Of a stretch of DNA of 33,663 nucleotides, positions 1 through 33,663 are shown piece by piece (the first letter of the stretch is position 1; every line of letters starts with the position of its first letter). A program made the position numbers and the translations under genes. The notes beneath the pieces are model-generated. The model saw only the letters and a list, made by a program, of their open reading frames with translations, had not been told where the DNA came from and made no database searches. This stretch comes from a virus, in IMG/VR virus record IMGVR_UViG_3300022745_000114, positions 1 through 33,663 of that record. The stretch is one strand, 5' to 3'.

Positions 1-2
1 TT

Positions 3-689
3 GAGACGCCATACGATTCTCTCGATGTCGTCGATGAAATAACCCGCCAACGCCAGTTTTTTCAACGACTGGACGAGAAAATCGAGAAGCTTGCGGCCGA
101 AATCGCAAAGCTGCGAGAAGAACGGAAAGAGGACAGGGACGAGATCTGCGGCGCGATCCTTCTGATAGGCGACGAGGTCGAGAAGCTGCAGAAATCGCCG
201 AAAGACGAGGATGATGTCCTTACTGAAAAGGCCCCGACGGATCAGTTCGACACGCTAGGATCGCCGTTTAACAAGCGTCCGATCGCCGTCGTGAGAGATC
301 TGAAGGACCTGAAAACAGCGGCGCAGCCTCCTCGCGGTCAAGCGGTCCAGAACCCCAACAAGGTGATGGACATTTTGATGACGAAGATGACCCCAAACGA
401 CATCGCCAAACTCGACGGAAACGTGGCGCTCATGCAGTCGATCGCTGGGATGGCCGAGCTGGAAGAGGTGAACAAGATTCGTGTCGGCCAGTGCCAGCGC
501 AAGCGCACATCGTACCGCGCTGGCGAGATCAAACCGGGCGGTGAGGACAAGTTTTCGATGATCTTCCGCGCCTACTGGGACCAGGGAGCGACCGATGTCT
601 TCGTTTATCCGACGCAGCGGACCGGAGAGGTCGGCACGAAGATCCTTCTAACGGCGGAAAGAATTTCAAACGAGGCACGTAAAGCATGA
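3..689 (+). CDS. Hypothetical protein with N-terminal coiled coil (5' end outside window)
   Basis: The frame is open from the first complete codon in the window (position 3) to the TGA at 687-689. It has no ATG, GTG or TTG before a GTG at 291, so the gene almost certainly begins upstream of the window. The visible N-terminal part is rich in Glu, Lys and Leu in heptad-like order (LDEKIEKLAAEIAKLREERK, roughly codons 24-43 of the visible frame), which predicts a coiled coil. The C-terminal 100 residues look globular, with segments such as IFRAYWDQGATDVFVYP. I do not recognise the family and assign no function. It overlaps the next gene by ATGA (686-689), so the two are probably translationally coupled members of one plus-strand operon. 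Starting at the internal GTG 291 would give a 132-residue protein but would waste a clearly coding upstream stretch. Confidence 0.75.
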   Translation, partial: ETPYDSLDVVDEITRQRQFFQRLDEKIEKLAAEIAKLREERKEDRDEICGAILLIGDEVEKLQKSPKDEDDVLTEKAPTDQFDTLGSPFNKRPIAVVRDLKDLKTAAQPPRGQAVQNPNKVMDILMTKMTPNDIAKLDGNVALMQSIAGMAELEEVNKIRVGQCQRKRTSYRAGEIKPGGEDKFSMIFRAYWDQGATDVFVYPTQRTGEVGTKILLTAERISNEARKA

Positions 690-1381
690 GCTTGGCCCGC
701 AGGATCCCCGGGTTTCCCGGCTACCTCGTCGACGACGAAGGCAACGTCTGGTCGAAGCCCAGAAAGAACGGCCTACGAACGAAGAAGGCGCTGGATAGCC
801 GGCACTCCCGTGGATACCTGCGGGTTCAGCTCTACGATGCTTTCGGCGACTCGGCGCAGCTGATGGTGCATCGTCTCGTCGCTGAGGCGTTTTTACAGCG
901 CCGCCAGCGCGGGATGGTCGTCCACCATAAGAACGGCGACCTGAAGGACAACCGCGCCGAGAACCTAGAGTGGATTAAAAAGCCCCTCAACCTGAAGTCT
1001 GAGCGGCATCCGCCACCGCGCCCCGTGCACTACACGGAGATCGCGGTGTGCGGTCTCTCGACCTATCGCACGCGCCCGTTCAAGTATTCCGACAAGCGCG
1101 CTGAGGTGACGTGCCTCTCGTGCCTCAAAGTACTTGGCAACCCGCAGCTGAGGCGCGATCATAAGCACGTCTGGGGCAACATTTCGATGGACGGGAACCA
1201 CGCCGTTTGCGGCGTCTGCGCGCGGCACGAAGTCTGGTGCGGCGACGCTAGGGCGGAGTTCAGCGTCTGGGACTGCCCGCTCTGCAAGAGAACTCGAGCA
1301 GCGCTTGAGGAACGGCGGAAACAGACGATGCAGCAGCGCGATCGCGAGAGTCGGCGCGGCCACGCGGAGGAGTACGAATGA
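686..1381 (+). CDS. HNH homing endonuclease, NUMOD4-type, with C-terminal Cys pairs
   Basis: Predicted free-standing HNH DNA endonuclease of 231 residues. The N-terminus (about 7-30, IPGFPGYLVDDEGNVWS) is typical of a NUMOD4 DNA-binding segment. The HNH_3-type core follows: VHRLVAEAFL at 61-70, then VVHHKNGDLKDNRAENLEWI at about 78-97, giving H80/H81, N83, N89 and N93 as the metal and catalytic set. The C-terminal half carries three CxxC pairs (CLSC, CGVC, CPLC) that probably bind zinc and end in a very basic, Arg-rich tail. Such enzymes are selfish elements that nick or cut cognate phage DNA. The start overlaps the upstream stop by ATGA and its own stop overlaps the next start by ATGA. The HNH identification is secure; the role of the Cys-rich extension is inferred. 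Confidence 0.88.
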   Translation: MSLARRIPGFPGYLVDDEGNVWSKPRKNGLRTKKALDSRHSRGYLRVQLYDAFGDSAQLMVHRLVAEAFLQRRQRGMVVHHKNGDLKDNRAENLEWIKKPLNLKSERHPPPRPVHYTEIAVCGLSTYRTRPFKYSDKRAEVTCLSCLKVLGNPQLRRDHKHVWGNISMDGNHAVCGVCARHEVWCGDARAEFSVWDCPLCKRTRAALEERRKQTMQQRDRESRRGHAEEYE

Positions 1382-1578
1382 CCGAAGGCGAAGCAGAGAT
1401 CTTTCGTCGATTCGTTTTTCCGGTCTGTCTCGTCGCGCTACCGGTCGGCCTGCTCACGTTGTGGTTCGCTGTATGGGCGCTTCTTGCGTGGATTTGGCGG
1501 ATGCTTTTTGGTTGCAGCTTTTGCCGGGCAGAGGCTGATCGGCGCGATCAGATCACGGATCACAAGGAGCACCAGTAA
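1378..1578 (+). CDS. Small single-pass membrane protein
   Basis: A 66-residue protein that starts in an ATGA overlap with the preceding HNH gene and ends in TAA right before the methyltransferase starts. Residues about 13-45 form one long hydrophobic stretch (FPVCLVALPVGLLTLWFAVW and onward), followed by a positively charged, His-rich cytoplasmic-looking tail with a CSFC pair. It looks like a one- or two-pass inner-membrane protein. The family is not recognised. Its end carries the AAGGAG ribosome site used by the downstream overlapping genes, so it is probably co-translated with them. The neighbouring shorter overlapping frames appear to be shadows. Confidence 0.6.
   Translation: MTEGEAEIFRRFVFPVCLVALPVGLLTLWFAVWALLAWIWRMLFGCSFCRAEADRRDQITDHKEHQ
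1564..1569 (+). promoter_or_regulatory. Ribosome binding site shared by two overlapping starts
   Basis: AAGGAG lies 11 nt before the GTG at 1581 (methyltransferase frame) and 9 nt before the TTG at 1579 (overlapping +1 frame, directly after the TAA at 1576-1578). Both spacings are usable, so one Shine-Dalgarno sequence could feed two frames. Initiation at GTG 1581 is supported by the methyltransferase motif I beginning at residue 7. Initiation at TTG 1579 is not proven; an in-frame ATG at 1720 is an alternative. Confidence 0.55.
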
Positions 1579-2691
1579 TTGTGGTTCTACTTCGAGGACT
1601 CGACCTCTTCAGCGGAATCGGCGGAATCTCGCTCGCCATCTCTCCGTGGGTCAGACCCGTCGCCTACTGCGAAGTCGACAGCTATTGTCGAAGCGTCCTG
1701 TTTTCACGCATGGCCGATGGATTCCTCACGCGCGCCCCAATCTGGGATGACGTGCGCACACTGCGGGGCGACGACCTCCCCAATATCGACATCATCTACG
1801 GCGGCTTTCCCTGTCAGGATCTCAGCGTTGCGGGAAATGGAGCTGGCCTGGCGGGCGAGCGAAGCGGACTATTTTTTGAGATCGCGCGACTCGCTGGCGA
1901 AACTCGACCCAGCTTCATCTTCCTGGAAAACGTTCCTGCCATTCGGTCCCGTGGGGCCGACGTTGTCGCCGGACGACTGGCCAGCCTTCGGTATGACTGT
2001 CGCTGGGGAGTGCTTTCCGCTTTTGACGTGGGAGCGCCGCACCTTAGAGAACGCTGGTTCCTCCTTGCCAAGCGGAATGATTCCGACTGCGACGGCCACG
2101 GACTCGAAGAGTTCACGCAACAGCACCGTGAAAAATCGCAAGGTAGCTGGCCACTCCGGCCACACGCTGACGGACTTCGTGACGCTCTTTCCGACGCCGA
2201 CAGCGGCGGACTACGGTTCGAGGAACAACGGCCAGCGAGGGGATGGATCGAGCTTCAAAACAGCGGGAGCGCCCAGCCTCTCGACGATGGCGAAACACGG
2301 CCTGTGGCCGACGCCGCGCGCATCGCCGAACGAGAACCGCCAGACCAATCCGACGCCGAGTCAGATCGCCGGCAAGCACGGGATGAATCTCGCAACGGCG
2401 GTGAACATGTGGCCGACGCCACGGGCGAGCGATGGCGAGAAGGGCGGACCGAATCAGCGCGGGAGCAAGGGCGATCTGGCGCTCCCGGCAGCGGTCGTGC
2501 AGTGGGCGACGCCGACCGCGTCGAACAAGATTCGGTCGGAGGAGTTCCGGGACGGCAGGACGCTGAGTCCAGCGGAGGAGGCGGGCGGAAGCCGCAAACT
2601 CAATCCGGAGTTCGTGACCTGGCTGATGGGCTATCCGCGAGCGTGGACGCTGCTCAACCGGGATCTATTTCCTCAAAAGAAGGCGAAGTAA
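1579..2691 (+). CDS. Overlapping +1-frame protein with WPTPxAS repeats and a WLMGYP motif
   Basis: A 370-residue frame lying wholly inside dcm. It resembles conserved hypothetical phage proteins that I have seen beside methyltransferases. Features are an N-terminal segment LDPASSSWKT (109-118), DWPAFGM (133-139), then IPTATATDSK (168-177), FPTPTAAD (204-211), WPTPRASP (243-250), WPTPRASD (278-285), WATPTASN (309-316) and a terminal LNPEFVTWLMGYPRAWT (341-357). The ordered repeats and terminal motif argue against a random shadow frame. SSSWKT lies over methyltransferase motif VI, and each PTP repeat lies over an xADAx repeat. The start is uncertain: TTG 1579 directly after the upstream stop, or ATG 1720. 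No function can be assigned. The alternative is a frame kept open only because the dcm codons force it. Confidence 0.5.
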   Translation: MWFYFEDSTSSAESAESRSPSLRGSDPSPTAKSTAIVEASCFHAWPMDSSRAPQSGMTCAHCGATTSPISTSSTAAFPVRISALREMELAWRASEADYFLRSRDSLAKLDPASSSWKTFLPFGPVGPTLSPDDWPAFGMTVAGECFPLLTWERRTLENAGSSLPSGMIPTATATDSKSSRNSTVKNRKVAGHSGHTLTDFVTLFPTPTAADYGSRNNGQRGDGSSFKTAGAPSLSTMAKHGLWPTPRASPNENRQTNPTPSQIAGKHGMNLATAVNMWPTPRASDGEKGGPNQRGSKGDLALPAAVVQWATPTASNKIRSEEFRDGRTLSPAEEAGGSRKLNPEFVTWLMGYPRAWTLLNRDLFPQKKAK

Positions 2692-3332
2692 ATGGGACAT
2701 CCGAGGCTGCCGGATCCGCCGAAGTCGTGCGAGGCGTGCGGGAAGACCATGTCGCGCAAGAAGTTCAAGAGTCATATGGAGGCACGTTCGACATTCAGTC
2801 GACGCCGATTTTGCGATCGGAAGTGCATGGCGACGGGGATGCAAAAGGAAAATCCGACGCGGTCGGCGTATCTTATGCGCGCCCGGAAACATCTGAAATC
2901 GACCTGCGAGACGTGCGGCACGACCGCGAAACTTTCTATTCACCACGTCGACCTGAACTGGCGAAACAACGCACCATCGAACTTGATGACGCTCTGCACT
3001 TCTTGTCACACCACCTGGCATCACGAGCGGGGTCACATCGTCAAGAAGGCGATCAAACCGCCGTGCGTCTGCTGCGGGAAACCATCCTATCGCATTTCGT
3101 TGTGCAGCACGCATCTGACTCGCTTCCGTCGTTATGGGGATCCCTATCTTCGTCGGATCAGAGTTGGATCATCGTGGCAGCTTGTGAAGGACGCTGGTGG
3201 TCTGAATGGCCAGGAGTCGATAGGGCGGTAGCATCTCACGTAGAGAATCGCGTTGATCGTCTGCGCGCCCTGGGCAATGCCGTCTGCCCGCCGCAGGCGC
3301 GAGAAGCCTTTAAAAGGTTGATAGGTCTATGA
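1581..3332 (+). CDS. dcm: C5-cytosine DNA methyltransferase (Dcm-like)
   Basis: Transfers a methyl group from S-adenosylmethionine to cytosine C5 in DNA, probably masking phage DNA from host restriction. The 583-residue product has SAM-binding motif I LDLFSGIGG (7-15), the catalytic loop GGFPCQDLS with nucleophile C78, motif VI FLENV (114-118), an RERWF motif (156-160) and a C-terminal motif RVDRLRALGNAVCPPQ (about 556-571). The central region (165-545) is a long target-recognition stretch with VADA/SDAD-type repeats and low complexity. The GTG start has AAGGAG 11 nt upstream, and the stop overlaps the next ATG (ATGA). Unusually, the frame from 1579 to 3231 is shared with two other open genes in the +1 frame. 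Methyltransferase activity is very likely; the target sequence is unknown. Confidence 0.92.
   Translation: MVLLRGLDLFSGIGGISLAISPWVRPVAYCEVDSYCRSVLFSRMADGFLTRAPIWDDVRTLRGDDLPNIDIIYGGFPCQDLSVAGNGAGLAGERSGLFFEIARLAGETRPSFIFLENVPAIRSRGADVVAGRLASLRYDCRWGVLSAFDVGAPHLRERWFLLAKRNDSDCDGHGLEEFTQQHREKSQGSWPLRPHADGLRDALSDADSGGLRFEEQRPARGWIELQNSGSAQPLDDGETRPVADAARIAEREPPDQSDAESDRRQARDESRNGGEHVADATGERWREGRTESAREQGRSGAPGSGRAVGDADRVEQDSVGGVPGRQDAESSGGGGRKPQTQSGVRDLADGLSASVDAAQPGSISSKEGEVNGTSEAAGSAEVVRGVREDHVAQEVQESYGGTFDIQSTPILRSEVHGDGDAKGKSDAVGVSYARPETSEIDLRDVRHDRETFYSPRRPELAKQRTIELDDALHFLSHHLASRAGSHRQEGDQTAVRLLRETILSHFVVQHASDSLPSLWGSLSSSDQSWIIVAACEGRWWSEWPGVDRAVASHVENRVDRLRALGNAVCPPQAREAFKRLIGL
2081..2520 (+). 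repeat. Five dispersed degenerate repeats around tGGCCGACGCC, dual-coding
   Basis: Five short copies begin near 2081, 2188, 2304, 2408 and 2502, all variants of tggCCGACgCC. In the methyltransferase frame they read DSDCDG, SDADSG, VADAAR, VADATG and VGDADR. In the +1 frame they read IPTATA, FPTPTA, WPTPRA, WPTPRA and WATPTA. All five keep the same phase relation between the two frames. Spacing is irregular (about 107, 116, 104 and 94 nt), so this is not a simple tandem array. Confidence 0.7.
2692..3231 (+). CDS. Zinc-finger HNH endonuclease nested in dcm (+1 frame)
   Basis: A 179-residue phage HNH endonuclease. Cys pairs C13/C16 (CEACG) and C41/C45 form a first zinc site. The HNH/zinc core is CETCG (72-76), SIHHVDLNWRNNAPSNL (82-98, H84/H85 and asparagines) and LCTSCHTTWHH (101-111). 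A third cysteine cluster, PPCVCCGKP (123-131), is followed by CSTHLTRFRRYGDP. This order is that of a common phage HNH family. ATG 2692 directly follows the TAA of the preceding +1-frame gene and has AGAAGG 8 nt upstream. It lies entirely inside the methyltransferase reading frame, which stays open across it. The motifs make it very unlikely to be a shadow frame. It is probably a homing endonuclease; target unknown. Confidence 0.85.
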   Translation: MGHPRLPDPPKSCEACGKTMSRKKFKSHMEARSTFSRRRFCDRKCMATGMQKENPTRSAYLMRARKHLKSTCETCGTTAKLSIHHVDLNWRNNAPSNLMTLCTSCHTTWHHERGHIVKKAIKPPCVCCGKPSYRISLCSTHLTRFRRYGDPYLRRIRVGSSWQLVKDAGGLNGQESIGR

Positions 3333-4084
3333 ACTCTGATCGCAGAATCGTCTGCTCGTTTTCCTGCGGCGCGACATCTGCTGTTGCGACCAAGCTGGCG
3401 CTGGAGAAATATCCCTTCGCCGAAGTGATCTATATGGACACCGGCAGCGAGCATTCCGACAACAAGCGCTTCATGGCTGACTGCGAGCGGTGGTTTTTCG
3501 GTGATCGACCGCGCCGCATCACGGTGCTGCGCTCGTCGAAGTACGAGGACATCTGGGAGGTGTTCGACAAGACTCGCTGGCTTGTCGGCGTCAAGGGCGC
3601 GCGCTGCACGACGGAGCTGAAGAAGCTTCCGCGGCGCGAGTTTGAAAAACCAGGTGATCTGATGGTGCTCGGATACGATGCGACCGAGACGAAACGCGCC
3701 GAGAAGTTCCGCGCGAATAATCCCGAGTTCGGTCTCTGGTGCCCGCTGATCGAGGCTGGCATCACGAAGGAGATGGCGATCGGCATGCTGCTTTATGCGG
3801 GCATCGAGCTGCCGGCGATGTACCGCCTCGGCTTTCGCAACAACAACTGCATCGGCTGCGTGAAGGGGCAGGCCGGATACTGGAACAAGATCCGTGTCGA
3901 GTTCCCTAAGACCTTCGAACGCATGGCGAAGCTGGAGCGGAAGCTCAACACCGCGATCTGCAAAACAGAGGCTGGAGGCGTGCGAAAAAAAATCTTTCTA
4001 GACGAGCTGGATCCATCCGCTGGCAAGTACGAAGACCTCGACATCAAATGCGGTTTAACGTGTGGGGAGAACGACGGTGAGTGA
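3329..4084 (+). CDS. PAPS reductase / adenine-nucleotide alpha-hydrolase-like protein
   Basis: A 251-residue member of the phosphoadenosine phosphosulfate reductase-like (N-type ATP pyrophosphatase) family common in phages. Visible signatures are the nucleotide-binding loop SFSCGATSA (10-18), MDTGSEH (36-42), ARCTTELKK (91-99), GYDATETKRAEKF (115-127) and a paired-cysteine motif NNNCIGCVKG (171-180). Classical enzymes reduce PAPS; phage members and the related DndC may act in sulfur or DNA modification instead, so the substrate here is not known. Position directly after dcm (ATGA overlap at 3329) suggests a shared DNA-modification or anti-restriction role, which is inference. The stop at 4082-4084 overlaps the next gene. 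Confidence 0.85.
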   Translation: MNSDRRIVCSFSCGATSAVATKLALEKYPFAEVIYMDTGSEHSDNKRFMADCERWFFGDRPRRITVLRSSKYEDIWEVFDKTRWLVGVKGARCTTELKKLPRREFEKPGDLMVLGYDATETKRAEKFRANNPEFGLWCPLIEAGITKEMAIGMLLYAGIELPAMYRLGFRNNNCIGCVKGQAGYWNKIRVEFPKTFERMAKLERKLNTAICKTEAGGVRKKIFLDELDPSAGKYEDLDIKCGLTCGENDGE

Positions 4085-4424
4085 AGAAAAAAAGCAGAGC
4101 GAACTCGGTCGCACAATCGAAGACATCCTGAACGGCGTGAAGGACGAGACCGATGTCGAGTTTCGCGCGCAGTGCATCGACATCGGCTGGTCGCAGAAGG
4201 GAGTCGGCTGGGGACATTTGACGTTCGGAATCAGCGTTCCGACCGGGAAATGGTTCGCCGACACGGAGAGCATGGACGAAGAGTCGATCACGGCGATCAT
4301 CGTGAACGCCGCACCGATCCTCGCCAAGCGCCTGCTGGAGATCGAGCAGGGCATCGATGTCGTCGGCCGCGGCGAGTCGAAACAGTTTTCTGTTGAAATC
4401 GGACCTGGAAAGGAGAGCACATGA
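4077..4424 (+). CDS. Hypothetical acidic phage protein
   Basis: A protein of about 115 residues without a family I recognise. The frame is open from a GTG at 4062, but I prefer GTG 4077: it has GGGGAG at 4063-4068 with 8 nt spacing and overlaps the preceding stop only slightly. The sequence is acidic and globular, with SQKGVGWGHLTFGISV in the middle and a helical segment AAPILAKRLLEIEQG near the end. No membrane segment or cysteine motif is present. It is followed in an ATGA overlap by the exonuclease gene, with AAAGGAG just before that start, so the genes are co-translated. Confidence 0.65.
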   Translation: MSEEKKQSELGRTIEDILNGVKDETDVEFRAQCIDIGWSQKGVGWGHLTFGISVPTGKWFADTESMDEESITAIIVNAAPILAKRLLEIEQGIDVVGRGESKQFSVEIGPGKEST

Positions 4425-4948
4425 AGCGGATCATGATCGATCTGGAAACGCTGGGTAACGGCGTGAACGCTTGCGTCGTGCAAATCGGCGCTTGCGACTT
4501 CGATGGCGAGAACCAATTCAAACGGAATATCGATCCGGCCGACGCGCAGCGTAACGGAGCAGAGATCGATGGCGGGACGGTGATGTGGTGGCTGCAGCAG
4601 GAGCAAGCTGCGCGCGACTCGATCTGCGCGAAATTTGTCCCGGCCGTTTCGGAGCGCCAAGCGTTTCACGAGCTGAACGATTATCTTGCCGACGCCGACG
4701 AGATCTGGTCGCACGCCACGTTCGACTTCGTGATCGTGATGAACTGCCTGCGTCGCCTCGTGATCAAGCCCAAGTTTTCCTACCGCGCGGCGCGGGACAT
4801 CCGGACGCTCAACGCCTTGGCGGGCAAGCAACATCACCACGATCAGGTCGTGCGCACCGATGTAGCCCACGACGCGCTGGCGGACGCCATCTATCAGGTC
4901 GGATACTGCAAGATGGCGATCGAAAAGGTGATGGGTGCGCAGTCGTGA
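4421..4948 (+). CDS. DnaQ-like 3'-5' exonuclease (Rv2179c-like/RNase T fold)
   Basis: A 175-residue DEDDh-type 3'-5' exonuclease. Exo I is MIDLETLG (5-12; D7 and E9), Exo II is WSHATFDFVIV (96-106; D102) and Exo III is HDALADAIYQ (150-159; H150 and D155). All four acidic residues and the histidine are present, so it should be active with two metal ions. The segment between, with WWLQQEQAAR at 56-65, is typical of the Rv2179c-like group found in many phages and bacteria, whose members act on RNA or single-stranded nucleic acid. ATG 4421 overlaps the upstream stop and has AAAGGAG nearby. The stop overlaps the next start (GTGA, 4945-4948). DNA versus RNA substrate cannot be told. Confidence 0.9.
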   Translation: MKRIMIDLETLGNGVNACVVQIGACDFDGENQFKRNIDPADAQRNGAEIDGGTVMWWLQQEQAARDSICAKFVPAVSERQAFHELNDYLADADEIWSHATFDFVIVMNCLRRLVIKPKFSYRAARDIRTLNALAGKQHHHDQVVRTDVAHDALADAIYQVGYCKMAIEKVMGAQS

Positions 4949-5376
4949 AAACCGAACCGCTGAGCGACGAAGAACTTCGCAACATCGACCGTCGGCTGGC
5001 CAATAAGGATGACGACATCTCTCCGCTCACGGAGCGGATGCGCCTTCTCGATGAGGTCGAACGCCTTCGGAACGAGCTGGCGAAACCGCCGCGCATTCCG
5101 CAGAACGTGATCGAGCAGATTCAGTGCCAAGGCGCGCTAATCGCCATGCATCTGGAGACGATCGAGCAGCAGCAGCAGGAGCTGGAAAACTATCGTTTTC
5201 TTTATCGCGACGAAAAAATGCGCGAAGGGCTTCTCGCCGTTGGAACGGAGCTGATGGAGCTGCGCGAAGCGAATAAAGAGCTTCGTCGCCAGCTCGTCGC
5301 GGTTCGCCACTACGGCGTGCACGATGGATTCGGCTTTAGTAAGGACTGTCTGATCTGCACATCGGCGGGCGGGTGA
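4945..5376 (+). CDS. Hypothetical coiled-coil protein
   Basis: A 143-residue protein starting at the GTG that forms a GTGA overlap with the exonuclease stop. The open frame extends further upstream to 4585, but that part lies over the exonuclease gene and is a shadow. The N-terminus is charged (LSDEELRNIDRRLANKDDD), and two helical stretches, about 30-50 and 60-125, carry Leu/Glu/Gln-rich heptads including IEQQQQELENY and LMELREANKELRRQL. A short C-terminal tail has HDGFGFSKDCLIC. It is probably a soluble, oligomeric helical protein. Family and function not recognised. Confidence 0.7.
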   Translation: MKTEPLSDEELRNIDRRLANKDDDISPLTERMRLLDEVERLRNELAKPPRIPQNVIEQIQCQGALIAMHLETIEQQQQELENYRFLYRDEKMREGLLAVGTELMELREANKELRRQLVAVRHYGVHDGFGFSKDCLICTSAGG

Positions 5377-5621
5377 TGGGAGAACTATTCACGGTCCGCC
5401 GCCATCCGGTGATCAAAAACCTACTTCCAGCGAAGTGCTTGTGCGGCGCGGAGCTGCCGATCGCTGGAGAGTTTCTGGAAGAGATGATGTGCGGCGTGTT
5501 CACGGAGGCGTGCAAGGAATGCGGAGCGCCGCCAGCGACCATCAGCGCCTACGTGCACCAAGAGGACAACGACGCGATGTGCGTGCGAATGCGACGGATC
5601 TCCGAACTCTTCCGGAAATAA
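5376..5621 (+). CDS. Small putative zinc-binding protein
   Basis: An 81-residue protein with ATG at 5376 in a TGATG overlap with the upstream stop; GTG 5373 is an alternative start adding one residue. It has CLCG near residue 22 and CKECG near residue 47, spaced like a zinc ribbon, plus an isolated MCG and MCVRM. No family recognised. It is the last plus-strand gene before the convergent junction: its TAA (5619-5621) runs directly into the terminator stem-loop, so it probably ends the plus-strand operon. Confidence 0.65.
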   Translation: MGELFTVRRHPVIKNLLPAKCLCGAELPIAGEFLEEMMCGVFTEACKECGAPPATISAYVHQEDNDAMCVRMRRISELFRK

Positions 5622-5655
5622 AAAAATCGGGGCCGCGAAAGCCCCGATCTTTTTT
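5621..5655. terminator. Bidirectional rho-independent terminator between convergent operons
   Basis: The 8-bp perfect stem ATCGGGGC (5626-5633) / GCCCCGAT (5641-5648) encloses a 7-nt loop CGCGAAA. It is flanked by an A-run on the left (5620-5626) and a T-run on the right (5650-5655), so it works as a terminator on both strands. It sits exactly between the last plus-strand gene (stop 5621) and the last minus-strand gene (stop 5671). Confidence 0.9.
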
Positions 5656-5670
5656 GCGCTGTCGTAGACC

Positions 5671-6807
5671 TTACTTCGACTTCTTACCGACCAGGAACGC
5701 CACGATAGCGAGCACCAGTCCACCGACGCCAAGCCAGATCCAGCTCGGCAGACTGCCCGGCTGCGGCGGTGGCGGCGGAGGAGGAGTCGGCGCGGTGCAG
5801 GTGTTCACCGTGTCGTCCCACTTACCGGCCGCGTCGCACGTCTGCTTGTGCTCGCCGGTCTGCCCAGCAGGGCAGCCAAGGTCCTTCACCGATCCGATCG
5901 GCTGACCATCGCAGGTCGGCGGCGGCGGTGCCGGAGTGGCCGGAAGGAACGCGACCTCCTCGCCGAAGCCGTCGCAGCCGAGCGGGATCCAGGCGTAGCC
6001 GCTCTGACCCCAGCCGGTGCCCCAGCTGTTCTTCGCGTGGAAGTAGACCTTGCCGTTGACCGTCTTCCAGCCCGTCACGCCGATCGCGTGGTTGGTGCCG
6101 TTGTTCGAGCAGCGCGTCCAGACCGCACCATCCTGCTCAGGCGGAGCGCCCCAGTCGTTGTCGGCACCGACCGTGATCCACGGAACCGTGTGGTACTTGA
6201 AGAGCGCGCACTGAACGTTCTTGACCTTCGCGTCGCCCGAACCTTGGACGACCTCGAAGTCTGGCGCTTGGCCGACCTCGGGGATCTTTTTCGAGCGCTG
6301 CTCGGACGCGGTGTACGGCCAGTCGGATTCGAGTCCCTGACCGACGCGGCTTTGATACTCCTCGCCCGGGTTCAGGTTTCCGCCGTTGCAGCCGTAGTTG
6401 TTGTTGTCGTTGCTGAGGACTTCTTCTTCCGAGAGGTTGAAGTCGCCCTTGCTCTGAACGCGCAGCCAGCTCTCGAACGCGCCCGTCTTACTAAAGTCCC
6501 AGCACGAACCGCACTGGCCCTGGTCGCGCACCGCGCTCACCGGCGACGGTTTTACGTCCGTCAGGAGATCGAACGCGGCCGGCAAATTGTCGCAGGCCGG
6601 ATCGCCCGTCAGATCGAGCGGCTTCAGGTTCGCCTTCTTCAGGCCCTCGCGGTGCAAAAGACCGGTGTGGTACTCCACCGCGCCGGACGGATCGCCAGGG
6701 GCGAAGCCCTTCTTCACGCCCTTGATGACCACGTCGCCATTCGGCGCGTCGGCCATCGCCTGGCCTAAAAAGGCCAGAAACAAGCTCAAAACAAAAATCA
6801 GCCTCAT
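5671..6807 (-). CDS. Secreted, membrane-anchored papain-family (C1A) cysteine protease
   Basis: A 378-residue protein from ATG 6807; the frame is open further upstream but only this start begins with a signal peptide. Order: Sec signal (1-19, MRLIFVLSLFLAFLGQAMA), a short propeptide-like segment, then a C1A peptidase core. The core has VRDQGQCGSCWDF (oxyanion Q96, nucleophile C102), NHAIGVTGW (H240) and KNSWGTGWG (N260), so the catalytic set is complete. Next come a small CDGQ...CPAGQTG...TC cysteine module (about 299-337), a Pro-rich linker, a transmembrane helix (about 354-373) and a GKKSK tail. The predicted topology is a periplasm-facing protease held in the inner membrane. It lies at the end of the late operon beside the amidase. 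A role in lysis, envelope modification or superinfection exclusion is inference. Confidence 0.9.
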   Translation of the reverse strand: MRLIFVLSLFLAFLGQAMADAPNGDVVIKGVKKGFAPGDPSGAVEYHTGLLHREGLKKANLKPLDLTGDPACDNLPAAFDLLTDVKPSPVSAVRDQGQCGSCWDFSKTGAFESWLRVQSKGDFNLSEEEVLSNDNNNYGCNGGNLNPGEEYQSRVGQGLESDWPYTASEQRSKKIPEVGQAPDFEVVQGSGDAKVKNVQCALFKYHTVPWITVGADNDWGAPPEQDGAVWTRCSNNGTNHAIGVTGWKTVNGKVYFHAKNSWGTGWGQSGYAWIPLGCDGFGEEVAFLPATPAPPPPTCDGQPIGSVKDLGCPAGQTGEHKQTCDAAGKWDDTVNTCTAPTPPPPPPPQPGSLPSWIWLGVGGLVLAIVAFLVGKKSK

Positions 6808-6857
6808 AAGGTCTCTCCCGTAAAAATGTCGGTGAACGCGGCCAGTATACAGCCATC

Positions 6858-7037
6858 CTACTTGGGCGGCGATGTTTTCGAAGCGCGCTTTTCGCGCCAC
6901 GCCATCCACTTGTCGAAGCCGTAGAGTGCGGCCTTTTCGACCAAGTCGAGGCCAGCCTCGCGCGCCGCAGCTAACGCCCAAGGCGTCATGGCTACAAGTT
7001 CGACGCCATACTTAAAGGCCAAGATCAATGCGCCCAT
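6858..7037 (-). CDS. Small hydrophobic protein, possible holin-like
   Basis: A 59-residue protein with ATG 7037 in a TAATG overlap with the amidase stop. The open frame extends upstream to 7127 but that part lies inside the amidase gene. The N-terminal 25 residues are hydrophobic (MGALILAFKYGVELVAMTPW), followed by an amphipathic helix and a basic tail (WREKRASKTSPPK). Its size, one membrane-active segment, charged C-terminus and coupling to an amidase suggest a holin or other lysis accessory protein, but no family signature was seen. Confidence 0.5.
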   Translation of the reverse strand: MGALILAFKYGVELVAMTPWALAAAREAGLDLVEKAALYGFDKWMAWREKRASKTSPPK

Positions 7038-7636
7038 TAGGGTGACTCCAGCTTCGCGCGTAGACCATGCATTCCGGCCGCCAAAACGCCACCAGGATCG
7101 CTTTTTCGACCCTTGGGTATGGCGCACTCGTCATGACCGCAAACATTCAGCGCAGGGAACTTTCCGGCCGTCATAAGCCATCTCAGGACAAGGACGATCG
7201 ACGCCTCCTGCTCTGGGGTGGCCTTGTCCCACCAGCACATCTGCCCGTTTAGGGCCGGGCGCTCGGCGATCTCGGCATCCGGCAGGACGATGCCTGTCCA
7301 CGTCTTCTTCTGCCCGGTGAACCGATCCACCTCGAGAATTCCCCACGACAGGAGCGCGACGGCGACGTGGTGACGGTTAGGCGATACGCCGTTCCAGGTC
7401 GCGTCCCCCGCGTGCGCGACGGCCTTGTCCAGCCAGCAGTTCTGGTGCACAGAACCGTCGCGATCGATCGTAAGATGATAACCAATTCCGGTACTTATGC
7501 CGTCATTTATGACGCGCGGCAGGCTACGATCAGCGGTATAATGAACCGTCGCACCACGGCAGTCCAACTCGCCCCGGCTTAACGCCGAAGGGTAGTTGAC
7601 AGATTTTATAGTGGGATACAAGGGGGTCAGCTTCAT
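7037..7636 (-). CDS. N-acetylmuramoyl-L-alanine amidase endolysin (Amidase_2/PGRP fold)
   Basis: A 199-residue zinc amidase that cleaves the bond between N-acetylmuramic acid and L-alanine in peptidoglycan; predicted phage endolysin. Probable zinc ligands are H32 in TVHYTAD, H168 in VCGHDE and D180 in GRKSDPG, which matches the Amidase_2 pattern. IGYHLTID (51-58) and HAGD (75-78) are further conserved family segments. No signal peptide or cell-wall-binding domain is present, so release through a holin would be needed. The ATG (7634-7636) has CGGAG about 8 nt upstream, lying within the oppositely oriented HNH gene. The stop overlaps the following small gene. Confidence 0.92.
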   Translation of the reverse strand: MKLTPLYPTIKSVNYPSALSRGELDCRGATVHYTADRSLPRVINDGISTGIGYHLTIDRDGSVHQNCWLDKAVAHAGDATWNGVSPNRHHVAVALLSWGILEVDRFTGQKKTWTGIVLPDAEIAERPALNGQMCWWDKATPEQEASIVLVLRWLMTAGKFPALNVCGHDECAIPKGRKSDPGGVLAAGMHGLRAKLESP

Positions 7637-8160
7637 TGAATAGCTCCGACGAATCGCCAGTGGAGACCTGGAAGCCGCTCGATGAATTCTACGATGTTTC
7701 GGATCGTGGTCGCGTTCGATCTTGGATTAGGCGTCGATGGAAATTTAGCGAACGCGCCGAATCGCCAACTATTCTTGCTCAGACGCTGGGGAAAAACGGC
7801 TATTTCTACGTTTCACCATGGGCGAAAAAAATCGCCGTGCATCGCCTGATGATGCTCGTCTTTGTCGGCGAACCGCCAAAAAAACGTAATCATGCGGCGC
7901 ATCTAAACGGAATCAAAACGGACAACCGGATTGAAAATCTGATGTGGGCTTCTGCCAAGCTCAATTACGCGCACGCAGTCATCCATGGCGATGTTGAACG
8001 GCAATTCACTTATGAAGAAGCAGAGGAAATCAGAAAAAGAATTCGCTCCGGAGAAAAAGGTCGGCATATCGCAAAGGATCTAGGGGTGCATGAGGCGACG
8101 ATCAGCGCCATCAAACTGCGCCGAACGTATGCTCATTCACCCCATTCAGTCAAAACTTAG
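7636..8160 (+). CDS. HNH homing endonuclease (NUMOD4-HNH-HTH), inserted antisense
   Basis: A 174-residue endonuclease. The N-terminal NUMOD4-like segment is ETWKPLDEFYDVSDRGRVRS (10-29). The HNH_3 core is VHRLMMLVFVG (68-78) with AAHLNGIKTDNRIENLMWAS (87-106; H89, N91, N97, N101), and a C-terminal helix-turn-helix about 125-165 (IRSGEKGRHIAKDLGVHEAT) probably reads the target site. The start is a TTG at 7636 abutting the amidase start on the other strand. The TAG overlaps the stop of the minus-strand gene 8157-8522 by 2 nt. Base composition is visibly richer in A+T than its neighbours. It is the only plus-strand gene in the late region, which marks it as a recent insertion. Confidence 0.88.
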   Translation: MNSSDESPVETWKPLDEFYDVSDRGRVRSWIRRRWKFSERAESPTILAQTLGKNGYFYVSPWAKKIAVHRLMMLVFVGEPPKKRNHAAHLNGIKTDNRIENLMWASAKLNYAHAVIHGDVERQFTYEEAEEIRKRIRSGEKGRHIAKDLGVHEATISAIKLRRTYAHSPHSVKT

Positions 8161-8522
8161 GCTTTCGGCGCTGCGGCGGCGGCCGCTTTGCCGTTCTTGA
8201 TCGCGAGCGCCAGCTCCAGCAGCTGCGTGGCGACGTCGACCGCGCTGTTCACGGCCGCTTCGAGTCCAGCTTCCGGGATGCTGAACTCGTCCTTGAAGGT
8301 CTTCTTCAGCTCCTCGACGCCATCGACGTCCAGGGCCGCGAGCTCGGTCGGGACCTGATCGGCACCCTGGACGGCCGCGTTCAGCGACATCAGCGGGCCG
8401 TAGAGGTGCACGAGGTCGAAGATGCTGATCTTGCCGTCTTCGAACGCCTGGCCAGCCGCGTCCGCAAACTTCGCGACCGTGACGACGATGTCCTTGGTTT
8501 CTTTCACGCCGACGGAACTCAT
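8157..8522 (-). CDS. Hypothetical helical late protein with Ala-rich tail
   Basis: A 121-residue protein from ATG 8522, chosen because AAAAGGAGG lies directly upstream; the frame extends to 8576 without a ribosome site. It is mostly helical with repeated hydrophobic positions (KDIVVTVAKFADAAGQAF; GLEAAVNSAVDVATQLLELA) and ends in KAAAAAAPKA. No membrane segment, cysteine or catalytic motif is seen. Its strong ribosome site and position between tail and lysis genes suggest an abundant late product, possibly a minor virion component. Family not recognised. Confidence 0.7.
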   Translation of the reverse strand: MSSVGVKETKDIVVTVAKFADAAGQAFEDGKISIFDLVHLYGPLMSLNAAVQGADQVPTELAALDVDGVEELKKTFKDEFSIPEAGLEAAVNSAVDVATQLLELALAIKNGKAAAAAAPKA

Positions 8523-8592
8523 ACTCGCCTCCTTTTGCGCTGCATGCGCGGTTTTTCTGTGACTCGATGGTGCCACAGCGCGCGCGTCGATG

Positions 8593-8811
8593 CTACTTGG
8601 TGCGGTTCAACTCAAGAACGCGGAGGCGATTTTCGTGGTCCATCTCTGTGGCTTGTTGGTCGGCGATGGACTTGAGGACGACGGCCATCTGCTCGTTCAG
8701 CTTTCCGACGTTGTCGGTCAGCCTGGAAAGGGTTTCGACCCCGAAGGCGGAGATGCCCGTCAGGATCGACAACAGCAAGGCACCCAAGGCTTTCGTAAGG
8801 TCGATCTTCAT
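8593..8811 (-). CDS. Small membrane protein with coiled coil (holin/XhlA-like candidate)
   Basis: A 72-residue protein with GGAGGT 7 nt before ATG 8811. Residues about 6-26 (TKALGALLLSILTGISAFGV) form a transmembrane helix; the rest is a heptad-type coiled coil ending in RVLELNRTK. One helix plus a coiled coil resembles haemolysin XhlA-like or other lysis-associated phage proteins, though the usual XhlA order is coiled coil first. Its place two genes before the amidase supports a lysis role. This remains a guess from topology. Confidence 0.6.
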   Translation of the reverse strand: MKIDLTKALGALLLSILTGISAFGVETLSRLTDNVGKLNEQMAVVLKSIADQQATEMDHENRLRVLELNRTK

Positions 8812-8857
8812 CGGCTACCTCCGGTGAGAAGTATAGCCGACGAAGACGAATTGCGGG

Positions 8858-10240
8858 TTACGGAGCGGCCAACAGCGCGGATTTCATCCAAGTCGCAGCG
8901 CCTGGTCCACCCGGAACCGTGCAGATATAAAGGAAGCTACCATCTTGTGACATTTCGCCGTCGAAACAGCCATCGGTGGCCGACGATTTTGCGCCAGTTT
9001 CAACTTTGCTTTGCCACGTCGTTACGCCCGATCCATCGGTTTGCATAACCTTGCCCTTCGCACCGGCGTCTGGCGGGAATGTCATCGTCCATGTTCCCGC
9101 CGTCGTGGATTTGTTTAGATTCAATCCGCCGTTTCCGTCCGCGATCGTTATGGCAACGGTCGGCGCGGTGTCGTTTGGCATGTTGATAAACAAGCCCGCC
9201 GCATGACCAAATGGTGGGTTCAAAGGATTGTTAACGTTTTGAATCGTTTCAGTGTAACCTGGCACGGCGCTTTGAAAAAACGCCGCCTCCGCACCCGCCG
9301 AGCTGACAACGATACCGCGACCGGTGCCTGAGTTTTGCTGCCCATAGATGACTGGAATACCTGCGGTGTTGTCTTCAACATCAAGATGGTAGCTCGGTGA
9401 CGCCGTTCCGATTCCGACAAAGCCGTTTGACGTTGCCGTCATCACCGTCGCGTTGTTTACGTCAAAATGAATTGGCTCGGTGCCGGCCGAACCCAAAACG
9501 CTTGCCGTCGGAGCGGCGCGCAGATACGGCAACGCGCCGCCTGGCGTAAACGCTTCAAATTGGGCGTAACTTCCGCCACTAGTCGTATTCGCATAAACCG
9601 AAATATTCCCCGTGTCGGAAACTTCAACTTTTTGCGACGGCGTAAGCGTGCCTACGCCCAAGTTTCCAGAAACCGTTGCTGGTCCGACGACATCTACCGT
9701 AGCGGCAGGCGTCGTTGTTCCGACTCCAAGCTTTCCGTCACCAGTAAGCCGCATCTTTTCGCCGATTGTCGTACTTCCGTTAGGAGTCGTAAAGAAACGC
9801 ATTGCCGTTCCGTGGGCGGAACCTGTCCAGTTTTGTGTCGCGGTAAATACAAGTTCGCTTCCGAAGTTCGCCGATGTTCCGTCGTGTCCAAGCGCTTTGA
9901 TAGAAAACAAAGAATCGCCGCTGTTCAAAGCCGTAGGACTCGAGCGCGATCCGTTTGTAGTCTGTCCAAGCAAGCTAGACGTTCCGCCGTACGCGCCGAT
10001 GAACGCGCCAAGGTTGCTGCCGTCAGTTTCAACGTCAAACTTGAAACCAGGCGTCGGCACGCCGATGCCAACATTGCCTGCGGCACTGATGACGAGGTTG
10101 TTGGTAATTGTTCCAGCGTTGTTCGTATAGATCTGATACTTCCCGCCGCTCGACGGGTTTCCTACCGTCACGTCAGCGGCAAACGCCGGCTGGGCAGCGA
10201 CGAGCATAGCCAAAAACAAAACGCGCAAAAGCTTCATCAT
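8858..10240 (-). CDS. Tail fibre-like protein with VGIGTxxP repeats and a Sec signal peptide
   Basis: A 460-residue beta-rich protein from ATG 10240 (GGGAGAGG upstream; an in-frame ATG at 10255 overlaps the previous stop and is an alternative). The body has four repeats of the pattern (V/L)G(I/V)GxxxPxxxxxV: VGIGVPTPGFKFDV, LGVGTTTPAATVDV, LGVGTLTPSQKVEV and VGIGTASPSYHLDV. These are typical of trimeric phage fibres and of large surface proteins. The N-terminus is a clear signal peptide (MMKLLRVLFLAMLVAAQPAFA, cut before AD), which is unusual for a virion protein. G+C is lower than in the head genes. No S74 intramolecular chaperone was recognised at the C-terminus. It could be a fibre or a secreted surface protein. 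Confidence 0.75.
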   Translation of the reverse strand: MMKLLRVLFLAMLVAAQPAFAADVTVGNPSSGGKYQIYTNNAGTITNNLVISAAGNVGIGVPTPGFKFDVETDGSNLGAFIGAYGGTSSLLGQTTNGSRSSPTALNSGDSLFSIKALGHDGTSANFGSELVFTATQNWTGSAHGTAMRFFTTPNGSTTIGEKMRLTGDGKLGVGTTTPAATVDVVGPATVSGNLGVGTLTPSQKVEVSDTGNISVYANTTSGGSYAQFEAFTPGGALPYLRAAPTASVLGSAGTEPIHFDVNNATVMTATSNGFVGIGTASPSYHLDVEDNTAGIPVIYGQQNSGTGRGIVVSSAGAEAAFFQSAVPGYTETIQNVNNPLNPPFGHAAGLFINMPNDTAPTVAITIADGNGGLNLNKSTTAGTWTMTFPPDAGAKGKVMQTDGSGVTTWQSKVETGAKSSATDGCFDGEMSQDGSFLYICTVPGGPGAATWMKSALLAAP

Positions 10241-10254
10241 GGTCGCCTCTCCCA

Positions 10255-10902
10255 TTAGGTCATGATCGCAACGGTGCCGTTGGAAACGTAGACGTTCATG
10301 TACTTACCGCCACCGAACGCAAATCCGCCAGGGTTGACCGTAATCTGCGTAGCCGAAATCGCCGTCACCACAGCCGAAGGATCGACGGGCAGGATCTGCG
10401 TGCCATCATAGTACTCGATGTATACGTCCTGCGGGGTCACGCCGAAGCTGTGGGTAAATGTCACCGGCGACGTCGAGGTGATGACGCCCTTCTTCGTGTT
10501 CGATCCGCCGCTCGAGCTCGGAGCGTGCAAAGCGACTAATGCGAAGGTAAACGGGCCACCGGCTACTGGCGTCGTGACGATGACGTCCTTGTTAGGCGCC
10601 GGTGAAGCGCCTCCGCTTGCGGCGATCGTCCAGCCGGCGCCGGTCGGATCGGCCACGCGCGTCAGCTGTGGCCAAGTGCCCGTGTAAAGGGCAAACGAGA
10701 GTTCTGAGAAGGGTACGCCGAAACCATGCGTAAAGGTCGTCGGAGTGCCGTTAGGAACCGGCCCGGCCGTGAACCAGCGCCCTGGCAAATGGTTCGATAC
10801 GAGGGTCCATAGGAGGTTAATCGACGCCCAGAGGCCCGATCCGCCCGTCGAGGCTAGGTTGGGATGCTGAAGCTCCGCGCGCCCCACCGTTGTTGATGTC
10901 AT
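10255..10902 (-). CDS. Virion/tail protein with two similar beta domains
   Basis: A 215-residue protein that appears to contain a duplicated domain: TTFTHGFGVPFSELSFALYT (about 55-74) and VTFTHSFGVTPQDVYIEYYD (about 146-165), each followed by a beta-rich segment ending in a hydrophobic strand (FTFALVAL; YMNVYVSN). Such beta repeats are common in phage receptor-binding and tail-adhesin proteins. The start lies 3 nt downstream of the previous gene's stop, and its own stop overlaps the fibre frame (TAATG). No enzyme motif is present. The duplication is visible directly; the adhesin role is inferred from position. Confidence 0.65.
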   Translation of the reverse strand: MTSTTVGRAELQHPNLASTGGSGLWASINLLWTLVSNHLPGRWFTAGPVPNGTPTTFTHGFGVPFSELSFALYTGTWPQLTRVADPTGAGWTIAASGGASPAPNKDVIVTTPVAGGPFTFALVALHAPSSSGGSNTKKGVITSTSPVTFTHSFGVTPQDVYIEYYDGTQILPVDPSAVVTAISATQITVNPGGFAFGGGKYMNVYVSNGTVAIMT

Positions 10903-10905
10903 CGC

Positions 10906-11307
10906 TTACCTCCCAAAGCCTGCGTAATGGGTTTTCTTTTCATCCGGCAAACGATGACGGACATGCACGCCGCCACGGATTGAAACCTGCGTAACGAGGT
11001 CGCGCGTTTTAAGGTTCAAGGCGACAGTTTGGGCGTGCCCAGTTCCCATAATCCGCACGCGCATCCACTCGAAGTTGACGAAGTCCCAGCCGTCGCATTC
11101 GGCCACGCAACGCTCCGGAGCGCACGCCGAAGGGTCGAGCATTTCGATCGAAGCGCGGCGCAAGTTCGTCTTGTCGACGCGTGATGCAACGCCTTCTGTG
11201 TCGTCGTCCCAATGGCCATAGACCGTCGGCTTCGAATCAGAATAGTCGAACCGCCAGCGGAGCATGAAGCGTTTGATGAGCGAATCCTGCACGCGATCTC
11301 CGATCAA
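10906..11307 (-). CDS. Hypothetical tail-region protein
   Basis: A protein of about 133 residues, not recognised. I place the start at TTG 11307, which makes a TTGA overlap with the preceding stop; GTG 11328, GTG 11292 (GGAGAT upstream) and ATG 11265 are alternatives. The sequence contains RFMLRWRFDYSDSKPTVYGHW and a mid-protein CAPERCVAECDGWDF with three cysteines. It is rich in Arg and aromatic residues and could be a small structural or assembly protein of the tail. No catalytic motif was found. Confidence 0.55.
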   Translation of the reverse strand: MIGDRVQDSLIKRFMLRWRFDYSDSKPTVYGHWDDDTEGVASRVDKTNLRRASIEMLDPSACAPERCVAECDGWDFVNFEWMRVRIMGTGHAQTVALNLKTRDLVTQVSIRGGVHVRHRLPDEKKTHYAGFGR

Positions 11308-11984
11308 GCAGAGTAACTGTATGCGCACACTTCATCGAATTGAATGATTCCGCCAGCAGCGGCGGTGCCATGCAAGTAGAAACGCTTTTTGATGTGACCA
11401 CGATTGCCTAGCACCGTATCGCTCGCCTTACCGATTTGGCCAGCGACAGGCGCGCTCGCATCCACCTCAGCCGTGCCGTTCCAATAGCTGCAGGCATCGA
11501 CATGCATTAGGAATGCAGCGCCAAGTCCCGATCCATCGAAGCCGCTGTAGTCCTTCCCGAAAATGCGCATCTGGCCGGACGTCTCGCGCGCGTAGTCGAA
11601 CTGGTTCGATGTCGGCACGTTCCAGCTCATGTCCATGTGCAGGCCGCGCGAAAGCGGCGTTGGGAAGTCGGTGTTGTTTTTGGTCGTGCCGGAGTCGGCA
11701 GCTCCGAGGGCGAGCAACGTCGCGATGTCGTTCGCGGCCGTGTCGGCACCGCCGTAAACACCCGTGTACTGCACGACGTAGAACTTCACCGAGGTGATCG
11801 GGTCCACCGCCGCGTCGTGGTAGAGGTACAGGTCCTGCTGGCCGGTGTTCGCCGCCTGGTTGACCAGCGGACAATACGACCCGGCGACCGTCTGGCCATA
11901 GTTGAGGCCGTGCGCGCCGCCCGCAAGCGCGTCAGCAGCGTCTGGGCCTGCGGCGGTCTTAGAAATGGTGAGCACGACGGTCAT
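11304..11984 (-). CDS. Hypothetical beta-rich virion protein
   Basis: A 226-residue protein with GGGGAG 8 nt before ATG 11984. The composition is Gly/Ala/Thr/Tyr-rich with short hydrophobic strands, as in tail-associated structural proteins: TSVKFYVVQYTGVYGGADTA and GNRGHIKKRFYLHGTAAAGG. No cysteine pair or catalytic site is evident. It lies between the tail-tip protein and the putative adhesins, in the usual place for distal tail components. Family not recognised. Confidence 0.65.
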   Translation of the reverse strand: MTVVLTISKTAAGPDAADALAGGAHGLNYGQTVAGSYCPLVNQAANTGQQDLYLYHDAAVDPITSVKFYVVQYTGVYGGADTAANDIATLLALGAADSGTTKNNTDFPTPLSRGLHMDMSWNVPTSNQFDYARETSGQMRIFGKDYSGFDGSGLGAAFLMHVDACSYWNGTAEVDASAPVAGQIGKASDTVLGNRGHIKKRFYLHGTAAAGGIIQFDEVCAYSYSA

Positions 11985-12005
11985 GTTTGTTCTCCCCGGC
12001 CGTTT

Positions 12006-13928
12006 TCAGGATTCGTATGTGATGTCTGCCGCGTAGCCGCCAACGGTGCCTGCGTACCCCGGATTATATCCAGGGAAGGGGCACATCGAAAACAACCACA
12101 GCTTCACCGGCAACTTGAAGCCGTTGGGGTCATAGCCGATCTCGCGAATCATCGCTGGCACTCGAGAGAATTGCGTCGAAGCGATGTCCACGTTCACCGA
12201 AACGAACCCGCCCAGATCCTGGAGCAGGAACCTCCACGTCAGCGTGGGGCTTGCAATCTCGATCATGGCGCTCGCCAGCCGCAGAATCTCGATCACCTGG
12301 TTTGCGACATCCTCGGCCACGTAGAGGTTCGGGAACTGAATGAGCTTGGAAATTTCCTTGCCACCGGCTTGGTCTATCGCCCCTTGGTTGCGGTAGACCA
12401 GCGTTTGCCTTGCGTTGTCGTCGCGCGAGGGGAAGCGGTTGTAAGACCCCTGTGCGCGGTTGAAGTTGTTCTTCTCGTCGATCGCGAGGTTGAACGACTT
12501 CTCCTCGACGTCCCAGTTGTTGACTTCCATGAGCGGCGACGGATCCCACTCCTCAAAGTGGATCGCGTTGAGCTTCATCAAGCCGTTTCTGTCGAAGAAG
12601 GCTTCAAGACGAACCTGGTCGAGCAGCGAGTTCGCGTAGGTGACGGCCTGCTGTTCGTCTTGCACCCACACGCGCGACTTGATGTTGAAGATCGCCGACT
12701 GCGCCGGCGTGGTCTTGTTTTGGAACGCCGTCCAGTTCGAGTGGAAGTCCGAAGGAGACATACCGCCGTAGGTGATTAGGATGTCCTTCGCCTGGGCGAC
12801 AGGGTTGTCCTGGTAGGCCGCTCCGATGTCCTTGCCCTTGACCTGTACAAGGATCTCGTCGCCCTGCTGGTAAAGGAACGTTTTGCCTTCGATGAAAGCG
12901 TGGCCGGGCACGTTTTGGATGATCTCAAACGAACGATGGTCCACCAAGTTGACGTTCACGATGTCCGACGCTGGGATCAGATAGAAGGCGCTGCTGCGCT
13001 TCAGGTAGACCTTGGTGGTGTCGAACATGCGCAGGGCGTTTTGCGAAATGATCAGTTGGATGTTTGAGGTCGAGCTTGAACCAAACGCCAGACCAGAAGA
13101 AGTCGTCGGGTAGGTGTCGTTGAGCGTGAGGTGCGTGTCGTCCGCGATGGACTGCACCGTGGACTTGAACGTTCCGATGGTGACGTCGTCGCCAACCGTA
13201 AGTTGCGTCGTGAACGAAGTGCCGCTGCCGACGACATCGGCCGAATCGGCAGTCGTGCTCAGGGTGCCCGTAAGCGGTTCTATGAACTTGCCGTTGACAG
13301 GAATCGCAGGAACGATGGCCGGGTCTGGCGTCAGCTCGACCGTGAAATCGCCGTAAATCACCGGCAGCAGTTTGCCATTGTAGTTGTCCTCGATGTACGG
13401 GAAGTCCACCGGAGAAAGCGTCAGCGGCGGGAACGTTTTGTTGTACTGTTCGTTTTTATCGCGCGCAGCGAACTTGATCGACTTGACCGTTCTTCCGACA
13501 CCGGCGGCCTGCGTGATCACGCCTTGAAAGATCGGAAAGTACGAAGACCCAAGTTCAGCGAGTCCGCACTTCACTTCGACGGTGCTGTTGACCCATCCGT
13601 TGAAGAAGTCTCCTTCCGGTAGGTACGGATTGAAACGCGAGTCGGCGTTCGAAAGCTCAAGTTCCAAAGAAGAGAATTGCAGCTCGGGCGTCAGCCACTC
13701 ACCGATCGTCCTGCTGATTACCGGGAACTGCGTCAGCGCCTCGTAGAAACGGCCGACGCCGGCCGTGACGATGTACTTGTTCCTGTCGCTGGCGTAGATT
13801 TTTCCGCCAGTTTTCTGGATTTCCACGACGGATTCGATCTTGCACTCCAGGTTGTCCTGCGACCAATCGAGGAGGTTCTGATCGAGCACCGTGGCCGTCA
13901 AATATTTGCGGCGATCCGCCCCACTCAT
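12006..13928 (-). CDS. Large tail tip / baseplate-type protein
   Basis: A 640-residue protein from ATG 13928 (ATGA overlap with the upstream stop); the open frame runs further upstream only over the preceding gene. The N-terminal third is beta-rich and looks like a tail-tip scaffold (LELELSNADSRFNPYLPEGD; VIYGDFTVEL). An inserted module around 225-290 (VVGSGTSFTTQLTVGDDVTI, then VQSIADDTHLTLNDTYP) is a beta unit I recognise as recurring in phage tail proteins. The C-terminal part (about 390-640) resembles a hub-like domain. Position after the tape measure and one distal-tail gene supports a tail-tip or tail-associated role. Exact orthology to known Tal or hub proteins is not established. Confidence 0.7.
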   Translation of the reverse strand: MSGADRRKYLTATVLDQNLLDWSQDNLECKIESVVEIQKTGGKIYASDRNKYIVTAGVGRFYEALTQFPVISRTIGEWLTPELQFSSLELELSNADSRFNPYLPEGDFFNGWVNSTVEVKCGLAELGSSYFPIFQGVITQAAGVGRTVKSIKFAARDKNEQYNKTFPPLTLSPVDFPYIEDNYNGKLLPVIYGDFTVELTPDPAIVPAIPVNGKFIEPLTGTLSTTADSADVVGSGTSFTTQLTVGDDVTIGTFKSTVQSIADDTHLTLNDTYPTTSSGLAFGSSSTSNIQLIISQNALRMFDTTKVYLKRSSAFYLIPASDIVNVNLVDHRSFEIIQNVPGHAFIEGKTFLYQQGDEILVQVKGKDIGAAYQDNPVAQAKDILITYGGMSPSDFHSNWTAFQNKTTPAQSAIFNIKSRVWVQDEQQAVTYANSLLDQVRLEAFFDRNGLMKLNAIHFEEWDPSPLMEVNNWDVEEKSFNLAIDEKNNFNRAQGSYNRFPSRDDNARQTLVYRNQGAIDQAGGKEISKLIQFPNLYVAEDVANQVIEILRLASAMIEIASPTLTWRFLLQDLGGFVSVNVDIASTQFSRVPAMIREIGYDPNGFKLPVKLWLFSMCPFPGYNPGYAGTVGGYAADITYES

Positions 13929-14929
13929 AACGATTCGTCCACGTGGCAGGTGAAATCGACCCAATCCGAGTTTTCGCCGAGGTCGTTGTGCTGTTCCTGA
14001 GGAATCTCGCTGAGCTTGCCGAACACAGCGAATCGCGAGGGGTACTTGGGCGTCGGAATCCAAAGGCACTTCTGCGCGGTGCGGGCGGTCTCAAACAGAT
14101 CGGTCATGTTTTTGTAGTCGCCGCTGTTGAACGCCATGTTCTTGAACGAAAGCGTTATCGCCGTCTTGACCGCGCGGTCGTTCTGCACGTTCGTGAAGGC
14201 TTCTGTTTTCACCTTGTCGGAGTAATGAACCGTGGCTTTGTTCACCTGGTCGATGAACTGCTCCGACTGGATGATGATCGAAGAACCGAACACGATCGTG
14301 CCGATGCGGATCTGTCCATCGGGGTTCGACGTGTCGGAGATCTGAAGCTTCACGTAACGGAATCCGGTGAGCGGCAACGTCGGCGCGATGTAGTAGGTGT
14401 TCCGCTTGGAAGCGTCGAGCGAGACGATCAAACCGATGTTTGAGAAGTCCGGCACGTTGGAACCGATCACCGTGATGCTCGCGCCAAGCGTCAGGTTGTG
14501 GTTCAAAATTGCCAGCGTGTCGATGAAAGCGCCCGATGTCAGCTGCGTGTCGCACACCAAGGCGACGGCCGTGGCCGTGCTTCGGTACTGCTGCTCGACG
14601 ATGTCCGTATTCACGTTGTCGATCGAGAAGTCGCCCGACTGCGTGCCGCCCGAGAGCACCGTCCAGTTGATGCCGTCGACACCACGACTCGGGAACTCGG
14701 AAAGAATCCGCAGGTTCGTCGTGTTGTAAAGCAGGAACTTGACCTGCGAATGCATCTTATAGGCGCCGAGGCGGTCCGCCTGCGCGTGCTGCTGCGCGCA
14801 AACACCACCAGCCAGGTATGGCGTGGTGAGGTAGTCCTGTACGAGGTAACCGAAATCTTCGTCGCAATCAGGGTTCAGGACGGTGCCGAACTTGACCTGC
14901 GAGTTCTGGTTTTTTGTAGTGTCGGTCAC
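13925..14929 (-). CDS. Distal tail protein with possible carbohydrate-binding fold
   Basis: A 334-residue protein starting at GTG 14929 in a GTGA overlap with the tape measure stop. The middle part is beta-sandwich-like: SGAFIDTLAILNHNLTLGAS (about 131-150), GFRYVKLQISD (about 188-198) and IRIGTIVFGSS. This strand order is typical of galactose-binding/discoidin-like modules in tail proteins. The C-terminal part (LFETARTAQKCLWIPTPKYP) suggests a second structural domain. Position directly after the tape measure matches the distal tail (Dit-like) slot. The fold assignment is a judgement from pattern. Confidence 0.65.
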   Translation of the reverse strand: MTDTTKNQNSQVKFGTVLNPDCDEDFGYLVQDYLTTPYLAGGVCAQQHAQADRLGAYKMHSQVKFLLYNTTNLRILSEFPSRGVDGINWTVLSGGTQSGDFSIDNVNTDIVEQQYRSTATAVALVCDTQLTSGAFIDTLAILNHNLTLGASITVIGSNVPDFSNIGLIVSLDASKRNTYYIAPTLPLTGFRYVKLQISDTSNPDGQIRIGTIVFGSSIIIQSEQFIDQVNKATVHYSDKVKTEAFTNVQNDRAVKTAITLSFKNMAFNSGDYKNMTDLFETARTAQKCLWIPTPKYPSRFAVFGKLSEIPQEQHNDLGENSDWVDFTCHVDESL

Positions 14930-17900
14930 GACGTGCGCACGCCTCCGGCGTAAACGGTAGTGCGGTTGTTCAACGAGTCGCGGCGCAAGGCGTCTTTGAT
15001 CTTCGGCATGAACTTACGGATGAAGGCATCGACGTCGCCGCCGGCACCATCCACCTTGATGTGGAACTCGAACTCCTGATGGATTGTCTGCTGCTTAGGA
15101 GCGGCTGCAGCCGTCGCCGCGCCCGTGAGCAGTCCGCCAGCCAGCGCCATTGCCGGAACCGCGCCGCCGTAAGCCAAGCGCGGCACGCTGTGTCCCTTCA
15201 TGATCGAATCGAACAGGGCTTTGATTTCTGGCTTTGCCATCAGGCTGCGCGGGATCACGCCTTCGCCTGGAGAAAGCAGCGACAGCACCTTGTCGTTGAG
15301 CGTCGAATCTCCAGCGACCATGGCCGTGCCGGCGACGATACCTCCCTCGGCCAACAGTCCGCCGGTGATCTTGCCGAGGTAACCTCCGTTGCTGCCTCCT
15401 CCGCCGCCCGTGATCGCCTTGGTGAGCGACGACCAGTCGAAGCTCGAAAGACCATCAAGCAGAGCATTCCAAATGTGCGAACCCGCGCGCTCAAAGTACG
15501 TCCAATCAAGAGCTCCGACGAACGAGTCCCAGATTTTGCCGCCGGCCTTCTCGAACTGTTTGAAGTCCAGCGCGTCCTTAAACGCGTTCCAAATGTCCGT
15601 GCCGAAGTCCTTGAACTTGCCTTTCGCAAGGTCTGAAAACGCGTTCCAAATATCGCCGCCGAGGTTTTTGAAATACTGGGCGATGTCCTTCACCGAACCG
15701 ACGAGTCCGTCCCAGATCTTCCCACCGAGTTTTTTGAAGTAGTCTCCGATGTCTTTGACGCCACTGACGAAACCGTCCCAGATCTTCTTTCCGGAGGCTA
15801 CAAGGCTGGCCGTCACGTCCTTCAGCGGTTGAATCAAGTTCTTGTCGATGCCGTCCCAGACGTCGCGCCAGAGCTTCGTGAGCGGGTCGAGCAGCTTTTT
15901 CTGGAAAAGGTCCCAAACGTCGTGCCAGGCGTTCACAAGCGGGTCGATGACGTACTTCTGGAAGCCCAGCCAGATCTTGCGCCAGGTCTCGACGAGCACA
16001 TCGATCCAGTGTTGAAACATCTTCTCGAATGCGCTTTTGGCGGCGTCGATTTTCTCCAGCGTCTTGTCGGCCTCGATCTTGGCCTGCTCGAACGGGTTCT
16101 TCGCGCCCTTCGTCAGGTCCGAAACCTGGAAGATGGCCGAAGCGTTCTGCGTGATCTTTTTCCAGCCGTCGGCGATGCCCTTGGCGAACTTTGCTGGCGC
16201 TTCCTCGATCGGCTTCCACATGTCGCTTCCGCCGCCGCTGATCGCGCCCTTGATGCCATCCCAAATGGCCTTGATCACCATGGGGATGAAGGTCCAAATC
16301 AACTTGAAGTACTCGCGCACCAGCACCGGCAAAAGCTTTATGATCGCCTCGATGAGCGACTTCACCGTGATTGGCAGGTCTTGAATGATGCCAGCGATGA
16401 ACTTCTTCACTATCTCCGGGATCTTGTTCGCGAAGTTGGTGACGAGCGCCGGCAGTTTCTGGATCAGCTTTTCGCCAGCCTTAGGTATGTCGTTCAGAAA
16501 CTTGTCGATCAAGTCCTCGAAGATCTTCGGCAAATTGTCCAGCAGCTCGGGTAGGAACCGATTCGTGAAGTCAAGCACCGACTGGCCGAGGTGCTTGAAC
16601 ACCTTCAAAAGCTCGTTCGGCAAGTTCGCCGCCTTGTCGAAAATGCCGGCGATCTTGTCCACGATCTGCGGAATGAAGTCCAGCAGCGCGCCGATCGCAT
16701 CGACGATGGTGCCGACCATGCTGACGGCGCCGCCGACCCAACTCGTCATGCCTTGGGTCAAAACGCCGCTGATCGTCCCGGCTGTCTTTTGCCCGGCCTG
16801 GACGAGCTTGTCGTACTCCTGCGATGGTGCCTTGCTGGCCTTGTCGGCAGCCTGAGCTTCCAGCGCTTTTTTGCGCGCGTCGAGCGCCGCGATCGCTTCG
16901 GAGTTGGCCTCGCGGTCGAGTTCCAGCTCCTTACGCTTGGCGTCGAGCACTGCAACCTGAGCAGAGAGCTCGTAGGCGATCCGCTCGCGCGTCGTCATGT
17001 TCTGCGTGGCGAGCGCCGCCGAAATCTCGGCGATGCCAGCCAGCTGTTCCTTCAAGTTCTTGTCGGCAAGGTCCTTGGATTCCTTTTGGGCGCGCTCCAT
17101 GATGGCCGCCATCTCGGCCTCGATTGTGATGATCGCCGGGCCGTAGATTTCGCGGTGGGCTTCGAGCTGCTTCTTTTTGATCTCTAGGATTTCGATTTCT
17201 TTTTGTGCGGTCGCTTGCAGCTTTCCGATCGGCCCCGTGTAGGCCGCCGCGAGCTTGTCGTTCAGCTCGGTGAGCGCAGCGTTCTGCTCCTCAAAGGCGT
17301 CCTTGCCCATCTTTGCGAACTGGGCCAGCTCGGCCTCTTGGATCATCTTGAAGTGCTCTTCGATCTGGGCGCGGTACTGCGACTCCTTGCCGAGCTTTTT
17401 CAAGATCTCCCACTGCTTGCCGAGCGCTTCCGCCTGCTTGCCGTACTCTATGGCGATCTTCCCGACTTCGTCCGTGTCGGCGCGCCCACGCATGATTTCG
17501 ATGTTCTCGAAAATCTTCGCCAGCTCGTCGAGCGCCTTTTTCAGCTCCTCGGCGGCCTTCTTGTTTTCCTTCATGACGGACTGGAACACCTGTCCGCCTT
17601 TGATCGTCGTCTCGGTGGCTTTGTCTCGAGACGCGGCAAGTTTTGCCTCGGCATCGGCGACCGTCACCCAGGACTTTTTCAGGATGTTCAGGTTATCGCC
17701 GGCCGATTTTACGATCTCGTCCTGACCAGCCTTGATGCGCTTCGTGAACTCGTCGAACTGCGCGGTCGGCAAGATCTGTTTGCCGGTCAGCTGCTGGATG
17801 AAGTTCGAGAACGCCTTGAGCTTGTCCGTCACGTAGACGACGGCACCCAGCGCCGACTTTTCTGCCGCTTGGAACGGAATCTCAATGGCCGCGCCAGCCT

Positions 17901-18777
17901 TGCTGAACGCCAAGAGCGTGTTTTGCGCAAAGGCGATCAGCGTCGGCTGCACCGAGGCGAGATCCTCCTTGATGTTCTTCACCAGCTCCAACAACCCGGT
18001 GTTCGGCTGGTCGAGGTTGAAGCCGACGGCGATGGTCTCGCCGATGGATTGGAAGATGTCGGCGACCTCGTTCTTCAATCGCTTCATCGTGCCGGCGAAC
18101 GTGTTGGCTGTGCTTGCGGCGAAGCCATCCATGTTCTTGCTGACGTAATCGACCGCGCCGCCAGCCTTCAGCGTTTCCTCGCTCATGCCCTTGATTTGCG
18201 GCAAAAGCGCGCCAATGCCGTGCGAGGTCCCTCCGAGTGACGACGACAGCGCGCGGAAGGCGTCTTCCAGCGGTATCTTCTTGAAGGCGGAGAGGTCGGC
18301 CGCAGCCTTCACCATCTTCTCGGCCTTCTCGTTCGAAAGGCCGAACCCCTTGGCCATGTCGAGGAGCGCGATCGTCTGGTCTTTGGTGAAGACCGTTGCG
18401 CTCTGCATCTCCTCGCCGAACTTGTTGAAGCCTTCGACGGTGCGCTTGATGTCCTTCTCGCCGAGCAGCGCCAGGCTGGCCGACAGGTGCTTGATGTTGT
18501 CCTGGCTTTCCTGGTACGAACCGACGGTTTTTTCCATCGCCTCGCTCAGGAACTCAAAGCCTTTCTTACCCAGCTCGATGATCTCGTTGAGCTTCAGCGC
18601 CTCGGCGCCGGTGTCTTCGAGATCCTTTTGCATCTCGCCTTGGGCCTTGGAAAGCTCCTCGACCGAACCGGCCAGCTTGACGATAGACGTAGCCACTTCG
18701 CCGAGCGCCTTCGTGGCGTTACCGGTGTTGGCTTCGATCGAGACGAGGAGGTTTTCCTGCGTAACGGCCATCGTCAT
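14926..18777 (-). CDS. Tail tape measure protein
   Basis: A 1283-residue protein, the longest in the window, which sets tail length and is injected at infection. From family knowledge (about 0.15 nm of tail per residue) the tail would be near 190 nm. The N-terminal region has helical coiled coils and the segment NTFAGTMKRLKNEVADIFQS that is typical of tape measure proteins. Residues about 395-640 are Lys/Glu/Ala-rich coiled coil. About 690-860 is rich in hydrophobic helices (LPELLDNLPKIFEDLIDKFL), and about 925-1115 holds Trp-rich repeats. The C-terminus has Gly-rich LLAEGGIVAG. The start overlaps the frameshifted chaperone stop (ATGA). ATG 18771, with AAGGA upstream, is an alternative start. 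No peptidase motif was recognised. Confidence 0.93.
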   Translation of the reverse strand: MTMAVTQENLLVSIEANTGNATKALGEVATSIVKLAGSVEELSKAQGEMQKDLEDTGAEALKLNEIIELGKKGFEFLSEAMEKTVGSYQESQDNIKHLSASLALLGEKDIKRTVEGFNKFGEEMQSATVFTKDQTIALLDMAKGFGLSNEKAEKMVKAAADLSAFKKIPLEDAFRALSSSLGGTSHGIGALLPQIKGMSEETLKAGGAVDYVSKNMDGFAASTANTFAGTMKRLKNEVADIFQSIGETIAVGFNLDQPNTGLLELVKNIKEDLASVQPTLIAFAQNTLLAFSKAGAAIEIPFQAAEKSALGAVVYVTDKLKAFSNFIQQLTGKQILPTAQFDEFTKRIKAGQDEIVKSAGDNLNILKKSWVTVADAEAKLAASRDKATETTIKGGQVFQSVMKENKKAAEELKKALDELAKIFENIEIMRGRADTDEVGKIAIEYGKQAEALGKQWEILKKLGKESQYRAQIEEHFKMIQEAELAQFAKMGKDAFEEQNAALTELNDKLAAAYTGPIGKLQATAQKEIEILEIKKKQLEAHREIYGPAIITIEAEMAAIMERAQKESKDLADKNLKEQLAGIAEISAALATQNMTTRERIAYELSAQVAVLDAKRKELELDREANSEAIAALDARKKALEAQAADKASKAPSQEYDKLVQAGQKTAGTISGVLTQGMTSWVGGAVSMVGTIVDAIGALLDFIPQIVDKIAGIFDKAANLPNELLKVFKHLGQSVLDFTNRFLPELLDNLPKIFEDLIDKFLNDIPKAGEKLIQKLPALVTNFANKIPEIVKKFIAGIIQDLPITVKSLIEAIIKLLPVLVREYFKLIWTFIPMVIKAIWDGIKGAISGGGSDMWKPIEEAPAKFAKGIADGWKKITQNASAIFQVSDLTKGAKNPFEQAKIEADKTLEKIDAAKSAFEKMFQHWIDVLVETWRKIWLGFQKYVIDPLVNAWHDVWDLFQKKLLDPLTKLWRDVWDGIDKNLIQPLKDVTASLVASGKKIWDGFVSGVKDIGDYFKKLGGKIWDGLVGSVKDIAQYFKNLGGDIWNAFSDLAKGKFKDFGTDIWNAFKDALDFKQFEKAGGKIWDSFVGALDWTYFERAGSHIWNALLDGLSSFDWSSLTKAITGGGGGSNGGYLGKITGGLLAEGGIVAGTAMVAGDSTLNDKVLSLLSPGEGVIPRSLMAKPEIKALFDSIMKGHSVPRLAYGGAVPAMALAGGLLTGAATAAAAPKQQTIHQEFEFHIKVDGAGGDVDAFIRKFMPKIKDALRRDSLNNRTTVYAGGVRTS
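15440..16010 (-). repeat. Trp-rich repeat region inside the tape measure gene
   Basis: The encoded protein repeats a unit of about 20-30 residues built on K(I/D)W(D/N)xF, for example KKIWDGFVSGVKDIGDYFKK, GKIWDGLVGSVKDIAQYFKN, GDIWNAFSDL, TDIWNAFKDAL, GKIWDSFVGAL and SHIWNALLDGL. The preceding stretch has related WxxxW units (ETWRKIWLGF, NAWHDVWDLF, KLWRDVWDGI). At DNA level the motif ggcgttccaaat recurs near 15583 and 15643. It is a degenerate internal duplication, not a mobile element. Confidence 0.75.
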
Positions 18778-19678
18778 TCCTTCGCTTTGCGAGGCGGGGT
18801 CGGGGGCATCCGACCGCCGGCCGGCTTACCGTCGCCGATGACCGCACGGACACGGCTGAAGAACTCGATCTTGCGGTACGCCGGCAAGAACCACGAAAGG
18901 GTTTCCACCCACCAGCTCGGCTGATCTCCAAGGCCGCCGCGCTCAATCATAGCACCGCTTTCCGCCGCTACGACGAGCAGGCGAAGCGTGGATTTTACCT
19001 CAGGATCCCACGTCGCCTTGCCGGGGCAAAAGCTGAACGGCTGGCCGCCCTCGTGGACGAACATCGGCCAAAGGTTGCCATCCTTTTCCGTGAAGTCCTC
19101 GCGCGCCTCGCCGCAGCGGCGCATGGCTTGTACCTTCTTGGGGCAGCCTTTGCAGGTGAATTTCTTGACGATATTCGGGTCTGCAAAGGACAGCTCCAGA
19201 AGGGCCGCTATTTTTTTTGCTTGGTTTCTCCGCCGCGATTGGCGCGCTTACGCGCCTGCGAAAGCGTGGTGGCGTAGCCGGCAGCGTGGAGCGAAGCGAT
19301 GAACTCCTGCGTGGCGCAGCCCTTAGCGTCGGTGCCGAACTTCAAGCGCGACTCGGGCGGAATCGACTCGTGCTGCTCGACGGCGACGAGCGCGCAGCGC
19401 AGCTCTTCAAGCATGTAACTCGGGTTGATCTGGAGCTCTGGTTCGCCATCGCCCAGGTTCTTGATCGTCATCTGGCTGTCTTCGATCTTGATCGCCATGT
19501 CGTAGGGCAACACTTTCCGCATGACGAACCGCGTCGGGTGCTGCCCCTCCTGCAAGTCGAGGAACGCCTCGTCCAGCGTCTCCAGGTACTGGGCGTAGTC
19601 GGCCTTCGGCCCCACCGCGCTGTCGTCTTTCAAAATGACTTTGATCTGGTCGTTAGTGCCCGCAAGTTTGATCGCCAT
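18774..19678 (-). CDS. Tail assembly chaperone GT fusion (made by -1 frameshift)
   Basis: A predicted fusion of about 301 residues: the ribosome reads the chaperone gene from ATG 19678, slips -1 at 19211-19217, then continues without a stop for 145 codons to TGA 18774-18776. The extension begins IAALLELSFADPNIV, has a Cys cluster FTCKGCPKKVQAMRRCG and a conserved-looking WPMFVHEGGQPFSFCPGK, and ends in a Pro/Arg/Lys-rich tail. Production of a G protein and a rarer GT protein upstream of the tape measure is the rule in siphophages: GT binds the tape measure and recruits tube protein. A 116-codon frame starting at ATG 19124 lies in this extension and lacks a convincing ribosome site, so frameshifting is the better explanation. 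Confidence 0.85.
19208..19678 (-). CDS. Tail assembly chaperone G
   Basis: A 156-residue protein from ATG 19678, chosen for GGAGG 8 nt upstream; the open frame reaches 19711 without a site. It contains an N-terminal beta-like MAIKLAGTNDQIKVILKDDS, a helical middle and a basic end (QARKRANRGGETKQKK). Its last codons are CAA AAA AAA TAG, a slippery run. The place between tail tube and tape measure genes plus the frameshift signal identify it as the unshifted member of the G/GT pair, which helps assemble the tail around the tape measure and is normally absent from the finished virion. Confidence 0.82.
   Translation of the reverse strand: MAIKLAGTNDQIKVILKDDSAVGPKADYAQYLETLDEAFLDLQEGQHPTRFVMRKVLPYDMAIKIEDSQMTIKNLGDGEPELQINPSYMLEELRCALVAVEQHESIPPESRLKFGTDAKGCATQEFIASLHAAGYATTLSQARKRANRGGETKQKK
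19211..19217 (-). promoter_or_regulatory. Programmed -1 ribosomal frameshift site A-AAA-AAA
   Basis: On the minus strand the end of the chaperone gene reads AAG CAA AAA AAA TAG, with eight consecutive A residues (19211-19218). In the zero frame this is a perfect X-XXY-YYZ heptamer, A AAA AAA, immediately before the stop. After a -1 slip the next codon is ATA and the frame stays open for 145 codons. No pseudoknot was modelled. Confidence 0.88.
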
Positions 19679-19710
19679 TTCGGTGGCCTCCTGCTGTTTT
19701 GGATTGCGCA

Positions 19711-19740
19711 AACAAAATACCCCGGACCTTAGTCCGGGGT
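19711..19740 (-). terminator. Rho-independent terminator after the tail tube gene
   Basis: A perfect 9-bp stem ACCCCGGAC (19719-19727) / GTCCGGGGT (19732-19740) has a 4-nt loop. On the minus strand it is followed by ATTTTGTT (19711-19718). It lies 57 nt downstream of the tail tube stop and before the chaperone gene, so it should lower transcription of the chaperone and later genes relative to tube protein. Confidence 0.88.
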
Positions 19741-19796
19741 CTACAGCGGGAGCAGATGTACCTAGTTCCCCAAGGAGGCGACCTTGAGTTGTCGAA

Positions 19797-21026
19797 TTAC
19801 TTGAAGTCGACCGTGATCTCGTCGGCGGCGTCGAGCGCCGTCTGGTAGGCGTTGCCCTTGAACGTGATCGGGATAGACCCGCTCGCCGGCACGCTGAAGG
19901 ACGGCGGCTGCATGAACACCTTCGGCAGCGAGATCTCCAAGCGGCGGCCAGCAGCGCTACCGAGGCGCAAGGAGAAGTCCTGCGACTGGAAGGCTTGCAG
20001 CTTGTTGTAGAACTCGACGACCGGCGCGTTCTGGTTCAGCGTCGCCGACAGCTCGGCCGTGAAGCGGCTGCCCGGCACGAACAGGCGGCCGTGCAGAGCG
20101 TCGGAACCGAAGCAGTACTTCACCGGTTCGTGGTTGTTTTGGCAGTTGATTTCGATGTTGCGGAAGCAGTCGATCGACAGGCCCGCAAAGTCGGCCGCGC
20201 CCACGAGGCCGGTCACCGGGTTGTTGATCGCCGTCGGCGTGGCCGGTTCGGCATAGCACAGGTAAACCGGGTTCGTCGTGCCGTCGGCGTCCGTCAACAC
20301 CGCGCCCGAAAGCGTAACCACGTCGCCAGCAACGCTCGTCACCGTGCGGTAGGTGCCGTCTGGCGTGTCCGACGAGCGGGTAGTGCCGTCGGCGTGGATG
20401 ATCATGACGAGCGCGCCGACCGGGAAGCGGTAGCCTTCGCCCGTGGCCACCGTCACCGTGTTGCCCGAGTTCGCCGTCACCGACTTGCCGATGGAGACCA
20501 TGAGCGCTTCCACGCCCATGCCCGTCCACTCGGACGTGGCTTCGCCATCGCCAGGGAACTTCATGTTCGCGCCCTGCACGAAGCAGCCGCGCGACTGGTA
20601 GGCCCACTTGTCGCCGTTTTCGAACAGCGAGAACGTCAAGTCGGGTTCCGACGCCGTCGAGTATTCCAGGTTCGGCGACGTGATCTCTTTGCCGAACATC
20701 GAAGTCATCAGCACGCGCATCGCAGGGTCGATTTCGGCCGTGCTGGCGCTGCCGAGCGTTTCGTCGATGTTGAAGTACGTCGGGATCGTGAAGGACATGT
20801 CCTTCTTTTGCTTGATGATCGACGTGTGGTGGCGGCCGCTGCGGTGCGGCGAGCTGATGAACGGCTGCGTGTACGACACGCTTCCGCCCTCAAGCGTGTA
20901 GATGAAGTCGGCACCCGTCGGCCCCTTCAACGTACCGCGCACGAGTTCTTCGACGACGAAGAACTTCTGGTCGAGAGCGATCGAGTCGTTCTCGCTGTTG
21001 TACAAGTCAGCGTAGTTCTTTCCCAC
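19797..21026 (-). CDS. Major tail tube protein with an inserted beta domain
   Basis: A 409-residue protein. GTG 21026 is chosen because AAGGAGG lies 7 nt upstream; the frame runs to 21101 without one. The N-terminal and C-terminal parts are beta-rich and tube-like (SFTIPTYFNIDETLGSASTA; ending SIPITFKGNAYQTALDAADE). The middle (about 185-265) holds a separate Val/Thr/Gly-rich unit (NTVTVATGEGYRFPVGALVM; TYRTVTSVAGDVVTLSGAVL). That unit looks like an insertion that would project from the tube. Strong ribosome site, dedicated terminator and position just before the tail chaperone identify it as the tube subunit. The assignment rests on synteny and composition. Confidence 0.8.
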   Translation of the reverse strand: MGKNYADLYNSENDSIALDQKFFVVEELVRGTLKGPTGADFIYTLEGGSVSYTQPFISSPHRSGRHHTSIIKQKKDMSFTIPTYFNIDETLGSASTAEIDPAMRVLMTSMFGKEITSPNLEYSTASEPDLTFSLFENGDKWAYQSRGCFVQGANMKFPGDGEATSEWTGMGVEALMVSIGKSVTANSGNTVTVATGEGYRFPVGALVMIIHADGTTRSSDTPDGTYRTVTSVAGDVVTLSGAVLTDADGTTNPVYLCYAEPATPTAINNPVTGLVGAADFAGLSIDCFRNIEINCQNNHEPVKYCFGSDALHGRLFVPGSRFTAELSATLNQNAPVVEFYNKLQAFQSQDFSLRLGSAAGRRLEISLPKVFMQPPSFSVPASGSIPITFKGNAYQTALDAADEITVDFK

Positions 21027-21112
21027 CGTCGCCCTCCTTGGCTTCGCTGAAAAAAAGGTCCGAGTACCGAAGCGGGAAAGACGCCATCCTAGCGTCCCCA
21101 CGCAAGTCTACA

Positions 21113-21568
21113 TTAACAGCCGTTGTACGGCACCTCACCGATCGCACTGAACTGAATCTGACCGACGAAGAACGGTTCCTGCGTGGCAAAATCGCGCGTG
21201 GCGCGTACCAGGGCTAGGTGCAGCATACCCCGACCGGTGATCCCAAGGCGCGGCGTTCTTCCGACGACCTCGCGAATGTCGCGCATCCGGTCGAGCAGTA
21301 CGCCCTGCGTAACCTGGTCGTCCTGCGTGTTTTTCATGATGATTTCGACCGTCATACGGAGGTCGAACTGCGCCAGGTTGCGCTGCATCGTGAAGACCTG
21401 CTCCTCAAACCAAAACTGGACGACCGGCAGCTTGCCGGTGCCCCACTCTTGGGTCGCGAGCTTGATTTTCTCGAACTCGACGTGCTTCACCCAGGCATTC
21501 GTCTGGGCGTCGTTCTCGATGACCGTCTTCAGGCCCTCGAAAATTGATCTTTCCAGGCTGGCCGTCAC
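21113..21568 (-). CDS. Tail terminator-like protein
   Basis: A 151-residue protein from GTG 21568 in a GTGA overlap with the upstream gene. An N-terminal helix (LERSIFEGLKTVIENDAQTN) is followed by mixed strands (LPVVQFWFEEQVFTMQRNL; FDLRMTVEIIMKN), which fits the small alpha/beta tail terminator or tail-completion proteins that sit between connector and tube genes. No catalytic motif is present. The assignment is by size, fold pattern and gene order only. An 86-nt gap without a gene follows before the tail tube start; it contains a short inverted repeat and a run of T on the minus strand, but no convincing terminator. Confidence 0.6.
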   Translation of the reverse strand: MTASLERSIFEGLKTVIENDAQTNAWVKHVEFEKIKLATQEWGTGKLPVVQFWFEEQVFTMQRNLAQFDLRMTVEIIMKNTQDDQVTQGVLLDRMRDIREVVGRTPRLGITGRGMLHLALVRATRDFATQEPFFVGQIQFSAIGEVPYNGC

Positions 21569-22044
21569 GGCGAGTCACCCGTCGTCGAGGCCATCAGCGC
21601 GCGCAGGGCAGGCCCCATCTCGGCCTTGACGGCTTTGAAGGCCGGAATCAGGAACGGGCGCGGAGGCATTCGGTTCTCGATCATCACGTGTTTGCCGCCC
21701 TTGTGGTCCACGCCGCGCGCGTGCAGCGCCGCGAACATGGCGCGCATTTGCTGCGGCGAGAACGTTCCTCCGAACTCGGTCATGCGGCCGTAACGGATGA
21801 ACGTGTTGATCGTTCCGACCTTGAGCTGGATGCGGTTCGTCGTCGTCTCGATGCGGTAACCCAGCGAGTTCAAAAGGCGACCCGTGTCCACAGCACGCCA
21901 CCGCACGACGTTCTGCTTAGCGCGCAGGACGATCTTCGCGCCGATCTTTTGCATGAAGGCGCGGATCTGCGGACTGTTGACCGAGAGGCCATCAATCCGC
22001 TGCTGGATTCGGGTCAGCGTCCTTTCGAAGTTGTCGTCAGCCAC
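21565..22044 (-). CDS. HK97 gp10-like neck/tail completion protein
   Basis: A 159-residue protein starting at GTG 22044, overlapping the upstream connector gene by 8 nt. It matches the HK97 gp10-like pattern: an N-terminal helix with AKQNVVRWRAVDTGRLLNSL (about 43-62), then the strand LKVGTINTFIRYGRMTEFGG (about 74-93), and near the end RPFLIPAFKAVK. Proteins of this family form or complete the head-tail joint. The order connector, gp10-like, terminator, tube is the usual one. Confidence 0.8.
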   Translation of the reverse strand: MADDNFERTLTRIQQRIDGLSVNSPQIRAFMQKIGAKIVLRAKQNVVRWRAVDTGRLLNSLGYRIETTTNRIQLKVGTINTFIRYGRMTEFGGTFSPQQMRAMFAALHARGVDHKGGKHVMIENRMPPRPFLIPAFKAVKAEMGPALRALMASTTGDSP

Positions 22045-22633
22045 CGGCAGCCTGCGCTTTCGCGATCGCGTTTTTGCGTTCGTACTGGTCGATCAAGGTC
22101 CAAATGGTCTTCGGCACGTCCTCAAGGAACGTGAGCGTTTCGCCGACCTTGCCGCGCGCCTGGATGCCGAGGCGCTGGTCGTCGCGGCCGTGGTAAAGGA
22201 ACTCGACCAAAAGCTTCATGGCAAACACGATGTCCGGCGGGACGGGCACCGCGCCGCCGTAGCCAGCCGTGTAGACCATCTGGTAGTTGCGGATGCCCTG
22301 TTCCCAAACGGTCTTCTTCAGCAGCAGGGTGTCGTTCTCGACGATGTAGTCGGTCGAGGGAACGAGCGTACCGCTGCCAAAAACCCACGCAGGATCGACC
22401 TTGATGCTGGAGATGGACACGATGGGGAACTGGCGCGCCACGAGCATGTGGAGGCCGTTTCCGTCCATTTGGTGCGTATAAACCGCCTCGCGCAGCCGGC
22501 GGTTCGTGTACTGGTCGAAGGCGTCCTGCGCCGCGTCCCGGCAAGTTTGGACGAGCGTGTCGATCGGGCCACCGCTGTCGCTGGTGACGTCGAGGTACGC
22601 TTCCGCATCGGCAAGGGTAAGCAGGACGGTCAC
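22037..22633 (-). CDS. Head-tail connector / adaptor protein (gp6-like)
   Basis: A 198-residue protein from ATG/GTG 22633 in a 4-nt overlap with the preceding gene. It begins TVLLTLADAEAYLDVTSDSG and has a helical Cys/Arg-rich stretch (VQTCRDAAQDAFDQYTNRRL), then strands (FPIVSISSIKV) and YTAGYGG, followed by P(P)DIVFAMKLLVEFLYH. This layout is that of phage gp6-like connectors, which form the ring below the portal. The identification rests on pattern and gene order. Confidence 0.82.
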   Translation of the reverse strand: MTVLLTLADAEAYLDVTSDSGGPIDTLVQTCRDAAQDAFDQYTNRRLREAVYTHQMDGNGLHMLVARQFPIVSISSIKVDPAWVFGSGTLVPSTDYIVENDTLLLKKTVWEQGIRNYQMVYTAGYGGAVPVPPDIVFAMKLLVEFLYHGRDDQRLGIQARGKVGETLTFLEDVPKTIWTLIDQYERKNAIAKAQAAGG

Positions 22634-23088
22634 ATCGTCTCCTGTCCGTCGAACTCCGTCTCACGCAGGCCGGGGTTGTCCATCAGCTCACGCGTGAAGT
22701 TCGGCTTGACTCGGTTCGGGTCTTGGTCGCGCGCCGTCTTGTCCGAAACCGAGATTCCGCCGGCGCCGAGGCCGGTCAGGCGGCGGCCGCGCTTCAGGCG
22801 CAGCTGCACCGCCAGGTCCTTGTAGTTCTGGAGCTTGTCGCTGAGGTTCTTGGTCTTCTGCTTGTCGCCGTCCTTGGTCGATTCCGTCAGGTCTCGAGCG
22901 ACGCGCGCGATGATCGCCTGGACGCACGAAATGGCCGCCTCGTTGGGCGAACCTTCGTCAACGATCGTGAAGTTGATCTCCGCGTCCGTCAGGAGCGGGT
23001 TCTTGGGGTCGATGTCGCCAATCAAGAACCGCACTTGGTCCTTGGTCGAAGACGACGGATCCCCAGAATATGACCACTGGGTGGACAC
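22630..23088 (-). CDS. Head-associated protein (adaptor-region, unknown role)
   Basis: A 152-residue protein starting at GTG 23088 with GGAGG 5-8 nt upstream. The N-terminus WSYSGDPSSSTKDQVRFLIG is a recurrent phage motif in proteins encoded between capsid and connector genes. It continues with DPKNPLLTDAEINF, a Cys-containing helix, and a basic stretch (LQNYKDLAVQLRLKRGRRLT). The C-terminus is acidic and flexible. It is probably a structural head-completion protein; biochemical role not known to me. Confidence 0.7.
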   Translation of the reverse strand: MSTQWSYSGDPSSSTKDQVRFLIGDIDPKNPLLTDAEINFTIVDEGSPNEAAISCVQAIIARVARDLTESTKDGDKQKTKNLSDKLQNYKDLAVQLRLKRGRRLTGLGAGGISVSDKTARDQDPNRVKPNFTRELMDNPGLRETEFDGQETM

Positions 23089-23103
23089 GGAGACCTCCTC
23101 GGC

Positions 23104-23460
23104 TTAGTCGACGTCTTCGTCCAAATCGTCGGAGGCGACGGCCTGGCGTTCTTTCTGAAGTTCCTTGAGCTCTTGCACGCGGTCGCCCATGCGGTCGGCC
23201 AGCTTCGGAAACGCCGGCGAAGCGTTGCGGAAGTGCTTCTCGCCCTGGTTTTCCGGGTCGATGATGTTGCCGTGAGCCAGCTCGGCCTTGAACACCGGGT
23301 AGGACCAGTCGAGCGCCTCGGGCACCGGTTCACCGCGCTTGCGGATTTTGCCGCCCGTCACCTTGATGTCACGCGCCGCAAGAATCGTGCACTCCAATTC
23401 TTTCGGATCGACGCGGACTGGGGCCTGTTGCTGCTGCTGTTTTGCGTTACCTTTCGCCAT
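23104..23460 (-). CDS. Hypothetical protein downstream of the capsid gene
   Basis: A 118-residue protein with AAGGAGG 7 nt before ATG 23460. It starts with a poly-Gln stretch (MAKGNAKQQQQQAPV), has a small beta-like segment CTILAARDIKVTGGKIRKRG and a charged helical end (RMGDRVQELKELQKERQAVA) with an acidic tail. It lies after the capsid terminator and opens the connector gene cluster. No family recognised; probably a small head-completion or minor structural protein. Confidence 0.65.
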   Translation of the reverse strand: MAKGNAKQQQQQAPVRVDPKELECTILAARDIKVTGGKIRKRGEPVPEALDWSYPVFKAELAHGNIIDPENQGEKHFRNASPAFPKLADRMGDRVQELKELQKERQAVASDDLDEDVD

Positions 23461-23474
23461 GAATCGCCTCCTTG

Positions 23475-23511
23475 AAAAAAGACCGGGGCGGCCCCGCTAA
23501 GAACCGCCCCG
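23475..23511 (-). terminator. Rho-independent terminator after the major capsid gene
   Basis: CGGGGCGG (23484-23491) pairs with CCGCCCCG (23504-23511) across a 12-nt loop that can form its own smaller pairing. On the minus strand the stem is followed within 3 nt by six T residues (23475-23480). It lies 26 nt after the capsid stop and would cap the capsid transcript. Confidence 0.8.
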
Positions 23512-23536
23512 CGTCCTGCGTTTCAGAGACTCTACC

Positions 23537-24505
23537 TTACGACGCCAGGCCGGTGAAGAAGGCGCCGACGTCCGAAGCGACGAGCTTCATGTCGTAGGCC
23601 GCTTCGACTTCCACGCGGTCGGACGACAGCCATTCCATGCGGAAGCGCTTCACGCGCCAGCCGTTGTTGGAACCGGTGAAGCCTTTCCAAGAGAAGATGT
23701 AGCCGCCCGACGGCTGCATCAAGCTCGGGCGCGGCGCCGAGTAGACGAGGAGCGCTTGGCCGGTACCGAAGATGTTCGCCATCGTCGGGGCTTGGCCCTT
23801 CTTCGCCGTGTTCTCGGTCGCGCGGGCGACGAGCACTTGGTCAACTTCGAACAGGCCGGCCAACAGGTCGAGCGTGACCTGTCCGCGCTGCGTGTACTTG
23901 ATACGGTCGAGGATCGACGCGTTCGACTTCAGCGCCTTGAACACCTTGGGGGTGATCACGAGCTTGTTCGGCATGTACGTCGACTTCTCGGAGATCGCTT
24001 CGATCTGCTCCATCACGTCGTTGACGGGGTCGGAACCGACTTGGTCCCAAGCGATCGTGGGCGTAATGTCACCGCCCGAGCTGGAACCGCTCCAGAGGCC
24101 GGTCTGGAAAAAGCCGTCGCGGAACTGCTTCTCGCGGCGGAGCAACACCTTCTGGGTGATGAACTCCGTGGCGTCGCGGTCCATGTCGAGCGGCGCGTCC
24201 GCGTTGTCGCGGATTTGGTCGTCGATGTCTTTGTGCAAGGCGAACGGCTTGCAGTAGTACGTCGGCGTGTTGTCGATCGCGTAGCCGGAACCAGCCGACT
24301 CGGTCGAAGGGGCGCGCTCTTCCGCTTCGTCGCGGAGGAAGTCACCCTTGTCGTACACGAAGTAGCGGTCCGACTTCTTTTGCACTGGGACGATCGGGAA
24401 AACCTGATCGGCCACGTAGCGCTTTTGGTCTTGGATGTACGCGACCGACAGCTCGGTCAACGGTCCGTCGATGTGGACATCGCCAGAAGACGGTTGCGGG
24501 CACAT
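23537..24505 (-). CDS. Major capsid protein
   Basis: A 322-residue capsid subunit with AAGGAGG before ATG 24505. It belongs to the HK97-fold-like group I recognise by LTELSVAYIQDQKRYVADQV (16-35), FPIVPVQKKSDRYFVYDKGD (36-55), RDEAEERAPSTESAGSGYAI, DNTPTYYCKPFALHKDIDDQ and IRDNADAPLDMDRDATEFIT. A C-terminal segment WLSSDRVEVEAAYDMKLVAS closes the fold. There is no separate N-terminal delta domain, so assembly should depend on the scaffold-like protein upstream. Flanked by the decoration gene (upstream) and a terminator (downstream). Confidence 0.93.
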   Translation of the reverse strand: MCPQPSSGDVHIDGPLTELSVAYIQDQKRYVADQVFPIVPVQKKSDRYFVYDKGDFLRDEAEERAPSTESAGSGYAIDNTPTYYCKPFALHKDIDDQIRDNADAPLDMDRDATEFITQKVLLRREKQFRDGFFQTGLWSGSSSGGDITPTIAWDQVGSDPVNDVMEQIEAISEKSTYMPNKLVITPKVFKALKSNASILDRIKYTQRGQVTLDLLAGLFEVDQVLVARATENTAKKGQAPTMANIFGTGQALLVYSAPRPSLMQPSGGYIFSWKGFTGSNNGWRVKRFRMEWLSSDRVEVEAAYDMKLVASDVGAFFTGLAS

Positions 24506-24585
24506 ATGTCACTCCTCCTTGCGTTGTCCCAGGGCGATCCGTCCGTGGAAAGCCCCATCGAGTTAAAAGAACCGCGCCCCGTTGC

Positions 24586-24966
24586 TTACGGGACGATGCC
24601 ATCGCGCAGGATCTGGATCTTGATGATGTCGCCGTCGGCGCCAGCCGCTTGCAACGCCACGCCCAGGACGTGGTCGCCCGAGACGGCCGTGCGCAGCTTG
24701 CCCGTGGCTGCCGTAGCAACCTTCGCGCCCGCCGCGATCGCCGCGCCCGCCATCGCCATCGGAGCGCCGCCCGTGACAACCGACACGCAGTCGTTCGTCA
24801 GGCCGCTCTTCGGCTTGTTCGAGAGAACGCCGACCGCCATCTCGCCAGCAACGCTGCACAAGGCCGCGTGACCGGACGAGTCGACTTTGACGCACTTGAA
24901 CTGATGGGTGGAAAGGTCCGCCGCTTCGACCAGCGACAGGGTCTGCAAATTCTGTTCGGTGGCCAT
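24586..24966 (-). CDS. Capsid decoration/cement protein (DUF2190-like)
   Basis: A 126-residue protein with AAGGAGG 8 nt before ATG 24966. The sequence is a small beta-barrel type: FKCVKVDSSGHAALCSVAGE, AVGVLSNKP, then Ala/Gly-rich GGAPMAMAGAAIAAGAKVAT, LRTAVSGDHVLGVALQAAGA and DGDIIKIQIL. This repeats the features of DUF2190-like or capsid cement proteins encoded directly upstream of capsid genes, which bind the outer capsid surface after expansion. Confident by sequence pattern and position. Confidence 0.82.
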   Translation of the reverse strand: MATEQNLQTLSLVEAADLSTHQFKCVKVDSSGHAALCSVAGEMAVGVLSNKPKSGLTNDCVSVVTGGAPMAMAGAAIAAGAKVATAATGKLRTAVSGDHVLGVALQAAGADGDIIKIQILRDGIVP

Positions 24967-25050
24967 CGAGCGATCCTCCTTGATCTCATTTCAAAAGGCG
25001 TGGTCGTCCTTGACCTCGCCGTTCAAACCAGTTTCACGCCGCTTGTGCGC

Positions 25051-26136
25051 TTACGCGCGCTTTTTGCGGCGCTCCGACTCTTCCAAGTGCTTGCTGTAGA
25101 GGTCGGGGTGGGCGTTGCAAGCCGCGCGGAAGGCCTGCGCCTTCGTGATCGGCGTGTTGCCTTCGGCCGACTTCGCAACCATGCCGTCAGCGATCTGGCG
25201 CAGCTGCACTTCGGCTTCGGTCATGCCGGCCGCGCCTTCGATCGCGGCGCCGGGCGCTGACGTGCCGACTTCTTTCAGGATCGCGCCACCTTTGGCGATG
25301 CGCGCGTCGAGCGACTTCAAGATGCCGTTCAGCTTCTCGAACACTTCCGGCGCCTTCTGGCTGACCGTCTTCAGGACGGCGCCGAGGTCTTCCGACTTCA
25401 GCGCGAGGCCTTTGAACTCGGCCGCCTTCTCGACGAACTCTTTGGTGATGCGGGCGTCGCGCTCTTTCGCCAGCTCGGCGTTCGCTTTGGCGACGGCTTG
25501 CTCGGACTCTTCATGCGACTTCCAAAGCGCCGTCAACATGCCGTGCATGCTGGCCGGGACACCCGTGAGGTCGAGGCTGCCATCGGCGTTCTTCTTGACG
25601 GCCGACTTGCAGGTCGCCATGCCCATGCCTTCGGCCTCTTTTTTCTCTTTCGGGGGCTGGTCGCCCGCCGCTTCGCTGCCAGGCGCAGGGGCCGGCGCGT
25701 CTTCCTTTTTGGGTTCGGCGGCGGCCGGCTTGTTGTCGGCGTCGTTGTCGGACGGGCCGCCTTTGTCGTCGGCGTCGGGTTCTTTGTGGTCGTCGGCTTC
25801 CGGCATGAAGCCAGCCGCTTCGGCGAGCTTCGCCATGACTTCTTTCGGCACGTCGTCGCCAGCGGCGTGGAGAACGCGCATCGCGGCTTTCACCGCGTTC
25901 TTGCCCTTCTCACTCGCGACCGACTTCAGGATCTCGTCGAACTTTTTGAGGACAGCGGCGTCGAGCGTGCGGTCGAAACCGTTGGCTTTCAGAACTTCAT
26001 CGATGGATTGATTCTTGCCAGCCATTCCGCTCTCCTCCTTGAGAATCAGGAAATTCTGCTTATTGGCGCCTTGCGGCACGACGCTGACCTCGATGGCCTT
26101 GAGCTTGCTCAACTGCGTCGTCATGGAAAGCTTCAC
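25051..26136 (-). CDS. Scaffold-like prohead protein
   Basis: A 361-residue, highly charged protein between the XkdF-type protease and the decoration/capsid genes, the place of a scaffold. The first 37 residues include AIEVSVVPQGANKQNFLILK, a short motif found in XkdF-like/prohead proteins. Then come helical stretches, a long Asp/Pro/Ala/Lys-rich linker (about 113-170), a coiled-coil half (about 205-290: EQAVAKANAELAKERDARIT) and a basic tail (EESERRKKRA). The first start is GTG 26136 with a weak site; a strong AAGGAGG precedes an internal ATG at 26025. Scaffold function is inferred from charge, coiled coil and synteny. Confidence 0.75.
   Translation of the reverse strand: MKLSMTTQLSKLKAIEVSVVPQGANKQNFLILKEESGMAGKNQSIDEVLKANGFDRTLDAAVLKKFDEILKSVASEKGKNAVKAAMRVLHAAGDDVPKEVMAKLAEAAGFMPEADDHKEPDADDKGGPSDNDADNKPAAAEPKKEDAPAPAPGSEAAGDQPPKEKKEAEGMGMATCKSAVKKNADGSLDLTGVPASMHGMLTALWKSHEESEQAVAKANAELAKERDARITKEFVEKAAEFKGLALKSEDLGAVLKTVSQKAPEVFEKLNGILKSLDARIAKGGAILKEVGTSAPGAAIEGAAGMTEAEVQLRQIADGMVAKSAEGNTPITKAQAFRAACNAHPDLYSKHLEESERRKKRA
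26034..26040 (-). promoter_or_regulatory. Strong internal ribosome binding site for a shorter scaffold product
   Basis: AAGGAGG lies 8 nt upstream of the in-frame ATG 26025 (codon 38 of the longer frame). It is far better than anything before GTG 26136. This suggests that the main product starts MAGKNQSIDEVLK, or that both a long and a short form are made. Confidence 0.7.
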
Positions 26137-26186
26137 ACCTTGCGCTGGGTCGTCCGTGACCCGACAGCAGCGATTGTGAACCGATT

Positions 26187-27299
26187 TCAGGTCTGCTGTC
26201 TAGTGCCGAAGCCTCCAACGCTGAAAGCGTCGAGGTCGCCGTCCTTGATTTGCTGCCACACTTCGTCGTTGTCCACGCGGATGACAAGCACCCAGTCGCC
26301 TTTCTTCACGTCGCCACGGCCAAGGGTAAAATCCACAGGCGCGATATAGCTTTCCAGCACGGCGCCAGCGAGACGACCCTGGTGGCGTAGGCCGATCGTG
26401 CGCGCGTTTTCGAGGTAGTAGTGCGCGGCCGCCTCGACATCATCGGCCGTCATCGTGTCGCCTTGGCTGTCGACGAAGTTCGGACGGAGGACGACGCCGT
26501 AAACGATCCGCTCGTCGCCGGCCTTCTTGATGAGCGCGCCATCGCTTTCGTGCGCTTCGACGACCGACTTGAAGTCGTCGGGCTGCGCGCCCTCTTCGGC
26601 AACGCCGATTACCTGAGCGCCGCGCCAGGTCGTGGTGTGCGCCTCCTGATCGACCATCAGCGCGTCCGCTTCAACGTCCAGCACGTCGCCCGGATTGGCC
26701 GCAAGCCGCGTCGGCGCGGTCAGGCCGAGTATGACGCGGCTGTCGCTGATGTTCGTTGCGTTGTCCATGCCGGTGTCCGACATCAACACGCCGCACTCGT
26801 AGGACTTCTCGCCGTTCGCCGTCTCGTAAACTTCTGTCACCTGAGCGCGAACGGTAACGGGTTTGCTTGCGGCCTCTTGATCGACCTCGCCAGCTGCCGC
26901 GTCCTGCTGGCCTCCCGCCGGGCCAGGGTCCGCGCGCATAGGCGTCATGTTGATGCTGCCGTCCTTGAGCAACCGCACGTTGAGCGTCATTGCCGACTTG
27001 GTCGTGCCGATGTCGCGCGCGATGTCGGCAACGCCGCCTACGTTGTAGGGACGGCGACCGATCGGGCCATCGACGTGCACGTCCGAGCTGCCCGGGTCGT
27101 CCTTTTGCGCATCGGTCTTGAGTGACGGGTACTTCCTGTAAACGGCGTCACGCACGCGCTTTTCGTATTTCGTGCCAGCGGCGCGCGCCAAGGCATTACG
27201 GGCGTGGGAGATGTCGGGAATCGGAAACTTGCGTTCCTCGGGGATCGCGAACGTCTTGTCGTGCAAGGCGTTACGGCTTTCGGTATTCAGCTCTGCCAT
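26187..27299 (-). CDS. Head maturation protease, XkdF-like (putative serine protease)
   Basis: A 370-residue protein from ATG 27299 (AGGGGGT upstream). Three parts are visible. The N-terminus has KFPIPDISHARNALARA (24-40) with VRDAVYRKYP, a small phage domain often fused to maturation proteins. The middle (about 145-235) is beta-rich and resembles an OB-like domain (LTAPTRLAANPGDVLDVEAD). The C-terminus (about 265-370) matches the XkdF-like peptidase: YGVVLRPNFVDSQGDTMTAD, ARTIGLRHQGR, ESYIAPVDF, WVLVIRVDNDEVW and DAFSVGGFG. H (in LRHQG) and S (in FSVGG) are likely catalytic. It should trim scaffold or capsid during prohead maturation. Confidence 0.85.
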   Translation of the reverse strand: MAELNTESRNALHDKTFAIPEERKFPIPDISHARNALARAAGTKYEKRVRDAVYRKYPSLKTDAQKDDPGSSDVHVDGPIGRRPYNVGGVADIARDIGTTKSAMTLNVRLLKDGSINMTPMRADPGPAGGQQDAAAGEVDQEAASKPVTVRAQVTEVYETANGEKSYECGVLMSDTGMDNATNISDSRVILGLTAPTRLAANPGDVLDVEADALMVDQEAHTTTWRGAQVIGVAEEGAQPDDFKSVVEAHESDGALIKKAGDERIVYGVVLRPNFVDSQGDTMTADDVEAAAHYYLENARTIGLRHQGRLAGAVLESYIAPVDFTLGRGDVKKGDWVLVIRVDNDEVWQQIKDGDLDAFSVGGFGTRQQT

Positions 27300-27310
27300 C
27301 GCAAACCCCC

Positions 27311-28237
27311 TTATTCGAGGACCAGCGCCATGCTGCACCGACAGTTTGGGTGCAAGCCGGGGCCGTCTATACGACCTTCGTCGGTGTCGAACTGCTCGTC
27401 AATCCCGACCGCCTGCCCGGCCAGCTCCTCGCAGCGCGGGCAAAGCCGGTCGTCAGGCGTCACGATCCAGACCTTCTTCGCGGTCTTGCGGTCGATCTCG
27501 CCACGGTCGGCGGCCTGGTCCCAGCCCTCTTGCTGTCCGGCGTTGACGGCGTTTATCGACTCGGTGCGCGCGATGGTGTCGGCGCGCTGGGCGAGCAGGC
27601 GATCACGGTAAGCCTCGGCGCGGCGGTCGATGCGGTCGTCTGGAACGCCAGCCTGTTCAAGAGCGTCGCGGTAGCGATCGACGGCGTTGGCGCGGCGCGT
27701 GTCCAAACCAACCGCGTCTTGGATGCGCTGAGCGACAGAGCGCGGGTCGTCGGTGCCCTCGTTCAGGTCGCCGATCGCCTGGCGCACGGCTTCCTTTGAA
27801 GACTCGGTGACTTCGGTGATCAGGAACGCGGTGCGCTTGCGGGCGTACCGCACGACGCGCGGGTCACTTCCGCTGAACGAAGCGTAGGTTTCGGTGTCCC
27901 GACCGGTGCGCTCAAGCATCGCTTTGAGCTGCGCCTTTGAGGCCACGCCAGCTTCCTTCACGGCTTCGATGATCGCGTCGTGAAGGTCCTCGTCGTTCGA
28001 CAGGAATTCTTTCCACGGGATTGTGCCCATGATCTTTTCCTCGTCGCCCGTCGCGATGGCCGTGAGCAGGTCGCGCAGGTCTACGAGATCACGGAACTCG
28101 TCGAGCGAGGTCTTGATCCGCTTTTCGAACTCGGGTGCAAGCGCATCCGCAATCTTGTGGAAGGTCTTGTAGTCTCGAGAATTCGGCGGGTTCGTGCCCG
28201 ACTTCGTTTTCGCTTTGTTGATTGCGACGAACTTCAT
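27311..28237 (-). CDS. Head morphogenesis protein (Mu gpF / SPP1 gp7-like)
   Basis: A 308-residue minor head protein with AGAGGA before ATG 28237. The C-terminal third has the complete family signature: RADTIARTESINAVNAGQQE, KVWIVTPDDRLCPRCEELAG, then DGPGLHPNCRCSMALVLE. The CPRC and HPNCRC cysteines and histidine probably bind zinc. Family members stay inside the capsid near the portal and are needed for viable heads. Position between portal and maturation protease is standard. Confidence 0.92.
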   Translation of the reverse strand: MKFVAINKAKTKSGTNPPNSRDYKTFHKIADALAPEFEKRIKTSLDEFRDLVDLRDLLTAIATGDEEKIMGTIPWKEFLSNDEDLHDAIIEAVKEAGVASKAQLKAMLERTGRDTETYASFSGSDPRVVRYARKRTAFLITEVTESSKEAVRQAIGDLNEGTDDPRSVAQRIQDAVGLDTRRANAVDRYRDALEQAGVPDDRIDRRAEAYRDRLLAQRADTIARTESINAVNAGQQEGWDQAADRGEIDRKTAKKVWIVTPDDRLCPRCEELAGQAVGIDEQFDTDEGRIDGPGLHPNCRCSMALVLE

Positions 28238-28296
28238 CGGTTTTCCTCTGCGCCCAGTTGATCAGTGCCTGGTACTGCGATGGCGTGCAAACGAAG

Positions 28297-28521
28297 TTAA
28301 TTGGTGCTCGGCTGTCCATCGCTCAAGTCCCACGGGAAGGGCGCCGGTTCCTCGTAGAGCGGCGCTGGATCTTCGTACATCGGTTCCGGCTGCTCGGGAT
28401 CGTACCCCGGATTTTCTGACACGTCGTCGTAGTAGATTGTGAACGATTGCAGGGTGATCGTGTCGCTTTCGGGCGGCGCGGGCGGACTCAACCAGATGAA
28501 CCAGACGAAGACGAAGGGCAT
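28297..28521 (-). CDS. Small protein with N-terminal hydrophobic helix and acidic Pro/Tyr-rich tail
   Basis: A 74-residue protein with GGAGGT 6 nt before ATG 28521. The first 12 residues are very hydrophobic (MPFVFVWFIWLS), followed by an acidic tail with repeated (Y/E)EDPAP and EEPAP units (MYEDPAPLYEEPAP). It may be a small membrane-associated or head-completion protein. Family unknown. It ends 59 nt before the head morphogenesis start. A 76-codon frame beginning within it (28319) lacks a ribosome site and was not accepted. Confidence 0.6.
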   Translation of the reverse strand: MPFVFVWFIWLSPPAPPESDTITLQSFTIYYDDVSENPGYDPEQPEPMYEDPAPLYEEPAPFPWDLSDGQPSTN

Positions 28522-28549
28522 AAAGCACCTCCAAGACTTCCTATGATTT

Positions 28550-28654
28550 TCACCCGCTTCCCTCCGCGTCGCAAACGAGGCAGATCGTCTCGCCCTCGAA
28601 CCAGTCCATGCAGCAGCGGCCGCCGCACGTACCGCAAGCCCAGTAGCGGATCAT
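28550..28654 (-). CDS. 34-residue cysteine-rich mini-protein
   Basis: A short gene whose ATG (28652-28654) overlaps the TGA of the preceding gene (ATGA), ending at TGA 28550-28552. Its product has five cysteines in the first half and end: WACGTCGGRCCMDW and later ICLVCDAE, i.e. CxxC, CC and CxxC, as in a small zinc ribbon. The coupling and cysteine spacing support a real gene despite its size. No function assigned. Confidence 0.6.
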   Translation of the reverse strand: MIRYWACGTCGGRCCMDWFEGETICLVCDAEGSG

Positions 28655-28845
28655 TTTGCGACCGCAGCGCGCACCGCGCAGTCTTTAGCTTCCAGCAGCT
28701 TCCGCAGAGCGACAGTCCGCTCCGGATTACGCGGGAGAATATCGACCATCATCTGGGCAAGCTCTCCGAATGGCTTGCTGATCTTCTGGTATTGCTCGGG
28801 AAGATGGGCGTACGCGAAGAACTGCATCAGAAATTCGTTTTCCAT
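28651..28845 (-). CDS. Small helical protein, candidate Acb2/Tad1-hook-like
   Basis: A 64-residue, all-helical protein with GAGGGA before ATG 28845. The pattern FAYAHLPEQYQKISKPFGEL (10-29) and NPERTVALRKLLEAKDCAVR (40-59) is widely conserved in phages. The layout (F-x-Y, then a helix, then P-x-(N/S)-x-E-x-x-x-A-L-x-K-L-x-E-A) resembles the Acb2 group, whose members sequester cyclic-nucleotide signals of CBASS defence. This is my reading of the motif; sequence similarity is short, and a purely structural role is not excluded. Confidence 0.6.
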   Translation of the reverse strand: MENEFLMQFFAYAHLPEQYQKISKPFGELAQMMVDILPRNPERTVALRKLLEAKDCAVRAAVAK

Positions 28846-28848
28846 TTT

Positions 28849-29265
28849 TTATCCCTCGTAAGACGGATTGAATACACTCGGCAGACCTTTTTCAGGGTCT
28901 GCGGCCTTCACGCCAGCCAGTTGATCGACCAGATGCTCCTGCCGCATCTTCGCTTGGCGTTGCGCGCGTAGGTAGCACGCCAAGAGGATCGAATAGTTCG
29001 CAAGGTCGAGCAGCGTGTCTTCCGCCGACTCGTCTTTCACGCTCAGCTCGCCGCGCTTGGCGAAGCTGGCGATGCGCGAAAGCTTGTCCGACATCCGCGT
29101 CAGGAAGCCAGCCTCCACCGAGCAGATGCCGAGGTTCTTTACCGCGCTGAAGTTGGCGAAAGGATCGTCAGACGCGCCGCTATAGTCGGCGTTCTTCTTC
29201 TCCATCACCTGGACCATGCAGCCGGTGAACGACTTGAAGCAGGCGACGAACTCAGCGCGGTTCAT
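28849..29265 (-). CDS. Nucleotide modification-associated domain protein (DUF1599-like)
   Basis: A 138-residue protein with GGAGAGG before ATG 29265. It has KKNADYSGASDDPFANF (23-39), then FLTRMSDKLSRIASFAKRGE and DESAEDTLLDLANYSILLAC (about 78-97), the pattern of the DUF1599 / nucleotide modification-associated domain 1 family. The family was linked by genomic context to modified-nucleotide metabolism; its enzyme activity is not known to me. It lies among small accessory genes between portal and head genes. Confidence 0.82.
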   Translation of the reverse strand: MNRAEFVACFKSFTGCMVQVMEKKNADYSGASDDPFANFSAVKNLGICSVEAGFLTRMSDKLSRIASFAKRGELSVKDESAEDTLLDLANYSILLACYLRAQRQAKMRQEHLVDQLAGVKAADPEKGLPSVFNPSYEG

Positions 29266-29485
29266 TGTAGTACCTCTCCGGCTTGTCGAACGGACCTCTG
29301 ATCTCGAACGAGACCATCGTGTGATTGTCGCTGCGGCTGAATTCGCCTTTGACGATCACGATGCCGTTCTCGTCGATCTCGATGCACGTGAGGCCGATGC
29401 GGTCGGAGGTCACGCCGAGATGCGGCGCAACTCTGGCCTCGATGTCCTTCACCCAGAAGGCGCTCTCTCCGGTCTTTCTGATCAT
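29252..29485 (-). CDS. Hypothetical small beta-rich protein
   Basis: A 77-residue protein with ATG 29485 in an ATGA overlap with the preceding gene and a 14-nt overlap with the following DUF1599-like gene. The central part is a run of beta strands (IGLTCIEIDENGIVIVKGEF; HTMVSFEIRG). No cysteine pair, membrane segment or catalytic motif. Family not recognised; the tight overlaps suggest a genuine coupled gene. Confidence 0.65.
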   Translation of the reverse strand: MIRKTGESAFWVKDIEARVAPHLGVTSDRIGLTCIEIDENGIVIVKGEFSRSDNHTMVSFEIRGPFDKPERYYNEPR

Positions 29486-29820
29486 ACGAACTCCGGATCG
29501 CCGAAGACGACGCGGCTGCTTTTCGCGGCCACTTCATCTGGCAGGTAGCGGCGGAACTTGCCGTTCGCGTCGTAGTGCTGCGCGTTGTCGCGGCGCGGCT
29601 TCTTGCTGCGCATCACGTCGACGCCGTAGCGGGTGCGCATGTTCTGCTGCTTTCCCCAGCTGTAGGACTGAGGACGCATGATCACGCGGATCTTCTGGCC
29701 GAGACGCGCCGCCAGCGCTGCGATTTTGGCGCGCTGGCTTGCGCCGCTCGATTTACGTTGCGCCGCCCCGGTATCGCGACCGCGCCGTGTTTGCCCCGGT
29801 CTCGCTCGTTCCATTCCCAT
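29482..29820 (-). CDS. Hypothetical basic protein overlapping the portal gene end
   Basis: A protein of up to 112 residues, strongly basic, with segments such as LAARLGQKIRVIMRPQSYSW, TRYGVDVMRSKKPRRDNAQH and YDANGKFRRYLPDEV. The proposed start ATG 29820 lies 68 nt inside the portal gene with GGGAG 10 nt upstream; a later start (GTG or ATG about 29685) is possible. The C-terminal two thirds look more gene-like than the Arg/Gly-rich beginning. Family not recognised. Confidence 0.5.
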   Translation of the reverse strand: MGMERARPGQTRRGRDTGAAQRKSSGASQRAKIAALAARLGQKIRVIMRPQSYSWGKQQNMRTRYGVDVMRSKKPRRDNAQHYDANGKFRRYLPDEVAAKSSRVVFGDPEFV

Positions 29821-31357
29821 TCGTCAGGTACTCCCGCGTCTTCGGATCAGGCCCTTTGGCCTGATACAGCTGTTGGCAGGCCTCGCAGGTCACCTTCGCC
29901 GGGAACGGTCCGTTCTCCGGCACCTGCTGCCCGTAATCGCAATTCGGACAGTCTGCCATCAGCACGCCCGTCGCGCCATACGTCGGGACGATGCCGGGAT
30001 CGTCGCCCTGTTTGATCTCGGGCGCGTAGGCTGTCGGGCGCACGACGTGGTCGTCCTCCTTCTGCGTGACCGGAAGACCGGCCTGCTTGAGCAGGTAACG
30101 CTGGAGCTGCGGATCCGGGAAGATGTCGGCGCCCGCGTTGGCCATCGCCGTGATGAACTGGCCGAGCGGTTCGAGGTCCACGGTTTCGATGTCGCCGTGG
30201 GTGAGCTTGGGAAGGTTCTCGGTCGAAAAGCCGTTCAGCTCGAACAGGCGCGGGATCGCCACTCGGTTCATCACGCCGCAGATGTGGTCAAGCCAAGCGC
30301 CGATGGCCGACGAAAACAGCTCGGTCTTCGACGACGACAGGGAGAACGTGCCGACCTTCGTGTGGCCGAGGAGAAGGAAGTCCGCCATCACCGACATGAG
30401 GATGCGCTGGTCGTAGCGGTTGACGATCTCGGTCGTGTCGAACTGGCGGCGTCCCGATGTCGTCAAGAGCGTCAGGTCGAATCGCTTGTTGCCGTTCTCG
30501 TCGTAGTCGAGCGGATAGGTGACGCCCTCCTGCTCGTCGCGGCGTAGGTTGCGCACGATGTTGTCGATCTGGTTCTTGAGCTGCTTGTGCTCATCGCTGG
30601 CTTCGCGGTCGAGGATCTCGGGCGGAACCCAGGCGATCGGTAGGCCGGCCAAGTCGCGCTCAATGCCGATGGCCTCGATGTTTTCGATGTGCTTTTTGAA
30701 GTACCAGGGGCGATAGGCGTTGCGGAGGACGCTGTAACCCTCTGGGTTGTTCTTGGTCGGGTCGGTGCGGAAGAGGAGCGACTTCTCGATCGGGATGCGG
30801 CGCGGAACGAAGTCTGGCGGCGCGACCTGGATCATCGCGAGGATGTCGCCGTTGGGCGAGAACTGCCATTGCCAGAACGAGTCCTGCGAGCGGAGCGGCA
30901 GCTTCCGCCAACCGACGCGTCCATCGTTGTACTTCGACTTGAACTCGGGTTCCGTCTGCGTCTGGCCGAGACGGATTTTGTAGACCTCCTCCAGCCAGGC
31001 CCACCCGTAGGTGACCATCGACATCACCTCGGCGATGACATCGACCCACGGCGCTTCCATGTCGTCAAAACAACTCTCGAGAAACTCGGCACGCTCGACG
31101 TCGGCGGGATCCTCGCTGAACTTCTCGACCGGCCACTCGATCTGACGCGCCAGCATCTTGATTGCGAAGATGAACGCGCCGATCACCGGATCGTTCTTTG
31201 ACATCTCCGTGTAGGTCTTGTTGGCGCGTTGGCCGGAGAGCTCGGTGAGGAATTCTTCGTAGACGTATGGCCCGAAGCGCCGTAGGCCGCTTACGCCTGT
31301 TTCGCCGAGGTCAATCGAGCCGCGCGGCATCGGCTTTTCGTCGAGAGAGGGGGCCAT
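29753..31357 (-). CDS. Portal protein (Mu gp29/DUF935-like) with C-terminal zinc ribbon
   Basis: A 534-residue portal, the dodecameric ring through which DNA enters and leaves the head. GGAG lies about 10 nt before ATG 31357. Recognisable parts are NDPVIGAFIFAIKMLARQIE, VTYGWAWLEEVYKI, LLFRTDPTKNNPEGYSVLRN, AYRPWYFKKHIENIEAIGIE followed by RDLAGLPIAWVP, and a C-terminal FSLSSSKTELFSSAIGAWLD. Residues 470-494 carry CPNC and CEAC 18 residues apart, a zinc-ribbon-like addition not required for portal function. It sits next to terminase, as usual. Confidence 0.92.
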   Translation of the reverse strand: MAPSLDEKPMPRGSIDLGETGVSGLRRFGPYVYEEFLTELSGQRANKTYTEMSKNDPVIGAFIFAIKMLARQIEWPVEKFSEDPADVERAEFLESCFDDMEAPWVDVIAEVMSMVTYGWAWLEEVYKIRLGQTQTEPEFKSKYNDGRVGWRKLPLRSQDSFWQWQFSPNGDILAMIQVAPPDFVPRRIPIEKSLLFRTDPTKNNPEGYSVLRNAYRPWYFKKHIENIEAIGIERDLAGLPIAWVPPEILDREASDEHKQLKNQIDNIVRNLRRDEQEGVTYPLDYDENGNKRFDLTLLTTSGRRQFDTTEIVNRYDQRILMSVMADFLLLGHTKVGTFSLSSSKTELFSSAIGAWLDHICGVMNRVAIPRLFELNGFSTENLPKLTHGDIETVDLEPLGQFITAMANAGADIFPDPQLQRYLLKQAGLPVTQKEDDHVVRPTAYAPEIKQGDDPGIVPTYGATGVLMADCPNCDYGQQVPENGPFPAKVTCEACQQLYQAKGPDPKTREYLTNGNGTSETGANTARSRYRGGAT

Positions 31358-31376
31358 CCTTGGCGTCTCCTGATGG

Positions 31377-32813
31377 TCAGAGTTGCATTGCGTAGCTCGG
31401 TCGCGTTTCCTGATCGAGGTTCATCTTACCCGTACCCAAGCCCTTTTTGGAAAAGTGCTGGAGCGCTTGAACCATCGCGTCCACCCGGTCCTTCAACTTG
31501 GCGCGCGGGAACGCCGCAATCTCGTCGGCGAACTGGTTCGACCAGGGATGAATGTCCGGGTGTGGAAATAGCACGTTACCAGATTCGAGCAGGGGCGAAA
31601 CAGCGATTGCGCGCGCCTCCTTGCTGCCGCGAGGGTTCCACGGCTTGAGGCCGGGCACCTTCTTCTTCAGGCGCGAAATGATCGGCGCGCCCATCGCCTT
31701 GTTCTCGATCAGCTTGCGGATCGCGCGCGGCCACTCGACGTGCATCCTGATGATGGCCTTCTCGGCGTCGTTGAAGTCCACCTGCTCGTGAAATTCCCAA
31801 AGCAGGTAGTACATCGCGCCCTTGCGCCCCCACACCTGGCCGGAAGCGAACGAGGCCGTGTCGATGTTCTCTTTGTCGAACGGCAAGTCCCAGGACTGGA
31901 TCACTTCATCGAACTTCTCGGGCAGCTTATTCACGCCGTCGTGCGTCCAGTGGCGGAACCAGTTCTTCTTGAAGATGCCGCCCTCGGGGTTGGTCGGTTC
32001 CTGCGCGAAGAGGCCGGACCACATCACGACGCCGATCGACTTCCGGATCTTGGCCAGGTCGTCGATGTTATAGCGCTCGGGGCAGAGTGCGGCACCGACG
32101 GCGCGGCCGAGCGGGTCGTTCTCCTCGGCGAGCGCGGGCAGGCGGATCACCGTCCAGTCGTCGTCGTGCTTCGTCTGGAGGTAGCCCGCCAGATCGTTCT
32201 CGACCCAGCGCGTCATGATCACGATGATCGAGGCCCCCGGTTCGCGGCGCGTGTAGAAGGTCGAGTTGAACCACTCCTCGTTCTTCCGGTGGTGGCCCGG
32301 CGACATCGCGTCGACCCAGTTTTTCGTCGGGTCGTCGATGAGCAGGAGGTCGCCGCCCTTGCCGGTGAACGCGCCGCCGATACCGGCCGTCGCCATCCCG
32401 CCGCCTTCGGTCGTCTCCCAGCGGTTCGCTGCGTGGCTGTCGTCCTTGATCCTGACCTGGCTGAGCTCGGATCCGCGCTGCGACTCGAAGAAGTTTCTGA
32501 CCTTCCTACCCCAGCTCGACGCGAAGTCGGCTTCGTACGATGCCATCAGGATTCTGATCTGCGGCGCAAGGTCGAGCAGCCAAGCGGGCACCCAGAACGA
32601 AGCGAACTCGGACTTCCCGTGCCGCGGAGGCATCGAGATGATGATCCTCGCGTTCCCCTTCAGGATGAGCGGCGCGATGATCTTCGAGACGTAGGCGAGA
32701 TGTCGGTAGGGCACCCAGACGCCGTTCGAGGCGACCTGGGCGAAAGTGTGCGGAAACATCCGCCAGAGCAGATCCTCGTGCTCTTCAAGAACCTGACGAG
32801 GTGTGATCTGCAT
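31377..32813 (-). CDS. Terminase large subunit
   Basis: A 478-residue packaging motor. N-terminal ATPase: Walker A-type SMPPRHGKSEF (60-70), Walker B LLLIDDP (156-162, D160/D161) and the coupling segment IIVIMTRWVENDLAG (196-210). C-terminal RNase H-like nuclease: D309 (QSWDLPF), E370 (LIENKAMG) and D442/D445 (KDRVDAM). All metal-binding acids are present. The start (ATG, MQITPR) overlaps the small subunit by 29 nt; the portal follows 19 nt after the stop. Confidence 0.96.
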   Translation of the reverse strand: MQITPRQVLEEHEDLLWRMFPHTFAQVASNGVWVPYRHLAYVSKIIAPLILKGNARIIISMPPRHGKSEFASFWVPAWLLDLAPQIRILMASYEADFASSWGRKVRNFFESQRGSELSQVRIKDDSHAANRWETTEGGGMATAGIGGAFTGKGGDLLLIDDPTKNWVDAMSPGHHRKNEEWFNSTFYTRREPGASIIVIMTRWVENDLAGYLQTKHDDDWTVIRLPALAEENDPLGRAVGAALCPERYNIDDLAKIRKSIGVVMWSGLFAQEPTNPEGGIFKKNWFRHWTHDGVNKLPEKFDEVIQSWDLPFDKENIDTASFASGQVWGRKGAMYYLLWEFHEQVDFNDAEKAIIRMHVEWPRAIRKLIENKAMGAPIISRLKKKVPGLKPWNPRGSKEARAIAVSPLLESGNVLFPHPDIHPWSNQFADEIAAFPRAKLKDRVDAMVQALQHFSKKGLGTGKMNLDQETRPSYAMQL

Positions 32814-33351
32814 CGATCGTCCCTTCGTCGTCGGCCGGAAGGAGCTTCGCCGTTGCGATCTTCGCGGCGATCGTCTCGGCGGCGGCGATCTCGGCCGGTG
32901 CTCCGGTCAGAAGCGTCTCGACGAGGCTGCGCTTGTCCTGCGCTGCGACGCCGACGGTGTGCTCGACCTTGTCCTGACGGCCCCAGCGCTTCGGGTGTTT
33001 CCGTTCGAGACGCCATGCGGCGGCCTGCCAGTTACCTTCGGCTGCGGCTTTTGTAATGACTTGTAATGCCCACACCTCAGATTCTGACATCGCTTTTGTA
33101 ACCGCATCAAAAAACCCTTGATATTTTAAGTCTCCTTGCGATCCTAATTTCATCCATAGAAAGAGCGTGGCTTTATTAACTCCGCATGCAGCGGCGGCGA
33201 CTTCTAAATAATTTCCCTGCCTCAAGTAATGAAGCAGCTTCTCCAGCAGCTCGACCGTCAGCAGCGTCGGACGTCCTCCCTCGCTGATCGGATCGCGCGG
33301 CGCTCTTGCGCCTCCTCGTCCTGGCTGCTTCGGTGGTTTGATCTTGGTCAC
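32785..33351 (-). CDS. Terminase small subunit
   Basis: A 188-residue DNA-recognition subunit. The N-terminal helix-turn-helix (about 30-75) contains GRPTLLTVELLEKLLHYLRQ and VAAAACGVNKATLFLWMKLG; then comes an oligomerisation helix region (SESEVWALQVITKAAAEGNW) and the typical AAAWRLERKHPKRWGRQDKV (110-129). GTG 33351 makes a GTGA overlap with the upstream gene. The DNA encoding the helix-turn-helix (about 33050-33240) is markedly richer in A+T than the rest of the gene. Confidence 0.88.
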   Translation of the reverse strand: MTKIKPPKQPGRGGARAPRDPISEGGRPTLLTVELLEKLLHYLRQGNYLEVAAAACGVNKATLFLWMKLGSQGDLKYQGFFDAVTKAMSESEVWALQVITKAAAEGNWQAAAWRLERKHPKRWGRQDKVEHTVGVAAQDKRSLVETLLTGAPAEIAAAETIAAKIATAKLLPADDEGTIDADHTSSGS

Positions 33352-33662
33352 GTTCTCTTTTTCCCTTTACGGCCCATTTTGGCGCGTCTAGCGCGCGGTC
33401 TCAACTGGACCACTATTCCATGACCCCGAAGCGGTTCGGACGCGCCACAGGCTGTTTTTGAGGTCTGGAGAATGACCGAGGGGATGCGGAGCACCTTGCC
33501 CTCTTGCTCGGGCTTCTTCGCTTCTGCCGATTGGCGTTTCCTTTGGCGGTCGAGAGCAGCTTCGATCTGGTCCTGGCCTGCGCCGGGGTATGCGATCCGG
33601 TTTCTGCCCATGAGGGTGACAACCTTGTTGATGGCGGATGCGACGGACTCGGCGAGCTCGTT
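33348..33662 (-). CDS. Hypothetical basic protein (5' end outside window)
   Basis: The frame is open from the right edge of the window to TGA 33348-33350. An ATG at 33611 would give 87 residues, but codons upstream of it (NELAESVASAINKVVTLMGR) read as coding, so the gene probably starts outside. The product is basic with a helical middle (IEAALDRQRKRQSAEAKKPE) and a basic end (RPRARRAKMGRKGKK). It overlaps the small terminase start. Family not recognised. Confidence 0.55.
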   Translation of the reverse strand, partial: NELAESVASAINKVVTLMGRNRIAYPGAGQDQIEAALDRQRKRQSAEAKKPEQEGKVLRIPSVILQTSKTACGASEPLRGHGIVVQLRPRARRAKMGRKGKKRT

Positions 33663-33663
33663 G

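Follow-up and report, generated by a model that had tools for sequence, protein, structure and literature searches.

The DNA analyzed here, referred to below as the window, comprises 33,663 nucleotides (positions 1 to 33,663 of IMG/VR virus record IMGVR_UViG_3300022745_000114), and between positions 1564 and 3332 it carries a locus at which one stretch of phage DNA appears, from the sequence comparisons described below, to code for three proteins. The features of the locus are as follows:

1564 to 1569, plus strand: AAGGAG, a Shine-Dalgarno-like site 5' of alpha, read from the sequence; it could serve TTG1579 too.
1581 to 3332, plus strand: alpha, the frame of a cytosine-C5 methyltransferase (C5-MTase) large subunit (GTG start, 583 aa; PF00145, E = 4e-38 over aa 5–185).
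1587 to 2078, plus strand: alpha motifs I–VIII, with the catalytic PCQ at 1809, ENV and RER (HMM; M.HhaI relatives).
1747 to 2691, plus strand: beta, putative recognition region and motif IX, in the +1 frame (probable start by homology; stop depletion; PHROG 1008, E = 2.8e-31).
1915 to 1932, plus strand: SSSWKT of beta, above alpha motif VI (ENV), its beta columns kept beyond alpha codons.
1975 to 1995, plus strand: DWPAFGM of beta (W at 1977, z = -17.9, and P at 1980, z = -14.7, versus synonymous resampling of alpha).
About 2083 to 2520, plus strand: PTPxA-type repeats of beta, which is the constrained frame here (codon scores).
2599 to 2637, plus strand: motif IX, LNPEFVTWLMGYP, in the beta frame only.
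2692 to 3231, plus strand: HNH endonuclease gene inside alpha, read in the frame of beta (PF01844, E = 1.3e-4; PHROG 1271, E = 2.6e-13; nested relatives).
3258 to 3332, plus strand: alpha motif X, RLRALGNAVCPPQ (alignment with relatives; weak match to the GNSVV block of M.HhaI; confident AlphaFold2 helix).

The alpha stop is overlapped by four bases by a PAPS reductase-domain gene (3329–4084). Elsewhere in the window are two more, free-standing, HNH_3 endonuclease genes (686–1381 and 7636–8160), one with NUMOD4, and on the minus strand a papain-family cysteine protease (5671–6981; PF00112, E = 3.7e-32), which is unusual for a phage contig.

A sequence-only reading of this DNA had described an ordered set of motifs in the +1 frame of a methyltransferase gene (dcm, here alpha), and that description held in most respects. 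The +1 ORF at 1579–2691 is open throughout (370 codons counted from the TTG), SSSWKT, DWPAFGM, the PTPxA-type repeats and the motif IX block follow one another in the order described, and SSSWKT and WLMGYP lie above FLENV and VRDLADGLS of alpha, respectively. TTG1579 is the mechanical ORF start and probably not the start of the gene, beta of the relatives starting later. The statement that the dcm frame carries all C5-MTase motifs also needed correction. The Pfam C5-MTase match in alpha is confined to motifs I–VIII, among which the invariant columns are C78, Q79, N117, R156 and R158 (so that the catalytic PCQ, the ENV and the motif VIII arginines are present), the only IX-like block in the window is that of the +1 frame, and motif X is not reached until far downstream, at 3258. 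Motifs IX and X are thus both present in the alpha/beta pair, not in the dcm frame alone. Because the dcm frame is without motif IX, the +1 product makes most sense as one of the enzyme's own subunits, rather than as a protein unrelated to it. The link of beta motif IX to canonical C5-MTases is short (21 columns). PHROG 1008, a profile named 'DNA methyltransferase', matches the beta ORF, and the end of the same profile (positions 294–318) has a weak match (E = 0.014) at the motif X end of the alpha frame. Over the PTPxA repeats the alpha reading is a VADATGER-like passenger sequence.

Relatives were gathered by beta-sequence scans of viral and genome contigs, to which annotated phages were added, giving 183 records including the window (with some duplicates, the window itself occurring twice), of which 169 were classifiable. 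The titles of the genome-collection records span many bacterial phyla and are largely MAGs, and host assignment is loose. The two-frame layout, in which alpha (I–VIII) stays open past a motif IX located in the +1 frame, was found in 144 of the 169 classifiable records, and the shift between alpha and beta was +1 in all 144. Motif X follows IX in the alpha frame at a distance of about 65 nt in 120 records and of 134–152 nt in 15. Sixteen records are two-gene forms: alpha stops short of IX, and the second gene carries IX and, where it was detected, motif X too (e.g., Streptomyces phage Samy gp49/gp50, L012). Nine are single fused ORFs. These fused and two-gene forms show, independently of any overlap statistics, that the PTPxA/IX module belongs to the enzyme. 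Other searches were less informative: alpha as a single-sequence query of viral contigs found no relatives, beta as a single-sequence query of the PDB found no match and a beta profile search one meaningless match, and the fused relatives matched Pfam and NCBIfam over motifs I–VIII only, which gave no independent confirmation of IX and X. In Komagataeibacter phage phiKX1 (L184; 1342–2988) the alpha frame is unannotated in GenBank, which lists just beta and the 3' portion of the HNH region, both as hypothetical proteins.

An obvious concern with any such ORF is that it is a non-coding shadow of dcm, its motifs being forced by conserved dcm codons, and the motifs do overlie conserved alpha residues (ENV, LxxLGYD). 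Moreover, in the window alone an open +1 frame is only mildly unexpected given alpha (P 0.01–0.04), although alpha being open given beta (1837–2688) has P <=0.001. It is the comparative stop counts, not the window alone, that make the open +1 frame compelling. For these the codons of alpha were resampled synonymously from each gene's own codons. Over motifs IV–VIII of 120 loci we counted 2 stops in the +1 frame versus 342 expected (range 301–375), and 119 loci had no stop at all versus 11 expected; +1 stops are therefore not a regular occurrence in homologous dcm genes. In the same genes, there was no depletion in the +1 frame upstream of motif IV (186 versus 177 expected) or in the +2 frame (491 versus 499 expected). 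From VIII to IX the count was 0 versus 206 expected, to which ascertainment contributes, because retrieval of the loci had relied on motif IX within an ORF of 60 aa or more.

Substitutions were compared in 133 pairs from 64 loci, and as pairs share loci the counts are not independent. The differences per alpha position 1/2/3 were.142/.059/.289 in the alpha-only part,.182/.100/.350 over IV–VIII,.301/.157/.178 from VIII to the beta stop and.123/.124/.404 after it. Alpha position 1 coincides with position 3 of beta, so that the constraint lies on beta between VIII and IX and on alpha on either side of this segment; along the gene, constraint passes from alpha to beta (VIII to IX) and returns to alpha at motif X. 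Over IV–VIII the average is alpha-like, in agreement with a shadow, and beta is constrained there only locally. This local constraint was apparent from the conservation of beta columns relative to synonymous resampling of alpha, for which the mean z was -5.9 in the SSSWKT region and -7.5 in the DWPAFGM region, versus -2.0 in an upstream control that reflects relatedness alone. Both motifs are conserved beyond the alpha codons, and hence are not mere shadows. In the PTP region of the window, codon scores favor beta above alpha.

The two checks that the sequence-only reading had named, on stops and on substitutions in homologous genes, thus both came out on the side of coding in two frames, with constraint extending in the beta frame from motif VIII to the beta stop. 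Together with the column conservation, the two-gene and fused forms, and the internal ribosome-binding sites described below, these results reject a shadow statistically, and we give that explanation next to no credence. On this comparative evidence the +1 ORF is a real gene, and the alternative raised earlier, that many similar database entries are shadows of dcm, is ruled out.

The start of beta was located from the relatives, in which it lies about 32–62 nt 5' of the PCQ codon. At 40 of 125 loci the beta frame is closed by a stop no more than 80 nt upstream of that codon, and 35 near-stop loci have a start codon inside the interval from stop to PCQ. A Shine-Dalgarno-like site was present at 32 of these 35 clear beta starts, compared with 99 of 482 internal ATG/GTG controls. 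The window belongs to the high-GC loci that have no near stop, and in these the candidate start (ATG at -62) is without a Shine-Dalgarno-like site. The position in the relatives points to ATG1747 in the window, which is most likely the start even though it is without a Shine-Dalgarno; ATG1837 is possible. TTG1579 could share the Shine-Dalgarno of alpha, but is disfavored as the beta start because stops in the +1 frame are not depleted ahead of motif IV.

Programmed frameshifting would dispense with a beta start, in that alpha would shift +1 after VIII into the beta frame and yield a single chain of I–VIII, target-recognition domain (TRD) and IX. Such a mechanism would be in keeping with the single-ORF fused relatives and would need no start codon in the high-GC group, where the ATG at -62 has no ribosome-binding site. 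However, the stop depletion of beta begins well upstream, before motif IV, the clear cases have a start codon with a ribosome-binding site, and motif X could be reached only by a second shift back. We therefore hold frameshifting to be very improbable.

Structure prediction agreed with the division of alpha. The AlphaFold2 model was confident for aa 1–170 and for the C-terminal motif X helix, with aa 183–550 mostly at pLDDT <50, and in a Foldseek search of the PDB the model had M.HhaI as its top match (E = 3.4e-15). Beta modeled alone was poor (pLDDT 58.7), as could be anticipated if the subunit folds on its partner; the result is evidence neither way. In view of this poor model, the assignment of the TRD to beta relies on position, motif IX and the fused homologues, from which we consider that the +1 frame most likely encodes the missing DNA-recognition half of the enzyme.

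The nested HNH ORF at 2692–3231 is an addition to the earlier description. Its ATG directly follows the TAA of beta (TAAATG), and alpha has no stops over its entire length (P for alpha being open given the HNH protein, 0.0002 by within-gene permutation and 0.016 under phage codon usage). The long same-strand overlapping pair that the sequence-only reading had envisaged is borne out, and because the HNH gene is nested too, the coding overlap reaches further, to 3332. The first relatives with a long IX–X gap were only L077 and L159, both of which hold a beta-frame HNH ORF with alpha open across it. As a single-sequence query of viral contigs with the HNH returned no relatives, alignments were used, and the HNH scans then gave many more loci. 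In ten loci the beta frame runs through motif IX to a stop that is followed by the HNH, all of it within alpha (the window, L077, L159, L184, L185, L188, L205, L207, L208 and L209). Motif X was matched 3' of the HNH in eight of the ten, the pattern giving no match in L205 and L209, and a Shine-Dalgarno-like site precedes the HNH at four of six beta–HNH junctions examined.

HNH genes were also found nested in other hosts. In L187 and L220 the host is an ORF that carries both IX and X; in L187 (2054–3464) alpha stops early, the beta frame holds IX and X, and the HNH lies in the +1 frame relative to beta. L183 (Staphylococcus phage CUB-EPI_14) and L186 have a single-chain methyltransferase with the HNH between the TRD and IX. 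In L183, an AT-rich phage, the HNH (2465–2959) is unannotated, nested in the +1 frame within 1318–3123 and preceded by a strong Shine-Dalgarno, AGGAGG. HNH genes also sit in terminase large subunits with inteins and in mycobacteriophage N4/N6 methylases, Lamina13 gp61/gp62 being a pair that is annotated as nested. Seven loci (L229, L231, L244, L248, L251, L256 and L257) have a +1-frame HNH inside terminase large subunit ORFs bearing intein splicing domains, and in L229, the locus where this was checked, the HNH is located between both intein halves. Across the HNH there were no host-frame stops versus 72.6 expected in 16 C5-MTase loci and none versus 23.2 expected in 8 other nested loci, compared with 206 versus 215 expected in the equivalent frame of 16 free-standing HNHs, most of which are AT-rich.

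Group I introns are a common home of HNH genes, and the terminase inteins have the same out-of-frame arrangement, and so the HNH stretch might be removed by an intron or intein, leaving alpha free of it. We found no Rfam family match in the window, L077 or L159 and, by Pfam, no intein domain in alpha, and in no nested locus does the HNH contain a stop in the alpha frame, a demand that intron splicing would not make. Removal by splicing consequently seems to us to have only a slight chance of being correct. A host protein without an intein must then include the out-of-frame stretch as a passenger. The IX–X junction is empty (65 or 134–152 nt) in most relatives and filled in few, and no closely related filled/empty pair of alleles was found among them. 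The HNH is most likely a mobile cassette of the homing type and of the 'hidden HNH' kind, although homing itself is surmised. Somewhat better than an even bet, in our judgment, is the wider proposal that phages carry a general class of HNH mobile cassettes that keep the host frame stop-free, always lie +1 to the host and sit naked inside a working gene, without intron or intein splicing of their own, with two-frame C5-MTases (IX–X junction), single-chain C5-MTases (TRD–IX), N4/N6 methylases and terminase intein linkers as recurrent hosts. If so, the window would have three proteins on one strand in one gene, with a homing-type gene placed 3' of an already overprinted subunit gene.

At the sequence level, we established a partition of motifs between frames, selection on both frames, internal starts with ribosome-binding sites in relatives, and selection on alpha across the HNH. 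With considerable confidence, we interpret the locus as encoding a cytosine-C5 DNA methyltransferase of the phage whose two polypeptides come from overlapping frames, with an HNH gene inserted between IX and X. Alpha would supply the AdoMet-binding and catalytic motifs I–VIII and the C-terminal motif X, and beta the target-recognition region, and so presumably the specificity, together with motif IX. The two would assemble into one active methyltransferase, by analogy with M.EcoHK31I, that may shield phage DNA from restriction. The HNH gene would have been inserted in the frame of beta from the beta stop codon, with its translation probably coupled to beta termination, and alpha would read through to X. 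Between VIII and X, alpha would carry about 370 residues that are apparently a passenger and need only be stop-free. A loop of this size in alpha could lower activity, and the window copy could be decaying.

Several implications follow for annotation. The database proteins with SSSWKT, PTPxA and WLMGxP appear to be the recognition subunit in a large and for the most part unrecognized set of phage and prophage methyltransferases, for which single-frame annotation yields an enzyme without motif IX plus a 'hypothetical' protein, or loses one of the two. The nested HNH cases offer natural material for testing how a second frame is kept open in a gene that has received an insertion, and they widen the range of the hidden HNHs described recently, adding other hosts as well as intein linkers.

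Among known systems, the closest in motif partition is M.EcoHK31I, the small subunit of which is encoded in an alternate frame of the gene for the large subunit. In that two-polypeptide C5-MTase, the large subunit has I–VIII, X and the predicted TRD, and the small subunit IX (Lee, Kam and Shaw 1995, summarized in PMC3404938). The likeness (I–VIII and X in the large subunit, IX in the small) is one of motif partition, and we claim no membership at the level of sequence. The window enzyme differs in being phage-borne, in the nested HNH gene that separates IX from X, and in that its constrained frame between VIII and IX is beta, whereas the TRD was predicted in the large subunit of M.EcoHK31I (a 1995 prediction, which is not defining). 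M.AquI likewise has its catalytic motifs and its recognition/IX region on separate polypeptides, and resembles the two-gene actinophage relatives, but its small subunit contains both IX and X (PMC3404938), and X of the window stays in alpha. PHROG 1008 resembles beta, with the difference that the profile includes the motif X end, which is alpha-frame in the window. Out-of-frame 'hidden' HNHs were described in actinophage DNA methylases (ShiLan domain; Arsenault et al. 2025, PMC11855218; also PMC12613952). The window HNH is similarly out of frame inside a phage DNA methylase, with a stop-free host frame and no detectable intron or intein, and differs in its host, a two-frame C5-MTase, in its site at the IX–X junction and in directly following a nested beta. 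In a literature search outside which most subscription papers lay, we found no paper on overlapping two-frame phage C5-MTases or on out-of-frame HNHs in intein linkers. The two-frame C5-MTase and the hidden HNH each have published precedents, and it is their combination at the IX–X junction, and its breadth, that appear to be new.
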